From: Adhaeribacter radiodurans
GTDB taxonomy: Bacteria; Bacteroidota; Bacteroidia; Cytophagales; Hymenobacteraceae
NCBI RefSeq assembly: GCF_014075995.1
Contig: NZ_CP055153.1
Location: 3,224,001 to 3,288,000 of the forward strand
Length of the DNA: 64,000 nt
Reading direction: 5' to 3'
Shown: positions 1-64,000 of the stretch, piece by piece
How positions within the stretch are numbered: position 1 is the first letter of the stretch
Layout of the letters: the number at the start of each line of letters is the position of its first letter
Made by a program: the position numbers and the translations under genes
The notes under the pieces: model-generated
Database searches by the model: none
The model's input: only the letters and a program-made list of their open reading frames with translations
What the model was told of the DNA's origin: nothing

Positions 1-728
1 GCTGCAGCTAAACCGGCGGGGCCTGCCCCTATAATTACCACATCGTATAAATTAGCGGCAGCAGTAACGTTTAAGCCAATTTTGGTAGCCACACTTAACA
101 AATCCGGATTTGCTAAATAACTACCATCTTCAAAAAAGAGAGCCGGTAAATTTTTAGCATCCATTTTACTTAAATCCAGTAATTCCTGAGCTTTAGAATT
201 TGTCTGGATATCCAGCCATTGATACGGAATTAAGTTTCCGGCCAGAAAATCTTTAATAAGGTGCGATTGCGGCGACCACTGAAAACCTACCAGTTTAATA
301 CCCTGAAAATCTGGTTTAAAATTAATAAGCCAATCATCGAGCAAGTCGTCTAATATAGGATATAATTTTTCTTCGGGTGGGTCCCAAGGCTTCATTAAAT
401 AATAATCGAGTTGCACTTTGTTTATGGCCTGAATAGCGGCATTAGTATCAGAATAAGCCGTTAGAAGTACGCGTTTTGCATCGGGATAATTTTCTTTGGC
501 TTGTTCCAGAAAATCAACTCCTTGTAAGCCAGGCATTCGCTGATCCGACAGAAATAAAGCTACCACTTCGCTTTTCAGCTTTAATTCTTTTACTATTTCC
601 AGTGCTTCTTCACCCGACTCCGCGGTTAAAATGCGGTACTCTTTTCGGTATTTTTTACGCAAATCCCGCTCAATTGCCCGCAGTACCTGCGGATCATCGT
701 CGATAACGAATATAATAGGTTGCTTCAT
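1..728 (-). CDS. Response regulator fused to thioredoxin-reductase-like flavoprotein (partial, C-terminus outside window)
   Basis: The reading frame opens at an ATG at 728 and is still open at base 1, giving 242 visible residues. Residues 1-125 form a CheY-like receiver: acidic pocket DDD at 10-12, probable phosphoacceptor Asp62 in LSDQRMPG, Thr90 and Lys113. Residues about 145-220 look like a thioredoxin/glutaredoxin-fold linker. From 228 a FAD-binding Rossmann motif begins (VVIIGAGPAGLAA, GxGxxG). The family is known as fused response regulator/thioredoxin-disulfide reductase. The cognate kinase is very probably the next gene on the same strand, which has a cyclic-nucleotide-type sensor domain. 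Inference: phosphorylation gates a redox output. The catalytic CxxC of the reductase would lie outside the window, so activity cannot be judged. Confidence 0.9.
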   Translation of the reverse strand, partial: MKQPIIFVIDDDPQVLRAIERDLRKKYRKEYRILTAESGEEALEIVKELKLKSEVVALFLSDQRMPGLQGVDFLEQAKENYPDAKRVLLTAYSDTNAAIQAINKVQLDYYLMKPWDPPEEKLYPILDDLLDDWLINFKPDFQGIKLVGFQWSPQSHLIKDFLAGNLIPYQWLDIQTNSKAQELLDLSKMDAKNLPALFFEDGSYLANPDLLSVATKIGLNVTAAANLYDVVIIGAGPAGLAA

Positions 729-904
729 TTACCTTTACCCCTAATTAGTAGATGGATTATTATTTCTAGAAAAAATTACTTTGCTAATAAAGGCACAGTT
801 AAACTAATTCTTTCTATATAGTTAAGAATTATTTACAAAAAAAAGCGAACCAGTAAAACACAGCAGAAAAATTGGGAATTATATATTAGTTCTTAAAAGG
901 ATTA

Positions 905-2386
905 CTAAACAAACTTTTCTTGAGTGCAAAGTTCTAAATTTATGGGTAAGCAAACTTTAAACACGGTTTTGCCGGTTTCTGATTTTACTTTAATAGAACC
1001 CTTGTGCTGATTAACAATAATACGTTGCGAAATTTCCAGACCTATGCCGGTGCCCTTTCCTACACCTTTGGTAGTAAAAAACGGTTCAAAAATGCGTTCC
1101 TGAATATCCAGCGGAATACCTACTCCATTGTCCTGAAACTCAATTGAGACCATATTTTCGTCAATGGGATCGATATAGGTCCGAATTTTAATTATTCCTT
1201 TTGGCGGAACCGCATCAATGGCATTATCGAGTAAGTTGGTCCAGACTTGGTTGAGCTCGCTACCGAAGGCATGGATTTGCGGGATGTTCGTACCAAATTC
1301 TTTTACAACCTCAATTTCCTTTATTTTTAATTTATGATTTAAAATTATAAGCGTATTGGTAATGCCTTCGTGTAAATCAATGTTTTGGTACTGCGATTCC
1401 TGATCCATGTAAGTATACGCCTTTATGGCCTGAAGGAGAGTGCTGATCCGTTCGGTACTTTGCTTTAATTCCTGCGCTAAAAGGCGCATTTCAATATCTT
1501 TGGGCATCCAATGCAGGAAATTAATAATGTGCTCCGGTAACAACTGTTCCGCAAATTCGGCCAGCATGTCGCGGGTTATTCCTACTGATACAAAAACAGA
1601 GGCTACATCCCAGGCATCTTCTACCCCTTGCTCTTCGAGCCAATCCAGCAGTTCATCTTCGCGGTCGTTTTTTTCGAGGGTATTTAATTTTAAACCTTCG
1701 AGCTGCATTTTTTCATAGAGCGGCAAAAAAGGATCACCGGGTAAGTTTTTTTCTTTAAAAACAACGTCTTTCAACATCTGCGACGAGTGCGTATCAAAAG
1801 CTTCCAAAGTATTTAGTAAATTTTGAGATGCTCGTTTCGCCGCCGATGCCGGATTATTTAATTCGTGGGCCAGCCCCGCCGACATAGTGCCCAAGGAAAT
1901 TAATTTTTCGCGTTGGTTGGTAAGCGTATTTATTTCTTTTGTGCGTTCTGCCATGTTGGCTAAAATTCGTTTGCGCACAATAGAGCAACTGCCCATCATT
2001 TCCCAGAATTCATCTTCGTAAATAACAAACAGCTTTACATCTGTTAAAGCAACTGCATTACCGGGGTGCGGGGTTCCGGCCAATAAAGGAACTTCGCCTC
2101 CGGTCATGCCGGGTGTAAATTTATTAATGAGTAAGCGTTGCCCGCGTACAATCCGGTAAATTTGCAAAGTACCTTCTAATACTACCACAAACAAACGGGC
2201 AGGTTCTCCCTCCTGCCACATAATTTCGCCCCGGCGGTATTCTTTTATTTCACCTACAATATCGCAGCTTAATTGTTCATTGCTTAATCCTTCGAAAAGC
2301 GAAATATTACGAAGGGTTTCTAAGGGCAAAGAAATCCGGGGATCTTTCTTCCGGGCAGGCTGGGTTTGTACGGTTTGTTCTTCCAT
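905..2386 (-). CDS. Sensor histidine kinase with N-terminal cyclic-nucleotide-binding (CNMP-like) domain
   Basis: A 493-residue soluble kinase with no membrane segment. Residues about 25-145 form a cNMP/CRP-type beta-barrel domain (EGTLQIYRIVRGQRLL, GGEVPLLAGTPHP). The phosphoacceptor His174 lies in LGTMSAGLAHELNNPAS, a HisKA of the HELNNP type. The HATPase_c domain covers about 365-480, with N box NLLDNAIDA, G1 DNGVGIP, FEPFFTTK and G2 GTGIGLEIS. It lies upstream of the response-regulator/flavoprotein fusion on the same strand with a 176-bp gap, and 18 bp after the small gene that precedes it. CNMP-kinase plus regulator-TrxR pairs are a recurrent arrangement; the ligand is unknown, and many such domains do not bind cAMP. 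Confidence 0.92.
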   Translation of the reverse strand: MEEQTVQTQPARKKDPRISLPLETLRNISLFEGLSNEQLSCDIVGEIKEYRRGEIMWQEGEPARLFVVVLEGTLQIYRIVRGQRLLINKFTPGMTGGEVPLLAGTPHPGNAVALTDVKLFVIYEDEFWEMMGSCSIVRKRILANMAERTKEINTLTNQREKLISLGTMSAGLAHELNNPASAAKRASQNLLNTLEAFDTHSSQMLKDVVFKEKNLPGDPFLPLYEKMQLEGLKLNTLEKNDREDELLDWLEEQGVEDAWDVASVFVSVGITRDMLAEFAEQLLPEHIINFLHWMPKDIEMRLLAQELKQSTERISTLLQAIKAYTYMDQESQYQNIDLHEGITNTLIILNHKLKIKEIEVVKEFGTNIPQIHAFGSELNQVWTNLLDNAIDAVPPKGIIKIRTYIDPIDENMVSIEFQDNGVGIPLDIQERIFEPFFTTKGVGKGTGIGLEISQRIIVNQHKGSIKVKSETGKTVFKVCLPINLELCTQEKFV

Positions 2387-2404
2387 GATTGTTCGCGAAA
2401 TAGT

Positions 2405-2704
2405 TTAGGATAAATGAAGTTTAGCCATTAAAGCAGCTGAGCCTGGATCGGAATATACGCCATAAGCATTGACCAGTACGCCTTTGGTGCCATTCTTACC
2501 TTCAATGGCGTATAAGATGGTGCTATCTGCCGGATCGGTTGGCCCTTCGAAACGGTAAAATTCCGTGACATTAAAATCCTGCGGATATAACTTTAAATTG
2601 ATTTCGGCACATTCCAGGCATTCTTGCGCCACGTTAAAATTGTAGGTATAACCCCGTCTTTTTAAATCCTGTAGAGCCTCTACTAAGGTATCAAACTGTT
2701 TCAT
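2405..2704 (-). CDS. Small conserved protein, first gene of the CNMP-kinase operon
   Basis: 99 residues starting at ATG 2704, stopping 18 bp before the kinase start, so very probably cotranscribed. No signal peptide or membrane segment. Visible marks are a Cys pair (QECLECAEINL) and an acidic, aromatic core (FYRFEGPTDPADSTILYAIEG). From memory, close relatives in Bacteroidota are often labelled 'phosphoribosylpyrophosphate synthetase', but the protein is about one third of a PRPP synthetase and shows neither its PRPP loop nor its ATP flag, so that label looks unsupported. Function unknown; position suggests a role connected with the redox two-component module. Confidence 0.75.
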   Translation of the reverse strand: MKQFDTLVEALQDLKRRGYTYNFNVAQECLECAEINLKLYPQDFNVTEFYRFEGPTDPADSTILYAIEGKNGTKGVLVNAYGVYSDPGSAALMAKLHLS

Positions 2705-3088
2705 AACTAGTTATCTTATAGCTAAATCAAGTTAGGAAATATTTTTAAGAAACCAGTTGTTTCAAATATAACAAGCAAGTAACCAAGGTGTTTTAAATTT
2801 ACTAATTCTGAGTAGTGTATTTAATTCAAATAAAATCACCGCGGTTGAAAAGAATGCTACCTCATTCGGATTTATAATTTACTTCTTACAAATTCTTCGC
2901 TACTCTGGTTTTATGGTAAATCGCTTAACGCTAACTCTCCGGCAGTAAGCATACGCCGGTATAGATAATAAAGCATTCTGTAATAACTGCTTCAACCAAA
3001 GGCACGATTGTAGCAAAAATATTAAGCTGGCTAGAGCCACTATTTTCTGTAAATTGCTGGTACTTTTTGATCACCTAAATTCTACTTT
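2705..3088. other. Intergenic divergent promoter region, no gene seen
   Basis: 384 bp between divergent genes (kinase operon on minus, lactonase-like gene on plus). AT-rich with no open frame of note and no clear hairpin. It must carry both promoters, but I could not assign convincing -33/-7 boxes. Confidence 0.5.
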
Positions 3089-4873
3089 ATGATTGTAAAA
3101 GCCGGGCCGGTGCAGGCATTTTATGAAAAAGGTTTTCTGCGGTATATACAAACAGCAGGGCACGAAACAGTACGGATGATTTATTTTGCGATACGTGATC
3201 AGGATTGGCAAACCATACCGGGCACCCTTTCCGATGAACATATCCAAACTACAGAAGATACTTTTACCATTAGTTATACCTACCACCTGAACCACGAAGA
3301 TATTCAAATGGAGTGGCGGGCTAAAATTAATGGTCAACCAGACGGCACTATAACCTTCGATCTTTATGGCTTGGCTAAGAGCAACTTTTTAAGGAATCGG
3401 GCGGGTTTTTGCGTGTTGCATCCCATTACCGGAGTAAGCGGGCAAGCTTGCCGGTTAGAACATCCGGATAACAGTTTTACGTACAGCACCTTTCCTAATT
3501 TTATTAGTCCGAACCAGCCCTTTCTTGATTTAACGGCTATGGAGTGGCCGGTTGGTGAACAAGGATTAGCCCGCCTGGAATTTAGCGGAGATATTTTTGA
3601 AACCGAAGACCAACGTAACTGGTCCGATGCTTCTTTTAAGACGTATTGCACGCCTTTAAGTAAGCCCATTCCGGCGCAGGTAAATTCCGGCGACGAAATA
3701 AAACAACAAGTTATTTTCCGGTTGGTCAAGCCCGTACCAGCGGCGGAGGCGCGCACCAAACCCGTTTCGCAGATTTACCTTCAATCGCAGCCCGTATCTT
3801 TTCCTGAAATAGGTTTAGGTTTAAATGCAACTAATTCAGATCTTACTTCAAATGAATCAGATTTTTTGCAACGATTAGGGTTAAAGCACCTTCGGACCGA
3901 TATTTTCCTAAATCAGGCTAGTTGGTTAGATCAACTTAAAAGAGCCATTCGCCAGAGCAGCGCCTTGAATATTCCTTTAGAACTGGCTTTATTTTTCGGG
4001 GAAGATGCAGCCCAGGAGGTTAACCAGTTTTTAAATTTTATTCAATTACAGGAAGTACAATTGAAAAGCATTTTACTTTTTGAAGCTGCTAGTCGTTATA
4101 CCACGGATAATTTATTGCAAAAAGTAGCTTTGGCTATTCGTACTGTTTATCCAGGAGTGCTGCTGGGTGGTGGTAGCGATGCGAACTTTACTGAATTTAA
4201 CCGGCATCCTTTTACGTTTACCTCCACTAATTTTATAACATACGCCATTAACCCGCAGGTACATGCCTTTGATGATTTAACCTTAATTGAAAATACCGCA
4301 GCACAGGCCGATACCGTTAAAACCGCTCAGCACATTGCCGGTAAGCGCCCAATTTATATTACGCCGGTTACATTACAACCTCGTTTAAACGAAGAAACGG
4401 CATCAGACCAAACAAAATTTACTAATTCCTTTGATCCGCGGCAGCCAACTGATTTTATTGCCGGCTGGACTTTAGCAAGTCTCAAATATTTAACTGAAGC
4501 AGGAGCTGCCTCCATTACCTATTTCGAAACTACTGGCCCTCGCGGCATTTACCAGGAAGATCATCCTTTTGCCGTAGGACATTTATTATACTATATACTT
4601 TCTTTTAAACCAACGCAGGTTTTACCCACTACTTATCCGGAGCCTTTAAAAGTAACCCCTCTCCTATTAACCAAAGAAGCGGCCGCCTGCCTGATTGTAA
4701 CTAATCATACTGCCGAACCACAGTCGGTAATACTACCAGAAAATTTTACGGTGCATACGCATACAATCATTGGCAATAATACCGGTAAAACTTCTTACCC
4801 TAATTATATACCAGGCGCTCCATTAACTCTTTCGGCTTTTCAAACAATTGCTTTAGATGGTGTATTACTCTAA
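3089..4873 (+). CDS. Probable D-apionate lactonase-like protein
   Basis: 594 residues, no signal peptide, so probably cytoplasmic. The N-terminal half is beta-rich and carries blocks I associate with the D-apionate lactonase (ApnL) family: NRAGFCVLHP about residue 102, then FISPNQPF, FETEDQRNWSDASFKTYCTPL about 170-192. The middle (about 240-480) looks like a TIM barrel (LGLKHLRTDIFL, VLLGGGSDANFTEFNR), and the C-terminal 100 residues look like a small beta-domain. ApnL enzymes open D-apionolactone to apionate in breakdown of apiose, a sugar of plant RG-II pectin. No other apiose gene is adjacent, although uronate genes lie 37 kb away. The assignment is from remembered family motifs. Confidence 0.6.
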   Translation: MIVKAGPVQAFYEKGFLRYIQTAGHETVRMIYFAIRDQDWQTIPGTLSDEHIQTTEDTFTISYTYHLNHEDIQMEWRAKINGQPDGTITFDLYGLAKSNFLRNRAGFCVLHPITGVSGQACRLEHPDNSFTYSTFPNFISPNQPFLDLTAMEWPVGEQGLARLEFSGDIFETEDQRNWSDASFKTYCTPLSKPIPAQVNSGDEIKQQVIFRLVKPVPAAEARTKPVSQIYLQSQPVSFPEIGLGLNATNSDLTSNESDFLQRLGLKHLRTDIFLNQASWLDQLKRAIRQSSALNIPLELALFFGEDAAQEVNQFLNFIQLQEVQLKSILLFEAASRYTTDNLLQKVALAIRTVYPGVLLGGGSDANFTEFNRHPFTFTSTNFITYAINPQVHAFDDLTLIENTAAQADTVKTAQHIAGKRPIYITPVTLQPRLNEETASDQTKFTNSFDPRQPTDFIAGWTLASLKYLTEAGAASITYFETTGPRGIYQEDHPFAVGHLLYYILSFKPTQVLPTTYPEPLKVTPLLLTKEAAACLIVTNHTAEPQSVILPENFTVHTHTIIGNNTGKTSYPNYIPGAPLTLSAFQTIALDGVLL

Positions 4874-5010
4874 TTTTGATTTTCTCTGTTGCTTTTTATT
4901 ATGAAATGAAATTAAATTATCAAATCGACTGGAAAAGGAGAGTCAATAATTTTTTTAGTAATAAGTAAGCAGAACAGCAAACTGCCGGACAGATAATCTT
5001 TAGAATTAAC

Positions 5011-5646
5011 ATGACAATTCATAACTTAAAACCAAACGAACGCGAAGTAGTAAAACTGACCAACTACTTTAGTAAACGGGCGGAGAAACTTGTTAAACTA
5101 GGTAAACTTAGTCCGGAGCACCAGCAGGTTTCCGAATCGTGTACCAAACTGGCTGACCAAATTTTTGCGAATGCGGCTGCTCGCGAAGCTATTTTAGAGA
5201 AGCGCGCCAAGCTGCGTAAAATTGTACAAGACCATGCTACTTGTCCGCAATGCCACAAAAATACTTATTTAAAATTAACGGGTACTGTCCGGAACGAAAA
5301 AGGTTGGCAATCGAATAAATATAAGTGTCGGCGCTGCAACGTGCAGTTCGTCTGGAACCGTCCGAATAATCCCTGGGATATGGTGCTTTTTATGGAAGAT
5401 TACGTAGCGGAGTTAAACGCCAATATTTTAAATGAAGAATTGCCCGAAGAAGTCCGGCAACATTCGCAGGTGGTAGTAGAACAATTAAAACAAAACATTT
5501 TCCAATTACAGCCGGTTTTAACGCAGTCTGACGAAGAATTTACGCAAATGAACCAGCGCGACGAAGAAATGACGCAATTATTGCAAAATTTTAAAAGCTA
5601 TTTACAGATTGAAAAAATAAAAATGGAATCGTGGCAAATAGATTAA
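5011..5646 (+). CDS. Zinc-ribbon protein of unknown function
   Basis: 211 residues. A central zinc ribbon is visible: CPQC at 76-79 and CRRC at about 107-110, separated by about 28 residues and followed by NVQFVWNRPNNPWD. The flanks are helical and charged (N-terminal RAEKLVKLGKLSPEH, C-terminal Gln/Glu-rich helix after residue 150), suggesting coiled-coil or nucleic-acid association. Not recognised as a named family. It stands between the lactonase-like gene and a strong terminator, so is probably a separate unit or the last gene of a short operon. Confidence 0.8.
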   Translation: MTIHNLKPNEREVVKLTNYFSKRAEKLVKLGKLSPEHQQVSESCTKLADQIFANAAAREAILEKRAKLRKIVQDHATCPQCHKNTYLKLTGTVRNEKGWQSNKYKCRRCNVQFVWNRPNNPWDMVLFMEDYVAELNANILNEELPEEVRQHSQVVVEQLKQNIFQLQPVLTQSDEEFTQMNQRDEEMTQLLQNFKSYLQIEKIKMESWQID

Positions 5647-5671
5647 TTACATTTACGTATTAATATTAACC

Positions 5672-5706
5672 AAGCCTTCGGTTATGAACGAAGGCTTTTT
5701 ATTTTT
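5672..5706 (+). terminator. Rho-independent terminator after the zinc-ribbon gene
   Basis: Nine-bp perfect stem AAGCCTTCG / CGAAGGCTT (5672-5680 and 5689-5697) with an 8-nt loop, followed by a T-rich tail. It ends where an alternative TTG start for the next gene would lie, which favours the later ATG start of heme oxygenase. Confidence 0.9.
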
Positions 5707-5729
5707 TGATAATAGAGTCTGGATTTTTT

Positions 5730-6308
5730 ATGATTTTAGAAGCTTTAAAAGCTAGAACTGCCACCAGCCACCGTAATGTAGAAGCTAGTCCTTTAATGCA
5801 ACCCATTGCTAACCGTACGTTAACTCCGGAAAATTACACGCAGATTTTGCGTAAGTTTTACGGTTTTTTTCAGCCTTTAGAAAACGCCATTCACCATGTA
5901 GCTGGTTTAGAATATTACCTTCCCGACTTAGCTACCCGAAGAAAAGCTGCCAGTATTTTGCAGGATTTGCGGGCTATTCACCAGGAAAATATTGTGCTTG
6001 CTACCTTACCCCTTTGCCCCGATGTACCCATTATTTCTGATTTTAATGGTGCTTTAGGTGCTTTGTACGTAATGGAGGGCTCAACATTAGGAGGAAAGTT
6101 TATTTCCAAAATTGTGTATGAAACTTTAGGTTTTACTCCCGAAAACGGAATCGCTTTTTTTAACGGCTACGGTACGCAAACCGGTCCTAAGTGGAAGGCC
6201 TTCCAGGAAGCTTTAAGGCGTTATACTTCCACTTCTACCCAGGAAGAAGCAATTGTAAATTCTGCCACCTGTACTTTTCAAAAATTAGAAGTTTGGTTTA
6301 ATAATTAA
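5730..6308 (+). CDS. Biliverdin-producing heme oxygenase
   Basis: 192 residues from the ATG at 5730; an upstream in-frame TTG at 5706 lies in the terminator tail and is unlikely. Bacterial heme oxygenase features: proximal His14 in LKARTATSHRNVEAS, and the distal-helix motif YVMEGSTLGGKFIS, where the flexible Gly segment lies over heme. The reaction is O2-dependent opening of heme to biliverdin, CO and iron, needing an external electron donor. It lies 13 bp before a bacteriophytochrome core, the classic bphO-bphP arrangement in which the enzyme supplies the chromophore. Confidence 0.92.
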   Translation: MILEALKARTATSHRNVEASPLMQPIANRTLTPENYTQILRKFYGFFQPLENAIHHVAGLEYYLPDLATRRKAASILQDLRAIHQENIVLATLPLCPDVPIISDFNGALGALYVMEGSTLGGKFISKIVYETLGFTPENGIAFFNGYGTQTGPKWKAFQEALRRYTSTSTQEEAIVNSATCTFQKLEVWFNN

Positions 6309-6321
6309 TTATAAATTTTAA

Positions 6322-7863
6322 ATGGATATACCCACCAGTAAAAATTACGATTCGGAGTTTTGCGGCAGTTTACCCCTGCATTTTATAAACCTGGTGCAAC
6401 CACACGGTTTTATTATGGTGGTGCAAAAAGAAACCTTTTTAATCCGGCAAATCAGCGAGAATGTAATTGATTTACTAGGAACAACGCCTACCGAATTACT
6501 TAACCGAAATTTGGCCGATATTATTTTGCCGGAACAAATGGAGGTTATTCGTCGCAAAACACAGCAATGGAATATTGAAGACCGGATACCGGAAAATGTT
6601 TCTTTTACTATCAATAACGCGGAGCAAAAGTTTAGTGCCGTTATTCATACCAAAGAGAACTATATTTTATTGGAACTTGAGCCCAACGTTTCGCCGGTGA
6701 CTAGCAGCGAGCTGGATTTTGTGCACATTTACCAGGAAATCATGTTTATTTTAGCGGCCTTCAAAAAAGCCGACTCTATTCAGAAGTTGAGCCAGATTGC
6801 CGTATCGGAAATTAAGAAATTATCTGGCTTTGACCGGGTAATGATTTACCAGTTCGATAAAAACTGGAACGGCAGCGTTTTGGCCGAAGCCTTGGAGCCC
6901 GACATGCAGCCTTATTTAAATTTATGCTTTCCAGCCTCGGATGTTCCTCGCAACGCACGTGATTTATATTTAAAGAATTCGTTCCGCCTGATACCTAACC
7001 GGGAATACACGCCAGCCCGGTTGGTACCGGTTTTAAATCCCATATCTTCTAATTTCACCGATTTGTCGGATTGTAATTTGCGCAGCGTGGCTAATGTGCA
7101 CTTGCAATATCTAAAAAATATGGGAGTACAAGCTTCTATGTCCACTCCTATTGTTAAAGATAATGTGCTTTGGGGTTTAATTTCCTGCCATCATAAAACG
7201 CCTAAAAACCTCTCGTTCGAGATGCGCTCGGCTTTTGTTTTATTATCATCTATTATTTCGGCGCAGGTTGTAGCCAAAGAAAACGAATACAGCTTAGGGC
7301 AGATAAATAGTTTAAACGATATTTTTACAAGGCTATTAGCCCAGATGTACAACGAGCAAGATTTCAGGCAGGGCTTAGTTCGGGGAGCTTATACCTTAAA
7401 TCAGTTATTTACAAGTTCGGGAGCAGCTGTAGTGTTAGATGGCGAAATTAAGAAAGTAGGTAAAACACCCACCAACGAAGAAATTAAAAGTATTGTGCAT
7501 TGGCTGCAACGGTCCCGGGTTAATAAAATACATACTACCGAAAACTTAGCCCAAGCTTTAGAACCTGCCGTTAACTATAAAGAGGTAGCGAGTGGCTTAA
7601 TTGCGCTTCCTATTGCGCTGGAAAGAGGCGATTATATTTTAGGTTTCCGGGAAGAAATGGTTCAGACGATAAGCTGGGGCGGCAATCCTAACCAGGCCAT
7701 TACCATGGAACCGGATGGAAAAACTTACCACCCGCGTAATTCATTTGCCGTTTGGCAGGAACAGGTAAAACATACTTCCTTACCCTGGTCGGAGCAAGAC
7801 GTACACGTGGCCGAGCAATTGCGCATTGCCGTTTTAGAACGCATTGTGAGGGATACTCACTAA
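6322..7863 (+). CDS. Bacteriophytochrome photosensory core (PAS-GAF-PHY) without kinase domain
   Basis: 513 residues. The N-terminal PAS segment carries Cys14 (EFCGSLPLHFINLVQPHG), in the position of the biliverdin-attaching Cys of bacteriophytochromes. The GAF domain (about 135-310) has the PASDVP motif at about 204-209 and His260 in VHLQYLKNMG. The PHY domain (about 320-510) has the tongue WGG and PRNSF motif (471-475). All chromophore-contact signatures are present, so photochemistry is expected. The protein ends right after PHY: no HisKA, GGDEF or other output. Output is probably delivered by protein contact with the hybrid kinase encoded 266 bp downstream. Confidence 0.93.
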   Translation: MDIPTSKNYDSEFCGSLPLHFINLVQPHGFIMVVQKETFLIRQISENVIDLLGTTPTELLNRNLADIILPEQMEVIRRKTQQWNIEDRIPENVSFTINNAEQKFSAVIHTKENYILLELEPNVSPVTSSELDFVHIYQEIMFILAAFKKADSIQKLSQIAVSEIKKLSGFDRVMIYQFDKNWNGSVLAEALEPDMQPYLNLCFPASDVPRNARDLYLKNSFRLIPNREYTPARLVPVLNPISSNFTDLSDCNLRSVANVHLQYLKNMGVQASMSTPIVKDNVLWGLISCHHKTPKNLSFEMRSAFVLLSSIISAQVVAKENEYSLGQINSLNDIFTRLLAQMYNEQDFRQGLVRGAYTLNQLFTSSGAAVVLDGEIKKVGKTPTNEEIKSIVHWLQRSRVNKIHTTENLAQALEPAVNYKEVASGLIALPIALERGDYILGFREEMVQTISWGGNPNQAITMEPDGKTYHPRNSFAVWQEQVKHTSLPWSEQDVHVAEQLRIAVLERIVRDTH

Positions 7864-8129
7864 AAAATTTTGCTATTAGATTATATGTTCTAACTAAGAG
7901 TATTTTATTAGAACTTGTTATTTTAAGGTAATTATAATAAATTAAATATAGATTTTTACGCAACTATAAATTTCAGATAATCAAATTTTCAGCGTCAAAA
8001 TCTTAATTTTAGGCCAACTTAAATCTTTAGTAGAGTGGTAATCAGCTGCAAATTGCAAAATAGGATCATGGCAAAGCTGCTTATCTTGGCTACTATTTGA
8101 TTTATAGTTAATGGCTTCGGCAGAACAGA

Positions 8130-11100
8130 ATGGAAATAGAATCAACAAGCAACAGCTTACTTTCCGAATCGCTATACCAACCACGCGAGTTAGTTTCCCG
8201 AGCCCGGACAACCGATTTTTTTGTAGTAGCCATTGGTGCTTCTGCCGGTGGATTAGATGCTATCAACGAATTTTTCGACCATTTACCCTCTAATACCGAA
8301 GCTGCATTTGTTATAATTCAACACCTTTCGCCTACGCATAAAAGCTTAATGCCCGAATTGCTGACGAAGCATACTACTATGCCTATTTCGGAGGCGCGCG
8401 AAGGTTTAATGCTGCAGCCTAATTCCATTTACCTAATTCCGAATAAAAATACCCTTACCATACAGCAAGGCAAACTGAGGTTAGCCGAAAAAAATCAAAA
8501 CCCGGTACCTAACCTGGCTATTGATACTTTTCTGCATTCTTTGGCTACCGATAAGGGCAGCAAAAGTGTAGCTGTAATTTTATCTGGAACCGGCAGCGAT
8601 GGTACCCGTGGTTTAGAGGCTATAAAGTCGGCGGGTGGAATAGTAGTGGTACAGGACCCCGTTACGGCTCACTTTGATGGTATGCCCAATAGTGCTATTG
8701 CTACCGGATTAGCAGATGCCGTGTTGGCTCCTCCTCAAATGGCAACTTATCTTATAAATTACTTTGAAAATAATTCCAATTTACCAGGTACCCTTACTGA
8801 TGATACTTCTTTAAAAAGTAATTCCGTACTGGAAGCAATTCTGGAATATGCCAAAGATTCCTGTGGCCTCGATTTCACCTCGTATAAACGGCCTACTCTG
8901 TCCCGCAGGGTTGCGAAAAGAATGCAGGAAATTAACTTCGATTCGTACGATAAGTATCTGGCCTATTTAAAAGAAACGCCCTCGGAAATACAACATTTAT
9001 GCGGAGATTTCTTAATTAATGTTACGCGTTTTTTTCGCGACGAACGTGCTTTTGCCCTACTTGAAGAAAAAGTAATCCCAGAATTAATACGGACTAAAAA
9101 TAAGGACGAAGGAATTAAAATATGGGTGGCAGGTTGCAGCACCGGCGAAGAACCGTATTCGCTGGCCATGTTGGTCGATACTTACTTAACCAAGCATAAA
9201 ATTTACTTACCGGTAAAAATATTCGCTACCGATGTAGATAAAGAAGTTATTCAGATTGCTTCGCGTGGTATTTATCCCGAAAGTATAACCCAGGTGTTGC
9301 CGCCGCCAATGTTGGCTAAGTATTTTGTGCGCCGCAGCAACGATTATATTGTGTGTGAACCCATCCGCAAAATGATCATTTTTGCGCACCACGATGTAGG
9401 TAAAGATGCCCCATTTAGTAAAGTAGATTTAATAAGTTGCCGCAACATGCTTATATACATGGACGGCAGCTTGCAACATAAAGTACTACAAGCTTTTCAT
9501 TTTGCGCTAAACATAGGGGGATTTTTATTTCTGGGTCCTAGTGAGAATTTAGGCGCTTTAAAGCATTATTTCGCCGAAATAAGCCGTAAATGGAAAATAT
9601 TTAAAAATCTGGAAGCTTCGCGCAAAACGTTGCCCCAAAATATAATGGTGCGCCAATTACAAGTTGATTCGCGAATTCCTGAACCTTCCAAGAATAAAAG
9701 AAATAAACAAAGTATTCAGCAACATATAGGCGATATTTTTAATAGTACTCTGGTAGAAGAATATAATTACGCCGGAATTTGCATCGACGAAAACTATCGG
9801 CTGTTGCACGCTATTGGCGATTACAAAAAATACTTAGACTTGCCCGATTGGCAATTGCAATTTAGTTTAACTAAAATGGTTCCCGAAGATTTGGCTGTAA
9901 CACTGGGTGCTTCTATTAGAAAAGTAGCAAAAACCAATCAAAAAGCTATTTTACGAAACGTAAAGCTAACCCGTAATGGCTCCTCGCAAATAATTAATAT
10001 TGTAATCAAACCATTTTTGGGAGGCGAATACAACGAGCGGTTTTTATTTGTTTTATTTTCGGAAGCTATCCTGCCTAAAAATCAAAAGGCAAGAACGCAA
10101 CATATTTCTGCTTCGAACCACCATGAGCAAATTATTGCTTTAGAACAAGAGCTTAATGAAACTAAGGAAAACTTATACTCTACTTTTGAAGAACTAGAAG
10201 TATCAAACGAAGAGCTGCAATCGAATAATGAGGAATTACTCTCGGCTAACGAAGAACTACAAAGCACCAACGAGGAACTACAATCGTTAAACGAAGAGTT
10301 GCATACCGTTAACACCGAACATCAACAAAAAATCAAAGAGTTAATTGAATTAAACGAAGATCTGGATAATTATTTCCGCAATGCCGATATCGGACAAATG
10401 TTTGTGGATCAACAACTAACTATAAGGAAGTTTACTCCTGCAATTATTAACCAGATTAATTTAATTCCGAGCGACATTGGTCGGCCGCTTGCTCATTTCT
10501 CCAATAATTTATTATATAATCATTTTATTGAAGATATTCAAACGGTAATAGATACCGGTAACCGCATTGAAAAAGAAATTCAAATAAGGAATGGCAGTTA
10601 TTATTTGATGCGCCTGGCTCCTTATTTAAAACAAACCAATAAATTAGACGGTGTAGTTATAACCTTTGTAGACGTAACCCTATTAAAAAATTTAAATAAT
10701 ACTCTTCAGGGTATTTTAAACAGTTCCATTAATGGTATTGCTGCTTTAAAAGCAATTAGAAGCTCCGATAATCAAATTATTGATTTTGAATGGAGCATGG
10801 CCAATGAGGCTTTTGGCCGTTTATTAAAGAAAGATCCCATGCAATTTCCTGGCAAAAGTTTACTCACCGAAATGCCGGGCATGAAAAAGAGTCGATTATT
10901 TAATCGTTTTGTACAAGTAGTAAACACCGGCGAATTACTAAATTTTGAACATTACTACGAATATGATGAACTGGAGAGTTGGTTCCATACAGTAGCCACT
11001 AAAGTAGAAGATGGACTAACTGTTACATTTGCTGATATTACCGAGAAAAAAATAGCCGAGCAAAAATTATTATCGGCTTACCAGGAATTGCAGTCAGCGG

Positions 11101-12263
11101 AAGAAAATCTTAAAAAATTAAACAACCAATTAGAAGAACGTATTGGCGCACGTACCCGGGAACTATCAGCGAGTGAAGAGCGCTTCCGGCTTATTTCTCT
11201 AGCCACCAACGATGTTATCTGGGATTGGACCATGATGAACAACAAGGTATGGTGGAATGAAGGTTTTAAAACGATGTTCGATTATACTTCGGAACAAATA
11301 GAGCCTGGGGTAGAATCGTGGTTTGATCGCATTCATCCCGAAGACAAAGATCGGATTATAAGTAGTTTAAACGATGCCATCAATAGCAGCCAAGAGCAAT
11401 GGTCGGCCGAATACCGCTTCCGGAAAGCCGATGATTCGTATGCTTATGTTTTTAACCGGGCGTTTATCATCTTAAACGAAAACCGAATTCCTTACCGGAT
11501 GTTGGGTTCATTAATTGATTTAACTAATTTAAAGTTAGCGCAGGAAGAACTGCGTAAAACTAATGTAAACCTACTGCGCATTAATAACGATTTAGATAAT
11601 TTTGTTTATACCGCCTCGCACGACTTAAAATCACCAATCTCCAACATAGAAGGCTTGTTGTACCATCTGGAATTGGAGTTGGAAAATGCCGATGACCATA
11701 TTCTGGAAATTCTGAGTCATATCAAGAAGTCCGTCGATCGGTTTAAAGCTACCATTAAAGACCTGGCAGAAATTACCAAAGCCGAAAAGTTGGATGCAGA
11801 TGATGTGGCGGAGGTAAACATAGAAGATTTGGTGGAAGATATTAAGCTTAGCATCAATAACTTAATCGAAGAATCAGATGCTGTTATAGAAATTAACTGC
11901 CAGGAGTGCCCCACCATCAAATTTTCTAAAACCAACTTACGAAGTATTTTATACAACTTAATTAGTAATTCTATTAAATACCGCGACCCAGATCGACCAT
12001 TGCTCATCCGAATAGCGACGGAGAAAACAAAGGATCATGCTATTTTAACGGTTAAGGATAACGGATTAGGAATTGAAGAAGCACAGCAATCTAAGTTATT
12101 TGGCATGTTTAAACGGTTCCACAACCACGTAGAAGGTTCGGGAGTAGGTCTTTATATTGTTAATAAAATTGTAAAAAATGCCGATGGCAAAATTGAAGTG
12201 TTTAGTAAACCAAACCAAGGTACTACTTTCAAAATATTACTAAAAAGTGAGTTAGATAGTTAA
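8130..12263 (+). CDS. CheB-CheR-coiled coil-PAS-histidine kinase hybrid
   Basis: 1377 residues. CheB methylesterase at 29-210 keeps the triad Ser38 (GASAGG), His65 (QHLSPTH) and Asp157 (GTGSDGTRG). CheR methyltransferase at about 232-490 has the SAM loop VAGCSTGEEPYS and SCRNMLIYM. A coiled coil with NEELQS-type heptads covers about 655-740, followed by about three PAS domains (the last with WDWTMMNNKVWWNEGF). HisKA His1164 lies in YTASHDLKSPISNIEG. HATPase_c covers about 1265-1375, with NLISNSIKYR, DNGLGI and GSGVGLYIV. No receptor partner or CheA is nearby. It follows the phytochrome core on the same strand and is the best candidate for its output. No receiver domain is present. Confidence 0.92.
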   Translation: MEIESTSNSLLSESLYQPRELVSRARTTDFFVVAIGASAGGLDAINEFFDHLPSNTEAAFVIIQHLSPTHKSLMPELLTKHTTMPISEAREGLMLQPNSIYLIPNKNTLTIQQGKLRLAEKNQNPVPNLAIDTFLHSLATDKGSKSVAVILSGTGSDGTRGLEAIKSAGGIVVVQDPVTAHFDGMPNSAIATGLADAVLAPPQMATYLINYFENNSNLPGTLTDDTSLKSNSVLEAILEYAKDSCGLDFTSYKRPTLSRRVAKRMQEINFDSYDKYLAYLKETPSEIQHLCGDFLINVTRFFRDERAFALLEEKVIPELIRTKNKDEGIKIWVAGCSTGEEPYSLAMLVDTYLTKHKIYLPVKIFATDVDKEVIQIASRGIYPESITQVLPPPMLAKYFVRRSNDYIVCEPIRKMIIFAHHDVGKDAPFSKVDLISCRNMLIYMDGSLQHKVLQAFHFALNIGGFLFLGPSENLGALKHYFAEISRKWKIFKNLEASRKTLPQNIMVRQLQVDSRIPEPSKNKRNKQSIQQHIGDIFNSTLVEEYNYAGICIDENYRLLHAIGDYKKYLDLPDWQLQFSLTKMVPEDLAVTLGASIRKVAKTNQKAILRNVKLTRNGSSQIINIVIKPFLGGEYNERFLFVLFSEAILPKNQKARTQHISASNHHEQIIALEQELNETKENLYSTFEELEVSNEELQSNNEELLSANEELQSTNEELQSLNEELHTVNTEHQQKIKELIELNEDLDNYFRNADIGQMFVDQQLTIRKFTPAIINQINLIPSDIGRPLAHFSNNLLYNHFIEDIQTVIDTGNRIEKEIQIRNGSYYLMRLAPYLKQTNKLDGVVITFVDVTLLKNLNNTLQGILNSSINGIAALKAIRSSDNQIIDFEWSMANEAFGRLLKKDPMQFPGKSLLTEMPGMKKSRLFNRFVQVVNTGELLNFEHYYEYDELESWFHTVATKVEDGLTVTFADITEKKIAEQKLLSAYQELQSAEENLKKLNNQLEERIGARTRELSASEERFRLISLATNDVIWDWTMMNNKVWWNEGFKTMFDYTSEQIEPGVESWFDRIHPEDKDRIISSLNDAINSSQEQWSAEYRFRKADDSYAYVFNRAFIILNENRIPYRMLGSLIDLTNLKLAQEELRKTNVNLLRINNDLDNFVYTASHDLKSPISNIEGLLYHLELELENADDHILEILSHIKKSVDRFKATIKDLAEITKAEKLDADDVAEVNIEDLVEDIKLSINNLIEESDAVIEINCQECPTIKFSKTNLRSILYNLISNSIKYRDPDRPLLIRIATEKTKDHAILTVKDNGLGIEEAQQSKLFGMFKRFHNHVEGSGVGLYIVNKIVKNADGKIEVFSKPNQGTTFKILLKSELDS

Positions 12264-12267
12264 AAAT

Positions 12268-12300
12268 AAAAAGGACACTTCTAAATGTGCCCTTTTTATT
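12268..12300 (+). terminator. Terminator after the hybrid kinase
   Basis: Stem AAAAAGGACAC / GTGCCCTTTTT with one mismatch, 8-nt loop and T-rich tail. It lies tail-to-tail between the kinase and a convergent small gene, so could serve both strands. Confidence 0.8.
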
Positions 12301-12322
12301 TTTAACTCCTATTTTATTCTTC

Positions 12323-12577
12323 TTATTCCGTTACTTCGCGTTCTTCGAGGTAAGCCCACATGGCATCTTCATTTGCCCCAATCAACACAGCGTATATCAT
12401 CATTATGGTGTAAACACCGGCCATAAGAATACTTAATGGAACACTAAATACAAAGGAAAACAAAGTAGTAACCATCGGATTCAGTTTGGTTTCCATTTTG
12501 GTTGAAGCATACAGAAAGAAAAGCAGATTAAAACCTATCGAAATGGCCACCACATTAATTATTTCCAGCATAGACAT
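12323..12577 (-). CDS. Small membrane protein, unknown function
   Basis: 84 residues with two hydrophobic helices (about 5-25 and 38-68) and an acidic C-terminus (ANEDAMWAYLEEREVTE). A complete frame from ATG 12577, convergent with the hybrid kinase gene and behind the shared terminator. Not recognised as a named family. Likely inner-membrane. Confidence 0.65.
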   Translation of the reverse strand: MSMLEIINVVAISIGFNLLFFLYASTKMETKLNPMVTTLFSFVFSVPLSILMAGVYTIMMIYAVLIGANEDAMWAYLEEREVTE

Positions 12578-12999
12578 ATATTTTTAAAAGTATAGTATCC
12601 AAATAAGCATGGTACTGTAATTCTTGAATCAGCTTTTTAAAATTTGTTTACATCCGAAATTTAAAAAATAAATTTTTAACTACAGAAACAAAAAAAACTC
12701 CTTTGCGTAAAGTGCAACTTTTTTATTAAAATAGTTACTTATCCCAACTTGTATGTAGAGCTCCTAATTGCATTATATAATAAGTAGTTCAGGATTACCA
12801 AATACTTCAATTACTCTTATTACTTAAAGGTATTTTGCTTTATCATTACCTTGTGGCATTTCTCTAAGGCTTACCGTCAGGTTCTTCTATAATACTAACT
12901 TTTATTAGCAAACAAGCTGTATAGGTTCACATACGCCTGATTTACTAATTTTTTTAGCTTATAGTAGCTGTTTTTAGCTAAAATTTTTATCTTAGCTTC
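12578..12999. other. Intergenic divergent region, no gene seen
   Basis: 422 bp, AT-rich, between divergent genes. A TATCTTAG box at 12987-12994, similar to the Bacteroidota TAnnTTTG -7 element, lies only 5 bp before the radical SAM start, so is doubtful as its promoter. Nothing else stands out. Confidence 0.4.
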
Positions 13000-14061
13000 A
13001 TGGAAGAGCCAGAATATTTAAAAGGTCGGGGTGCCCAATTTAATCCGGCTAATCGTTTCCGGAAGAATGAATACGTTACAGAACACCTGGAAGGATTAGA
13101 TGAGCCATTTCTGCAAAACTCTAAAACCGAGTTTTTTTCTGAGTCGCCTAAAAAGATTATTAACAAGATAGAAAGTCCGGATTTAGGACTTTCCTACTCC
13201 ATGAATCCTTACCAAGGCTGCGAACACGGCTGTATTTATTGTTATGCCCGCAATACGCACGAATATTGGGGTTACAGTGCCGGTTTAGATTTTGAAAGAA
13301 AAATTATTATTAAGCATAACGCTCCCGAAACTCTCGCCGCCCAACTCGAACATCCTAAATGGCAGGTATTGCCTCTTATGTTAGCAGGTAATACCGATTG
13401 CTACCAACCCATAGAACAAAAAATGCAGCTTACCCGGCGAATGCTGCAGGTGCTGTTAGAATACCGGCACCCGGTAAGTATTATTACCAAAAACTCGCTC
13501 ATTCTCCGGGATTTAGATATTTTAAAGCAGTTAGATAAATTAAATTTACTTCATGTAAATATTTCGCTCACTACCTTAAACGAAGAACTCCGGCTGCGCC
13601 TGGAACCTCGTACTGCGGCAGCGGCTAAACGCTTAAGTGTAATAAAAATATTAAGCAGTGCCGGAATTTCGGTAAATGTAATGTTGGCACCTATTATTCC
13701 CGGACTTAACGACCATGAAATACCAGAAATAATGCGGCAAGCCGCTGACCACGGCGCCTCTTCTGCGGCTTATAATATTGTGCGTTTAAACGGATCTATT
13801 GGCGATATATTCCGGAATTGGATAGCCACGAATTACCCAGACCGGGCCGAGAAAGTATTAAATCAAATTGCTGCCTGCCACGGCGGAAAAATAAACGATA
13901 GCACATTTGGTCGCCGGATGACGGGTGAGGGCCAATGGGCAGAAACCATAGGCAATTTGTTCCGGGTAGCTAAACAAAAGTATATGCAAGGCCGGCAAAT
14001 GAAACCCTATAACTACCATCTGTTTTGTACTAAAGCCGGCAAACAGCTGAATTTATTTTGA
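13000..14061 (+). CDS. PA0069-family radical SAM protein
   Basis: 353 residues. The radical SAM [4Fe-4S] motif is CX3CX2C: Cys74, Cys78, Cys81 in YQGCEHGCIYCYARNTHEYW. N-terminal GRGAQFNPANRF and the LSYSMNPYQG lead-in are hallmarks of the PA0069 family, related to spore photoproduct lyase-like proteins. The substrate of this family is not established. The C-terminus is basic. The gene stands alone with gaps on both sides. Confidence 0.9.
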   Translation: MEEPEYLKGRGAQFNPANRFRKNEYVTEHLEGLDEPFLQNSKTEFFSESPKKIINKIESPDLGLSYSMNPYQGCEHGCIYCYARNTHEYWGYSAGLDFERKIIIKHNAPETLAAQLEHPKWQVLPLMLAGNTDCYQPIEQKMQLTRRMLQVLLEYRHPVSIITKNSLILRDLDILKQLDKLNLLHVNISLTTLNEELRLRLEPRTAAAAKRLSVIKILSSAGISVNVMLAPIIPGLNDHEIPEIMRQAADHGASSAAYNIVRLNGSIGDIFRNWIATNYPDRAEKVLNQIAACHGGKINDSTFGRRMTGEGQWAETIGNLFRVAKQKYMQGRQMKPYNYHLFCTKAGKQLNLF

Positions 14062-14335
14062 TAAGAGCAGGTTTTTGTTTCAGATGGTTAATACTTTTAA
14101 AGCTTTATGTAAAGTAAATTTTGGTTTGTTGATGTTTCCATTTGCCACTAAACCATTTACTTAAATTCTCTTTCATTGGGCTTTTATAAGTAAGTAGAAT
14201 AATTAAAATAATCAATAAAGGATTTCGGTTATATTCTTATTTCCATCCTCCATTTAGTAAAAAATTTGAGTTCGATATTAAACCTTTTGCTTGCATTAAG
14301 CTCTAAGTAATAAATTAATGATATTATTACTAAAT

Positions 14336-14761
14336 ATGAAAAAGGTATTAATTGCTCTTGCTGTTGGTTTCTTTACTGTTTCTGCATCTTACGCCCAAAC
14401 AAATAACCAGGTAAACACCGAACAACAGACATTAAAACGCGAACGTGCTACTCCAGAGCAGCGGGCATTGCGTCAAACCAAAATGATGTCGAAATCTTTA
14501 GATTTAACTGCTGAACAAGAAGCCCAACTGCAAACATTAAATCTAAAACGATTAAACGAGATGCAAGGCTTAAGGGGTAAATTTAATAGTACGGATGGTT
14601 CACAGAATAATGGCTTTAGGAAAGAAGCTAAAGTTCTTCGGGATAATTATGAAACTCAGCTTAAAAGCATTTTAACCACAGAACAATTTACAAAGTACCA
14701 GACTCAACGAAAAGAAATGCGGGAGCATGGGTCTCCCAAAATGCGCGAAAGAAATTCATGA
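14336..14761 (+). CDS. Small secreted helical protein (Spy/LTxxQ-like)
   Basis: 141 residues from the ATG at 14336, chosen because MKKVLIALAVGFFTVSASYAQ is a complete signal peptide with cleavage after SYA; an earlier ATG at 14318 adds only six hydrophobic residues. The mature protein is Gln/Lys/Arg-rich and helical, with LDLTAEQEAQLQTL and LKSILTTEQFTKYQ, resembling the LTxxQ pattern of Spy/CpxP-like periplasmic proteins, but family membership is inferred. Similar in build to the protein at 18291-18701. Confidence 0.8.
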   Translation: MKKVLIALAVGFFTVSASYAQTNNQVNTEQQTLKRERATPEQRALRQTKMMSKSLDLTAEQEAQLQTLNLKRLNEMQGLRGKFNSTDGSQNNGFRKEAKVLRDNYETQLKSILTTEQFTKYQTQRKEMREHGSPKMRERNS

Positions 14762-14788
14762 TAATTTGCGCTAATGAATCATTTTTTT

Positions 14789-14826
14789 AAACAAAAAAGC
14801 AAGCTTTCCGGCTTGCTTTTTTGTTT
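14789..14826 (+). terminator. Strong terminator
   Basis: 16-bp perfect arms at 14789-14804 and 14811-14826 (core GCAAGC / GCTTGC flanked by A and T runs), loop TTTCCG. Works in either direction. Confidence 0.9.
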
Positions 14827-15006
14827 AAAAAGTTATTTATCTATCAAGTAAATCTTTGCTTTAATTAATATTAAACTTTAAAGAATTTTAAAATGATGAT
14901 GTAACAGTACAAAGAGATGATTACAAATAATTATTGGCATTCAGCTATTGAACTATAACACATCCTATAATTTAATAGTTTGGCACGGGTGTCTCTTAAC
15001 TTGATT

Positions 15007-17043
15007 TTATACTTTGAGCAATCCGTTACGCTTGAGCAAAGCCATTGGAGAAGGCTCTTTACCGCGGAAACGTTTATACAAAATCATAGGAGGTTCACTG
15101 CCTCCGGCCGATAATATGTGTTGCTTAAACAAAGTGGCTGTTTGCTTATTAAATACGCCTTTTTCCTGGAAAAACTCAAAGGCATCGGCATCGAGTACTT
15201 CCGCCCATTTATAACTGTAATAACCCGAAGAATAACCGCCTTGAAAAATATGCGAAAAAGAACAACTGGTATTAGCTCCCGGTACAAAAGTGAAAATTTC
15301 AGTTTCGGCTAACGTTTTGTTTTCAAAAGTAAATACATCTTCTACGGTATTGGCCTGGGTGGTATGCCAGGCTAGATCTAAACGGGCCAAACCAATTTGC
15401 CGCAAAGTAGCGTAACCCGACATAAAGTTGGTACTATCCTTAATGCGTTGAATCAGATCATCGGGAATTGGCTCACCGGTTTGGTAATGACGGGCAAATA
15501 AATCCAAACTTTCTTTTTCGGTAGTCCAATTCTCAAAAACCTGGGAAGGAAGCTCCACAAAATCCCAATACACGTGCGTACCAGAAAGGCTCGAATAAGT
15601 ACTATTGGCGAGTAAGCCGTGCAATGCATGACCAAATTCATGAAATAAAGTCCGTACTTCGTTAAAAGTAAGTAAAGCGGGTTTGCTGGAAGTGGGCTTG
15701 GTAAAATTACAAACAATTGCTACATGCGGCCGTTGATCGGAGCCGTTAACTTTTTGTTGCGACCGGTAGGAAGTCATCCAGGCACCATTGCGTTTTCCCG
15801 GACGGGGAAAGAAATCGCAGTAGAAAATGCCTACGTGCCGTCCTTCTTCATCTTCCACTTCGTACACTTTTACATCCGGATGATAGGTTTCAATTTCGGT
15901 ATTTTCTTTATACACTAAACCATATAATTTATTAGAAACCGCAAATACCCCTTCAATAACTTTTTCCAGCTGAAAATAAGGTTTCAGAATTTCATCATCA
16001 ATGGTGAATTTCTCTTTCTTTAATTTTTCTGAATAAAAAGATAAATCCCAACGCTGTAATTCTTCCGGACCATTTATTTGCTTAGCATACGTTGTTAACT
16101 CTTCAACTTCCTGCTTAGCTACCGGTTTGGCGTGGATTAATAAATCCTGCAAAAAGTGTTGAACCTTATCGGGGTTTTCGGCCATTCTTTCTTGCAAAAC
16201 AAAATGGGCATGCGTTTCAAAACCTAATAATTGCGCGCGTTCTTGCCTTAACTTAACAATATCCAGTACTACCGTTTGATTATCATAATCGTTGTTCTGG
16301 CACCCCCTTGTGGCATAAGCCTGGTAAAGTTGCCGGCGAAGTTGCCGGTTTCCGGCGTACATCATAAAAGGAATGTAGCTGGGTAAATGCAAGGTAAATA
16401 GCCACGAATTTTCTTTACCCGCTTCTAAAGCAGCTTGAGCCGAGGCTTCTCTGACGGATTCCGGAAGTCCTTTTAAATCTTCAGGGTTCGTTACTTCCAG
16501 GGAAAACTGATTCGTTTCATGCAGCACATTTTCTCCAAATTCTAAGGACAAACGGGATAGCTGGTTGTCTATTTCGCGTAAACTGCTTTTTTCATTTTCC
16601 GATAAATTCGCACCGTTCCGGATAAAGCTTTTATAGGTTTTATCCAGCAAGGTGGCTTCTTCGGCATTTAATGTAAGTTGATTTTTACTTTCGTAAACCT
16701 GATTAATCCGCCGGAAAAGTTCTTCGTCTAAGATAATATCGTTGCCGTAGGCAGCTAACATAGGTGAAATTTGCTTGGCCAGTTGCTGCAATTCTGAATT
16801 AGTTTCGGCCGCGTTCAGGTTAAAGAAAATACTGGAGATTCTATCGAGCAACTCCCCGCTGCGCTCCAAAGCTACAATGGTATTTTCAAAAGTAGCCGGG
16901 GCCGGATTAGTTGTAATTTGCTGTATTTCTTGTTTACCCGTTTGAATAGCTTGCTCTATAGCAGGTAAATAGTGTTCAATATTAATAGATGAAAAAGGAG
17001 CCGTATTAAAAGGAGTAGCGAAATGGTTTAAAAGCGGATTCAT
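15007..17043 (-). CDS. M3 family oligopeptidase (Dcp/PrlC-like)
   Basis: 678 residues, usual length for the thimet-oligopeptidase family. The zinc motif HEFGH sits in LFHEFGHALHG around residue 469, with the downstream third ligand in the region FVELPSQVFENW. No signal peptide, so cytoplasmic. It degrades short peptides, as dipeptidyl carboxypeptidase or oligopeptidase A; the sequence alone does not separate the two. Start at ATG 17043 gives the usual MNPLLNHFATPFNTAPF beginning. Confidence 0.92.
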   Translation of the reverse strand: MNPLLNHFATPFNTAPFSSINIEHYLPAIEQAIQTGKQEIQQITTNPAPATFENTIVALERSGELLDRISSIFFNLNAAETNSELQQLAKQISPMLAAYGNDIILDEELFRRINQVYESKNQLTLNAEEATLLDKTYKSFIRNGANLSENEKSSLREIDNQLSRLSLEFGENVLHETNQFSLEVTNPEDLKGLPESVREASAQAALEAGKENSWLFTLHLPSYIPFMMYAGNRQLRRQLYQAYATRGCQNNDYDNQTVVLDIVKLRQERAQLLGFETHAHFVLQERMAENPDKVQHFLQDLLIHAKPVAKQEVEELTTYAKQINGPEELQRWDLSFYSEKLKKEKFTIDDEILKPYFQLEKVIEGVFAVSNKLYGLVYKENTEIETYHPDVKVYEVEDEEGRHVGIFYCDFFPRPGKRNGAWMTSYRSQQKVNGSDQRPHVAIVCNFTKPTSSKPALLTFNEVRTLFHEFGHALHGLLANSTYSSLSGTHVYWDFVELPSQVFENWTTEKESLDLFARHYQTGEPIPDDLIQRIKDSTNFMSGYATLRQIGLARLDLAWHTTQANTVEDVFTFENKTLAETEIFTFVPGANTSCSFSHIFQGGYSSGYYSYKWAEVLDADAFEFFQEKGVFNKQTATLFKQHILSAGGSEPPMILYKRFRGKEPSPMALLKRNGLLKV

Positions 17044-17287
17044 GAGCTACAATTATATTGTTAAATTTAAATAGTAATAAGGTTTAATTAAGGAATAAAC
17101 CTACTAATTAAGATCGTAAAATCAAGATTTAGTAGTGCATTCCGGTAAACTCAAGACCTTGTTGCCACCAAATTAATTATATAATTTCAGAGATGCCGCT
17201 TTATCTGTAAACTATTATTTTTCTAATTTTATTTTAACTCGGTTCATCTAACTATAATATAATTTTGTTTATACTTTCCTTTCAAAT

Positions 17288-17539
17288 TTATTCGAAAAGA
17301 AGCGGAACGTTCATTTCTGCTAAGTAAGGATCCAGACAGGTAGCCTTGGTATAGGTTCGTATTAAACCTACATCTTTTAGATTATATAAAAACCATACTT
17401 CGGCATAAAAGCTTCCCAGCCAATAAATATTTATTTTACACCAACCTTTTATTCTATAATGTAGGTAATGCCCCTCTTCCCGAATATACTGCATCTGTTC
17501 GGCTAAAGGTAGCGATTCAAATTTTTGTACAGGTAGCAT
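17288..17539 (-). CDS. Small hypothetical protein
   Basis: 83 residues, complete frame from ATG 17539. Aromatic-rich (GHYLHYRIKGWCKINIYWLGSFYAEVWFLYNL) without a signal peptide or membrane helix, suggesting a small compact beta-fold. Not recognised. The amino-acid composition and its own start and stop in an otherwise empty stretch support a real gene. Confidence 0.6.
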   Translation of the reverse strand: MLPVQKFESLPLAEQMQYIREEGHYLHYRIKGWCKINIYWLGSFYAEVWFLYNLKDVGLIRTYTKATCLDPYLAEMNVPLLFE

Positions 17540-17683
17540 ATTTCTTCCATGGTATATAGTAATGGCAGCGTAGTAAGGTCAACATATTAAAAATATATGT
17601 AACCTCTAACGAAAATAAATAGATTTCGCTGCCTTTTTATCCTTGTTACTTTTAACTTGCTAAAAACAAAAAAATTAAAATTC

Positions 17684-17869
17684 CTAGAGTTTAAATAAAA
17701 AATACAAGGCTATAATTCCAATAAAGGTGGTTATTAAACCGGCCAAAAACTCGGGTTTACTTTGGGGTAAGGAGCATTCAGCACAGGCAGTCTGTTGAGA
17801 GAGGTAGGAACGTCCGCATTTTGCACAAACTCTCCATTCTGTTTTATTTAGTAAAAGTTCAGATTTCAT
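17684..17869 (-). CDS. Zinc-ribbon tail-anchored small protein
   Basis: 61 residues. N-terminal treble Cys pairs CAKC (about 15-18) and CAEC (about 29-32) form a rubredoxin-like zinc ribbon, followed by one C-terminal transmembrane helix (FLAGLITTFIGIIALYFLFKL). Too short for a known enzyme; function unknown. Confidence 0.6.
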   Translation of the reverse strand: MKSELLLNKTEWRVCAKCGRSYLSQQTACAECSLPQSKPEFLAGLITTFIGIIALYFLFKL

Positions 17870-18290
17870 AATGATTTGGTTTAAGGTTTTACACTATTTA
17901 CACTAACTACTAAGCTGTTATTACACTGAACTTGTTAAATATACAGTTATACTTGTAATTTTCAATTAATTATCTCAGCAAATTATCTATAGAAACTTAC
18001 AATCACTTGCATTATATAAAAATGCTATAACTCTTAAATGCATATAATTTACTAAACTAATTACAAAAATTAGGAGAATATAACAAATAAATATTAAAAA
18101 ATAACTATATTTGGCAATAAAGTTGTTTAGCTACTAGTGTATAATAATATTTACTAATAATAGTTAATATAGTATAACTATTATTAAATGAAAACGTACT
18201 ATATTAATCTAAACATATATAATATTTGAACTATTTATTAAATTCTTTTAACTCTTTTAATTTACTTTCCCTTTGCCTAAATTTATCCTT
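17870..18290. other. Very AT-rich intergenic region with a palindrome
   Basis: 421 bp of extreme AT content between divergent genes. It holds a 12-bp-arm inverted repeat at 18155-18166 and 18175-18186 (TAATAATAGTTA / TAACTATTATTA) and a perfect TAnnTTTG-type -7 match, TATATTTG, at 18106-18113. No open frame is credible. Confidence 0.5.
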
Positions 18291-18701
18291 ATGACAAAAG
18301 CAGTTTTAAGTTTTGTAGTGGTCCTCTTGTTTAGCACTTTCGGTCAAGCGCAAAATATTCCTTCTTCCGCTGAAAAAAGAATAACCTTACTTACCCGGGT
18401 AATGGCTACCGAATTGCAATTGAACGAAGCAGAATATATTAAATTAAGAGCCCTGAATCGGGAAAGAATTTTAAAATCGGATGAGATTGCGGCTATGTAC
18501 AATAATGACCCCACCCTTGTAGCTGCTAAATTAAAGGAAGTAGAAGTAAATTTTGATAAGAAGTTTACCGCTTTACTTAATTCGGTACAATTAACGGCTT
18601 ACAAATCTTACAAAGAGACTACTGATTCTAACCTTACCGCCTTACAAGAAGAAAAAACAGTAGATAAAAAAACTAATTCAGCTTCTGCCAGTAAAAAATA
18701 A
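18291..18701 (+). CDS. Small secreted helical protein
   Basis: 136 residues from ATG 18291; a TTG 18 bp upstream is in frame but the ATG gives a clean signal peptide (MTKAVLSFVVVLLFSTFGQAQ). The mature part is helical and charged with repeated Leu spacing (ELQLNEAEYIKLRALNRERI, LNSVQLTAYKSY), and a Lys/Ser-rich tail. It shares overall plan, helix periodicity and size with the protein at 14336-14761, so both may be Spy-like periplasmic chaperones or stress proteins. Function is inferred from build only. Confidence 0.75.
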   Translation: MTKAVLSFVVVLLFSTFGQAQNIPSSAEKRITLLTRVMATELQLNEAEYIKLRALNRERILKSDEIAAMYNNDPTLVAAKLKEVEVNFDKKFTALLNSVQLTAYKSYKETTDSNLTALQEEKTVDKKTNSASASKK

Positions 18702-18727
18702 AAAACATTTAACCTTTATATAAAAAA

Positions 18728-18752
18728 ATCCACTCCAACAAGAGTGGCTTTT
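18728..18752 (+). terminator. Terminator of the secreted helical protein gene
   Basis: Stem CCACTC / GAGTGG (18730-18735, 18742-18747), loop CAACAA, preceded by A-run and followed by CTTTTT. Confidence 0.8.
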
Positions 18753-18791
18753 TAATAGGGTATATTTTCTTACTTAGTTAAAACAACTGCC

Positions 18792-18828
18792 AACAAAAAG
18801 CTTCTTCGTATTGAAGAAGCTTTTTGTT
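18792..18828 (-). terminator. Terminator of the M13 peptidase gene (bidirectional)
   Basis: 16-bp arms 18792-18807 and 18813-18828 (core GCTTCTTC / GAAGAAGC with A/T flanks), 5-nt loop. It sits 12 bp past the peptidase stop and next to the preceding plus-strand terminator, so the two convergent genes are doubly insulated. Confidence 0.85.
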
Positions 18829-18839
18829 TATTAGAATAA

Positions 18840-20942
18840 TTACCAAATTTTAATTTGTTCACCTGCGGGTTTTACCATTTTATCGCCGGGTTTGCAACCA
18901 AAAGCCTCGTAAAATTGCGGCATGTTGGTTAAAGGTCCGTTGGTACGGAAACGACCAGGTGAGTGCGGATCGGTTTGTACTTGCTGGTTAAAATATTGCT
19001 CGGTGCCATTTACCCGCCAGATTTGGGCCCACGCTAAAAAGAATCGCTGCTCTGGGGTAAAACCGGCAATTTTGTCTTTATTCTTACCAGCTAATGCTTT
19101 TTGCAGTGCCGTATAGGCAATGTTTAAACCACCAATATCGGCCAGGTTTTCGCCCAAGGTTAAGCTACCATTTACTTTAACCGCAGGCAACACTTCGTAG
19201 GCCCCGTATTGGTTTACTACCATATCAGCCCGCTTGGTAAATTGGTCGGCATCAGTTTTTGTCCACCAATCTTTCAGGTTTCCTTCGGCATCGTACTGGC
19301 GGCCTTGATCGTCGAAGCCATGGGTAATTTCGTGACCTATCACGGCGCCCATACCGCCATAGTTTACCGCATCATCGGCTTTTGGATCAAAAAACGGAGG
19401 TTGCATAATACCGGCCGGAAACACAATCTCATTCATGGAAGGATTATAATAAGCATTTACCGTAGGTGGTGTCATGCCCCATTCTGCACGATCGATAGGT
19501 TTGCCCAGCTTGTTTACATTATAATTAAAATCAAATTCATTTGCTTGCAGCACATTCGTTACGTAAGATTCCCGACCAACATTCAAGTCCGCATAATCTT
19601 TCCATTTATCAGGATAACCAATCTTAACCGCAAAGGCATCTAATTTTACCAAAGCTTGTTTTTTAGTGGTTTCGCTCATCCAATCTAATTGCTGTACGTG
19701 CTCCTGAAAAGCATCGCGCAGGTTTTTCACCATTTCCAGAGCCTTGGCTTTTGCTTCGGGGGTAAAAGTTTTTTCTACGTACAACTGTCCCATTGCTTCG
19801 CCAATAGCGGCATCGGTGGTGCGCAATACGCGTTTCCAGCGAGGTTGTAAGGCTTTGGTGCCACTAAGTACCTTTCCGTAAAAATTAAAATTTTCTTGTA
19901 CATAAGCCTGGTTCAGATACGGAGCCGTAGAATGAATTAAATGCCAGCGAAGATACGTTTTCCAATCGCTTAGAGAACTGGTTTTAACCAAGGTGTTTAA
20001 TTCTTTAAAGAATGCAGGTTGCCCCACAATTACTTCGTTTACGTTCTTAGCTCCCATTAGCGTTAAGAGCAGGTTCCAGTTGGTGGCTGGGGTTTGTTTC
20101 TGCAATTGGGCAATGGTCATTTTGTTATAGTTGGCCTGTGGATCGCGCAACTCTACACGAGTGCGGGAAGCTTTGGCAAGCCGAGTTTCCAGGCTCATTA
20201 CTTTAGTGGCATTCTTTTGCGCCATAGTTGCATCGTCGCCGAGTAGCGTGAACATGTTCTGTAAATGTTTCACGTACTCTGCCCGGATATTTTTAGAACG
20301 CTCGTCTTCTTTCAGGTAATAGTCGCGATCGGGTAAACCTAAACCACCCTGGTTTAAAAAGATGGCGTACTCCGTGCTTTTTTTATCATCCTGACCAACA
20401 TAAAAACTAAACATTCCACTAATGCCGGATTTTTTTAATTGTGCCACGGTGGTCAGCAAACCTTTTGCATCTTTAATGGCTGCAACTTTATCAAAATAAG
20501 GCTTCAGCGGGGTTATACCCGATTGTTCAATAGCGGTAGAATCCATGCCAGAACCAAAAAAATCGCCAACTTTTTGCGAGTTACTGCCTTTGGGTGCGGA
20601 AGTGTTTGCGGCGGCCTCGGTTAAAATATTGCGCTGTACAGCATAGTTCTTGTCGGCTAGTTCTTCAAAACTGCCCCAACGTCTTTCTGCTGCCGGCACC
20701 GGATTATTTTTAATCCAGCCACCATTCGCATACTGAAAGAAATCGGCGCAGGGAGATTGCGTGGTATCGAGGTTTGCCGGATCTAAGCCTACTCCCATAT
20801 TCATTTTGGGAGTTGAAACAGTAGCCGGGCTAGCGGCAGTGTCGGTGGTAGTGGCCTGCTGCGTAGGAACGGTAGTACTGCAACCAGCCAGATAAAGTCC
20901 GGTTAAGGCTAAGGCACCTAGCCGGTAATAGGTTATTGTCAT
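18840..20942 (-). CDS. M13 family metallopeptidase lipoprotein (PepO/neprilysin-like)
   Basis: 700 residues from ATG 20942; a longer upstream frame adds 31 residues that would bury the lipoprotein signal. The signal MTITYYRLGALALTGLYLAGC carries lipobox LAGC (Cys21). The zinc motif HEITH sits in VIGHEITHGFDDQGRQYD at about 534, with GENLADIGG giving the third ligand Glu, and the protein ends in W as M13 proteins do. Anchored in an outer or inner membrane leaflet on the periplasmic side, it would cleave peptides of up to about 40 residues. Confidence 0.93.
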   Translation of the reverse strand: MTITYYRLGALALTGLYLAGCSTTVPTQQATTTDTAASPATVSTPKMNMGVGLDPANLDTTQSPCADFFQYANGGWIKNNPVPAAERRWGSFEELADKNYAVQRNILTEAAANTSAPKGSNSQKVGDFFGSGMDSTAIEQSGITPLKPYFDKVAAIKDAKGLLTTVAQLKKSGISGMFSFYVGQDDKKSTEYAIFLNQGGLGLPDRDYYLKEDERSKNIRAEYVKHLQNMFTLLGDDATMAQKNATKVMSLETRLAKASRTRVELRDPQANYNKMTIAQLQKQTPATNWNLLLTLMGAKNVNEVIVGQPAFFKELNTLVKTSSLSDWKTYLRWHLIHSTAPYLNQAYVQENFNFYGKVLSGTKALQPRWKRVLRTTDAAIGEAMGQLYVEKTFTPEAKAKALEMVKNLRDAFQEHVQQLDWMSETTKKQALVKLDAFAVKIGYPDKWKDYADLNVGRESYVTNVLQANEFDFNYNVNKLGKPIDRAEWGMTPPTVNAYYNPSMNEIVFPAGIMQPPFFDPKADDAVNYGGMGAVIGHEITHGFDDQGRQYDAEGNLKDWWTKTDADQFTKRADMVVNQYGAYEVLPAVKVNGSLTLGENLADIGGLNIAYTALQKALAGKNKDKIAGFTPEQRFFLAWAQIWRVNGTEQYFNQQVQTDPHSPGRFRTNGPLTNMPQFYEAFGCKPGDKMVKPAGEQIKIW

Positions 20943-21339
20943 AATTTTTAAAATAAGATGAATTATATAAATATAATAGCAAGATAAGAAGGAAAATTGA
21001 ATCTGCCGGAATCCGCAGGATAATTGAGAATGCAAAGCAAGAAAACGAATGGAGTAGTATTTTCTTATTAAAGCAATGCTATTACTCTAAATGCAAATAC
21101 CTAATGATGCTTATCCTGAAGTGGGAGAATTTACTAAACGTATAGCAAAACATTTTTGTAGGATTATCTGGCTCAAATTCTAAGCAGTTCTGTTATTCAG
21201 CCGGATGATTACCAAATAACAAACACAAAACTAAAATATCGTGTTAGCACCAGTTTAATGAAAGTAATTTTGCCGATTGTGAAATACGTAGTAGGCAGCG
21301 GTTCAAAAATAATTCTTGTAATATGTGTAAATCTGTGAT
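20943..21339. other. Intergenic, no gene seen
   Basis: 397 bp between two minus-strand genes. No credible frame, hairpin or repeat recognised; presumably holds the M13 peptidase promoter and the end of the alkyltransferase-like transcript. Confidence 0.5.
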
Positions 21340-21678
21340 TTATAATAATTCTTTTGCCGGATCCCAGAATAATTTAGCAAAATCAACTACCTGATCATTC
21401 TCTATTCGCACTCCTTCCCGCTCCAGACTGGCTTGCATGGCATCCGGTGATTCGAAATGTTGTTTACCGGTAAGCAAACCATTCCGGTTAACTACGCGGT
21501 AAGCCGGAATACCGCTCTTGGCGTGCGATGCAATAAGCGCCCAACCCACCATTCTGGCCGAACCTTTACTGCCCAGGTAGCTAGCAATTGCCCCGTAAGA
21601 GGTAACCCGCCCTGCCGGAATGAGTTGTACTATTTCGTACACATTCTGAAAAAAGTTTTCGTCTTTTGTCTTAGCCAT
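21340..21678 (-). CDS. Alkyltransferase-like (ATL) DNA repair protein
   Basis: 112 residues, matching the DNA-binding C-terminal domain of O6-alkylguanine-DNA alkyltransferases: IPAGRVTSYGAIASYLGSKGSARMVGWAL (helix-turn-helix and arginine finger region) then IPAYRVVNRNG. The active-site PCHR Cys is replaced by Ala59 (PAYR), so it cannot accept an alkyl group. ATL proteins bind alkylated bases and hand them to nucleotide excision repair. Single gene. Confidence 0.9.
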   Translation of the reverse strand: MAKTKDENFFQNVYEIVQLIPAGRVTSYGAIASYLGSKGSARMVGWALIASHAKSGIPAYRVVNRNGLLTGKQHFESPDAMQASLEREGVRIENDQVVDFAKLFWDPAKELL

Positions 21679-22022
21679 TATTTGCTTTTAAATCAGGTAA
21701 AACTTCCATTAGCTTCTCTACCTATTTTGTTAGGGTAAATTTAAATTTACTTGCCTTAAACTTCAGAATTGAAACAGAATCCAAGGGTAATTTGCGATTA
21801 ATTTATAAAACTTCTGTATACCTAAGCCGGTTACTATTTTGCGTCTGCACAAAAGGGCTCCTTTTAATAAAATAAAGTCTTATTTGAATCACTAACAATT
21901 AAAAATGAGTACTAAAAACAGAGCAATGCAAAACCGGTAGTTAAACTATATGTGGTAAAAAATAATATTAAAATATCTAACTATAATTTAGCGCTTTCGC
22001 AAGTAACACTTCTAAAACACTC
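21679..22022. other. Intergenic promoter region of the RND efflux operon
   Basis: 344 bp between divergent genes. AT-rich, no open frame. I see no clear operator for a local regulator, and no regulator gene is adjacent. Confidence 0.4.
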
Positions 22023-23120
22023 ATGAAAATTAAGTACATTATTTATGCCCTATTAGTTATCGGATTTGCTTCTCTGATAGTTTACCGCATTTCGGCGAAT
22101 AAAAAGCAAGCGGGCGGCGGACCAATGGGTGCTGGAGGTGGCCGAGGCCCAGGCGGACCAGGAGGAGGAAAAGGCGGAGTAATGCAAGTAGATGGCATAG
22201 TAGTAAAACCTCGCGAATTTGCAAACAACCTGGCGGTCACCGGTTCTATCGAAGCCAACGAGCAAGTACAAATCCGCGGACAAGTTTCCGGCTTAATCCG
22301 GAGCATAAGTTTTAATGAAGGAAGTAACGTAAAGGCTGGTCAGGTTTTATTAAAAATAGATGATGCTGAGTTACGCGCCCAATTAGCCCAGGCTCAAACC
22401 CGGCAAAATCTAGCTTCCGAAAATGCTGAAAGGGCAGCACAATTGTTTAAGAAAGAAGCCATTAGCCGCGAAGAATACGATATTGCTACTGCTGATTACA
22501 AAACCTTGCAGGCACAAACTCAGTTAATTCAGGCTCAATTAGATAAAACTACTATTATTGCCCCTTTTTCTGGTCGTATTGGTTTGCGTAATGTATCAGT
22601 GGGCGGGTATTTAACTCCCGAAACTATTGTGGCTAACTTAATCAGCACCGACCCGGTGAAAATTGCTTTTTCGGTACCGGAAAAATACGCCAGCCAGGTT
22701 AAACCAAATACTAAACTGCAACTATCGGTGGCGGGCAGCAGTAAAAAATATTCGGCTACTGTTTACGCCATAGAGCCAGCCATTGAAGCCAGTACCCGTA
22801 CCTTACAATTGCGGGCCCGGGCTGCTAATCCTAACGGCGGATTATTACCGGGGTCTTTTGCCAACATTGAGTTTCCGCTAGCCTCTATTCCGGATGCCTT
22901 ACTCGTGCCCACTCAGGCAATTATTCCCATCCAGAATGGTAAAAAAGTTTTTGTTGCTAAAAACGGCAAAGCGCAGGAAGTAAAAGTAGAAGCTACCACC
23001 CGCACCGAAAAAGATATTTTAATAACCTCCGGCCTGCAACCAGGCGATACGGTGTTAACCACTGGAATTATGACTTTGAAACAAGATGCTCCGGTTAAAG
23101 TCCGGTTACCCAGAAGTTGA
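22023..23120 (+). CDS. RND efflux periplasmic adaptor (membrane fusion protein)
   Basis: 365 residues. N-terminal anchor helix (about 4-22) followed by an unusual collagen-like Gly/Pro/Arg linker at about 30-52. Then the biotinyl-lipoyl half (SGLIRSISFNEGSNVKAGQVLLKID), a coiled-coil hairpin (about 115-165), the second lipoyl half (TIIAPFSGRIGLRNVSVGGYLTP), beta-barrel and membrane-proximal domains. It links the inner-membrane pump to the outer-membrane channel. First gene of a three-gene operon, 17 bp before the pump gene. Confidence 0.93.
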   Translation: MKIKYIIYALLVIGFASLIVYRISANKKQAGGGPMGAGGGRGPGGPGGGKGGVMQVDGIVVKPREFANNLAVTGSIEANEQVQIRGQVSGLIRSISFNEGSNVKAGQVLLKIDDAELRAQLAQAQTRQNLASENAERAAQLFKKEAISREEYDIATADYKTLQAQTQLIQAQLDKTTIIAPFSGRIGLRNVSVGGYLTPETIVANLISTDPVKIAFSVPEKYASQVKPNTKLQLSVAGSSKKYSATVYAIEPAIEASTRTLQLRARAANPNGGLLPGSFANIEFPLASIPDALLVPTQAIIPIQNGKKVFVAKNGKAQEVKVEATTRTEKDILITSGLQPGDTVLTTGIMTLKQDAPVKVRLPRS

Positions 23121-23137
23121 TTAAATTATAGCAGAAA

Positions 23138-26100
23138 ATGAGTTTATCTACCACCAGCATAAAGAGACCGGTTTTTACTATTGTAATTAACCTTATTCTG
23201 ATTTTGTTCGGCGTTATTGGTTATACATTCCTGGGTATCCGGGAGTATCCATCCATCGATCCGGCCATTGTATCGGTTAGTACCAGTTATACAGGTGCCA
23301 ATGCCGATATTATCGAATCGCAGATTACCGAACCGCTCGAAAAAGCCATAAATTCCATTGATGGTATTCGCAATATTTCATCCTCCAGTAACCAGGGCCG
23401 TAGTAACATAAATATTGAGTTTAACCTAGAAAAAAACCTGGAAGAAGCCGCCAACGATGTACGAGATAAAGTATCTCAGGCCATCCGGAGCTTACCCCAG
23501 GATATTGATGCGCCACCGGTGGTGTCTAAGGCCGATGCTGACTCGGAATCTATTATTACCATGACGGTACGGAGCGAAACCCGCGACCAATTAGAGTTAA
23601 GCGATTACGCAGAAAATGTAATATCACAACGTTTACAGACGATTCCCGGAGTAAGTAGTGTGCAAATCTGGGGGCAGAAAAGATACGCTATGCGTTTATG
23701 GTTAGATCCCATGAAACTTGCTTCGTATGGCCTAACCGTAGCAGATGTAAGAGAAGCGCTGAATCGCCAGAACGTAGAATTGCCTTCCGGCAAAGTAAGT
23801 GGTTCCAACACAGAGTTAATGGTTAAAACATTAGGCAATCTCTCTACCGAGGAGCAGTTTAATAATTTAATTGTTAAATCAGAAGGAGACAGGATTATCC
23901 GGTTCAGCGACTTAGGCCGGGCCGAACTAGGACCCGAAAACCTGGAAACCAAAATGAGCGAATCGGGTATTCCCATGGTTGGATTAGCCATTGTACCCCA
24001 GCCGGGTTCTAATTACTTAGAAATCGCGGGCAAGTTTTATGATCAGTTCGAAAAACTAAAGAATGATTTACCCAAAGATTTGCAGCTCGATATAGTAATG
24101 GACAACACTTTGTTCATTAAACGATCTGTTATTGAAGTAGCTGAAACCATTTTAATTGCTCTTGTACTAGTAATATTAATTATTTACTTGTTCTTCCGAG
24201 ATTGGAGTATTGCTTTCCGCCCTTTAATTGATATTCCGGTTTCCTTAATTGCTACTTTCTTTATCATGTACCTGGCCGGGTTTTCGGTGAACGTGTTAAC
24301 CTTATTGGCGATTGTACTGGCAACAGGTCTGGTAGTGGATGATGGGATTGTAGTAACGGAAAACATCTTCAAGAAAGTAGAAGAAGGTATGTCGCCGATT
24401 GAAGCGGCTATTAAAGGCTCCAATGAAATATTCTTAGCTGTTATTTCTATTTCCATTACACTTGCGGCGGTGTTTCTACCAGTTATTTTCCTCGAAGGTT
24501 TTGTAGGCCGTTTATTCCGGGAATTTGGGGTTGTAATTGGAGCAGCAGTGCTCATATCGGCCTTTGTTTCTTTAACGCTTACCCCCATGCTGAACGCATA
24601 CCTGATGAAAAAAGGGGGGCACAAAAAAACGCGGTTTTATAATTTTACCGAACCTTATTTCCAGAAAATGAATTCCGGCTACGCCGAAGCGCTTGGTCGC
24701 TTTATGGAAAGGAAATGGTTGAGTTTTCCGATTATTGGCGTTTGCTTGGGCTTAATTGTTTTATTTTATCTGACTTTACAAAAAGAAACTGCTCCTTATG
24801 ACGACCGTAGCATGTTACGGGTACAAGTTACTGCCCCGGAAGGTGCTTCCTTTGAGTATACAGACCGTTTTATGGAGGAGCTTACTCAACTGGTAAACGA
24901 TTCTATTCCGGAAAAAGCGGTTAATCTGGTTATTACCTCGCCAGGTTGGGGTGGAGCTGGTTCCGTAAATAATGGTATGATGCGAATGACTTTGATAGAC
25001 CCTGGCAAACGGGAACGCTCGCAAAAAGACATTGCCGATAAACTAACCCAGCTAACCCGCAAATATCCGGAAGCTCGTACTATGGTTTCGCAACAACCTA
25101 CTATATCCGTTAATCGGCGAGGCGGACAGCCTATCCAGTACATTATCCAGGCACAGGACTTTAAGAAACTGGAAGAAAAAATTCCGTTGTTTATGGAAGA
25201 AGCTAGCAAGGATCCTACTCTTTCGAACCCGGATGTGAATTTGAAATTTAACAAGCCAGAAATTAACATTACCATCGACCGGGAAAAAGCGCAGAGTTTG
25301 GGTGTATCCGTAATTGATGTGGCACAAACCCTACAATTATCGCTAAGTGGCCAACGGTTTGCTTACTTTATTATGGGAGGCCGACAATACCAGGTAGTTG
25401 GCCAGTTTGACCGAGTTGACCGGGATGATCCTTTAGATTTAACTTCGTTATTTGTACGCAGCAGCACTGGTCAGTTAATTCAACTAGATAACCTGGTTAC
25501 CTTACAGGAACGTAGCAGTCCACCGCAACTATATCATAACAATCGGTATATGTCGGCTACTATTTCGGCTGGTTTGGCACCGGGCAAAAGTATCGGCGAT
25601 GGCATTGATGCCATGGACCGTATTGCCGCTAAAGTTCTGGACCCCACCTTTACTACCGACTTAGGAGGCGAATCGCGCGATTTCGTGGAAAGTGGTTCCA
25701 ATACTGCCTTCGCCTTTGGTTTGGCTTTATTACTTATTTATCTAATTCTGGCGGCTCAGTTCGAAAGCTTTATTGACCCTTTAATTATTATTATTACCGT
25801 GCCTTTAGCGGTAGCAGGGGCTATGCTATCGTTGTGGTTATTTGGTCAAACCTGGAATATCTTCAGCCAGATTGGTACCATTATGCTCATAGGCTTGGTT
25901 ACGAAAAACGGTATTCTGATTGTAGAATTTGCTAATCAGTTAAAAGAAGAAGGAAAATCGAAAGCCGAAGCTATTTTGGAAGCGGCCGAAGCCCGTTTAC
26001 GGCCTATTTTAATGACTAGTTTAGCCATTGCGTTGGGAGCCTTACCTATTGCCTTAGCTTTAGGAGCGGCGGCTCAAAGCCGTATGGGCATGGGTATAGT

Positions 26101-26248
26101 AATTGTGGGCGGTACGCTATTTTCTCTTATACTAACTTTATTTGTTATTCCGGCCATTTACGCCATATGGTCGCGGGAATACAAACCAAATCCGGAACTA
26201 CAACGGGCTAAAGAAATAGAAAGAGAAGTGTTGGAAAGTGTTCACTAA
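23138..26248 (+). CDS. RND efflux pump, HAE-1/AcrB-like inner-membrane transporter
   Basis: 1036 residues, the standard length, with 12 predicted helices in the 1+5, 1+5 pattern and two large periplasmic loops. Proton-relay Asp pair in helix 4 (GLVVDDGIVVTENIF). Other family marks are KRPVFTIVINLILILFG at the N-terminus, RSLPQDIDAPPV in the porter domain and GLVTKNGILIVEFANQ in helix 10. It exports amphiphilic compounds by proton antiport. Substrate cannot be told from the sequence. Confidence 0.95.
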   Translation: MSLSTTSIKRPVFTIVINLILILFGVIGYTFLGIREYPSIDPAIVSVSTSYTGANADIIESQITEPLEKAINSIDGIRNISSSSNQGRSNINIEFNLEKNLEEAANDVRDKVSQAIRSLPQDIDAPPVVSKADADSESIITMTVRSETRDQLELSDYAENVISQRLQTIPGVSSVQIWGQKRYAMRLWLDPMKLASYGLTVADVREALNRQNVELPSGKVSGSNTELMVKTLGNLSTEEQFNNLIVKSEGDRIIRFSDLGRAELGPENLETKMSESGIPMVGLAIVPQPGSNYLEIAGKFYDQFEKLKNDLPKDLQLDIVMDNTLFIKRSVIEVAETILIALVLVILIIYLFFRDWSIAFRPLIDIPVSLIATFFIMYLAGFSVNVLTLLAIVLATGLVVDDGIVVTENIFKKVEEGMSPIEAAIKGSNEIFLAVISISITLAAVFLPVIFLEGFVGRLFREFGVVIGAAVLISAFVSLTLTPMLNAYLMKKGGHKKTRFYNFTEPYFQKMNSGYAEALGRFMERKWLSFPIIGVCLGLIVLFYLTLQKETAPYDDRSMLRVQVTAPEGASFEYTDRFMEELTQLVNDSIPEKAVNLVITSPGWGGAGSVNNGMMRMTLIDPGKRERSQKDIADKLTQLTRKYPEARTMVSQQPTISVNRRGGQPIQYIIQAQDFKKLEEKIPLFMEEASKDPTLSNPDVNLKFNKPEINITIDREKAQSLGVSVIDVAQTLQLSLSGQRFAYFIMGGRQYQVVGQFDRVDRDDPLDLTSLFVRSSTGQLIQLDNLVTLQERSSPPQLYHNNRYMSATISAGLAPGKSIGDGIDAMDRIAAKVLDPTFTTDLGGESRDFVESGSNTAFAFGLALLLIYLILAAQFESFIDPLIIIITVPLAVAGAMLSLWLFGQTWNIFSQIGTIMLIGLVTKNGILIVEFANQLKEEGKSKAEAILEAAEARLRPILMTSLAIALGALPIALALGAAAQSRMGMGIVIVGGTLFSLILTLFVIPAIYAIWSREYKPNPELQRAKEIEREVLESVH

Positions 26249-26418
26249 TAATTATCCCGGTTACTGCCCGATAAATAACTTTCCCCGGAAGGCCGTTTAT
26301 ATTGGATAGTAACCGGAATCTGTTTTTCTTAAAAGTCTATCAACTAAATTTCGCTACAGTTTAAAATTTGCCAGGTTAATGAGTGAAACCTGCAACCTGT
26401 AACTTATAACCATTTACT

Positions 26419-27726
26419 ATGAAGTCTATTTTTGTTTTTCTGGTATGTCTGCTTTCAACATTCATCTTTTTCCCCGGAAAGGCGCAGGATATTTTAAATT
26501 TAGAAGATGCCATTCGGATTGCCCTCGAAAAAAATTACGATATAAAATTAGTATCTAATGATTTAGCTATTGATCGCAACAATGTAAGCAGGGCCAATGC
26601 CGGTATGGTGCCTTCACTGGGTGCCAATATTACCAATAACAACAATATACAAACGGGTAAGCAAACCCGGCAGACCGGTTTACAGGAATTTAACAATGTT
26701 AAAAGCTCAAATACTAGCTACGGGGCCGATCTAAACTGGACCATTTTTGATGGTTTCCGGATGTTTGCCCGCTATGAGCAATTAAAAGAGTTGGAAAAGT
26801 TAGGCGACGCCGAATTAAAACAAACCATACTTACTACTTTAGGTGATGTTATTGGTACGTATTATCAATTAGTAAATCAGCAACAGCAATTAAGGGCGTA
26901 TGACTCGGCCATTATTATTTCGAGGTTGCGGGTACAAACGGCGCAAAACCGGTTTACTATTGGAAAAGCCGCCCGCCTGGAAGTTTTAAATGCCCGCGTA
27001 GATTTAAACACTGATACCACTAACCTGGTACAGCAACAGGCTCTTTACCGGAATACTCAAATCCAGCTCAATGAAATTTTAGGCCGTGATGTGAATATCG
27101 TTTTTGGAGTACCTAATACTTTACTTATTGACAATAAGTTAGCCCTTGGCTCTTTATCCGATCTGGCTAATCAGCAAAATCCGGCATTAAAAGTAGCTTT
27201 GGTAAATAAAAGAATTGCGGAATTAGATTTAAAACAAGTGCGGGCAAACCGCTACCCTAGTTTAGGGGTTACCAGTGGTTACACTTTTAACCAGTCACAA
27301 TCGGCCCTTGGCTTTGCCACTTCAGCCAATAACCGCGGTTTTAACTATGGCCTTTCCGCTTCCGTCAATATTTTTAATGGGTTCTTACAACGACGAAACG
27401 AGCAAAATGCCGAAATTCTCATTCAAAACTCTCAGTTACAATACGAAAAAGCAGATTTAAACATTAAATCACAATTAGCTTCGGCTTACCAATCGTACGT
27501 TACCAGTTTAACTTTAGTAACCCTGGAAGAAAATAACCAGAAAATCGCGAAGCAAAATTTAAATATTACTTTAGATAAATACCGCTTGGGCAGCATTGCT
27601 CCCGTTGAGTTTCGCGATGCGCAATTAAATTATTTGAATGCCCGGGTTCGGTTTAACAATGCCCAATACGTAGCTAAGTTGGCCGAAATATCCCTGAAAG
27701 AAATAGCTGGTGATTTAAATCTATAA
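26419..27726 (+). CDS. TolC-family outer-membrane efflux channel
   Basis: 435 residues with a signal peptide (MKSIFVFLVCLLSTFIFFPGKAQ). Two OEP repeats of long helices are visible, with LEDAIRIALEKNYDIKL at the start and LGSIAPVEFRDAQLNYLNARVRFNNAQY at the end. Forms the outer-membrane exit duct for the pump encoded upstream. The 170-bp gap before it holds a weak inverted repeat (26257-26265 with 26308-26316), so it may be cotranscribed with partial attenuation. Confidence 0.93.
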   Translation: MKSIFVFLVCLLSTFIFFPGKAQDILNLEDAIRIALEKNYDIKLVSNDLAIDRNNVSRANAGMVPSLGANITNNNNIQTGKQTRQTGLQEFNNVKSSNTSYGADLNWTIFDGFRMFARYEQLKELEKLGDAELKQTILTTLGDVIGTYYQLVNQQQQLRAYDSAIIISRLRVQTAQNRFTIGKAARLEVLNARVDLNTDTTNLVQQQALYRNTQIQLNEILGRDVNIVFGVPNTLLIDNKLALGSLSDLANQQNPALKVALVNKRIAELDLKQVRANRYPSLGVTSGYTFNQSQSALGFATSANNRGFNYGLSASVNIFNGFLQRRNEQNAEILIQNSQLQYEKADLNIKSQLASAYQSYVTSLTLVTLEENNQKIAKQNLNITLDKYRLGSIAPVEFRDAQLNYLNARVRFNNAQYVAKLAEISLKEIAGDLNL

Positions 27727-27872
27727 CCTGAATTCTTCAACTTATTTATAATACTCTCCATCGCCTGAACTTGCCTGTTTAATTAAGTGGGAATAACTTT
27801 AGTAAGTTTTACTAGGATATGGGCTGAAACCTGAGTTGGCAGGAAGAAAAACTATTTATTCCACCCTTCTCT

Positions 27873-28022
27873 TGTCCGTCATCCTGCAAGGATCTAATTA
27901 ATTCATAGCTATTGCAGGAGCAGTGCCAAATAGTAATTTTTAGGTTGAAGGAGGGATTAACTCGAATTACTTTTCACCGGTTCCTCTTTTCTGCTGGTTA
28001 GATACTTGCAAGATGACGGACA
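27873..28022. repeat. Imperfect inverted repeat, palindromic repeat family member 1
   Basis: Arms at 27873-27897 and 27998-28022 match at 23 of 25 positions when one is reverse-complemented. The arm contains GTCATCCTGCAAGGATCTAA, closely related (17 of 20) to the arm of the perfect palindrome at 28200-28256. Between the arms is 100 bp without a frame. Likely a dispersed REP-like element. Confidence 0.75.
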
Positions 28023-28112
28023 TGAGGTGAATACGTTAGATGGTCTTACCTGGGATTTAGGTGCGGGACAATCTTGTTTTAGGAACTTGCCAGGTTTGCT
28101 TATTCTTTTAAT

Positions 28113-28313
28113 AACGTGAGTTCGATATAAGAATATAATAACAAAAAAGTATACCTGTATTAGTTAAAAGAATTAAATAGTAGAGTTTCCCGTTTATTTT
28201 GTCATTCTGGAAGAATCTAACCAGCAAGTAACCGGTTAGATTCTTCCAGAATGACAGAATTTAAAAAGATTAGCTTACTTTTTATGTGGATTTTCTTATC
28301 TCGAACTCACGTT
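28113..28313. mobile_element. MITE-like element with 21-bp terminal inverted repeats
   Basis: Terminal inverted repeats at 28113-28133 and 28293-28313 match at 20 of 21 positions (AACGTGAGTTCGA then T/G then ATAAGAA). The pentamer TTAAT lies directly outside both ends (28108-28112 and 28314-28318), as a target-site duplication would. The 201-bp element encodes nothing and holds a strong palindrome at its centre. The pentamer is AT-rich and could match by chance. Confidence 0.65.
28200..28256. repeat. Perfect palindrome, palindromic repeat family member 2
   Basis: 23-bp perfect arms (28200-28222 and 28234-28256) around an 11-nt loop; the arm holds GTCATTCTGGAAGAATCTAA. Lies inside the MITE-like element and is related to the repeat at 27873-28022. 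No poly-T tail, so not a normal terminator. Confidence 0.85.
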
Positions 28314-28359
28314 TTAATAGATTGTTAAAACTTTAGGGTATAACCCTTTTTACAAAAAG

Positions 28360-28389
28360 AAAAGCCTGCTTTCATGAAAGCAGGCTTTT
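28360..28389 (-). terminator. Terminator of the M48/YjgN operon
   Basis: 13-bp arms AAAAGCCTGCTTT / AAAGCAGGCTTTT around CATG; on the minus strand the stem is followed by TTTTCTTTTTG. 11 bp past the peptidase stop. Confidence 0.9.
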
Positions 28390-28400
28390 CCGTTTGATGT

Positions 28401-29504
28401 TTATTTTGATTGCTTTATCCGGTGCCAATAATAATTTAACGAATCAGGCATTTGACTGGTATACGGCTGTTGTTTTATCATTTTCTTAATTTGGTTCATC
28501 CGGGCAGTCAGCGGAGGGTGCGTACTTAAAAACTCATCCGGCGCTTCGTTTCCAGAGTTTTTTTCTTCTTGCTTTAACCGTTGAAACAACATTACCATTC
28601 CCTTCGGATTTATGCGGTTTTGGCGTAGTACGTTAAAACCAAATTCATCAGCCTCCTGTTCTAGTTTACGGCTATACTCCAGTTGCTTCAGCATATCCGC
28701 ATTTTGAATAACAACGCTGGTTATCCCTGAAACATCCCCTAAAATTAAAGATATAAATAAGTAACTTCCCAAACTTCTAAACAAAGCCCGGGTAGTATGC
28801 CGGTTTTGGATGTGACCCGCCTCGTGCCCTAACAGAGCGGCCAGTTCTTCGGGTTTTTGCATGCGATTTAATATACCACTATGCACCATTAAATAACCGC
28901 CCGGTAAAGCAAAAGCATTCGGATTATTTTCTTTAATTACCGTAACGTGAAGTTTGTAAGCACTATTTATACGTAGTTGCCGCATAAAACCCCGTACCTC
29001 GCGGGTTAGTTCTGGTTCTATTGTAGCTGATTTTGTTATTTGCTGGTGCAGTTGTTTCCCTAGATACTCGTCGGTAGCTTGCGGAATAATACGGGCTACT
29101 CTATCTGCTAGTCTGGGTAAGCCCCAGAAATAAAAGCCAAATACTAAAACCAACAAAATCAAGGCGGCTACCCACAACCACCGGGGTATCTTGTTTTCTG
29201 ATATAATAACCGGAGGTTTATGGTAGGGAATTGGACTATACTGTTTTGCGAATGCTTCTTTAAACCCCGGACTACTTACTTCTAATCTTTGAATGGGATA
29301 ATCTCCGTAACAAAGGGTAATAGTATCTTGATCGGCGAATAATTCTTTTTGAATACGAAAAGGTTGCCAATAAACAGTAAGCGGCACTGCCTGGTCTGGT
29401 ACCAGATACGTAATTCGTACCTGGCCCGGATCCAGCATTACCTGGGCAGAATAAGGTCGGGAAGAATTTCCATCGAAATAAGTGCCGGTAAAAGCAGAAT
29501 TCAT
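28401..29504 (-). CDS. M48 family metallopeptidase, membrane-anchored
   Basis: 367 residues. N-terminal about 1-95 is a beta-rich domain, one transmembrane helix at about 108-128, then the peptidase domain with HEAGH (His227, Glu228, His231) in LLGHEAGHIQNRHTTRALF and a downstream EQEADEFGFNVL supplying the third zinc ligand. Resembles periplasmic M48C/LoiP-BepA-like enzymes in the catalytic part. It starts 12 bp after the YjgN stop, so the two form an operon, an arrangement seen repeatedly in bacteria. Confidence 0.92.
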   Translation of the reverse strand: MNSAFTGTYFDGNSSRPYSAQVMLDPGQVRITYLVPDQAVPLTVYWQPFRIQKELFADQDTITLCYGDYPIQRLEVSSPGFKEAFAKQYSPIPYHKPPVIISENKIPRWLWVAALILLVLVFGFYFWGLPRLADRVARIIPQATDEYLGKQLHQQITKSATIEPELTREVRGFMRQLRINSAYKLHVTVIKENNPNAFALPGGYLMVHSGILNRMQKPEELAALLGHEAGHIQNRHTTRALFRSLGSYLFISLILGDVSGITSVVIQNADMLKQLEYSRKLEQEADEFGFNVLRQNRINPKGMVMLFQRLKQEEKNSGNEAPDEFLSTHPPLTARMNQIKKMIKQQPYTSQMPDSLNYYWHRIKQSK

Positions 29505-29516
29505 ACGGCAATTTAC

Positions 29517-30476
29517 TTATACCAAATTCAAATCCAGCATATCGGCTACATCTTCGTAAGTAGCATTTTGGTATTGCTCTTCGGTTTGTACTAAACCATC
29601 CGGATCAAAAAAGCCTTCTAATTCAGTATTAGCCAATAAATAACGCAAGGTACGTACCGTTACAAGCGGTGCCCCTAAACCTAAAGTAAAGATTAAAATA
29701 AAAAGATTTACTATTTCTAACTTCGCTAATCCCCAACCGGTAATATTAATTTCCAGGTGGGCATACTCGCCATTTTGATGTAAAAAGATATTATTTACTA
29801 AATGTTTATAAAGGTCACGCGTCATAAAGAAATAGTATACCCCAAGAGTCAGAATGGTTAATAGTTGTCCTTTTAATAAAATCATGAAAAGCTCACTGGC
29901 ACTACCTTCAAACGAAAACTGTGCATCGCCGAAACGTAAATTCCCGATTATTTCTCTCCGTAAATTAGTTATAAACCAGGGCATATAAATTCCAAACGAA
30001 AATAAGGTTAGAAATAAATTCACGAAAAATACGCTGTATAAACTTTTTAGAGAACCCCTATAGCCAAAATGAATACCCCGCCAGGAAGACCGGGAAGTTC
30101 GGTAACGCATAGAACCATGCAAAGCCATTGGAATAAGGAATGCAGTTCCTAAGTATACAATTGCAATTCCTATTTTTACTAAATTAGGGTCTCCGGATAA
30201 GGCAAAACCTACCAGTACGGCATAAAGCACCATAAAAAGACCAATGGCTTTAATAAACCCTTTAAACATTTCCTTACCGGTACCATGAAAGGTGAAGCGA
30301 CTACCGGCAAATTCGGTTTTCTGGTAAAGGTACCGGAGTTTATTCGCTTTTGCCCAAGGATAATAAATGCCTAAAGTAACAGCCGTAAGTACCCAATTTG
30401 CTACTTGCAATTCGAAATAACTACCGCTTTTACCATGAAAAGTAAATTTTTTAGATTCGGTGTAAACTTCATTCAT
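29517..30476 (-). CDS. YjgN family (DUF898) membrane protein
   Basis: 319 residues with about six hydrophobic segments and the repeated DUF898 signature: FTFHGKSGSYFELQVANWVLTAVTLGIYYPWAKANKLRY and again SFEGSASELFMILLKGQLLTILTLGVYYFF. The protein is thus an internal duplication. Function unknown. Operon with the M48 peptidase; a long palindrome lies in its upstream region. Confidence 0.9.
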   Translation of the reverse strand: MNEVYTESKKFTFHGKSGSYFELQVANWVLTAVTLGIYYPWAKANKLRYLYQKTEFAGSRFTFHGTGKEMFKGFIKAIGLFMVLYAVLVGFALSGDPNLVKIGIAIVYLGTAFLIPMALHGSMRYRTSRSSWRGIHFGYRGSLKSLYSVFFVNLFLTLFSFGIYMPWFITNLRREIIGNLRFGDAQFSFEGSASELFMILLKGQLLTILTLGVYYFFMTRDLYKHLVNNIFLHQNGEYAHLEINITGWGLAKLEIVNLFILIFTLGLGAPLVTVRTLRYLLANTELEGFFDPDGLVQTEEQYQNATYEDVADMLDLNLV

Positions 30477-30519
30477 AAGTATTTAAATAAAGAGTGAAAA
30501 CTATTTTTTACTCCTTATG

Positions 30520-30569
30520 CAAATACATTACCGATTTTTAATATATTATTTATAATATATTAAAAATCG
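30520..30569 (-). promoter_or_regulatory. Putative promoter box and 38-bp perfect palindrome upstream of yjgN operon
   Basis: A perfect palindrome with 18-bp arms (30532-30549 and 30552-30569, arms CGATTTTTAATATATTAT) and 2-bp centre lies 56 bp before the YjgN start. A TGTATTTG box on the minus strand (30520-30527) matches the Bacteroidota -7 consensus at seven of eight positions, which would put the palindrome around the -33 region. Operator or cruciform role is inferred. Confidence 0.5.
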
Positions 30570-30572
30570 TAA

Positions 30573-30603
30573 AAAAACCACTATTTATTTTTAGTGGCTT
30601 TTT
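30573..30603 (-). terminator. Terminator of the GH5-like gene
   Basis: Stem AAACCACT / AGTGGCTTT with a 10-nt AT loop; minus-strand tail of seven T. 18 bp past the stop. Confidence 0.8.
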
Positions 30604-30621
30604 AGAAGAAAATTTACCTTA

Positions 30622-31800
30622 CTACATAGCAGCAGCTTTCGCTCTTTTCTTTGTTTTAATTTTCTTAGAACCTTTGCTTTTTGCAGAAGCTTTTTCTTTA
30701 ATAATGTTTTGAATAAAAGCTACTTCGGCTGCTTTATAAGGCTCACCGTTGGACCGGTAAATATCATGGAACCAAAGTTCGGGTTCAGAAGCATAAACTT
30801 TTTGCCACGAATTCCAGGGATAAATAGTGTTGGATTTACCTGCTACAAAGCCCCAGTTAATCATGGCTACATTGTATTTGCTGGCTACGGGCAACGAGCG
30901 CTCAAATACACTTTTATTACCCCTCGACATGTATTCGGTGCAAATTAAAGGTTTGCCGTATTGTTGTAGGTACACAATGCGTTTTTCGAGTTCGGGGGCA
31001 TCGTCGTAGTTATGAAACGAAATTACATCAGAATTTTCTACCTGGATTTTTTCGATTGGTTTTAATTTATCCGGAGTAGACCAGTCGCCGGCCCAGATAC
31101 CACAGGTAAGCGGCTGCGACGGATTAGCCGAACGGGCCCAGGTAAAAACCTGGGGTAACAAGTTCGTAATTAATTCTACTTTGTTAACGGGCTCCCAGCG
31201 GTTATAGCTGGAATTATTCATGTTGTCCGGCTCGTTCCACACATCCCAGCCTAAAATGCGGGCATCCTCTTTAAATTGGCCTATTACTCCGGTCACGTAT
31301 TTTTCCAGCTGTGGATATTGCTTAGGGTCTTTCAAAATATCAGCTCCCGGTCCTTGTACCCAACCGGAATTATGTAAACCTATCACCGGTTCGTGCTGCT
31401 TTCCCAACCGCGGAAAAGGGTCCCAGCAGGAATCAAATAATACAAACAAAGGCCGGATTTTGTGTTTGGCACAAATGTCTAAAAACTGGTTAATGCGCTC
31501 CGTAAATCCCGCCTGATCGGCGTTCCAGAGTTGATCGTGCAGAAAAACCCGCATGGTATTAAAGCCTAGGTTTTCCGCCATAGCCATTTCTTTTTCCAGA
31601 GTAGCGGGATCAAAAGTTTCAGCCTGCCACATTTCTAGCTGGTTAATTGCATTTACCGGTACGTAATTAGCCCCGAGTAGCCAAGGCTGCTGAGCATACC
31701 AGGCATTAGCCTGTTCTTTCGTCCAGACAGAACGCTGAGCAAATGAATGAGAATATACAAAAAGAAAAACTAATAAAAGTAGATGTTTTATAGATCGCAT
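30622..31800 (-). CDS. Secreted GH5-like glycoside hydrolase (clan A)
   Basis: 392 residues with a signal peptide (MRSIKHLLLLVFLFVYSHSFAQ). TIM-barrel clan-A marks: acid/base Glu190 in WDVWNEPDN and nucleophile Glu289 in LICTEYMSRG, with N-terminal LGANYVPVNAINQLEMW and RVFLHDQLW. It probably acts on a beta-1,4-linked plant glycan (mannan, xylan or glucan); the linkage cannot be told here. The last 25 residues are Lys/Ala/Ser-rich and low complexity. A sulfatase gene lies about 1.1 kb upstream on the same strand, across a repeat element. Confidence 0.85.
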   Translation of the reverse strand: MRSIKHLLLLVFLFVYSHSFAQRSVWTKEQANAWYAQQPWLLGANYVPVNAINQLEMWQAETFDPATLEKEMAMAENLGFNTMRVFLHDQLWNADQAGFTERINQFLDICAKHKIRPLFVLFDSCWDPFPRLGKQHEPVIGLHNSGWVQGPGADILKDPKQYPQLEKYVTGVIGQFKEDARILGWDVWNEPDNMNNSSYNRWEPVNKVELITNLLPQVFTWARSANPSQPLTCGIWAGDWSTPDKLKPIEKIQVENSDVISFHNYDDAPELEKRIVYLQQYGKPLICTEYMSRGNKSVFERSLPVASKYNVAMINWGFVAGKSNTIYPWNSWQKVYASEPELWFHDIYRSNGEPYKAAEVAFIQNIIKEKASAKSKGSKKIKTKKRAKAAAM

Positions 31801-31966
31801 CGGATATAGAATTTAGTTAAAACCGGGTTTTTGAAGGTGGAAGCAGATGCTGCTATTTTGCGGTTTTAATATTACTAAATTCTGGATAACAGAGGCAGAT
31901 TAATTTTATAATCTAAGGGTTATACCCAATAGTAAGAAGTAGTTGCTATAGCGAACTTTGATGTTG

Positions 31967-32556
31967 TTCTTTGGAGCCGGTTCCCGTCTCCAGACGGCGG
32001 TGCTAACTTGTTTGATATTTCAAGTTTTGCCTCGTGGCCGGCGGGCCTCGTTTGGCTCTTCCGCCCTCGCTAGCCTTCCTTCCCTCGCCTTCGTCTGCGG
32101 AATGCCTCCGACACCGGAATCCTAGCAGGTGCTCCAGAGCCAAACTGGAGTCTTTGCTGGTAGCTACTGTTTTTATTTTTTTAGTTGTAATAGATAGTAT
32201 TAAGCTGACTTCATCAGGATTAACTGAGAGAGGAAGTAGAACCGGAAAGTTTAATTCCGGTAATTCTTATCATAAGTAGCAGCCCATTAAAATCATTTCC
32301 TTTCTTTTCCTTAATTATTCAAGTTAATGAAACAAGAGGTGGAAGAAAAGCAGTAGCTACAAGAACTGATACCAGTTTGGCTATTGAGAGCCTTTTAGCG
32401 TTCCGGTGCTGCAAAGCAGCATGGCGCAACGCAGTGAGCCAAGGTTCGCTAAACCGCCCGAGATAGCCAAACGAGGCCCGCCGGCCATGAGGCAAAACTT
32501 AAAGTTAAAAAGTTAATTAGCACCACAGCCTGGAGCCTTGAAAAGGCTCCAAAGAA
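31967..32556. repeat. 590-bp nested inverted-repeat element
   Basis: Three nested inverted pairs in one 1.1-kb gap. Outer TTCTTTGGAGCC (31967-31978 with 32545-32556). Middle, 36 bp with one mismatch (32022-32057 with 32465-32500, core GGCCGGCGGGCCTCGTTTGG). Inner, AGCCAAACTGG...GTAGCTACTG (32138-32169 with 32351-32382). The arms are GC-rich against AT-rich surroundings, and no credible protein is encoded. It looks like a non-coding mobile or structural repeat. Confidence 0.75.
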
Positions 32557-32904
32557 AAAGCCTACTAACAAGCAAAATCTATAATAGCTTTTTGAAACAA
32601 TGTGATATAATATATAATCTTAACACCAAATCAATCCACCTAAATTTTACGCCAAGTAGATATAAAATAAAAAAATAGATAAGAGATAAAAGCTTAATAA
32701 AGTAAATCCGCGTTTCCTAACATTGTCCTCCAGGAGAAAACTATTTTACTAAATAGCCTAAAATATGCCTTCTGAATGACGAAATCTTAATAAATAATTT
32801 TACTCGAATATTTAGTAAGATGATTAAAAAATTATGACTTTCTAAATTCATCTTTTTATAGATATTAAATAAAACTTACTGCCATAATATTAACTTCAAC
32901 GCCG
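32557..32904. other. AT-rich intergenic stretch after the sulfatase gene
   Basis: 348 bp with no credible frame or hairpin recognised. Confidence 0.4.
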
Positions 32905-34455
32905 CTAATATTGATTTGGATGTAAGTAATCGCCGTCGCGCATTTTTATGGTGCGTTTAAGAGGAACTTGCATGCCTCCGGTGCTTTCCAGCCAATCATA
33001 AAGTTCGCCGGCTAATTGTTTTACCAGGGCTTGATGTTCGGGTTTAGCTATAAGGTTATTGACTTCCTCCGGATCGTTTTGAAGATCGAATAATTCGTTG
33101 GTGTCCCAGATTCCCTGATACCGAATGTATTTATACCTCCCGCTACGTACCGCAAAAACAGTTGGAGTTTGCGGAAAATCATACTCCCAATAATACTCGT
33201 AAAAAGCTTTGTCGCGCCACGGCATTTGCTTGCCTTGCAACAAAGGTAAAAAAGATTGGCCTTGCATCTGTGACGGAGTTGGTTTCCCCGCCACTGCCAG
33301 AATAGTAGGAGCAATATCAATATTTTGTATGACCTGCGTAATTTTAGTACCAGGCTTAATTACGTCCGGATAACGCATCAGCAAAGGAACCCGCATCGAT
33401 TCTTCGTAGGCGTGACGCTTATCAATCAAACCATGTTCCCCGAACGAAAAACCATTGTCGCCCATGTAAATAACTAAGGTATTTTTATCAATACCCGCTT
33501 TTTTAAGATAATCCAACACCTGACCAATACTCTCATCTACACCCAACAAAGTTTCGCAGTAACGGCGGTAAAAATCATCGAAATTAATGCGTCCGTGGTA
33601 CATGTAATCGACGCCGTGCCAGCTATACCGTTGCTTTTTCACCCATTCCGGAATACCTGCCAGGTTCACCTCTGTCTTCATTTCGGGGTTTACCGCCACT
33701 TTATTTCGCAAGGGCCAGGTATTACTCGTATCGGTTGCCGTCAGAAACATGGAAGCCGGATAACGAACCGGCATGTTTTTATAACGACCCCGATGACGTT
33801 TAGCGGGTTCAAATTCGGCGTGCACTCCTTTGTGGGATAAGTACATAAAAAAAGGCTTTTGCTTATCCTGTTGCTTCATCCAATCAATAGCATGTTGCGT
33901 TAGTAAATCAGAAATATACGTGCTATCCGAATAAGTTACTTGTTTACCATTTATGTTAAGCTTAGGATTATAGTACACTCCCTGGCCCCGGAAACTTTCC
34001 CAATGGTGAAAACCTGGTTGCGGTTCGTCTTCGGTATTGCCCATGTGCCACTTGCCAAAAAATGCGGTTCGGTAACCTGCTTCCTGCAAGTACTGCGGAA
34101 AAAAAGTTAAACCTTTTGGTAAAGGTGCCTGATTATCGACAATGGTGTGCGTATGGGCATACTGACCGGTTAAAATAGAAGCGCGACTCGGCGAGCAAAG
34201 AGCGGTGCTGACATAGGCATTCTGGAGATGCGCGCCTTCTTTGGCCAGCCGATCCATGTTAGGCGTTTGCAGACCAGGTACTTTACCCGTAAAACCCATA
34301 AAATCGTAGCGGTGATCATCGGCCAGAATAAAAATTACATTGGCGGGTTTACCCGTGCCCGATTGTTTTTTTGCCCTTTGCGCCCAGCTTTGGTTACTAA
34401 AAGCCAGCAAAATAAACACCAAAGCCCAACCTGATACTTTATGCCCGTACTTCAT
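32905..34455 (-). CDS. Secreted S1-family sulfatase
   Basis: 516 residues with a signal peptide (ALVFILLAFSNQSWAQ). The formylglycine motif CxPSR is present: Cys87 in TALCSPSRASILTGQ, matured by an anaerobic or FGE-type sulfatase-modifying enzyme not in this window. Metal ligands Asp46 and Asp47 in ADDHRYD, and GDNGFSFGEHGL with the usual downstream DN. The C-terminus (GGMQVPLKRTIKMRDGDYLHPNQY) recalls GlcNAc-6-sulfatase-like (S1_11) members, but subfamily is uncertain. Likely removes sulfate from a polysaccharide. Confidence 0.92.
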   Translation of the reverse strand: MKYGHKVSGWALVFILLAFSNQSWAQRAKKQSGTGKPANVIFILADDHRYDFMGFTGKVPGLQTPNMDRLAKEGAHLQNAYVSTALCSPSRASILTGQYAHTHTIVDNQAPLPKGLTFFPQYLQEAGYRTAFFGKWHMGNTEDEPQPGFHHWESFRGQGVYYNPKLNINGKQVTYSDSTYISDLLTQHAIDWMKQQDKQKPFFMYLSHKGVHAEFEPAKRHRGRYKNMPVRYPASMFLTATDTSNTWPLRNKVAVNPEMKTEVNLAGIPEWVKKQRYSWHGVDYMYHGRINFDDFYRRYCETLLGVDESIGQVLDYLKKAGIDKNTLVIYMGDNGFSFGEHGLIDKRHAYEESMRVPLLMRYPDVIKPGTKITQVIQNIDIAPTILAVAGKPTPSQMQGQSFLPLLQGKQMPWRDKAFYEYYWEYDFPQTPTVFAVRSGRYKYIRYQGIWDTNELFDLQNDPEEVNNLIAKPEHQALVKQLAGELYDWLESTGGMQVPLKRTIKMRDGDYLHPNQY

Positions 34456-34579
34456 ATTCTTTTAAAGTTTATGTTGCTATTATAGATCAAAATTTTAGAA
34501 AATAAAATTACTGAAGTATGGATTGATTCAGGAAGCTGAATCAATTCTATCAGAAAAAGTATTAATCTGTATGATAAAA

Positions 34580-35977
34580 TTACTTTAAGCAATTCAGCAC
34601 ATTATACATTTTCTGCACTACTTCCGGGGAAGAACCATTGTAGTTATTTACTAAAAAAGAAAAAACATATTGGTGCTTGTTAGAACTAGTATGATACCCG
34701 CAAAATCCTTTAACTCCGTGAATAGTACCGCTCTTCATTTTCATGTTGTTTAATTGTGGCAAACTGGCGTAAAAACTTTTAAACCAGGTTTGTTGTAAAG
34801 CATGTTGCAAAATACTTACCTGGGCATGAGCCGTTATACGGTTTAAGGGCGATAGCCCGGAACCATCTACCATGTTTAACTCCGACTCGGGAATATTCCG
34901 TTGCTTCCAGTAATTGCGTATAATTTCTAATCCGGATTCGGTAGAAGCTACTTTTTTGTTTTTATAAGCCAGGGATTTTACCAGAGCTTCGCTGTATAAG
35001 TTAATGCTTTTACGGTTTAGCCAGAAAATAATACTATCTAAAGGAGGAGAAACTACCGCGCATAAAGGAGCATAATCGGCTGCGGAAGTATGGGTGGTAC
35101 TTTTAATGGGTACATTCTTAGGAGTTTTTCCTCCTTCTTTCCCGAGAGAATCAAGTAAAGAGCGGATAAACTGGTGCATGGGCTGTGGCAGCGCTCCCGA
35201 AATTTTGAAATTACTTTGGTTTATTGGAATGGTGCCTCTGATAACTCCGGCAGGAGCGTTTAAAGGAAAGTAAATAAAAGCTTTATCACCGGTTCCGGGG
35301 GCGGCCGCAATAAGTTCTGAATGCAAAGAATAACCATACAAAGCAGGTTGTATACTCGCAATACTTACCGGGTTACCTAGATTTTTACCGGATTTTAAAA
35401 AAACATCAAACTGGTTTTCGTGCCAGTTTAGTTTAAAAGAACCAGCACCGTAGTAATTACCGATATCTTGCCAAACCCAACCATCCGGAATAGCTTCTCC
35501 CTCCCACCCTTGCGTATCTACCCGCACTTCCCGTATAGGAGCTGCCGCTTCTTTTTGAATAGCCTGACTTACTTTTTTGATTATTGCCTGTTCGGAAGTA
35601 CCAGCCCACCGCCAACTGCCTAAAGTAGGATCGCCGCTGGGCACAATTAATAACCTACCCTCTTCTTTGTTTTTAGAAAGAGCAAATTGGGTCTGAAATT
35701 GAAAATTTTTACCAAGCAGTTCATAAGCACTTACGCTGGTAATTACTTTCTGGGTAGAAGCGGGCACCATTCCTACTCTCCCATTTTTATCTAAAACAAT
35801 TTTACCTGTAGTGGCATCTACTACATACAATGATAAGGTGGCATTACGAAGTTGCGGATCGTTGGCAAATTTTTTATAAGCTGCATTAAGTTTTTCAGCA
35901 ACGGCCTGTGACCAGCCATAAGCCGGAAGAAAACTGATAAACAGGACTAATAGAACTCGGAGATGAAATGGTAACAT
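34580..35977 (-). CDS. dacB: D-alanyl-D-alanine carboxypeptidase/endopeptidase, PBP4 (S13) family
   Basis: 465 residues with a signal peptide (LVLFISFLPAYGWSQA). Penicillin-binding motifs: SxxK as Ser74-Lys77 (VPASTQKVIT), SxN in NRKSINLYSEALVKSL, and KSG at MKSGTIHGVKGFCGY in place of KTG. Periplasmic; trims or cleaves peptidoglycan cross-links. Starts at ATG 35977, monocistronic by spacing. Confidence 0.92.
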   Translation of the reverse strand: MLPFHLRVLLVLFISFLPAYGWSQAVAEKLNAAYKKFANDPQLRNATLSLYVVDATTGKIVLDKNGRVGMVPASTQKVITSVSAYELLGKNFQFQTQFALSKNKEEGRLLIVPSGDPTLGSWRWAGTSEQAIIKKVSQAIQKEAAAPIREVRVDTQGWEGEAIPDGWVWQDIGNYYGAGSFKLNWHENQFDVFLKSGKNLGNPVSIASIQPALYGYSLHSELIAAAPGTGDKAFIYFPLNAPAGVIRGTIPINQSNFKISGALPQPMHQFIRSLLDSLGKEGGKTPKNVPIKSTTHTSAADYAPLCAVVSPPLDSIIFWLNRKSINLYSEALVKSLAYKNKKVASTESGLEIIRNYWKQRNIPESELNMVDGSGLSPLNRITAHAQVSILQHALQQTWFKSFYASLPQLNNMKMKSGTIHGVKGFCGYHTSSNKHQYVFSFLVNNYNGSSPEVVQKMYNVLNCLK

Positions 35978-36311
35978 AATCTTTTACTTCAAAAGAAATA
36001 AAAGAAAGAAGTTTTCGCTAGAATTAAAAATTACCTAAACTTTCTTTGGCTAACGGATGGTAATCTTACGGGAGGAAGCAGTTTAATTAGTTGTGTTAAG
36101 GTTAATTATTCCTTTTAATAAATCCTGGATTAATAACCAGTAAATAAGCTGTATATCAATTCTTTAATATTAAGTTATCAGGATTATTATAGAGAGTCTT
36201 ACAGCACTTTTAATTGTATAAAATTTACTAAATATATCTTTTAGTTATAGGTGTTTGGGTCAAAGTAACTTCTTCTCAGAACCCATGTATTAAGTGCTAT
36301 CTTACTAAACA
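35978..36311. other. Intergenic, no gene seen
   Basis: 334 bp between dacB and the last unit of the cassette-like array. No attC-like palindrome could be recognised after the 36312 stop, so this may be the array end or a decayed site. Confidence 0.4.
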
Positions 36312-36500
36312 TCAACAGCAGTCCTGAAGAACCCGGTCATGCACGATGACTAATGTCATCCATAGCACGACTAAAATAGAAAGCACATTAAAAATGGTGA
36401 GTGTTGTATAGTAAATTTTCTGAGAATCGTGGGGCTGGTGAATCATCTTTTTAGCGTAAAACTTAGAAGCAATGGGAATTAAGGCTACCAATACTAACAC
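36312..36500 (-). CDS. Small membrane protein, possibly decayed, last unit of cassette-like array
   Basis: The frame from a GTG at 36500 gives 62 residues with two hydrophobic stretches (LVLVALIPIASKF and LTIFNVLSILVVLWMTLVIV). The frame extends upstream to a stop near 36568 without an ATG, adding another hydrophobic segment (FLSLIGIAITGLYPGIF), so the true start may be non-ATG or the gene may have lost its beginning. No family recognised. It is the unit downstream of attC-like site E. Confidence 0.4.
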   Translation of the reverse strand: MLVLVALIPIASKFYAKKMIHQPHDSQKIYYTTLTIFNVLSILVVLWMTLVIVHDRVLQDCC

Positions 36501-36619
36501 AAAAATTCCCGGATAAAGACCAGTAATGGCAATACCTATAAGGCTGAGAAATCTATAAAAGATTGCATGGTTCTAATTAGTTGTCCAACCATACACAGGA
36601 CTTTATTTTAATATTGCTG

Positions 36620-36745
36620 CTAACCTTAGGTTTAAGTAAAGTTGGGGAATTAGGTGCACTATCTTTTTAAGATGTATCGACTTTAATAAAAGTACAACTT
36701 TATAGAATGGGTACTTTCACCCCAATATAATTCAAGCTATGTTGG
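36620..36745 (-). other. attC-like palindrome E, after the LamG gene
   Basis: About 126 bp. Arms 36620-36647 and 36720-36745 are imperfectly complementary, sharing end CTAAC/GTTGG, a TAG-TT-AA block and TTGGGG/CCCCAA. On the minus strand it begins just after the LamG stop (36752), with a TGCCAAC box, and ends with GTTAGCA. An inner hairpin AAGTAC/GTACTT occupies the middle. Confidence 0.55.
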
Positions 36746-36751
36746 CAGTTG

Positions 36752-37528
36752 CTATTGTCCTTTTTTCCATCTATACAACTTTTCAACCTCTTCCTTTGTC
36801 AGTATTCGATTATATATTAGCAGGTCATCTATTTCTCCTTTGAAATTTTTATATCGTCCATTTTCACTTTTTCCAATATATAAATCAAATACATTAGAAT
36901 TAAAAAATGTGGATGGTGAATATTCTACGGCTCGTCCACCCAAATAATCAACAAAGGCTTTTTCACTGAATGCGACTACCGCAAATTCATATTTTCTTTC
37001 GGCTCCGGGAACCCATTCTCTGTACCGGGGCCCAAACAAAGACCAACTCTCAAATTGAGTTTTTTTATCTTTATAGGCAAAACCCACATTAGAATAATAT
37101 TCAGAGTTCTTCAAGTCTATGGAGTAACCATATCGGGATGTATCTGACTTGGATAAAATTGCCTGGCGCAAACTATCTGTTAAATCGGCTTTATACCAGA
37201 AACAAACAGTAAATGCATTACTATTTAATAAATTAGAATTAGGGATTTAAACATAGCTATTTTCACCATTAAAATAACAGGCGCCACCTTCGATATTGAA
37301 TCTATCAGAAGTAAAGGTTATATTATTATCTTTTCCATGTAGCTTATTTTTACTTAAATCGTTGGTATTACCATTAAATGGGTAATAAGCTACTAAACCT
37401 TCCTGTACAAAATTTTCATAATCCATGTAGGTTTTCGGTAACTTACTTACTTGTTCTTCCTCCTTTTCACATGAATACAATAATAGAGCTAAAATCATTA
37501 ATGTCAGTTTGTAATAAATTGTATTCAT
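36752..37528 (-). pseudogene. LamG-domain lipoprotein gene interrupted by one in-frame stop
   Basis: The frame from ATG 37528 encodes a lipoprotein signal (LTLMILALLLYSC, Cys20) and the start of a laminin-G-3/concanavalin-like domain (GLVAYYPFNGNTNDLSKNKL, YFNGENSYV). A TAA at 37247-37249 then interrupts it. The same frame continues without another stop to 36752 with the rest of the domain (FTVCFWYKAD, DLYIGKSENG, GEIDDLLIYNRILTKEEVEKLYRWKKGQ). So this is one gene with a nonsense codon, total about 258 codons, rather than two genes. A sequencing error is possible. Lies between attC-like sites D and E. Confidence 0.8.
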
Positions 37529-37578
37529 ATTCAATTTAATAGTTGTTCAATTTAAAAATTTGTTATCAAGTAAGTTGT

Positions 37579-37709
37579 GTCTAACGGGTAAGTGTTTATG
37601 GAGTTGTGACATTTGAAAAACGTCCGTTTCAATTGACCGCAAAACAAAATAGCGATTTATAGCTGATTCTTTAATGTCCAGTCACAATTTCATAAACACA
37701 TTGTTAGCA
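37579..37709 (-). other. attC-like palindrome D, after the SnoaL-like gene
   Basis: 131 bp. Arms 37581-37610 and 37681-37707 share CTAAC, GTGTTTATG and TTGTGAC blocks with a 3-nt asymmetry, the offset-base plan of integron attC sites. On the minus strand the distal end reads GTTAGAC, a full match to the attC R' core GTTRRRY; the proximal end is TGCTAAC. It starts 24 bp after the gene stop. Confidence 0.65.
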
Positions 37710-37732
37710 GTCGTTTGTCGATGTCAAATTAA

Positions 37733-38185
37733 TTAATTTGTTTGTGGTACTGAGCCATTAAATAATTTCCATTTCCAAGTTTTACCTTTTTTTACCATCA
37801 CAACCGTTATTCGGTAATGCATTTCCACTACTTGACCTTTATCATGCTGAATCGTAGCCGTTCCATCAACAAATGCCCATGCAGTTTCTTTGTTTTGGTT
37901 AACGCTCATGTTGCTCATGTTCCAGGAAACACGAAATGGCTGGGAAAGAAATTTTTCTAAAAATTTTCTAATTGCTGCATTCCCCTTATGCAATTCTTCT
38001 TTTCCTGAACCCGCAAGTATTACATTGCTGTCATTGTCGAACATAGTGGATGCTTTGGCTATGTCCTTATTTGTAACCGCACTATTGAAATCAAGAAGCG
38101 TCTGTTTGATGTCTTGCCCATTTTGTGCATTTGCCAGATGCGAAAGCATAATCAAAGTTGTCAGAAGCAAAAGAAATCGTCTCAT
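37733..38185 (-). CDS. Secreted SnoaL/NTF2-like protein
   Basis: 150 residues from ATG 38185, which gives the signal peptide MRRFLLLLTTLIMLSHLANAQ; an upstream in-frame start would overlap attC-like site C. The mature part has the cone fold signature: DIKQTLLDFNSAVTNKDIAKASTMFDNDSNVILAGSG, GNAAIRKFLEKFL, TAWAFVDGTATI, MHYRITVVMVKKGKTWKWKLFNGS. Domains of this type bind small ligands or act as non-enzymatic partners. Single gene flanked by palindromes C and D. Confidence 0.85.
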   Translation of the reverse strand: MRRFLLLLTTLIMLSHLANAQNGQDIKQTLLDFNSAVTNKDIAKASTMFDNDSNVILAGSGKEELHKGNAAIRKFLEKFLSQPFRVSWNMSNMSVNQNKETAWAFVDGTATIQHDKGQVVEMHYRITVVMVKKGKTWKWKLFNGSVPQTN

Positions 38186-38217
38186 ATAATTATATCTGAA
38201 GTTTTGCCTCGATTTAA

Positions 38218-38287
38218 TTACCGGTAAGGCCTTGTGCAAACGGCGGCGAAGACCGTCGGCCGAGGTGAGGTATACACGGTGTTGTAG
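38218..38287 (-). other. attC-like palindrome C
   Basis: About 70 bp, GC-rich centre (CGGCGGC, CCGTCGGCCG), starting 13 bp after the stop at 38300. Plus-strand end GTTGTA (38281-38286) is shared with sites A and B; the other end TTACCGGTAAGGC is like their YAACGG-RYTRGGC end. Confidence 0.5.
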
Positions 38288-38299
38288 GGTGTTTGTTTT

Positions 38300-38695
38300 T
38301 CAGGAGGTTTTTGTAAGTCTATTATAATATTCCTGATATTCATTATAAAGCCGCTGCAGCTTAGTTCCCATCATTGGAATAACATTATCCATTTGTCCAG
38401 CAACCTCACCAAGCATCAAAGTTTCGCAATATGAAACATTCATTGCATTAATTAAGTCGGAGTTTACTAAATCAATTTTAGATTCTTGAAAGTCGAAACA
38501 CGTTTTCAGTTTTTGCCAATTTTTATTTTTGATGTGGTCGATGGTATAAGATGCAAACTCTTCCATTCTGAAATGAATCATAGAAGGGTCTTCTTCTTCT
38601 ATTTTTTCTTTCAAATCAGGAAAAAGTAAAATGAGGTCGGTGAAATATTGGTTTGAATCCAATTTACTAGCGTTTACATCAATCCATTTTTTCAT
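38300..38695 (-). CDS. Hypothetical protein in cassette-like array
   Basis: 131 residues, acidic, helical, no signal peptide. Sequence marks: SNQYFTDLILLFPDLKEKIEEED, FASYTIDHIKNKNWQKLKTCFDF, VSYCETLMLGEVAGQM. The plan recalls small Bacteroidota proteins found near toxin/immunity genes, but this is only a resemblance. Not recognised. Its own palindromes lie at both ends (sites B and C). Confidence 0.75.
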   Translation of the reverse strand: MKKWIDVNASKLDSNQYFTDLILLFPDLKEKIEEEDPSMIHFRMEEFASYTIDHIKNKNWQKLKTCFDFQESKIDLVNSDLINAMNVSYCETLMLGEVAGQMDNVIPMMGTKLQRLYNEYQEYYNRLTKTS

Positions 38696-38723
38696 TTTAC
38701 ATTTTGCTTTTATTCAAATACCC

Positions 38724-38786
38724 TTCAACGGACTGGGCTATGCGGCGGCACAGCTGCCGTATAGGTGTGGTTATGGTTTGTTGTAT
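38724..38786 (-). other. attC-like palindrome B, overlapping a stop codon
   Basis: About 63 bp. Shares the 13-mer CGGCGGCACAGCT (38743-38755) with site A, and ends CAAC...GTTG. Inner stem CTAT-CGGCA / TGCCG-ATAG with bulges. The stop codon of the preceding gene (38771) lies inside the site, as is common in integron cassettes. Minus-strand boxes ATACAAC and GTTGAAG each match the attC core consensus at six of seven positions. Confidence 0.6.
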
Positions 38787-39601
38787 TTCTTTACGAACCG
38801 TGAAATTAAATCCATGTCTCCTTTATGAGTTAATGAAAATACTTTAACTAAACTACCAGTTGAATCATATTCATATAAGGTGCTGCTGTTCCATGCATAA
38901 TGAGTAGCATTTGTAGAGATAGGATATTCATTACTGGTTCTTTTTTCCTCGATTACTTTTCCCTGCTTATTATATCTGAAATACTTATTTTGAGTAACCT
39001 GCCCCCGTCTTCTTTTAATAGCTACTAGTCTGTTGTACTTATCATATTCGTATATACCAACCCATTCTAAACTTCCATTCCATGTTATGATTTCCTTACT
39101 AATTCTTCCGTCCGAATACCTTAACTCCTTCCACTCTTCATTTTTTTTGCCGTCAGCATCAGTATGATCGCGAGTAAGTTCTTTTATAAGTCTGTTTTCG
39201 CTATCATAAAATTTAGTCTGCCTGAATGGAGCAGGTATAATATTTACTGTTGAATCTTGAGTACTAAATACACCTAAATGATTTCCTGCCTTATCGTACA
39301 CCATTATAAGCCTACTAACAAATTGGCAGTTTCTTCCCCATCTCTCCTCTTGAAGTCTTCCTATGCTGTCATATTCATACTTAGTACAGCCTTCTTCAGG
39401 ACTGACCTTTAAAAGAATTCTATTTAATGAATCGTAATACTCTATACCCCTGTGATTATCTAGATCATTGTTCTCTCCATAGTAAGTTGTGATACTATAT
39501 GAGTATTTAATTCCTTCAGGTAACCAAGGATCATAACTTTCATGCTGGTTGTTGCAAGCAACCATAACCAAAACAATTAAGATATGGAGCTTTGTTTTCA
39601 T
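38771..39601 (-). CDS. YD/RHS-repeat-like lipoprotein
   Basis: 276 residues. Lipoprotein signal MKTKLHILIVLVMVAC (Cys16). The body is a chain of degenerate YD-type repeats: YEYDSIGRLQEERW, KFYDSENRLIKELT, YEYDKYNRLVAIKRR, FRYNKQGKVIEEKR, YEYDSTGSLVKVFS, about one every 20-25 residues, which in RHS proteins form a beta-spiral shell. Here only a short spiral is present, with no toxin domain. Probably a surface or periplasmic lipoprotein. Its last codons lie within attC-like site B. Confidence 0.85.
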   Translation of the reverse strand: MKTKLHILIVLVMVACNNQHESYDPWLPEGIKYSYSITTYYGENNDLDNHRGIEYYDSLNRILLKVSPEEGCTKYEYDSIGRLQEERWGRNCQFVSRLIMVYDKAGNHLGVFSTQDSTVNIIPAPFRQTKFYDSENRLIKELTRDHTDADGKKNEEWKELRYSDGRISKEIITWNGSLEWVGIYEYDKYNRLVAIKRRRGQVTQNKYFRYNKQGKVIEEKRTSNEYPISTNATHYAWNSSTLYEYDSTGSLVKVFSLTHKGDMDLISRFVKKYNKP

Positions 39602-39614
39602 TAATTTAAATTAA

Positions 39615-39668
39615 CCATAACGGATTAGGCATTACGGCGGCACAGCTAACGTAAAGCTCGTGTTGTAC
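39615..39668 (-). other. attC-like palindrome A
   Basis: About 54 bp, with the CGGCGGCACAGCT block (39635-39647) shared with site B, an inner pair TTACG/CGTAA and ends TAAC/GTTG. On the minus strand it starts 12 bp after the stop at 39680, with GTACAAC (six of seven to RYYYAAC), and ends GTTATGG. Confidence 0.6.
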
Positions 39669-39679
39669 TATGTTTTTTT

Positions 39680-40063
39680 CTATTCCATTCGTTCAAAGCC
39701 TCTGCCAACCCATAATATTATGTGCAATAAAGCTGGCAGCAATACCCAGAACAAAGTAAAGTATAAACCTACTTTAAATAATTTTGGTCCAAAGGTTTTA
39801 GTCTTGACATTCATTATTTCACTGACCCAACCAAGAGTGTAACCTAAATTACATATAAAGGCAAAGCCTAAAACTACTATTGGTTCTACTATGTCTTCCC
39901 ATGGCTCCAGTTTAACCAGTAGAGACATTATTGACATACTTATAAGTCCACAAACTAAAACGATCACGTTATAGAGAGGCCTTCTTAGCTCCCACCATCC
40001 AATAATCTGTAAAGCATTTCTGTCTTCATACTTAACAGACAATAATGGATTCAGTAAATTCAT
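39680..40063 (-). CDS. Four-helix membrane protein, unknown function
   Basis: 127 residues with about four hydrophobic helices (about 32-52, 58-78 weak, 64-84, 95-120). N-terminal stretch MNLLNPLLSVKYEDRNALQIIGWWELRRPLYN is soluble and amphipathic. No family recognised. First unit of the minus-strand cassette-like array, followed by site A; a long hairpin (40128-40180) lies upstream. Confidence 0.75.
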   Translation of the reverse strand: MNLLNPLLSVKYEDRNALQIIGWWELRRPLYNVIVLVCGLISMSIMSLLVKLEPWEDIVEPIVVLGFAFICNLGYTLGWVSEIMNVKTKTFGPKLFKVGLYFTLFWVLLPALLHIILWVGRGFERME

Positions 40064-40127
40064 AAACTAAAATTAAGTACAACTACCAGATAAACGGAGC
40101 TATTCCGATTATTAACCATATATGCAG

Positions 40128-40180
40128 CTAAGTTATTCCGGTTATCGGCTCAAAAACAACCGATAACCGGAATAACTTAG
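40128..40180. repeat. Perfect 21-bp-arm hairpin between uxaC and the cassette-like array
   Basis: Arms 40128-40148 and 40160-40180 are fully complementary (core TTATTCCGGTTATCGG), loop 11 nt. A related partial copy (AGCTATTCCGATTATTA) lies at 40099-40115. It could end the uxaC transcript but has no T tail. It marks the boundary of the array. Confidence 0.8.
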
Positions 40181-40252
40181 TAAATTTGCTATATATAAAT
40201 AAATTATTTATTAAATACCGTAAATAGATTTAAACTTTACAAGAAAATATAT

Positions 40253-41698
40253 TTAGAAACGGAAATAATTTTTCGCGTTGTAATAGCAGATATCCTGCAC
40301 TACTTTTCCTATCCAATCCAGATCGGCGGGTAGTTCGCCGTTTTCTACGTCTTCGCCGAATAAATTACAGAGTATGCGGCGGAAGTACTCGTGGCGCGGG
40401 AACGATAAAAAGCTGCGCGAATCGGTGAGCATACCCACAAACCGGCTGAGCAAACCCATGTTGGAGAGCGCATTTATTTGTTTAATCATGCCGTCTTTCT
40501 GGTCTAAGAACCACCAGCCCGAGCCAAACTGAATTTTACCTGGAACAGAGCCGTCGTTAAAATTGCCGGCCATGGTTGCCATTAGTTCGTTGTCGGCGGG
40601 GTTTAAGTTGTACAGAATGGTTTTGGCTAAGCAATCTTCGCTATCGAGCCGGGCCAGAAATTTAGCTAAAGCCTGCGCCTGCCGAAAATCGCCGATGGAA
40701 TCCCAACCGGTATCAGCCCCTAATTGGCGCAGCATCCGAGGGTTATTGTTGCGCAAAGCGCCTAAGTGAAATTGCTGCACCCAGCCTTTTTCGTGATCCC
40801 AAAGGGCAAATTGAAACAACATGGCCGATTTAAACTGCACAATTTCTTTTTCGGTGAGCGCCTGCTGGTTTCGGATTTTATTAAATATTTGCTGGATTTC
40901 GGTTTCGGTATAGTCTTCGGCGTAAAGTTGCTCCAGCCCATGGTCCGACACGGCACAACCGTTTTGCGCAAAATAATCGTGGCGACTTTTTAAAGCAATT
41001 AAATAATCCTGGTAAGTAGAAATGGAAGTATTGGTAACTGCTTCGAGCTTCTGGATGTACTTACTCAGCGCTTCTACATCTTCAGCTTGCATGGCTTTAT
41101 CGGGCCGGAATGCGGGTAATACTTTTACTTCAAAATTATCTTGCTTAATTTTTTGATGATGCACCAAGGAATCAATCGGGTCGTCGGTAGTGCAAACCGC
41201 TTCTACGTTCATTTTGCGCAGCAGATTGCGCACCGAATATTCCGGGGTTTGCAGCAGAGCAGAACACGTTTCGTACACTTGCCGGGCGTTTTTCTCCGAT
41301 AAAATTTCGGATACGTTAAAATACCTTTGCAATTCCAGGTGGGTCCAATGGTACAATGGGTTACGCAAGGTATACGGAACCGTGGCCGCCCATTGCTCAA
41401 ACTTTTCCCAATCCGATTTATCTCCGGTGCTATACGCCTCGGGCACGCCATTGGTGCGCATGGCCCGCCACTTATAATGGTCGCCGTACAGCCAGATTTG
41501 AGTTATATTCTGAAACTGATGATCGCGGGCAATCTGCTCGGGAGGCAAGTGGTTGTGGTAATCTATTATAGGTACCTTTTGCGCAAAATCGTGGTACAAT
41601 TGCCGGGCAGTTTTGCTTTGTAACAAAAAATTTTCGTCTAAAAACGAAGTGGAATTATTGGTTGCCTTCCGGGAAGCAGTTACGGAAACCTGATTCAT
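40253..41698 (-). CDS. uxaC: Glucuronate (uronate) isomerase
   Basis: 481 residues from ATG 41698; the longer frame adds 33 residues of no family likeness. Metal-binding His48 and His50 in IIDYHNHLPPEQIA. Family-typical KWRAMRTNGVPE and WHTH-like WTHLELQRYF, and C-terminal LSFPRHEYFRRILCNLFGEDVENGELP. Converts D-glucuronate to D-fructuronate, or D-galacturonate to D-tagaturonate. It lies 240 bp after uxaB on the same strand, so together they convert galacturonate to altronate. Confidence 0.95.
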   Translation of the reverse strand: MNQVSVTASRKATNNSTSFLDENFLLQSKTARQLYHDFAQKVPIIDYHNHLPPEQIARDHQFQNITQIWLYGDHYKWRAMRTNGVPEAYSTGDKSDWEKFEQWAATVPYTLRNPLYHWTHLELQRYFNVSEILSEKNARQVYETCSALLQTPEYSVRNLLRKMNVEAVCTTDDPIDSLVHHQKIKQDNFEVKVLPAFRPDKAMQAEDVEALSKYIQKLEAVTNTSISTYQDYLIALKSRHDYFAQNGCAVSDHGLEQLYAEDYTETEIQQIFNKIRNQQALTEKEIVQFKSAMLFQFALWDHEKGWVQQFHLGALRNNNPRMLRQLGADTGWDSIGDFRQAQALAKFLARLDSEDCLAKTILYNLNPADNELMATMAGNFNDGSVPGKIQFGSGWWFLDQKDGMIKQINALSNMGLLSRFVGMLTDSRSFLSFPRHEYFRRILCNLFGEDVENGELPADLDWIGKVVQDICYYNAKNYFRF

Positions 41699-41938
41699 GC
41701 TATCTGAGATTATTGATTTCTGATTAAAAAATAAGAGCAACTTTCCAGAAAAGATTTTACTTTTCGCCACTGCTATCCGGTATTTTATCAACCTCAACCT
41801 AGCGGTTTAAACTAAAATCTTACTGAGTTCTGTTAACGCTAAAAACTAAACCGGGCACAACATTAAAAGTAAACCTACCCCCATGGCTTCTACCATTTAA
41901 ACAGTAAACCAAATTAGTAAAAACAGAAAGTCAATTCC

Positions 41939-43462
41939 TTACATATTTTTTGCTTTTGTTAAGCCTACTTTTCTTAAGGAGTTTAACACGCCAATTTCGT
42001 TTATGTGGTTCAGGTACTTATGAACTGCCGTGCTGAACCCGGGAAGTGTAGCTAAATTTATACCCCATAATTCCTGATTTTGCAAAATAATGGGCACCCA
42101 ATTTACTTTATCGGGCTGTTGGTTAAGTTCGTAGAAAAAGGCGGCTTTATCGTCGTTAATGAGGTACCGGTTACCGGCAAAATGGCCGTAGAATTTACTA
42201 TTTTCCTGTTCAGTTACCTGCATAAATCGCAAGTAAGCCGCAAACCCAAGCGCCATTCTTTCCGGAACCTGATGAAATAATTCGTAATAACGTTGTAAAA
42301 CCGGAATAACCCGCATTTTTAGTTTAGAAGTATAATTCATTGTTATACTGATCCAATAATGTTCGAGGTGCGGATTACGGAAGCGATCCAGCACTTTTCG
42401 CGAAAAATCCTGGGCATTTTTTGATTCTATGGGGTAAGGAATAGCAAGTGCAATTTCGTCTTGCATGAGCTGGCTGATAAACTCGGCCATTTGTTCCTGG
42501 TCCATGGCTTGCTTAACCGTTGCCAGGCCAGCCAAAAAAGCCAGGCCACAACTTAAGGAGTGCGTTCCGTTCAGCAACCGCAGTTTTAATTCCCGGTAAA
42601 TATTAATATCAGGCGCAATTACCACGCCCTCATCCACAGGCGCAAAACTTAAAACCTGCTGTACCCGCTCCTCACCTTCTATCGCCCATAAACGGTATAC
42701 TTCCGACATTGTGAGCAAATCGTCGTGGTAGCCTAATTCTTCTTCTAAAGCAGCTAATTTAGTAGCTTCCGGCTTACCCGGTACAATCCGGTCGACGAGC
42801 GTATTGCAGAAAATATTACTTTCGGTAAGCCAATGTAAAAACGGAGTGTCCAGTTGTTGCTGAGTGGCTAATTCTACTATTATTTCTTTTAACTTAGTAC
42901 CATTATCCGGAATAAGTTCGGTGGGCAAAATAATTAAGCCTTTGGTTTTATCACCGGCAAAAGCCTGATAACGCGCGAGCAAAACTGCCAGCAATTTACC
43001 CGGAAATGAAACGGGAGGCTGCGCCTGAATTGAATCTTCTACCAATTGTATACCTACCTCTGTAGTATTAGAAATAACTACGGTTAGCTCCGGGTTAGCG
43101 GCAAACTCCAGAATCTGCTTCCATTGCGAAGTAGCCGAAAGTACCCGGCTAATTGCGGCGCAGATTAAATTTTCTTCTACTGTTTCTCCTGCTTCTATCC
43201 CCCTCACGCAAAGGGTATACAAATTATTTTGCTTTTCGAAAGCACTGGTATCACCTTGATCCGTAGATTTTACCACTACAATTCTCCCGTTAAATATACC
43301 AGCCTGGTTAGCTTTATGAATAAAATAATCGGGAAGGCCGCGCAGTAAAACACCCGTACCAAACTGTAATACTTTTTCGGGTAACTGGGCGAAAGAAGGC
43401 AAGGGAGCAGCTACTTTCCCGGTATCCGCAATATTATTTAAATTTTCCGCTTTCAGAATCAT
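41939..43462 (-). CDS. uxaB: Tagaturonate reductase
   Basis: 507 residues of the polyol dehydrogenase family. N-terminal Rossmann entry LPEKVLQFGTGVLLRGLPDYF, then ISNTTEVGI, the catalytic-domain block LRLLNGTHSLSCGLAFLAGL (Lys/His/Asn motif NGTHS), and PERMALGFAAYLRFM. Reduces D-tagaturonate to D-altronate with NADH. Upstream of uxaC in the same direction. Altronate dehydratase (uxaA) is not in the window. Two LacI-type operator-like palindromes lie about 275-330 bp upstream of the start. Confidence 0.93.
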   Translation of the reverse strand: MILKAENLNNIADTGKVAAPLPSFAQLPEKVLQFGTGVLLRGLPDYFIHKANQAGIFNGRIVVVKSTDQGDTSAFEKQNNLYTLCVRGIEAGETVEENLICAAISRVLSATSQWKQILEFAANPELTVVISNTTEVGIQLVEDSIQAQPPVSFPGKLLAVLLARYQAFAGDKTKGLIILPTELIPDNGTKLKEIIVELATQQQLDTPFLHWLTESNIFCNTLVDRIVPGKPEATKLAALEEELGYHDDLLTMSEVYRLWAIEGEERVQQVLSFAPVDEGVVIAPDINIYRELKLRLLNGTHSLSCGLAFLAGLATVKQAMDQEQMAEFISQLMQDEIALAIPYPIESKNAQDFSRKVLDRFRNPHLEHYWISITMNYTSKLKMRVIPVLQRYYELFHQVPERMALGFAAYLRFMQVTEQENSKFYGHFAGNRYLINDDKAAFFYELNQQPDKVNWVPIILQNQELWGINLATLPGFSTAVHKYLNHINEIGVLNSLRKVGLTKAKNM

Positions 43463-43734
43463 GAGGCTAAAGTTTAATCAAGAAAATCAAAGAGTGTTTA
43501 ATCGAAAGATCAATTATCAAGCAAAAAGAGCGGAGGCAGGATTTTGATTAGATTGAAATAGGAATGAAAAGAACGTATATAACTACTTTACTTACTATTT
43601 TTATCTAAAACTACTATTCGTTTTCCTCATCCTTAAACAGATAAAAAACAGACAGTTTGAATCCCTTTTTGGCCCCGCTTTCTGGCAATATAAGGGTTAA
43701 TTGCCATTCAAAAAGAAGAAAATCTTTTCTTTTT

Positions 43735-43775
43735 TACCGGAAACGATACCGATTTTACCGGCAACGATACCGGTA
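43735..43775. promoter_or_regulatory. Tandem LacI/GalR-type operator-like palindromes
   Basis: Site 1 (43735-43754) and site 2 (43756-43775, TACCGGCAACGATACCGGTA) share TACCGGNAACGATACCG, 21 bp apart, i.e. the same helical face. Site 2 is palindromic at 16 of 20 positions around a central CG, the hallmark of LacI-family operators. They lie in the divergent gap between uxaB and the CoA-transferase genes; uronate control is inferred. Confidence 0.55.
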
Positions 43776-43929
43776 CTTATATTTTACTTTTACCTCCCCT
43801 TATAGATGAAGTAAATTTTTTTCAATTGAGATTCCATGATAGTTGCGCGTAAAAGTTTATAGGGAATCCAATTCTATCCTTACTTTTTCGTATATTATTA
43901 AAACCGGTTTCTTAAAACTTATCTTGTCT

Positions 43930-44625
43930 ATGATTAATAAGGTAGTAGCAAATGCTCAAGAAGCCCTGAGGGATATTCCGGATGGTGCCGTATTAATGCT
44001 GGGTGGTTTTGGATTATGCGGCATTCCCGAAAATTCTATAGCTGAATTATTGCGCAAAAACATTAAAAATTTAACCTGCATTTCGAATAACGCGGGCGTG
44101 GATGATTTTGGATTGGGACTGTTATTGCAAAAACGTCAGGTAAAAAAAATGATTTCAAGTTATGTAGGCGAAAATGCCGAATTTGAAAGACAATTACTAA
44201 ACGGTGAACTGGAAGTAGAGTTAATTCCGCAAGGTACACTAGCCGAACGCATCCGGGCCGGCGGGGCCGGTATTCCCGCTTTTTTTACGCCGGCCGGGTA
44301 CGGAACCGAAGTAGGTACCGGCAAAGAAGCCCGCGAATTTAACGGTAAAATGTATTTACTGGAACATTGGCTTCGCGCCGATTTTGCCCTGGTAAAAGCC
44401 TGGAAAGGTGATACGGCCGGTAATTTAGTTTACAAAGGTACTGCCCGCAATCTTAACCCGATAATGGCTACTGCCGGTAAAATTACCATTGCCGAAGTAG
44501 AAGAATTAGTACCCGCCGGTGAACTAGATCCGAATCACGTTCATACGCCCGGCATTTTTGTGCAGCGGATATTTAAAGGAGAGGTGTACGAAAAACGAAT
44601 CGAACAACGTACCGTAAGGATTTAA
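43930..44625 (+). CDS. scoA: Succinyl-CoA:3-oxoacid CoA-transferase subunit A
   Basis: 231 residues from ATG 43930 (the longer frame adds an unrelated 29-residue extension). Family motifs: [26 protein letters not shown] (GGFG coenzyme loop), [41 protein letters not shown]. Transfers CoA between succinyl-CoA and acetoacetate in ketone-body or leucine breakdown. Its partner subunit lies 708 bp downstream, after an inserted permease-like gene. Confidence 0.94.
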
Positions 44626-44646
44626 GTTATACAATAAAAATACGGT

Positions 44647-45126
44647 ATGGAAAATATTAGAAATAAAAAGCCGAGCAGATTTACGATTTTCTTCGAAAAA
44701 TTTGCCAGCCAAATAACCTGTTTTTCGGGTAAGCCCATTTCGTTTTTAGTAGCTCTTGGCTTTGTTTTAGTTTGGGGAATTACCGGTCCATTATTTAAAT
44801 TTTCTGATACCTGGCAATTGGTAATAAATACCGTTACCAGCATTGTTACTTTTTTAATGGTGTTTTTAATTCAACAATCACAAAACAAAGATTCCCAGGC
44901 TATTCAGTTAAAGTTAAACGAAGTGGTAGCTGCGCTAAAAGGTGCCAGTAACCGGTTAATTAACATCGAAGATTTAAGCGACGAAGAACTGAAAGTTTTA
45001 AAAAGTTATTACGATCAATTATCGGATATTGCCGAAAAAGAGGAAAGTATAGTAGAAGCGCATTCCATGGAAGATGCCCGCGAAAACCAAAAAGCCAAAG
45101 AACAAGCCGATCATAAGCCACAGTAG
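44647..45126 (+). CDS. Low-affinity iron permease family membrane protein
   Basis: 159 residues, matching the Fet4-like/low-affinity iron permease family: FEKFASQITCFSGKPISFLVALGFVLVWGITGPLFKFSDTWQLVINTVTSIVTFLMVFLIQQSQNKDSQAIQLKLNEV shows two transmembrane helices and the conserved IQ-QNKD-A-Q-KL-E block, then an acidic, coiled-coil C-tail. Bacterial members are short; iron transport is unproven for them. It lies 21 bp after scoA and 206 bp before scoB, splitting a normally contiguous pair. Confidence 0.88.
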   Translation: MENIRNKKPSRFTIFFEKFASQITCFSGKPISFLVALGFVLVWGITGPLFKFSDTWQLVINTVTSIVTFLMVFLIQQSQNKDSQAIQLKLNEVVAALKGASNRLINIEDLSDEELKVLKSYYDQLSDIAEKEESIVEAHSMEDARENQKAKEQADHKPQ

Positions 45127-45332
45127 TTTAGTTGCTGGTTGTTCGTTGTTGATTGCTGGTTGGTAGATTTTAGGTAATATAAAAAAGTAAATTCCGGTGC
45201 TTGTAAAATAAGGCGTCTACCAAATCTAAGTTTAACAGTTATTATATGAACAGGAAATTAACCTGAACTACTAATCAACTAATAACTTATTACAAAAAAC
45301 TATAATCCAGCAACCAACAACTAACAACTAAA
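45127..45332. repeat. Gap with imperfect GTTG/CAAC inverted repeat
   Basis: The start (about 45126-45165, GTTGCTGGTTGTTCGTTGTTG) and end (about 45306-45331, CCAGCAACCAACAACTAACA) are imperfect reverse complements rich in GTTG units. No frame. It might fold into a large hairpin between the permease-like gene and scoB. Confidence 0.45.
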
Positions 45333-45989
45333 ATGGCCTTAGATAAACACGGTATTGCGAAGCGGATTGCCCAGGAATTACGGGATGGTTATTATGTAAA
45401 CCTGGGAATTGGTATTCCTACTTTGGTGGCAAACTATATTCCGGCTGGCATAAACGTGGAATTGCAGTCGGAGAATGGCTTATTAGGTATGGGACCTTTT
45501 CCGACAGAAGATGAAATAGATCCTGATTTAATAAACGCCGGTAAACAAACCGTAACAACTTTACCTGGTTCTTCGCTCTTTAATTCCGCGGAAAGTTTTG
45601 GTATGATTCGCGGCGAACACATTGATTTAACTATTTTAGGCGCTATGGAAGTTTCGGAACGCGGCGATATAGCCAACTGGAAAATACCAGGTAAAATGGT
45701 AAAAGGCATGGGAGGCGCTATGGATTTAGTAGCTTCCGCTAAAAACATTATTGTCGCTATGCAACATACCAGCCGCGATGGCCATTCTAAATTATTGCCT
45801 GTTTGTAGCTTGCCTTTAACTGGTATAAAATGCGTGAAAAAGATTGTTACAGATTTAGCTGTTTTAGAGGTAACGGCACAAGGTTTTGTTTTACGGGAGC
45901 GTGCTCCGGGAGTAACCGTTGAACAAATACAGGTTGCTACCGCCGGTAAACTGGTAGTGGAAGGCGACATTCCGGAAATTAAAATATAA
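45333..45989 (+). CDS. scoB: Succinyl-CoA:3-oxoacid CoA-transferase subunit B
   Basis: 218 residues. The catalytic Glu lies in VELQSENGLLGMGPFP (SENG motif), with YVNLGIGIPTLVANYIP and the GGAMDLV block (MVKGMGGAMDLVASAKNIIVAMQHT). Pairs with ScoA; the catalytic glutamate forms the CoA thioester. Separated from scoA by the iron permease-like gene. Confidence 0.95.
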   Translation: MALDKHGIAKRIAQELRDGYYVNLGIGIPTLVANYIPAGINVELQSENGLLGMGPFPTEDEIDPDLINAGKQTVTTLPGSSLFNSAESFGMIRGEHIDLTILGAMEVSERGDIANWKIPGKMVKGMGGAMDLVASAKNIIVAMQHTSRDGHSKLLPVCSLPLTGIKCVKKIVTDLAVLEVTAQGFVLRERAPGVTVEQIQVATAGKLVVEGDIPEIKI

Positions 45990-46079
45990 CTACCTTTGTT
46001 GTTTATAATCATTCAAGTGAAAATACGGCTTGAATAGGTGCGGTTAAACCTGAATTAACCAGTTTGAATAAAAATCACT

Positions 46080-47636
46080 ATGACTGAAAAAAATAAAGCC
46101 TCCGATAAAAACAAAGAAACCGAACATAAATTAACCCTCCGCCAATTACGATTAGCCGACTATAAAGCCATTAAAGGCATTATGGATACGGTTTACTCCA
46201 ACCTTGGCGGTTCCTGGACCAAAGAAGAGTTTGTGGCCTTATTAAAAGCATTCCCGGAAGGCCAGATTTGTATTACTGATAAAGGAAAAGTAGTAGCCGG
46301 CGCGCTTAGTATTATTGTAAAATATTCCGACTACGGCGATAAGCATACGTACGAACAAATTGTAGGCAAAGGTAAATTCGATACCCATAACCCTGGCGGC
46401 GATACTCTTTACGGGGTGGACGTATTTGTTGATCCGGAGTACCGTAATTTGCGTTTAGGCCGGCGCTTGTACGATGCCCGCAAGGAACTGTGCGAAAATT
46501 TGAATATGCGCGGAATAATTGCCGGTGGCCGTATCCCGGGTTATATGGAACAATCCGAAAAAATGTCGCCGCGCAAATACATTGATATGGTGCGGAACAA
46601 GGAAATATACGACCCTATCCTCACTTTCCAGTTAAGTAATGATTTCCACGTACGGAAAATATTAAAAGGCTACATGCCCAGCGATATTGAGTCGAAAGCC
46701 TATGCTACTTTGCTGGAATGGATTAACGTGTATTACGAAGAACGCGAAGAACTGATTGGTGGCCAGAAAAGCGTAGTACGAATTGGCATTGTGCAATGGC
46801 AAATGCGCAATCTAACTTCTCTGGAAGATTTACTGCAGCAAATTGAGTTTTACGTGGATACCGTAAGTTCATATAAGGCGGATATTATCATGTTTCCGGA
46901 GTTTTTCAACGCACCCATGATGGCTTTATCCAATGATCCATCCCCATCTGCCGCTATCCGGACCTTAGCTGACTATACAGAAGAAGTGCGGGAAAAGCTC
47001 ATTACCATGGCCTTGTCGTACAACATAAACATTATTGCGGGCAGCATGCCCGAGTATAATAACAAGCAATTACATAATGTAAGCTACCTCTGCCGTCGCG
47101 ACGGTACCTACGATAAACAATACAAACTGCACGTAACTCCCGATGAAGCGGCCTATTGGGGTATGCGAGGCGGGAATAAACTTTCTATTTTCGACACCGA
47201 CATTGGAAAAATAGGTATCCTGATTTGCTATGACGTAGAGTTTCCGGAACTGGCCCGTATGCTATCCGACATGGATATGAAAATCTTATTCGTGCCTTAC
47301 TGGACCGACACCAAAAATGCTTACCTCCGGGTTCGGCGTTGCGCTCAGGCGCGGGCCATCGAGAATGAATGTTACGTAGCCATTACCGGCAGCGTAGGTA
47401 ACTTGCCGCGCGTTGAAAATATGGACATTCAATACTCCCAGTCTGCTGTGTTTTCGCCTTCGGACTTTGCTTTTCCGCACGATGCAGTAGTAGCGGAAGC
47501 TACCCCAAACACCGAGATGACGCTAATTGCCGACTTAGATTTAGATTTACTAAAAGACCTGAACACTGGCGGCAGTGTGCGTAACCTCCGCGATCGCCGA
47601 AAAGATTTGTACAACGTTAATTGGATTTTAGATTAA
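46080..47636 (+). CDS. GNAT acetyltransferase-carbon-nitrogen hydrolase fusion
   Basis: 518 residues, two domains. GNAT at about 15-190: LRLADYKAIKGIMDTVY, VFVDPEYRNLRLGRRLYDARKEL, the acetyl-CoA loop being RLGRRL. Carbon-nitrogen hydrolase (nitrilase superfamily) at about 228-515: catalytic Glu274 (FPEFFNAP), Lys349 (YDKQYKLHVTPDE) and Cys383 (GILICYDVEFPE). The fusion is a recognised but uncharacterised architecture. It is probably an amidase or amide-forming enzyme on a small metabolite; substrate unknown. No signal peptide. Confidence 0.92.
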   Translation: MTEKNKASDKNKETEHKLTLRQLRLADYKAIKGIMDTVYSNLGGSWTKEEFVALLKAFPEGQICITDKGKVVAGALSIIVKYSDYGDKHTYEQIVGKGKFDTHNPGGDTLYGVDVFVDPEYRNLRLGRRLYDARKELCENLNMRGIIAGGRIPGYMEQSEKMSPRKYIDMVRNKEIYDPILTFQLSNDFHVRKILKGYMPSDIESKAYATLLEWINVYYEEREELIGGQKSVVRIGIVQWQMRNLTSLEDLLQQIEFYVDTVSSYKADIIMFPEFFNAPMMALSNDPSPSAAIRTLADYTEEVREKLITMALSYNINIIAGSMPEYNNKQLHNVSYLCRRDGTYDKQYKLHVTPDEAAYWGMRGGNKLSIFDTDIGKIGILICYDVEFPELARMLSDMDMKILFVPYWTDTKNAYLRVRRCAQARAIENECYVAITGSVGNLPRVENMDIQYSQSAVFSPSDFAFPHDAVVAEATPNTEMTLIADLDLDLLKDLNTGGSVRNLRDRRKDLYNVNWILD

Positions 47637-47642
47637 TTATCT

Positions 47643-47814
47643 GAATCGCGGATTTTCACGGATTATTAATGAGCAATAAAATAGCCAGAAAGCTCCCCTC
47701 CTCAGATGAGGAGGGGTTGGGGTGGTTGATTTTTATCTGTTGCTTCGTTACCAACAAATCTCTCTCTAATAATTAATCCGCGAAATCAATTTAATCCGCG
47801 TAAATCCGCGATCC
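47643..47814. repeat. Composite repeat: 23-bp inverted ends around a GC hairpin
   Basis: Inverted ends 47643-47665 and 47792-47814 match at 20 of 23 positions (core TCGCGGATTT). Inside is a perfect hairpin CCCCTCCTC-agat-GAGGAGGGG (47695-47716), followed by TTGGGGTGG. Typical of dispersed non-coding repeats. No protein encoded. Confidence 0.7.
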
Positions 47815-47822
47815 AAAATTAT

Positions 47823-47830
47823 TACCTTCG
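47823..47830 (+). promoter_or_regulatory. Putative -7 box of hisS promoter
   Basis: TACCTTCG matches the Bacteroidota -7 consensus TAnnTTTG at seven of eight positions, 21 bp before the hisS ATG. It would give a short leader. The -33 partner is unclear. Confidence 0.4.
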
Positions 47831-47851
47831 CGCCAGAATACAGAAGCAACC

Positions 47852-49318
47852 ATGAGTAAAGAAAAACCGAGCCTTCCGAAAGGAACCCGGGATTTTAATC
47901 CGGAAGTAGTAGGCAAGCGCAACTATATATTTAATACCATTAAGCAAACATTTCAGAAGTTTGGCTTCCAACCCTTAGAAACGCCGGCCATGGAAAATTT
48001 ATCGGTACTTACCGGTAAATACGGCGAAGAGGGCGACCAATTAATGTTTAAAATATTAAACAACGGACTCCACGAAAAGAAAGAGCCGGAAAAAGAAAAG
48101 TTACAAGAGAATTGGAACAAAATATTACAACAGCCTTTTTCTACTTCAGCCATTACCGAACGGGCTTTACGCTACGACTTAACAGTTCCTTTTGCCCGCT
48201 TTGTGGTAATGAACCGCAACGAAATTACTTTCCCGTTTAAACGTTACCAGATTCAACCAGTATGGCGAGCCGACCGCCCACAAAAAGGCCGTTATCGTGA
48301 ATTCTACCAATGCGATGCCGATGTGGTAGGCACTAAATCCCTACTCTGCGAAGCTGAAATTGTGCTGATGCTTGATGAAGTGCTGACAAGCTTAGGCATT
48401 GAAGATTTTACTATTAAAATCAATCACCGTAAAGTTTTAGGTGTATTATACGAATTTTTGTTTCTACAAGGAGCAAAAGGTACTGATATAGATTTATTTG
48501 TTGCAATAGATAAAATAGATAAAATAGGTTTAGATGGAGTTCGCAAAGAACTTATAGATAAAGGTTATACTTCTGAAATGGTTAATAAGCTATTTGAGAT
48601 TTTATCTCTAAATGGTTCATTTGAAAAAATTAACGAATTAGAGGATAAAGTAAAAGTAGCTTTAGGCGAAATTAGGGATGATGTAGAGGGTAATAGTAAA
48701 AATCAGAATAATACTATAACCAAAATAATGCGTACACCTGTAGGATTTGTTGAACTTAGAGAGTTAAGAGAATATTTAAATAATTTAGGTTTTAAAAATT
48801 TTAATCGACTTGCACTTGACATTACTCTTGCCCGAGGTCTCTCCTACTATACCGGTTGCATTTTCGAGGTAAAAGTAAATAATGTAAAAATGGGCAGCAT
48901 TTCCGGCGGTGGTCGTTACGATAATTTAACGGGCATGTTTGGTTTACCGAATGTTTCGGGAGTAGGCATTTCCTTTGGGGTAGACCGGATCTACGACGTA
49001 ATGGAAGAATTAAATCTTTTTCCTGAATCGGCTCAAACCAGCACCCAAGTACTAATTACTAATTTTGATGCTTCTGCTGAAGTATACGCTTTACCTATTT
49101 TACAACAACTCCGGGCAGCAAATATTGCTACGGAGCTTTACCCCGACCAGGTTAAATTAGCGAAGCAAATGACTTACGCCGACCAGAAAAAGATTCCGTA
49201 CGTGCTGTTAATTGGTTCTGAAGAAATTGCCTCCGGATTACTTAAACTAAAAAATATGCGTACCGGCGAACAGGAAAGCTTACGTATAGAAGAGATTTTG
49301 AAGAAATTGGCGGTTTAA
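47852..49318 (+). CDS. hisS: Histidyl-tRNA synthetase
   Basis: 488 residues, a class II synthetase. Motif 1 region KGTRDFNPEVVGKRNYIF, motif 2 RYQIQPVWRADRPQKGRYREFYQCDADVVG, histidine-binding LARGLSYYTG and motif 3 GGGRYDNLTGMFG...GVGISFGVDRI; C-terminal anticodon domain from about 395. Charges tRNA-His. The stretch 48420-48835 is visibly more AT-rich, uses many ATA Ile and AGA Arg codons, and lacks the CCGG/CGG-rich usage of the flanks, hinting at intragenic recombination. It ends 2 bp before the next gene. Confidence 0.96.
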   Translation: MSKEKPSLPKGTRDFNPEVVGKRNYIFNTIKQTFQKFGFQPLETPAMENLSVLTGKYGEEGDQLMFKILNNGLHEKKEPEKEKLQENWNKILQQPFSTSAITERALRYDLTVPFARFVVMNRNEITFPFKRYQIQPVWRADRPQKGRYREFYQCDADVVGTKSLLCEAEIVLMLDEVLTSLGIEDFTIKINHRKVLGVLYEFLFLQGAKGTDIDLFVAIDKIDKIGLDGVRKELIDKGYTSEMVNKLFEILSLNGSFEKINELEDKVKVALGEIRDDVEGNSKNQNNTITKIMRTPVGFVELRELREYLNNLGFKNFNRLALDITLARGLSYYTGCIFEVKVNNVKMGSISGGGRYDNLTGMFGLPNVSGVGISFGVDRIYDVMEELNLFPESAQTSTQVLITNFDASAEVYALPILQQLRAANIATELYPDQVKLAKQMTYADQKKIPYVLLIGSEEIASGLLKLKNMRTGEQESLRIEEILKKLAV

Positions 49319-49320
49319 TA

Positions 49321-50472
49321 ATGGAAAATATATTCTGGCTCCATCCCGATAATCCGCTAACAGTAAAAACAATTCAGAATATTCTTGCTCAACAGGTAAG
49401 CATCAATTATTCAGCTGAATCTGCCAGTTCATTCAATTTAAATAAAGGTAATTTAGAAGCGGAGAGTTTACAATCCACAGACCTAACTAATTTTGCTATT
49501 GGCCTGGGCTCAGAAGTACCGGTTGAAATAACGCGGGTGCTGCTGTTACTCCTGGCAGATTTTTTTACTAAAAATCCGCTTGCTGCCAGTCCTGAAATTA
49601 TTTCCCGGATACTGGAGTTTTACCAATTTGAAATTTTTCCCCAAGTATTTAGTCAGGGACTTCCCGCCTCTCCTACGGCGCATTTGCTAATGCCGGTATT
49701 TGGAAAGGGTAAAGTGTATTTTCAAAATTATTTACTAAATGCAGCCGATGTGCACGATATTTTTAGCTGGCCACTTCTCTCCTGGCCAGAAAAATTGCCC
49801 AACGCGCTACTTACTACTTCCTTTTTAGGTTTGGGTAGTTTGGTATACAATTTTATTCAGTTCAAAAAAATATCCACTTTTTCCCAAATTATTCTTTCTG
49901 AGTCGGATTATCTGGCACCTTCCAACAATCTTTTCCTGGATCAAATGGAGCAATTACAGATTCAGTTAAACGAAGCTTTAGCTTTTCCGACAACCCAGGA
50001 AAAACACGTGAACGGTTTAACGTACCAACTGGAAAAACTACTGGCTAAATTTGGCGAACACATGAGAGAAAGCCTCTCCGAGATAGTTGATAAAAGCGCT
50101 ACTTTTTACTTTTTTAGGGAAAGTTTACCTTTAAAAGCGGAGTACTTGCTTTCATTATTACAGAACCTAAGTGAGGAAAATTTAATTTTGTACGAGGGGG
50201 GATTGGATATAAATTCTGGACCTTCTACTAATTTCACGCATCATCTTTGGTTGCAACCTTACCAGATTTTGAAAAATCTGGAGCAAATAATGGCTCTAGC
50301 CACCATCCTGCAATTAGCACCTTCAGTTAATCAACAAATTAATCTAAATTTAACCGGGAACAGAAAGGCAGCATACCGAAACCAGGTAATTGACGTTTTA
50401 AAGGAAGCTGTTTTTGCCGAACTTATCCGGAAAACGATTTCGTTTATGTATGCTACTACGCCAACTAATTGA
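49321..50472 (+). CDS. Divergent histidine-ammonia-lyase-like protein lacking the MIO motif
   Basis: 383 residues, versus about 500 for a lyase. I recognise the aromatic amino acid lyase frame in FAIGLGSEVPVEITRVLLLLLADFF (cf. the GxGDEVPxEIxR block) and in ISRILEFYQFEIFPQVFSQGLPASPTAHLLMPVFGKGKVYFQN. The latter aligns with the stretch that in active enzymes reads GSxGASGDLAPLAHL. The ASG triad that forms the MIO cofactor is absent (residues 112-121). So it cannot be a lyase of the normal type; likely a non-catalytic paralog. It starts 2 bp after hisS and overlaps the next gene by 23 bp. Confidence 0.65.
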   Translation: MENIFWLHPDNPLTVKTIQNILAQQVSINYSAESASSFNLNKGNLEAESLQSTDLTNFAIGLGSEVPVEITRVLLLLLADFFTKNPLAASPEIISRILEFYQFEIFPQVFSQGLPASPTAHLLMPVFGKGKVYFQNYLLNAADVHDIFSWPLLSWPEKLPNALLTTSFLGLGSLVYNFIQFKKISTFSQIILSESDYLAPSNNLFLDQMEQLQIQLNEALAFPTTQEKHVNGLTYQLEKLLAKFGEHMRESLSEIVDKSATFYFFRESLPLKAEYLLSLLQNLSEENLILYEGGLDINSGPSTNFTHHLWLQPYQILKNLEQIMALATILQLAPSVNQQINLNLTGNRKAAYRNQVIDVLKEAVFAELIRKTISFMYATTPTN

Positions 50473-52411
50473 TACACCATTCAAATTTTTCTGTTTATTT
50501 CTGCTTTATTGCTTATCTGGTTCTAAATTAATAGCCCAACCTAATTGTCCCGAAAAATTTAAGGCGTACAATGTCCAGGGTGTAGAAGTAAATACTTTTT
50601 GCATAGGCGAGACTATCCGTTTTAAATCCTGCGCCGTTAACGCTCAACCCGATAAAGAATATTACGATACCGATAAAAGCAACGGTTTGGCCTTTCCGGA
50701 TACAATTAAAAGTGTGGTCTATTCCGTACCGGGCACTTATACGATTACCCAATTAATTAATACGGGGCTACCTGGCAATAACCAATTTGAGCGTACTTTC
50801 ACGGTACTAGACACTCCCCCACCCACCTTAATTGGTTTTGCCTGCGCTTTTAATAAAGTAAGTTTTAGAATTACCGACACGCATTATGATTATTACCGCG
50901 TTAACTTTGGCGATGGTACCGAGCGGCGGGTATTACCCGGGAAAGACACTACTTACCAATTTCAATCGGCTGCAAATTTTACTCTCCGGATTAAAGGTTT
51001 TTATCGAAAGGCACTCTGCGTAACGGAAAATACGATTTCCATTACTCCTTTAAATGAAATAGTAACACCGCAATTACAAAGTCTAAAAATTAACAACTAC
51101 TCCGCCAAACAAGGTAAACTGGAGATTAATGCGCTTAATTTACAATCGGATTACAGGTATATTTTGCAGCGAGCCGCGCTAAACTCCTCGGATTTCCGGG
51201 AAGTTAAACGAGTAAAACCACAGGCCGGCGGCCAGTACACCATTGCCTTGGATCAAACCGATACCCGCACCTTTTACCAGTATCGCCTCCAAATTACCGA
51301 TAGTTGTGGTACCTTTATTAATGTTTTTTCCAATACTTTAATTACCCAGTCCCTCGCACTTAGCCCTCAGAATAAAACTGTTCGCTTAAACTGGCAGCCT
51401 TACCCGGTAATGGCTGATGTAAGTAATTACCAAATTTACCGCGATGCGAAACTACTACACACCTTACCGGCTTCGGCTACCTTGTTTGAGGATAAAGCAG
51501 TAACCTGTGGACAGCAATACTGCTATCAGTTAGAAGTAGTATTAAAGAACAATCAATCCTCGTTTTCAAATGATACCTGCCAAAGGGTAACCGCTACTAT
51601 ACCACCCAAAGCCGGATTTCTGATTGCTTCTTACAACCTTCAAAATCAGGTAGAGTTGCGTTTACAGCCAGCCCTCCAAGAAATGCTTCAGTCAGCAAAC
51701 TGGCAAAAACAAATTAACAACGGTTCTACTATCAACCTAGGCAGTACAGAAGAAAGTACTTTGCTGGATACCGCACCGTTTAACGAAAATGAACCGGCTT
51801 GTTACCAGGCAACCTATACCGATCCTTGCGGACTTACTTCCTTTGTGAGTAACCAGACCTGCCCGGTTATATTAAAAGGTATGTTTCTTTCCGCGGAGAA
51901 CCGGGTAAATTTAAATTGGTCAGCTTTCGTGGGCTTTAGCACGGCACCACACTATACCGTAGAAGTATCCGACGATGCTACGGGCCAACTACTTGGCTCT
52001 TATGAGGTAGGAACAAATAGAACTTTTACCGATACAAAGTTAAATACATCCAGTCAACTGTTGGCTTACCGCATTAAAGTAATGGCTGCTAATACTCCGG
52101 AAGTAAGCTATTCAAATAAAATTCGGGTAACCCAAGCTTTTTCAGCCACTATTCCAACGGCATTTTCTCCTAACAATGATGGTTTAAATGATGTATTTGT
52201 AATAAAAGGCCGGTTTATTCAATCGGTCCAGCTAAAAATTTATAACCGTTGGGGACAGGTTATTTTTGAAAGTAAAAACCCCGGCGAAGGATGGAACGGC
52301 AAAATAAACAACCAGGATGCGCCCGTAGGAACTTATATTTTTTCCTTCACTGCCCAGGATCTCGACGGTCATACCATTCAACGAAAAGGCTCTGTTACAT
52401 TAATTAAGTAA
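50450..52411 (+). CDS. Gliding-motility-associated C-terminal (T9SS type B) surface protein
   Basis: 653 residues from the ATG at 50450, which gives a signal peptide (FKFFCLFLLYCLSGSKLIAQ). A PKD-like domain near the start (GETIRFKSC, PGTYTITQLINTG), fibronectin-like repeats in the middle (WQPYPVMADVSNYQIYRD), and the T9SS type B sorting domain at the end: FSPNNDGLNDVFVIKG, LKIYNRWGQVIFES, WNGKINNQDAPVGTYIFSF. Exported across the outer membrane and attached to the surface. The coupling by overlap to an enzyme-like cytosolic gene is unexpected. Confidence 0.92.
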   Translation: MLLRQLIDTPFKFFCLFLLYCLSGSKLIAQPNCPEKFKAYNVQGVEVNTFCIGETIRFKSCAVNAQPDKEYYDTDKSNGLAFPDTIKSVVYSVPGTYTITQLINTGLPGNNQFERTFTVLDTPPPTLIGFACAFNKVSFRITDTHYDYYRVNFGDGTERRVLPGKDTTYQFQSAANFTLRIKGFYRKALCVTENTISITPLNEIVTPQLQSLKINNYSAKQGKLEINALNLQSDYRYILQRAALNSSDFREVKRVKPQAGGQYTIALDQTDTRTFYQYRLQITDSCGTFINVFSNTLITQSLALSPQNKTVRLNWQPYPVMADVSNYQIYRDAKLLHTLPASATLFEDKAVTCGQQYCYQLEVVLKNNQSSFSNDTCQRVTATIPPKAGFLIASYNLQNQVELRLQPALQEMLQSANWQKQINNGSTINLGSTEESTLLDTAPFNENEPACYQATYTDPCGLTSFVSNQTCPVILKGMFLSAENRVNLNWSAFVGFSTAPHYTVEVSDDATGQLLGSYEVGTNRTFTDTKLNTSSQLLAYRIKVMAANTPEVSYSNKIRVTQAFSATIPTAFSPNNDGLNDVFVIKGRFIQSVQLKIYNRWGQVIFESKNPGEGWNGKINNQDAPVGTYIFSFTAQDLDGHTIQRKGSVTLIK

Positions 52412-52442
52412 GCGCCTTTTACTACTAATCCTTATTAATTTA

Positions 52443-52468
52443 CCCGCCAACGGGCGCTTTATTTTTTG
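52443..52468 (+). terminator. Probable terminator of the hisS-HAL-like-T9SS unit
   Basis: CCCG-ccaa-CGGG (52443-52454) with outer AAGCGCC/GGCGCTT pairing (52410-52416, 52453-52459) and an ATTTTTTG tail. Confidence 0.5.
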
Positions 52469-52562
52469 TTCTTATAAAAATAGTAGTATTTTTAATTAGT
52501 TTTTAGCGCTCTATAGAAGAAGTATCTTCTTAAATTTTTATTTATACTTATTTGTTGTGGCC

Positions 52563-54581
52563 ATGGCTAAAAGAATTGCACTGGTTTACTTGGTTCTGGG
52601 CATATGTTGGATGGCTTTTAGCAGTTTGGCTCTGCAAAAACTATTTGATATTTTTCAGCTTTCAGAACAACAGGTTTTCTGGATGGAAAGTTGGAAAGGA
52701 TATGCTTATGTTACCATTACAGCCATGGTACTGTACGGATTCCTGCACCGCTTATTTACTAAACGTCAAAACATCGATAAGCAGTTTCGTCGTTTGTTCG
52801 ACGAAAATCCTAATCCGATGTGGGTTTTTGATGTGGAAACGCTGCGTTTGGTAGCAGTAAACCAGTCCATGGTAGAGGAATATGGCTACAGTCGCGAAGA
52901 ACTTTTGGGAATGACAATCAAAGATATTCGCCCGAAAGAAAGCATTGATGCGCTGGAAAAAAGGTTACTAGAAGAAATTCCTACGTATTCAAAAAGCGGG
53001 ATTTGGTGCCATCAACGCAAAAACGGCGAATTGTTTTACGTTCGTATTTACTCCAACACCACCGAATACAATGGCCGCAAATGCAGGTTGATAATGGCAT
53101 TCGATATTTCTCCTATTATTCACGCCGAACAAGAAAACCGCATTTTAACCAACCGGTTAGCAAAAAAGGAACGCTACCTGCGTTCCCTTATTGAGTCGCA
53201 AACCACCTTCTTAATTCGTATTGATACCCAAGGTCATTATACTTTTGCTAACCAGGCTTATTGTCAAAAATTAGAATATCGTCCTGATACTATTATTGGC
53301 CAATTGTTTACCCACGATTCTCAACCGGAAGACCATATCCGGTTTGAAGAAGTAATAAATAAATGTTTGCAACAACCCGGGCAAGTGGTACCACTCATGA
53401 TTCAAAAACCGGATGCGAAAGGTGACAGTTTAATTCTGGAATGGGAATTTGTAGCGATTAAAACGTTCAATACTAAAATTACCGAATTACAAGGAATGGG
53501 GCGGGATGTTACCGAAGAAATTAAATCCGTCGAAAAAATAAAAGAGTATACCCAGCGAATAAATGATATTTTAGAAAGTATTACCGATGGTTTTTACGCC
53601 ATTGATAAGAATTGGAATTTCACCTATGTCAATAAAGAATTTGAAAAACTTCTGCATTGCAACCGGAAAGATATTATGGGCACCTCCCTGTGGGATCAGT
53701 TTCCCGAAGCAACCTCGCTCAAGTTTTATAATGAGTACAACCGCGCAATAAACGAACAAGTAAAAGTTCAGTTTGAAGAATATTATCCCCGGTTTAAAGC
53801 CTGGTTTGGCGTATCGGCCTATCCCGCCACCGAGGGTTTAACAGTTTATTTACAGGATATAACCCAAGAAAAACTAGCGCAGGAGAAAGATTTCGAAGAT
53901 ACCCAAAACTTAAATGCTTTAATTAACAATCCGCACGCCTTAATTTGGTCGGTAAACCGAAACTATCAACTCATAACGGCCAACCAACCTTTTATTAATC
54001 AATTAACGCGATGGACCGGTCGGGCATTACAAAAAGGGGAAAGCGTGCTTTATCCGGAATTAAATCCGGAAACCAGAAATAAGTGGATAAACTTATACGA
54101 AAGGGCATTTAAAGGCGAAATTTACACGATAGAAGATCAGTTAATAACGGCGGATAAGGAGGTGAATTATGTTGACGTAAGTTTTAACCCGATAAGGGAT
54201 CGGGATGGCAATATTACCGGAACCGGCTGTTTTTCGCGGGATATTACCGAAAATAAACGCCACCAGTTAAAAATTCAGAAGCAAAATGAAAAGCTAAGAG
54301 AAATTGCCTGGATTCAATCGCACGAAGTGCGGGTGCCCGTGGCAAACATTCTGGGTCTTATTAATGCCTTTAATTACAAGAATTTATTAGACCCGTTTAA
54401 CCTGGAAGTCCTGGCCAACCTGAACATTGTAACGCACGATCTGGATTCCATTATCCGGAAAATTGTAAATAAAACCAATGAAGTAGAAGAAAACGCGAAT
54501 GCTACACCTAATAATAAGTTAATGTTAGGTGACCGGATCAGTACCCGCCTGATTACCGGCAATAATAATTCTCCTCATTGA
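52563..54581 (+). CDS. Multi-PAS sensor protein with HisKA but no HATPase domain
   Basis: 672 residues from ATG 52563. Two N-terminal membrane helices (IALVYLVLGICWMAFSSLAL and YVTITAMVLYGFLH). Then four PAS domains: about 75-185 (NPNPMWVFDVETLRLVAVNQ), 205-310, 320-425 (ITDGFYAIDKNWNFTYVNKEFEKLL) and 440-555. A HisKA-like helix pair with His587 in IQSHEVRVPVANILGLINAF closes the protein. It ends about 85 residues later without N, G1 or G2 boxes, so it cannot autophosphorylate alone. Such proteins may be phosphorylated in trans or act as sensors for other kinases. Confidence 0.9.
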   Translation: MAKRIALVYLVLGICWMAFSSLALQKLFDIFQLSEQQVFWMESWKGYAYVTITAMVLYGFLHRLFTKRQNIDKQFRRLFDENPNPMWVFDVETLRLVAVNQSMVEEYGYSREELLGMTIKDIRPKESIDALEKRLLEEIPTYSKSGIWCHQRKNGELFYVRIYSNTTEYNGRKCRLIMAFDISPIIHAEQENRILTNRLAKKERYLRSLIESQTTFLIRIDTQGHYTFANQAYCQKLEYRPDTIIGQLFTHDSQPEDHIRFEEVINKCLQQPGQVVPLMIQKPDAKGDSLILEWEFVAIKTFNTKITELQGMGRDVTEEIKSVEKIKEYTQRINDILESITDGFYAIDKNWNFTYVNKEFEKLLHCNRKDIMGTSLWDQFPEATSLKFYNEYNRAINEQVKVQFEEYYPRFKAWFGVSAYPATEGLTVYLQDITQEKLAQEKDFEDTQNLNALINNPHALIWSVNRNYQLITANQPFINQLTRWTGRALQKGESVLYPELNPETRNKWINLYERAFKGEIYTIEDQLITADKEVNYVDVSFNPIRDRDGNITGTGCFSRDITENKRHQLKIQKQNEKLREIAWIQSHEVRVPVANILGLINAFNYKNLLDPFNLEVLANLNIVTHDLDSIIRKIVNKTNEVEENANATPNNKLMLGDRISTRLITGNNNSPH

Positions 54582-54645
54582 GTTTATAACTATCTTAAAA
54601 CTATTTCGCACCTGTTTAAGAGTAGGTATTATTTTCTTAAATCCT

Positions 54646-54653
54646 TACCTTTG
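54646..54653 (+). promoter_or_regulatory. -7 box of the ybaB promoter
   Basis: TACCTTTG, exact match to the Bacteroidota TAnnTTTG consensus, 40 bp before the ATG, so transcription would start near 54660. No clear -33 element. Confidence 0.5.
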
Positions 54654-54693
54654 CTGCGCAAAAATTAATATAAATAACTTAACTGCTACTGCT

Positions 54694-55029
54694 ATGTTCG
54701 ATATGTTTTCTATGATGGGTAAAATTAAAGAGGTACAGGCTAAGATGAAAGAGGCGCAGGATAACCTTCAGTTTATAACGGTAACGGCCGAATCTGGAGC
54801 AGGCATGGTTAAAGCTAAAGCGAACGGTTTGCGCAAATTAATTTCCCTTGAAATTGACGCCTCTCTATTAAATCAGGACGATAAAGAAATGTTGAGCGAT
54901 TTAGTTGTAGCAGCAGTTAATAAAGCATTAGACGAAGCAAGTGATAAAGCCCGCGACGAAATGAAGCGTAACACCGAAGGCCTTTTACCTAATATTCCCG
55001 GCTTAGATTTAAGTAGCCTTGGTTTATAA
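54694..55029 (+). CDS. YbaB/EbfC family nucleoid-associated protein
   Basis: 111 residues, standard length. Family marks: MMGKIKEVQAKMKEAQDNLQFITVTAESGAGMVKAKANG, ISLEIDASLL, LSDLVVAAVNKALDEASDKARDEMKRNTEGL. Forms tweezer-like dimers that bind DNA. Its end overlaps the start of the following glycosyltransferase by 11 bp, which suggests translational coupling. Confidence 0.95.
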   Translation: MFDMFSMMGKIKEVQAKMKEAQDNLQFITVTAESGAGMVKAKANGLRKLISLEIDASLLNQDDKEMLSDLVVAAVNKALDEASDKARDEMKRNTEGLLPNIPGLDLSSLGL

Positions 55030-56059
55030 GCCTGCTCCAACTATTGCCATTGTAATATTAAACTGGAATGGGCAAAAGTTTTTAGCTCAGTTTTTACCTT
55101 CCGTTATAGCTCATTCTGCTGGTCATTTTATTTATGTAGTAGATAATCATTCTACGGATACCTCTATTCTCTTTTTACAGGAAAATTATCCTGCCATTAA
55201 CATAATTCAACACCATCAAAATTTAGGTTTTTGTAAAGGCTACAATGTAGCCTTGCCACAAATAAAAGCTGACTATTATGTTCTGTTGAACTCCGATATA
55301 GAAGTAACGCCTGGCTGGTTAGACCCAATTATTGCATTAATGGAAAGCGATGCTACCATTGCCGCTTGTCAGCCAAAAATAAAATCGTACCAGCATCGTA
55401 ACTATTTTGAGTATGCAGGTGCCGGGGGCGGCCTTTTAGACCGATTGGGCTATCCTTTTTGTCGGGGACGTTTATTTGATTCTCTGGAAAAGGACGACGG
55501 ACAGTATAACGATATTTTTCCTGTATTTTGGGCTACGGGCGCTTGTATGTTTGTACGGGCAGCTGCGTACCAGCAAAGCGGTGGTTTAGAACCAGCTTTT
55601 TTTGCCCACATGGAAGAAATTGACTTGTGCTGGCGATTACAAAAGTCAGGTTACCAAATACTGTATTGTGGCCAAAGTGAGGTTTACCACGTAGGCGGCG
55701 GCACTTTACCTGCTTCCAACCCGCGTAAAACATACTTAAATTTCCGGAATGGTTTAGCTTTACTTTATAAAAATTTACCGGCGCAAAATTTCTATTTTAC
55801 TTTATTTAACCGCCTACTTTTAGATTGGATTGCCAGCTTAAAGTTTTTAATTTCTGGTCAACCAGCCGACGGCTGGGCGGTGATTAAGGCCCACTATGCC
55901 GTTTGGCAAAACAGATCTTACTGGCAACTGAAGCGAAAAGAACAATTAACGCAGAAACCTTCCCATTTAACTGGTTGGTTTAAAGGCAGTATTGTTTGGG
56001 AATATTTTATTCGCCGGAAAAAAACATACCGCGAACTAGATTTAAATCAGTTTAACTGA
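55019..56059 (+). CDS. Family 2 glycosyltransferase
   Basis: 346 residues from a TTG at 55019, inside the end of ybaB; no ATG is available until long after the start of the conserved fold, so the TTG is preferred. GT-A fold: AIVILNWNGQKFLAQFLPSV, VVDNHSTDTS, the metal-binding LLNSDIEVTPGWL, WATGACMFVRAAAY and HMEEIDLCWRLQKSGY. Rhamnosyltransferase-like GT2; donor unknown. Single hydrophobic C-terminal segment weak. Confidence 0.9.
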   Translation: MVYKPAPTIAIVILNWNGQKFLAQFLPSVIAHSAGHFIYVVDNHSTDTSILFLQENYPAINIIQHHQNLGFCKGYNVALPQIKADYYVLLNSDIEVTPGWLDPIIALMESDATIAACQPKIKSYQHRNYFEYAGAGGGLLDRLGYPFCRGRLFDSLEKDDGQYNDIFPVFWATGACMFVRAAAYQQSGGLEPAFFAHMEEIDLCWRLQKSGYQILYCGQSEVYHVGGGTLPASNPRKTYLNFRNGLALLYKNLPAQNFYFTLFNRLLLDWIASLKFLISGQPADGWAVIKAHYAVWQNRSYWQLKRKEQLTQKPSHLTGWFKGSIVWEYFIRRKKTYRELDLNQFN

Positions 56060-56095
56060 TTCGGCCTAATGTCTAGTGAAGGCAAAATCCCAGAA

Positions 56096-56314
56096 TTAGA
56101 AGTCCCAAACAGTACTTTTCTGCCGCCGTAAACACTTCTGAATGTTCAACCAAAAAGCCAGCATTAGGTAAATAAGTACCGGAGAACCAAAAGTTAAAAA
56201 CGACAAATAAATAAAGGACATTCGAATACTGCTGGTAGCAAAACCCAGTTTTTCGCCCAAAGCGGTACAAACGCCAAATGCCTGCGACTCGATAAAATAT
56301 TGTAACCGTTTCAT
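56096..56314 (-). CDS. PspC domain protein
   Basis: 72 residues, the minimal PspC form: FGVCTALGEKLGFATSSIRMSFIYLSFLTFGSPVLIYLMLAFWLNIQ, one domain with one or two membrane helices. Related proteins respond to envelope stress in the phage-shock system; no other psp gene is near. Convergent with the GT2 gene. Confidence 0.9.
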   Translation of the reverse strand: MKRLQYFIESQAFGVCTALGEKLGFATSSIRMSFIYLSFLTFGSPVLIYLMLAFWLNIQKCLRRQKSTVWDF

Positions 56315-56776
56315 TCGTAATGCAAAATTAAACTTAATAATCTAAAGCTGGAATCTTACTTTGTAATTTGTCTTAAGTTCTTAATTCAATTTACTTCAAC
56401 GTATTACCGATAAGTAATAGTATATGTTTTAAGGATTTAGGTCCAACTTTGATGTATAGTATATGTACTACTTAGCGGTTACAAGGTTGCAGAACTACTC
56501 ATATGCTTTAGATGCTAATTTGAACGAGAAAATAATAAAAAACTGAACAAAAGCATAATAAGTAAGTAAAAGTGTTCCTTGGGTTCGGCAAGTTTTGGTT
56601 TTTCTACGTACTAATTACAAAAATTAAGGCGAGATACTGTAAGTATTTCAGAAAATATGTAGTTTTGATTGTTAAAAGAGCAAGTTTTGGTTTTCCGGGT
56701 TTTATTTCATTTTATCTGGATTGGCAAATAACTTAAATGAATTACATCATCTTAGCTAGAATAAATAAAAATATAA
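56315..56776. other. Intergenic upstream of pdhB with a 15-bp direct repeat
   Basis: 462 bp. The 15-mer GCAAGTTTTGGTTTT occurs twice (56588-56602 and 56680-56694), 92 bp apart, upstream of the dehydrogenase gene. No frame of note. Possibly regulator half-sites. Confidence 0.45.
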
Positions 56777-57760
56777 ATGCGAACAATTCAGTTTAGAGAG
56801 GCTTTGCGCGAAGCCATGACCGAAGAAATGCGGCGCGACCCTAGTATCTTTTTAATGGGCGAAGAAGTAGCCGAATACAACGGAGCTTATAAAGTAAGCC
56901 AGGGAATGCTGGATGAGTTTGGTCCGGAAAGAATTATAGACACCCCCATTGCCGAACTTGGTTTTGCCGGAATAGGAATTGGGGCGGCTATGAATGGCCT
57001 CCGTCCAATTGTCGAATTCATGACTTTTAACTTCTCGCTGGTAGCAATTGACCAGATTATTAACTCAGCGGCCAAAATGATGTCGATGTCGGGTGGTCAG
57101 TACCGGGTGCCTATTGTTTTTCGGGGACCTACTGGTAGTGCCGGCATGTTATCTTCGCAGCACTCCCAGAACTTCGAGAATTGGTATGCCAACTGTCCGG
57201 GTTTAAAGGTTGTTGTTCCTAGTAATCCGGCCGATGCGAAAGGTTTGCTTAAATCTTCTATCCGCGACGAAGATCCGGTTATTTTTATGGAATCAGAGCA
57301 AATGTACGGCGACAAAGGGGAAGTGCCCGAAGAGGAATATATTATTCCGATCGGCGTAGCCGATATTAAACGGCCGGGTAAAGATGTAACATTGGTTTCT
57401 TTTGGTAAAATGATGAAAGTAGTTTTAGCGGCTGCCGAAGAACTCCAAAAAGATAACATATCAGCCGAAGTAATTGATTTACGCACCGTTCGACCAATTG
57501 ATTATAAAACAATAATAGAATCGGTTAAGAAAACCAATCGTTTAGTAGTGATTGAAGAAGCCTGGCCATTAGCCTCTATTTCTTCGGAAATTGCTTTTCA
57601 CGTGCAGCACAACGCATTTGATTACCTGGATGCTCCTGTAAAACGCGTTACTTGCCGCGACGTGCCTTTGCCTTACGCTCCTACGCTTATTGAGGCTTCG
57701 CTGCCCAATATCGAACGTACGGTAAAAGCAGTTAAAGAAGTTCTTTATCGGAAAGCGTAG
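56777..57760 (+). CDS. pdhB: Pyruvate dehydrogenase E1 component, beta subunit
   Basis: 327 residues. TPP-dependent transketolase-type subunit: REALREAMTEEMRRDPSIFLMGEEVAEYNGAYKVSQGMLDEFG, FNFSLVAIDQIINSAAKMMSMSGGQ, FRGPTGSAG, HSQNFENWY, and the C-terminal swap domain with DLRTVRPIDYKTIIESVKKTNRLVVIEEAW. Forms the alpha2beta2 E1 that decarboxylates pyruvate and acetylates E2 lipoate. The alpha and E2 genes are elsewhere. Single gene with its own terminator. Confidence 0.95.
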   Translation: MRTIQFREALREAMTEEMRRDPSIFLMGEEVAEYNGAYKVSQGMLDEFGPERIIDTPIAELGFAGIGIGAAMNGLRPIVEFMTFNFSLVAIDQIINSAAKMMSMSGGQYRVPIVFRGPTGSAGMLSSQHSQNFENWYANCPGLKVVVPSNPADAKGLLKSSIRDEDPVIFMESEQMYGDKGEVPEEEYIIPIGVADIKRPGKDVTLVSFGKMMKVVLAAAEELQKDNISAEVIDLRTVRPIDYKTIIESVKKTNRLVVIEEAWPLASISSEIAFHVQHNAFDYLDAPVKRVTCRDVPLPYAPTLIEASLPNIERTVKAVKEVLYRKA

Positions 57761-57780
57761 TAGCAGATTACTGTAAAAAC

Positions 57781-57818
57781 AAAAAGCCGGAATTACTTAA
57801 TTCCGGCTTTTTGTTTTT
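57781..57818. terminator. Bidirectional terminator between pdhB and the polysaccharide locus
   Basis: 12-bp perfect stem AAAAAGCCGGAA / TTCCGGCTTTTT, 8-nt loop, T-rich on both strands; lies between convergent genes. Confidence 0.9.
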
Positions 57819-57829
57819 ATAACTATTTA

Positions 57830-59212
57830 TTAAAAAGCATTTTCTTCGCCTTTAAACATGTTATAAATGGTTAACATAATAATTTTAACATCCAGCAGGA
57901 AAGTCCAGTTTTCGATGTAAAATAAGTCAATCTTTATTCTGTTTTTCATTTGATGCGACTCAGATGTTTCTCCCCTATACCCTTTTACCTGGGCTAAACC
58001 GGTTACCCCTGGTTTTATTAAATGCCGCGACATATAACGCCCAATTAACCGCCGGTAATTCTCGTTTAATTTAACGGGATGAGGCCGGGGGCCAACCACC
58101 GACATATCCCCGATTAACACATTAAAAAATTGCGGCAACTCATCTAAATTCGTTCTTCTTAATAAGCTGCCTAATTTAGTAACTCTATCATCATCTTTCG
58201 TGGCCTGTTTCGTATCTGCCTCATCATTAACCCGCATACTCCGGAACTTGTAACACACAAAAGGTTTGTTATCGCGTCCGTTTCTTAATTGTTTAAACAG
58301 GATAGGACCTTTAGAATCTAACTTAATAAGCAATCCTACCAAGGGAATCAGCCACGAAAGTATAAATACAATTACTAAAAAAGAGAAAACAATATCAAAT
58401 ATTCTTTTTACCACCATATTAAAAGAATCATCCAACGGAATTGGCCGGAGATTCATAATGGGAAGTAAATCGTAAAAATCTACTTCTAATTTGCGCGACT
58501 GAATTAAATTAGCTTCCGGAATAAATTTTAACCGTATTAAATTATCTTCCGCAAAATCTATGATTTGGGCTACCTGATTACTGGTAAGTTCAAAAGCAGA
58601 ACAATAGATTTCATCTATCTCATTCTGAACCACGTACTCTTCTAATTCTTCTATTCGCCCAAGAAATTTGCTCGAGTTTCTGGAATGATCATCAAAGTAC
58701 CCAAAGAACCTATAACCCGTATCGGGCCTTGATTCAAAGTATTTTCGCAACTGATTAGAAGCTCTACCAAACCCGGCAATAACAACTTTCTTATAATTGC
58801 CTCCTTTGATCCGGTGATATTTTAGCAAATAGGTAAGTCCTACCCGCCAGCAAACCATAAGAATAGTAAGATAAATATAGGAGTAAGTAAGAAACTCCCG
58901 GGAGAAAAAGTAAGGCTTGGTAATATTTAAGGAGGCCTCTACCAGTAAGATGTATAAAATAACCTGTTTGATAAGGTTACTTACAATAGAAGTAATACGG
59001 GTAACCCGCTTTATATTATAAGAATTTAAAATAGAAGCAGATGTAATCCAGGCAAGATTGCAGTACAGTAATAAGCTTAAGAATTGAGATTCTACAAAAT
59101 TATCGAATCCTTTAAATCGGCTTACGTACCCGGCCAGCGCTGCTAAGTTTAGTAAAATTAAATCTCCAAAAGAATTTATTATTTTAATGTACTTTTGATT
59201 CTGGCCTGCCAT
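57830..59212 (-). CDS. Undecaprenyl-phosphate glucose/sugar phosphotransferase
   Basis: 460 residues, polytopic WcaJ/PssY type. N-terminal about five membrane helices, a central Rossmann-like CoA-binding domain (KKVVIAGFGRASNQLRKYFES), one more helix about 280-300 and the C-terminal sugar transferase domain (KRIFDIVFSFLVIVFIL, KFRSMRVN, RRTNLDELPQFFNVLIGDMSVVGPRPHP). Starts polysaccharide synthesis by moving sugar-1-phosphate from a UDP-sugar to undecaprenyl phosphate. First acting enzyme, last gene of the minus-strand locus. Confidence 0.94.
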   Translation of the reverse strand: MAGQNQKYIKIINSFGDLILLNLAALAGYVSRFKGFDNFVESQFLSLLLYCNLAWITSASILNSYNIKRVTRITSIVSNLIKQVILYILLVEASLNITKPYFFSREFLTYSYIYLTILMVCWRVGLTYLLKYHRIKGGNYKKVVIAGFGRASNQLRKYFESRPDTGYRFFGYFDDHSRNSSKFLGRIEELEEYVVQNEIDEIYCSAFELTSNQVAQIIDFAEDNLIRLKFIPEANLIQSRKLEVDFYDLLPIMNLRPIPLDDSFNMVVKRIFDIVFSFLVIVFILSWLIPLVGLLIKLDSKGPILFKQLRNGRDNKPFVCYKFRSMRVNDEADTKQATKDDDRVTKLGSLLRRTNLDELPQFFNVLIGDMSVVGPRPHPVKLNENYRRLIGRYMSRHLIKPGVTGLAQVKGYRGETSESHQMKNRIKIDLFYIENWTFLLDVKIIMLTIYNMFKGEENAF

Positions 59213-59281
59213 TAACGTTAAACACCTGTTTTTTGGGCAAATCTATTAAAAAAAAGCCTTAGTGTTTGAATTGATTTTTAA

Positions 59282-60424
59282 TTAACTCTTAATAAAGCTT
59301 TTGCAATTATCCTGGTATTTCGTTTTAACAAAATTCTGGATCGCTTTTATAAAAGTTTCTTCCTCAAACCGGGAGGCATTTTTCCGGATAAAATCAGGGT
59401 CGAAATCAAGATACATTACTTCCATTCTTTTAACTGACAGCATAAGTTCTTCCGCTGTTTGCTCTTTAAAGAAAATAGCCGTGCTTTTTTGGATAGTATC
59501 TTTTAAAGGGATCATCGTGCTTAACACTCCTCCTGCACCGTACGCTATAACGGGCCTACCCGACGCATTAGCTTCTAAGGGCGTAATACCAAAATCTTCG
59601 TGTTGCGGAAAGACTAAAGCCCGGCATTCTGCATAGAGCTTGCTTAACTCTGCACCTGACAATCCACTTTTGAACAGGATGTTATTTTTAGCCTTACTCT
59701 TTAGTTCGCTTTCTTTGGTTCCGGTACCTACAATTATTAAAGGTAATCCCAGTTGGTTGAAAACTTCAATGGCCAGGTCTACCCTTTTGTAATATTCTAA
59801 TCGGGTTACCATTAAATAGTAGTCTCTCGGTTCCGCAGCTACGTAAAATTGTTTACTACTTACCGGAGGGTATATTACTTCTATTTCTTCCTTAACCTTG
59901 TATTTATCTTTAATTTTATAACTAGTTTCAACGGTGTTGGCAATAAAGTAATTAGTGCGTTTAGCAGCTTTAAAATCGTAATGTTGAAGAATTGAAATAA
60001 TAGACTTTAGAATTAATTTTTTAAAGCCTTTGGCCTGTACGTATTCAGCATAAGATTCCGGATACCAAGCGAGCCTAAAAGGTTGGTGACAGTAATTAAC
60101 AACTATGGCTTTAGGAGAAACTTTAACGTATTTAGCACAATAGGTAGAAGAGAGTAGAACTACATCAAACCCTGTTACATCAACCTGATGCATGGCCATC
60201 AGTCCAAATGGGAAAAACAGCTTTTTCATTTTGTTTTCGTCTTTGGCCAGCTTTTGATACCAGGAAGTAATTACCTTGCTTTTTTTAAAATCCGGATATG
60301 TACTATCCGGATCATAAGCTAAAGTAAAAATAGGGGCTTGGGGAAAAGCATAATGAAAACATCGTGCTACCTGTTCTGCTCCACCACGACGCATTAAATC
60401 GTCGTGCACAATGGCTAATTTCAT
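59282..60424 (-). CDS. Family 4 glycosyltransferase
   Basis: 380 residues, GT-B fold. N-terminal MKLAIVHDDLMRRGGAEQVARCF is the GT4 acceptor-side Gly-rich loop; C-terminal donor half has YKRVDLAIEVF, LPLIIVGTGTKESELK, and the EX7E-type block FPQHEDFGITPLEANASGRPVIAYGAGG. Adds a sugar to the lipid-linked repeat unit. 182 bp separate it from the methyltransferase gene. Confidence 0.92.
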   Translation of the reverse strand: MKLAIVHDDLMRRGGAEQVARCFHYAFPQAPIFTLAYDPDSTYPDFKKSKVITSWYQKLAKDENKMKKLFFPFGLMAMHQVDVTGFDVVLLSSTYCAKYVKVSPKAIVVNYCHQPFRLAWYPESYAEYVQAKGFKKLILKSIISILQHYDFKAAKRTNYFIANTVETSYKIKDKYKVKEEIEVIYPPVSSKQFYVAAEPRDYYLMVTRLEYYKRVDLAIEVFNQLGLPLIIVGTGTKESELKSKAKNNILFKSGLSGAELSKLYAECRALVFPQHEDFGITPLEANASGRPVIAYGAGGVLSTMIPLKDTIQKSTAIFFKEQTAEELMLSVKRMEVMYLDFDPDFIRKNASRFEEETFIKAIQNFVKTKYQDNCKSFIKS

Positions 60425-60606
60425 TAAAACTCTGTTTTATTAATTCAAAAATAAATAACCAAGAACCTGCTCCATTCTTCAAACAAATACATAAAATTAT
60501 TTCCAAAGATTGATTGGAACGGAATGGATTAAAGGTAATAATAGGACTACTATAGGAATAGATTATGGTAAGAATTAGGAAAATAAAACTTTTATAACTT
60601 CATAAT

Positions 60607-61413
60607 CTACCAAGCATGCAGCATTACAGGAGCTCCCGCCCTTTCTTCAATCCCTTTAAACTTAATTTTATAATCAGGATGAATTCCTAGTAAAAATTCT
60701 CTGATTTGATGGGCGTGCTCTGCTTTGTGATAAGTAGTTATTGCCACTTTAGGTCTGGATCGCTTAATTGTTTTTGTCGCTCCTTTTAGCATATCCATTT
60801 CGTATCCCTCCAAATCTGCTTTTAAATAATTTATTTCAATACCTTTATTAAAAAACAAGTTATCAATTGTTTCAATTTTAATAGGCACATTTCCTGTATC
60901 ACTAATTGCAGAAGAAATATCGTGGTCGTTCATAAAAGCATTACCGCTTTTATTAGACAAAGCGCAAGCAATTAATTCTACATTTTGGAATTTGGCAAAG
61001 GTTAATTTTAGTGATTGATTAAAGGAAGGCAGAGGTTCAATCGCGTAAACTTTTGCGCACCTCTTTGCAACTATTAAACTAAATAATCCTTCGGCGGCGC
61101 CACAATCCACTACCACATCATTTTGGGCCACCTGGGTTTCCGGAATTTCATAATAATGCCATTGCTCTTTATCTGTACTTTCGGTAATTACTTGGTATAA
61201 AGACTTAATTGGCATATTATCCGGATAATATAAAATGCCAATATTTTTTATATCAACTTTATATTGTCCGTTCTCATGTTGTATTTCTGAAATAAAGGGC
61301 TTAGCTTTTAAGTCACTGGTTTTTTCCAAAACTTTAGATAATAGTTCGGCAAAAGAGATATCGTTTTTACTATTTAAAAACCAATGCTTAGCTAAGGCGA
61401 CTCTCCTATTCAT
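60607..61413 (-). CDS. FkbM family methyltransferase
   Basis: 268 residues. SAM-binding motif I VVDCGAAEGLFSLIVAKRC, then YAIEPLPSF (post-I acid), and the FkbM block TIDNLFFNKGIEINYLKADLEGYEMDMLKGA. Presumably O-methylates a sugar of the polysaccharide. Its start overlaps the end of the preceding O-antigen ligase-like gene by 8 bp. This and the next genes are more AT-rich than the window average, as usual in polysaccharide loci. Confidence 0.9.
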   Translation of the reverse strand: MNRRVALAKHWFLNSKNDISFAELLSKVLEKTSDLKAKPFISEIQHENGQYKVDIKNIGILYYPDNMPIKSLYQVITESTDKEQWHYYEIPETQVAQNDVVVDCGAAEGLFSLIVAKRCAKVYAIEPLPSFNQSLKLTFAKFQNVELIACALSNKSGNAFMNDHDISSAISDTGNVPIKIETIDNLFFNKGIEINYLKADLEGYEMDMLKGATKTIKRSRPKVAITTYHKAEHAHQIREFLLGIHPDYKIKFKGIEERAGAPVMLHAW

Positions 61414-62659
61414 GTAAGGTTATACTTTCTGGATTTTTTTTAAAATTAAAGAATAAAATGGAGTTAAAGAAAGAATAAAAAATAATCCCAACTTGCCTCG
61501 ACAGGATACTTTCCGTTAAACAGCAAAGAGTAAATAAAATCAGAAAGGATAAATGCAAAAAATCACCTCTTTTAAAAGAAATAATGCCGGGCAACAATAA
61601 ACTACATAAAAAAATAAGCATTCCTCCAATTCCATTATACAGTGTTTCTTCTATAAACTGATTATGGGAATTCATTTTACTCTCATAAACCCAAAGATTT
61701 CTTGTTTTATAACATTCTTGCAGTTTATTCTGAGAATTACCAGATCCTACTCCATACAGCCAATTGTTATCTGTATTTAAGACTTTAAAGGCACAACCCC
61801 AGTTAACATATCGGGTATTTATACTTCCAACTACTAAAATATTATACTCATTAAAAGAGAAATCTTTACCTGCCAGCACATTGCTTATATTATATTTTAT
61901 TGAAGGAGTTTTTTGATAACCTAAAAATCCTCCAACTAGTAGAATTGCCGCCAAAAGGATTGAATACATATAGAAGCGCTTATTTAAAAGCCACACTAAA
62001 CCAGATAGTACAACAGTTAGGAAAAAAGCAATCAGAGCCATTTTTGCATAAATAATACCAGCAAAAAATAATAGATAAATTATTATTAAAAAACTAGTTA
62101 TCTTTTTATAAATGTTGTCTTTGAATTTTAACAAAACCAAAAGGGCAATCACTGAAAAAGCGCAAAACAAGCCAAAATAAGGACGATGAATCAATAAAAT
62201 ATCAGCAAGATCATTTAAATCATTTTGAGGCGATAAAAGATTGTTAATACCTATTGAATAAGTGGGGATAGTACTGATTACTAAACTAAGGATAAAACAA
62301 AATATAATTCTCTTGATTTGCAGAAGTGTTAAACGAGGGCCAGTAGCTATAATAATTGGTAATAATAATAGAGCTAACTTTTTTATTAAAACTTTCTCCG
62401 CAATACTACTTCCGCCCCTGAATAAACTAGTAAGATTAATTAAGTAAGAAAGAATAAAAAAAAATAAAATTAATTTTTCGGATTTAGTTAGTGAAAAGAA
62501 TCTAGATTTATCATTAAAAAGCAACCAACCTAACATTAATAAAATTATACTGATGCTCACAAACTGAATAGAGAAGTATTCAGTAAAAGGAAGTAAGAGT
62601 GCAATTATTACTAGATTAATTTCGTACAGAACTTTATAATTGCGAAATTTTAAAATCAT
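61406..62659 (-). CDS. O-antigen ligase/polymerase (Wzy-like) membrane protein
   Basis: 417 residues with about 10-11 hydrophobic helices and the large periplasmic loop typical of the Wzy_C/O-antigen ligase family: WGCAFKVLNTDNNWLYGVGSGNSQNKLQ, SKMNSHNQFIEETLYNGIGGMLIFL. The H-N in SHNQFIEE is the conserved loop motif. Polymerises or ligates the repeat unit at the outer face of the inner membrane. Polymerase and ligase cannot be told apart here. Confidence 0.88.
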   Translation of the reverse strand: MILKFRNYKVLYEINLVIIALLLPFTEYFSIQFVSISIILLMLGWLLFNDKSRFFSLTKSEKLILFFFILSYLINLTSLFRGGSSIAEKVLIKKLALLLLPIIIATGPRLTLLQIKRIIFCFILSLVISTIPTYSIGINNLLSPQNDLNDLADILLIHRPYFGLFCAFSVIALLVLLKFKDNIYKKITSFLIIIYLLFFAGIIYAKMALIAFFLTVVLSGLVWLLNKRFYMYSILLAAILLVGGFLGYQKTPSIKYNISNVLAGKDFSFNEYNILVVGSINTRYVNWGCAFKVLNTDNNWLYGVGSGNSQNKLQECYKTRNLWVYESKMNSHNQFIEETLYNGIGGMLIFLCSLLLPGIISFKRGDFLHLSFLILFTLCCLTESILSRQVGIIFYSFFNSILFFNFKKNPESITLHE

Positions 62660-62665
62660 AGATCT

Positions 62666-63784
62666 TTATTTAGTTAAAATAACTTCTGTCATCTTATCAG
62701 CCGTGTTCTGCCAATTGTAATTAGCTGTTAAGTAAAAGCCTTTTGTTCGTAGTTCTTCTTGTATTGATTTATCCTTTAAAATTAAATGAATAGATTGAGC
62801 TAATTCCTTCGGATCATAAGGATTAAAATACAGAGAAGCATCTATACATACTTCCGGTAAACTGGAAACGTTTGATACCAAAGTAGGACAACCGCAGGCC
62901 ATCGCCTCAACTGGCGGTAAACCAAAGCCCTCGTAAAAAGATGGAAAAACAAATAAACTAGCCAGATTATAAATTATGGGTAAGTCTTGGCTTTCAACAA
63001 AACCAGTAAAAATAATATCATCCCTTAACTTCAGGCGTTCTATTTCGCTGTCTAAATTTAAATCACTGGTAATAAAGCCCTCTTTTTTACCTACAATTAC
63101 CAACTTACCCAACTCACCAAAACTTTCAGCTTTTAACAAAGCAAATGCTTTTATTAAAGTTATTAGATTTTTATGGGGTTTTACATTACCAACATACAAA
63201 ATAAACTTCTCCGGTAGATTATACTTAACCTGAATACTTTGCTTTTCAGATGCATCATAGAGCTTGAAAATTGCTTTATCCACCCCTAGCACAAGAGTGT
63301 TTATCATGTTTTCTTTTACATGAAAAAATTTGATAATCTCTGATTTTGAAAAATTTGATACTGTAAAAATTATATCAGATAATTTTAATGCACTAGCTAA
63401 AATCCATCTTGCGTATAATCTTTTGATTATATTAAGATTAGCCGCTAAAGCTATATGATTCACATCATGAATAATAACAATTCTTTTTTTGGCTTTAATG
63501 GGTAAGATCGGTACATTATAATGCGGCGAAAGAAAGTAATCACATACAGGAATTTTACTAAAATAATCTAATTGTTCTTTTAAAGAATAAATATTTGTAG
63601 AGAATTCAATTATTTGAATCGAATCTATCCAACTAAAATGCTGCAGTACGGCACGTTTACCCAATAAAATAATATTAAATTTACTTTTTAGTAAAGGAAT
63701 TACATTCTGGCATACGGTTCCTATACCTGAAGTATCCATTAATCGAGCATCAATTACCATCAAAAGTTTGTCATTCCTGTTCAT
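62666..63784 (-). CDS. Family 4 glycosyltransferase
   Basis: 372 residues, GT-B. Marks: MVIDARLMDTSGIGTVCQNVIPLL, KRIVIIHDVNHIAL, FTVSNFSKSEIIKFF, LYVGNVKPHKNLITLIKAFALL, and SFYEGFGLPPVEAMACGCPTLVSNVSSLPEV (EX7E: E-GFGLPPVE). Transfers a hexose or mannose-type unit. Its start overlaps the stop of the preceding membrane gene by 14 bp. Confidence 0.93.
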   Translation of the reverse strand: MNRNDKLLMVIDARLMDTSGIGTVCQNVIPLLKSKFNIILLGKRAVLQHFSWIDSIQIIEFSTNIYSLKEQLDYFSKIPVCDYFLSPHYNVPILPIKAKKRIVIIHDVNHIALAANLNIIKRLYARWILASALKLSDIIFTVSNFSKSEIIKFFHVKENMINTLVLGVDKAIFKLYDASEKQSIQVKYNLPEKFILYVGNVKPHKNLITLIKAFALLKAESFGELGKLVIVGKKEGFITSDLNLDSEIERLKLRDDIIFTGFVESQDLPIIYNLASLFVFPSFYEGFGLPPVEAMACGCPTLVSNVSSLPEVCIDASLYFNPYDPKELAQSIHLILKDKSIQEELRTKGFYLTANYNWQNTADKMTEVILTK

Positions 63785-64000
63785 GCGTTACATTCTCTTC
63801 TATGGCATCCGGCGCTGCTAAAGCCAACCCAATCAAAAACCAGATATATAAAAATTGAAGCTGTATCCCTAACAAACATATTAAACAGAATATCATAATG
63901 GCATCTTGTGATATAAGGGAGAAAGGAGCATATCTTTTATAAATTTGCCATAAAAGGTAAATAAATAAAGTAAACCCAATAATCCCATTTTCAATTAATA
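63771..64000 (-). CDS. C-terminus of a polytopic membrane protein, O-antigen polymerase-like (partial)
   Basis: 76 codons to a TGA at 63771-63773; the 5' end lies past the window. Two clear membrane helices (GIIGFTLFIYLLWQIYKRY and AIMIFCLICLLGIQLQFLYIWFLIGLALA) and an acidic tail (APDAIEENVTHEQE). The LIENGIIGFTLF and FLYIWFLIGLALA ends resemble the last helices of O-antigen polymerases/ligases. Translationally coupled to the GT4 gene by overlap. Family call is tentative. Confidence 0.7.
   Translation of the reverse strand, partial: LIENGIIGFTLFIYLLWQIYKRYAPFSLISQDAIMIFCLICLLGIQLQFLYIWFLIGLALAAPDAIEENVTHEQE

Follow-up and report, generated by a model that had tools for sequence, protein, structure and literature searches.

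A two-component regulator bearing a thioredoxin reductase-fold flavoprotein with replaced thiol sites, and its partner kinase, in Adhaeribacter radiodurans and other bacteria

The protein considered here, a fusion of a receiver (REC), a glutaredoxin (Grx)-like and a thioredoxin reductase (TrxR)-like domain, resembles several described systems in part. AhpF (1hyu, 4xvg) also carries, within a single chain, a thioredoxin-fold domain ahead of a TrxR core and is among the top Foldseek matches, but AhpF retains its cysteine pairs, whereas the fusion has both cysteine sites replaced and an added REC domain. TrxB (TIGR01292) shares with the fusion its fold, the FAD motif GxGxxG and the NAD(P)H motif, and a CxxC-containing TrxR is the best PDB sequence match (4zn0, E 9e-43). 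Unlike TrxB, the fusion lacks CxxC, possesses REC and Grx-like domains, and scores below the TIGR01292 equivalog cut-off (218.5 against 343.45 bits); it is likewise below the cut-off of the AhpF model TIGR03140 (131.6 against 502.9 bits). The same domain order, alignable with that of the fusion, is found in two cysteine-intact Grx-Grx-TrxR fusions (L112 in genome G042 and L113 in G154), which differ in having two Grx repeats and no REC domain, and in retaining CPDC, CPDC, and CATC in the matching alignment columns. To our knowledge, TrxR-like FNRs have neither a REC nor a Grx-like domain. A passage of PMC10294844 describes these enzymes as having the TrxR fold without CxxC, as in the fusion, and many as having been initially annotated as TrxR; in sequence they are distant from the fusion (about 1e-12). 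A REC domain joined to a predicted thioredoxin reductase, as here, has been noted in archaeal metagenomes in a section of PMC5847659 that mentions neither loss of cysteines nor a partner kinase, zinc finger, or ergothioneine. Beyond that one sentence, nothing was found in the open-access papers searched on the fusion, its zinc-finger pairing, or an ergothioneine link; ergothioneine itself was not a search topic, and absence from print is not claimed. The section of PMC8945050 concerned does not treat the fusion family.

The window, meaning the whole 64,000-nucleotide stretch analyzed, comes from Adhaeribacter radiodurans (G000:C2:3224001-3288000). Within it we examined positions 1-2704, where all genes lie on the minus strand and the three-gene layout given in an earlier note on this DNA holds (Table 1). 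The fusion ORF starts at 728 and exits the window end after 242 visible residues, the last of which are GAGPAGLAA. The gene extends to G000:C2:3223067, and its remainder was read from the same genome (locus L003). Both the dinucleotide motif GGGNSAGQ and the site reading YYGAATTEA fall in this outer part; the absence of CxxC was invisible to the earlier note because the relevant part of the fusion lies outside the window. Pfam searches identified Response_reg (PF00072, 4e-18) and Pyr_redox_2 (PF07992, 8e-32), in agreement with the proposal that the regulator has a TrxR-fold flavoprotein, and no DNA-binding domain, as its output. The REC site is intact: it has the acidic pocket D10-D12, and residues D62, T90, and K113 are invariant among 54 aligned homologues. 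Between the receiver and the flavoenzyme lies a third domain, overlooked previously, that matches intact glutaredoxin repeats with an HHalign probability of 97.7. As structure matches of the full model covered mainly residues 223-552, this part was folded separately; the Grx-like domain of the L008 homologue has 3zit as its best Foldseek match (TMt 0.85), and the Trx/Grx fold is present.

Table 1. Features of the examined sub-region, in window coordinates
Feature	Position	Strand	Basis
99-aa gene, its family widespread in Bacteroidota, adjoining the operon	2405..2704	-	ORF, locus and genome counts
Histidine kinase (soluble, 493 aa) with cNMP-like, DHp (GLAHELNNP) and HATPase_c domains	905..2386	-	Pfam and alignment
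REC - Grx-like - TrxR-like fusion, 5' part (residues 1-242 of 553)	1..728	-	ORF and domain searches
Receiver (REC) domain, residues 1-121	366..728	-	PF00072, 4.3e-18
Glutaredoxin-like domain, residues about 122-226, SPQS (S152-S155) replacing CPxC	51..365	-	HHalign, Foldseek, site counts
Start of TrxR-like flavoprotein domain with GAGPAG FAD motif	3..50	-	Sequence read

The site in the fusion that corresponds to the TrxR CxxC reads YYGAATTEA, as against CAVC in the same genome's own TrxR, which served as a control. CxxC is absent from this site in all 79 aligned homologues, among which G359, T363, and E364 are invariant there; this alignment omits two of the 81 loci (L022 and L077), at which the ORF caller returned no gene. 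It is equally absent from 25 further members, comprising named records from other phyla (0/12), genomes of the phylum sample (0/10), and three others (0/3). At the Grx-like site, the first position, occupied by the nucleophilic cysteine in CPxC/CPxS, is Ser in 79/79 homologues and Ser or Asp in 26/26 members of the wider set. Both cysteines of this site are replaced in the window protein; the site is not cysteine-free family-wide, as the second position is Cys in three of the 26 wider-family members (L094, L097, and L099). The FAD motif GAGPAG and the NAD(P)H Rossmann motif GGGNSAGQ are both intact, and binding of FAD and NAD(P)H by the fusion is predicted from these motifs. Of the two features that the earlier note proposed to check in the rest of the reductase, the dinucleotide motif is intact and the CxxC is replaced. 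In TrxR the arginine motif for the 2'-phosphate of NADPH is HRRxxxR; its arginines are partly kept in the fusion (IRG), with R401 invariant in 54 homologues and the others replaced. With the catalytic cysteines lost, the fusion must act other than by usual disulfide reduction, and the name thioredoxin reductase, which databases give to part of the family, is impossible in its usual sense. Plasmid records named "FAD-dependent oxidoreductase" and "cyclic nucleotide-binding domain-containing thioredoxin-disulfide reductase" belong to the same protein family, and the latter name is misleading, since CxxC is missing from the site in all four such proteins read (L094-L097).

Pfam matches in the 493-aa kinase (cNMP_binding PF00027, 6e-17; HATPase_c PF02518, 2e-23) confirm the cNMP-like domain proposed earlier, and the H, N, and G boxes are intact. 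At the position of the phosphate-binding-cassette arginine known from CRP, judged by eye, the window kinase has HPGN and the usual partner kinases have ITGxLPxSR; as the usual arginine was not seen, cyclic nucleotides are doubtful as the signal for this kinase. The window kinase belongs to a clade different from that of the usual Bacteroidota partner kinases, and a search for a remnant of the usual partner kinase in the 176 bp that separate kinase from fusion gave no match better than E 0.3. The kinase is the genomic partner of the regulator, as had been suggested: among 296 Bacteroidota genomes (E 1e-20) it was present in 41/41 with the fusion and in 0/255 without it, and it lies within 0.7 kb upstream of the fusion in 75/81 loci. 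The Grx-like profile had matches in 47 of these genomes; the 41 with full-length matches were counted as having the REC form, and six with weak matches only (G042, G103, G122, G138, G154, and G182) were set aside. The kinase cluster contains 78 genes, 75 of which (>380 aa) were aligned; two of the 75 (L037_8750 and L080_3014) are other proteins.

The replacement of cysteines in the fusion is not the result of decay, as judged from conservation elsewhere in the flavoprotein. Eighteen positions (e.g., Y358, Q384, R531, and H547) are shared by 25 or all of the 26 family members, and at each of them all three cysteine-containing outgroups differ, with gaps at R506 and, for one outgroup, at G489 taken as differences. 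The acid following the TrxR CxxC is also retained, as E, in 24/26 members. Over 299 residues the predicted model matches the TrxR fold (Z 31.3, rmsd 2.6 A), and it fits 5mh4, which is titled as the FR conformation, at 2.6 A versus 8.5 A for the FO-titled 5mjk of the same enzyme. This suggests an FR-like, i.e., NADPH-to-flavin, pose in a single AlphaFold2 prediction, made for a homologue of 71% identity and leaving out a low-confidence stretch.

As read from the sequences, the locus is a kinase paired genome by genome with a fusion whose redox-cysteine sites are both replaced and whose FAD and NAD(P)H motifs are kept. Our tentative best explanation is a two-component module whose regulator bears a non-thiol NAD(P)H flavoprotein, operating in a setting of low-molecular-weight thiol or electrophile stress. 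The kinase, whose cNMP-like sensor is degenerate, would sense a cytosolic ligand or redox state and phosphorylate D62 of the REC domain, and this phosphorylation could alter how the TrxR-fold dimer associates or what conformation it takes. NAD(P)H would reduce the flavin, which would hand its electrons straight to a small molecule or a partner rather than to a protein dithiol; alternatively, the conformation of the flavoprotein may merely report NAD(P)H state. The UBP zinc-finger protein would be the likely protein partner where present, and the proposed setting draws on ergothioneine in Bacteroidota and on Kef-like cation antiporters in some lineages. The output of this two-component pair is a Grx-TrxR chain whose thiol active sites have been replaced and whose flavin site has stayed under strong constraint.

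The flavoprotein part could instead be of the TrxR-like FNR type, which we regard as a somewhat unlikely possibility. The absence of CxxC and the frequent first annotation as TrxR described for these enzymes (a passage of PMC10294844) have parallels here in the missing CxxC, the fold search also matched FNR structures (8c16, Z 26.0; 6gar, Z 25.2), and both nucleotide motifs of the fusion are intact, but its sequence is far nearer to CxxC-containing TrxRs than to FNRs, and no ferredoxin or flavodoxin was found among the six neighbor clusters to which Pfam gave an identity (other clusters received none). It is unlikely that the flavoprotein is a pseudoenzyme or ligand sensor whose NAD(P)H or FAD occupancy adjusts the receiver, or the zinc-finger partner, without turnover. 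The replaced catalytic thiols would fit such a role, as would another branch in which a cNMP-like domain takes the place of REC beside the Grx-TrxR part, as if that part were regulatory in both; the strong conservation near the flavin and the retained E at the TrxR-acid position suggest, however, that chemistry is retained. A genuine disulfide reductase working through other cysteines, such as that of semi-conserved column 368 (Cys in 66/79 homologues and 19/26 of the wider set), is very unlikely, given that the window protein has Ala at this column and only three cysteines (453, 470, and 514), none of them invariant. The proposal of the earlier note, that phosphorylation may control TrxR-type disulfide reduction directly with the 99-aa Cys-pair protein in the module, has the overall TrxR fold and the FAD and NAD(P)H motifs in its favor but is scarcely tenable, as the CxxC is lost (the finding that the note itself had named as counting against it), the Grx cysteines are replaced, the TIGR01292 score is below cut-off, and the 99-aa gene is unlinked elsewhere.

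Returning to the two-component module with a non-thiol flavoprotein, its REC form was read in Bacteroidota, Cyanobacteriota, Actinomycetota, Deinococcota, and Pseudomonadota, and the cNMP-fused sister form was found also in Gemmatimonadota. A UBP-type zinc-finger gene (ZF-UBP; PF02148, 51 bits against a cut-off of 22.7) lies just outside the window, and the closest solved relative of its product is 2ida. ZF-UBP is commoner as the third gene of the module than the 99-aa gene: it is present in 25/41 fusion genomes, and missing from 16, versus 6/255 others, and it is directly downstream in 41/81 loci. It was not seen in 37/81 loci, some of which have little downstream sequence. It also adjoins the kinase-fusion pair in Tsukamurella and Streptomyces. 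Of the six ZF-UBP genomes without the REC form, three (G122, G138, and G182) carry a Cys-less form that lacks REC, one (G042) encodes the Cys-intact Grx-Grx-TrxR, and two (G085 and G286) gave no match. At L104, L105, and L106 the gene run includes a ZF-UBP fused to a Kef-like antiporter, for which, in L104, KefC was the best among the NCBIfam models tested. Bacterial zf-UBP mini-proteins, the same small zinc-finger family, are listed in several bacterial phyla in PMC2602986; the part of that text examined gives no partner or role, in contrast to the pairing described here, which offers a lead on the role of bacterial UBP zinc fingers.

Within the window's order, the ergothioneine gene egtD (E 1e-60) was found in 90/91 sampled genomes with the fusion versus 44/151 without it, and in 59/60 versus 34/141 when the window's family was excluded; in that family egtD occurs in each of the 41 genomes sampled, fusion present or not. 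In the phylum sample the figures are 36/41 fusion genomes versus 56/255 others, with five fusion genomes lacking egtD. Counted here were the 92 genomes with strong PF10017 matches among the 296, of which 102 matched at E 0.001 and 96 exceeded the model's own cut-off, which is loose, as the model also gives a match in E. coli. Linkage is infrequent, with egtD within 12 kb of the fusion in 16/90 fusion genomes of the order and unlinked in 74/90, although contig breaks can hide links; in the window genome it is unlinked to the operon (C2:2623172). Both egtB and egtD lie near the operon in 13/81 loci, in several arrangements, and at the Dyadobacter loci L078 and L084 they are next to it. Shared lifestyle or ancestry may explain the co-occurrence, and the near one-way dependence on egtD provides a testable lead on how bacteria manage ergothioneine. 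A more specific and rather improbable idea is that the fusion serves as an NAD(P)H-linked, kinase-controlled ergothioneine partner, its flavin directly reducing or sensing ergothioneine or its oxidized forms without protein cysteines, with the zinc finger as adaptor and the Kef-like antiporter as one target. A betaine-type ABC transporter is found near 14/81 loci and matches NCBIfam models only below threshold, choline and betaine models being best. We do not claim it as the ergothioneine importer EgtU, as its SBD-then-permease order is the reverse of the permease-then-SBD order given for EgtU in a passage of PMC9732360. A role in anti-phage defense was also considered and set aside, with no PADLOC match at 1e-5.

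The 99-aa ORF contains CLEC, and its product matched none of the Pfam or NCBIfam models (E 0.001). It lies beside the kinase-fusion pair in only 2/81 loci, those of the window genome and L008, and its family is found in 18/41 fusion genomes versus 62/255 without the fusion (p 0.013). Of the three genes grouped earlier, kinase and fusion go together, and the 99-aa gene is rejected as a member of the module. In L063 a relative lies 2.7 kb downstream on the opposite strand, and the nearest others in the 296 genomes are those of G166 (7 kb) and G072 (11 kb).

The start of the window encodes, as the earlier note had claimed, a kinase with a cNMP domain, the beginning of a receiver-flavoprotein fusion and a 99-aa protein; the window corresponds to G000:C2:3224001-3288000. 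The remainder of the fusion, read from the neighbouring DNA (L003), brings its full length to 553 aa, with Pfam matches to Response_reg (residues 6-118) and Pyr_redox_2 (residues 228-539); the kinase carries cNMP-binding and HATPase_c domains. At E 1e-15 the genome possesses a single copy of the fusion, the sole additional match being its own ordinary thioredoxin reductase (TrxR). The same note had proposed that phosphorylation may control disulfide reduction directly, a proposal that fails the test it set for itself, retention of the CxxC motif. That motif is gone: when aligned to solved thioredoxin reductases and to the TrxR of this genome (312 aa, CAVC at this site), the fusion has YYGAATTEA at the CxxC position.

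None of the 79 aligned homologues (78 loci and the window genome) has a CxxC at the site or any Cys in columns 352-367, while G359, T363 and E364 are invariant in all 79; one member (L015) has CRGC a few residues beyond the site. The motif is likewise absent from this position in 12 proteins from Cyanobacteriota, Actinomycetota, Deinococcota, Pseudomonadota and Gemmatimonadota records, in 10 additional members from the genomes of a 296-genome Bacteroidota sample, and in three rhizobial or Burkholderia members. The Deinococcus aquaticus member has an unrelated CECC elsewhere in the protein, and a semi-conserved Cys occupies column 368 in 66/79 homologues, where the window's protein has Ala. Plasmid records name proteins lacking CxxC at the site "thioredoxin-disulfide reductase".

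A third, glutaredoxin-like (Grx-like) domain spans approximately residues 122-226. Pfam Glutaredoxin matches it weakly in 25 of 36 members (E up to 1, best 1.5e-4), and a single profile comparison against intact Grx repeats gave a probability of 97.7 (E 2e-12). The domain of the Rhodocytophaga homologue (L008), modelled alone with a mean pLDDT of 81.8, is nearest to Trx/Grx proteins (3zit; E 9e-4, TMt 0.85, rmsd 1.5 A). The Grx site reads SPQS in place of CPxC, and since YYGAATTEA stands in place of CxxC, neither thiol site survives in the window's protein or its close relatives. The first position of the Grx site is Ser in 79/79 homologues, and the second is Ser in 78 and Thr in one. Across a broader set of 26, Ser or Asp fills the first position, and three members (L094, L097, L099) have Cys at the second, so that loss of the Grx-site cysteine is incomplete across the wider family. 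In contrast, two Grx-Grx-TrxR fusions from two other genomes (L112, L113) keep CPDC, CPDC and CATC in the columns where the cysteine-less family has replacements. The cysteine loss is not decay: at 18 positions at least 25 of the 26 family members share a residue that none of three cysteine-containing outgroups has, and the acid following CxxC is retained as Glu in 24/26.

A fold model was built for the Rhodocytophaga homologue, which is 71% identical to the window's protein (54 sequences; mean pLDDT 87.6). Residues 225-552 of the model match TrxR (3r9u, Z 31.3, rmsd 2.6 A over 299 residues). In the FR conformation of TrxR, it is NADPH, not the dithiol, that is turned toward the flavin. The model lies 2.6 A from 5mh4, titled as the FR conformation, versus 8.5 A from 5mjk, titled as FO of the same enzyme; this FR-like pose of the homologue is a prediction only.

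In the kinase, GLAHELNNP and the N and G boxes are intact, and the receiver residues D10-D12, D62, T90 and K113 are kept in the 54 aligned homologues. Of the three-gene co-occurrence raised in the earlier note, the kinase-fusion part held: profiles for the full-length fusion and for the kinase (E 1e-20) match the identical 41 of 296 Bacteroidota genomes (41/41 vs 0/255), which span 18 families. In 34 of the 41 the kinase lies upstream on the fusion's strand, at most 2.5 kb away, and among 81 sampled fusion loci a family kinase ends within 0.7 kb upstream in 75. The 99-aa gene did not follow the pair, adjoining it only in the window genome and in L008 among the 81 loci; its family occurs in 80/296 genomes, including 18 of the 41 with the fusion. 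The window genome has two further copies, of which L006 keeps CLEC and L007 does not. The window's kinase differs from the usual Bacteroidota type and forms a supported clade with L104 and one of the two L008 kinases (63% identity; 34% to the other), and at E 1e-20 the family has a single kinase in the window genome, versus two in L008. Inspected by eye, neither kinase type shows the Arg that cNMP domains usually carry in their phosphate cassette.

Ergothioneine genes recur among neighbours of the 81 loci: EgtB (TIGR03440, 540.6 bits vs cut-off 360) and EgtD (PF10017; TIGR03438 287.7, just under the cut-off of 290.9). Both flank 13 loci, variously placed: directly upstream of the kinase and in its orientation (L019, L031, L078, L084), downstream in the same orientation (L011, L039, L051, L052, L057), or upstream on the opposite strand (L013, L014, L085), with L087 4.7 kb away. 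Among 242 Cytophagales genomes (fusion at E 1e-20, n=91; EgtD at E 1e-60, n=134), EgtD is present in 90/91 fusion genomes vs 44/151 others (Fisher 3e-31, kinship ignored), and in 16/90 a single contig holds both, no more than 12 kb apart. The phylum sample gives 36/41 vs 56/255, EgtD not being found in five fusion genomes. In Hymenobacteraceae all 41 sampled genomes have EgtD, 31 with the fusion and 10 without, which counts against a direct fusion-EgtD link; omitting this family leaves 59/60 vs 34/141 (p 3e-25, kinship ignored). The window genome's own egtD is unlinked to the operon, and part of the co-occurrence could come from shared lifestyle.

The evidence is most simply read as an NAD(P)H flavoprotein under phosphorylation control that works without protein thiols, set in a module for low-molecular-weight thiols or electrophiles. 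Its flavin may turn over in an FNR-like manner, may only sense, or may handle ergothioneine itself. A receiver with a predicted thioredoxin reductase (PMC5847659), CxxC-less TrxR-like enzymes (PMC10294844) and bacterial zf-UBP mini-proteins (PMC2602986) have been described previously; a search of mainly open-access literature, not aimed at ergothioneine, found no treatment of a REC-Grx-TrxR chain lacking the cysteines, of the zinc finger as its partner or of any connection with ergothioneine.

Locations of the genes and gene groups discussed
Feature	Location	Remarks
99-aa gene, 493-aa kinase, first 242 fusion codons	first 2.7 kb of window	- strand
Further 99-aa family copies, window genome	G000:C2:2138080 and C2:6096404	two copies
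99-aa gene, small glutaredoxin (CPKT), two different kinases, in this order upstream of fusion	L008:2303-5958	Rhodocytophaga
Two "ATP-binding protein" genes flanking one fusion gene	L093:3484-4914 and 6659-8062	Caballeronia plasmid; branch together in kinase tree
UBP-type zinc finger, 89 aa	C2:3222699-3222968	98 bp downstream of fusion, outside window
Cys-intact Grx-Grx-TrxR fusion	L112:2184-3641	natural contrast to cysteine-less family
Cys-intact Grx-Grx-TrxR fusion	L113:3397-4809	natural contrast to cysteine-less family
Kef-like antiporter with C-terminal UBP zinc finger	L104:1267-3315	Pfam-tested
Kef-like antiporter with C-terminal UBP zinc finger	L105:3575-5602	Pfam-tested
Kef-like antiporter with C-terminal UBP zinc finger	L106:3668-5701	Pfam-tested
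Kef-like antiporter with C-terminal UBP zinc finger	L107:1971-4100	Pfam-tested
Kef-like antiporter with C-terminal UBP zinc finger	L121:3213-5249	by annotation and zinc-finger match
Bestrophin-type channel gene near operon	13/81 loci, e.g. L013:8092-9012	Bacteroidota
Bestrophin-type channel gene near operon	L088:8084-9094	Nostoc plasmid
Heme-oxygenase-like, then phytochrome-like, then large CheB/CheR/PAS/kinase-like gene	window 5706-12263	by eye only

The UBP-type zinc finger, of which the window genome has one gene at the threshold used, is a more frequent third gene than the 99-aa one: it lies directly downstream of the fusion in 41/81 loci and more distantly in three others, and its family is found in 25/41 fusion genomes vs 6/255 others. 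It adjoins the kinase-fusion pair in Tsukamurella and Streptomyces fungicidicus and the flavoprotein in Rhizobium, Agrobacterium and Burkholderia records; several other records have fusion and kinase with no zinc finger nearby, and in several plasmid records no flavoprotein stands beside the zinc-finger gene. Pfam identifies four genomes (L104-L107) in which the finger forms one chain with a Na_H_Exchanger-TrkA_N protein, its gene contiguous with kinase and fusion in L104, L105 and L106; in L104, the one tested, the best NCBIfam model is KefC, under its cut-off.

A sister form, with a cNMP domain preceding the cysteine-less Grx and TrxR domains, has the zinc finger, trxA and clpB beside it in both Streptomyces angustmyceticus and Rhodococcus; it is not so placed in D. 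aquaticus or Paraburkholderia. In genome G122 a receiver-less Grx-TrxR protein, also cysteine-less, comes after a clpB relative. The clpB neighbourhood makes a link to protein quality control possible. clpB adjoins such proteins in two phyla (L095, L096, L110), together with trxA and the zinc finger in Actinomycetota. A MatE transporter gene is present in the flanks of 9/81 loci (L041, L042, L044, L046, L050, L061, L069, L077, L079), on the other strand and upstream in the eight with position determined.
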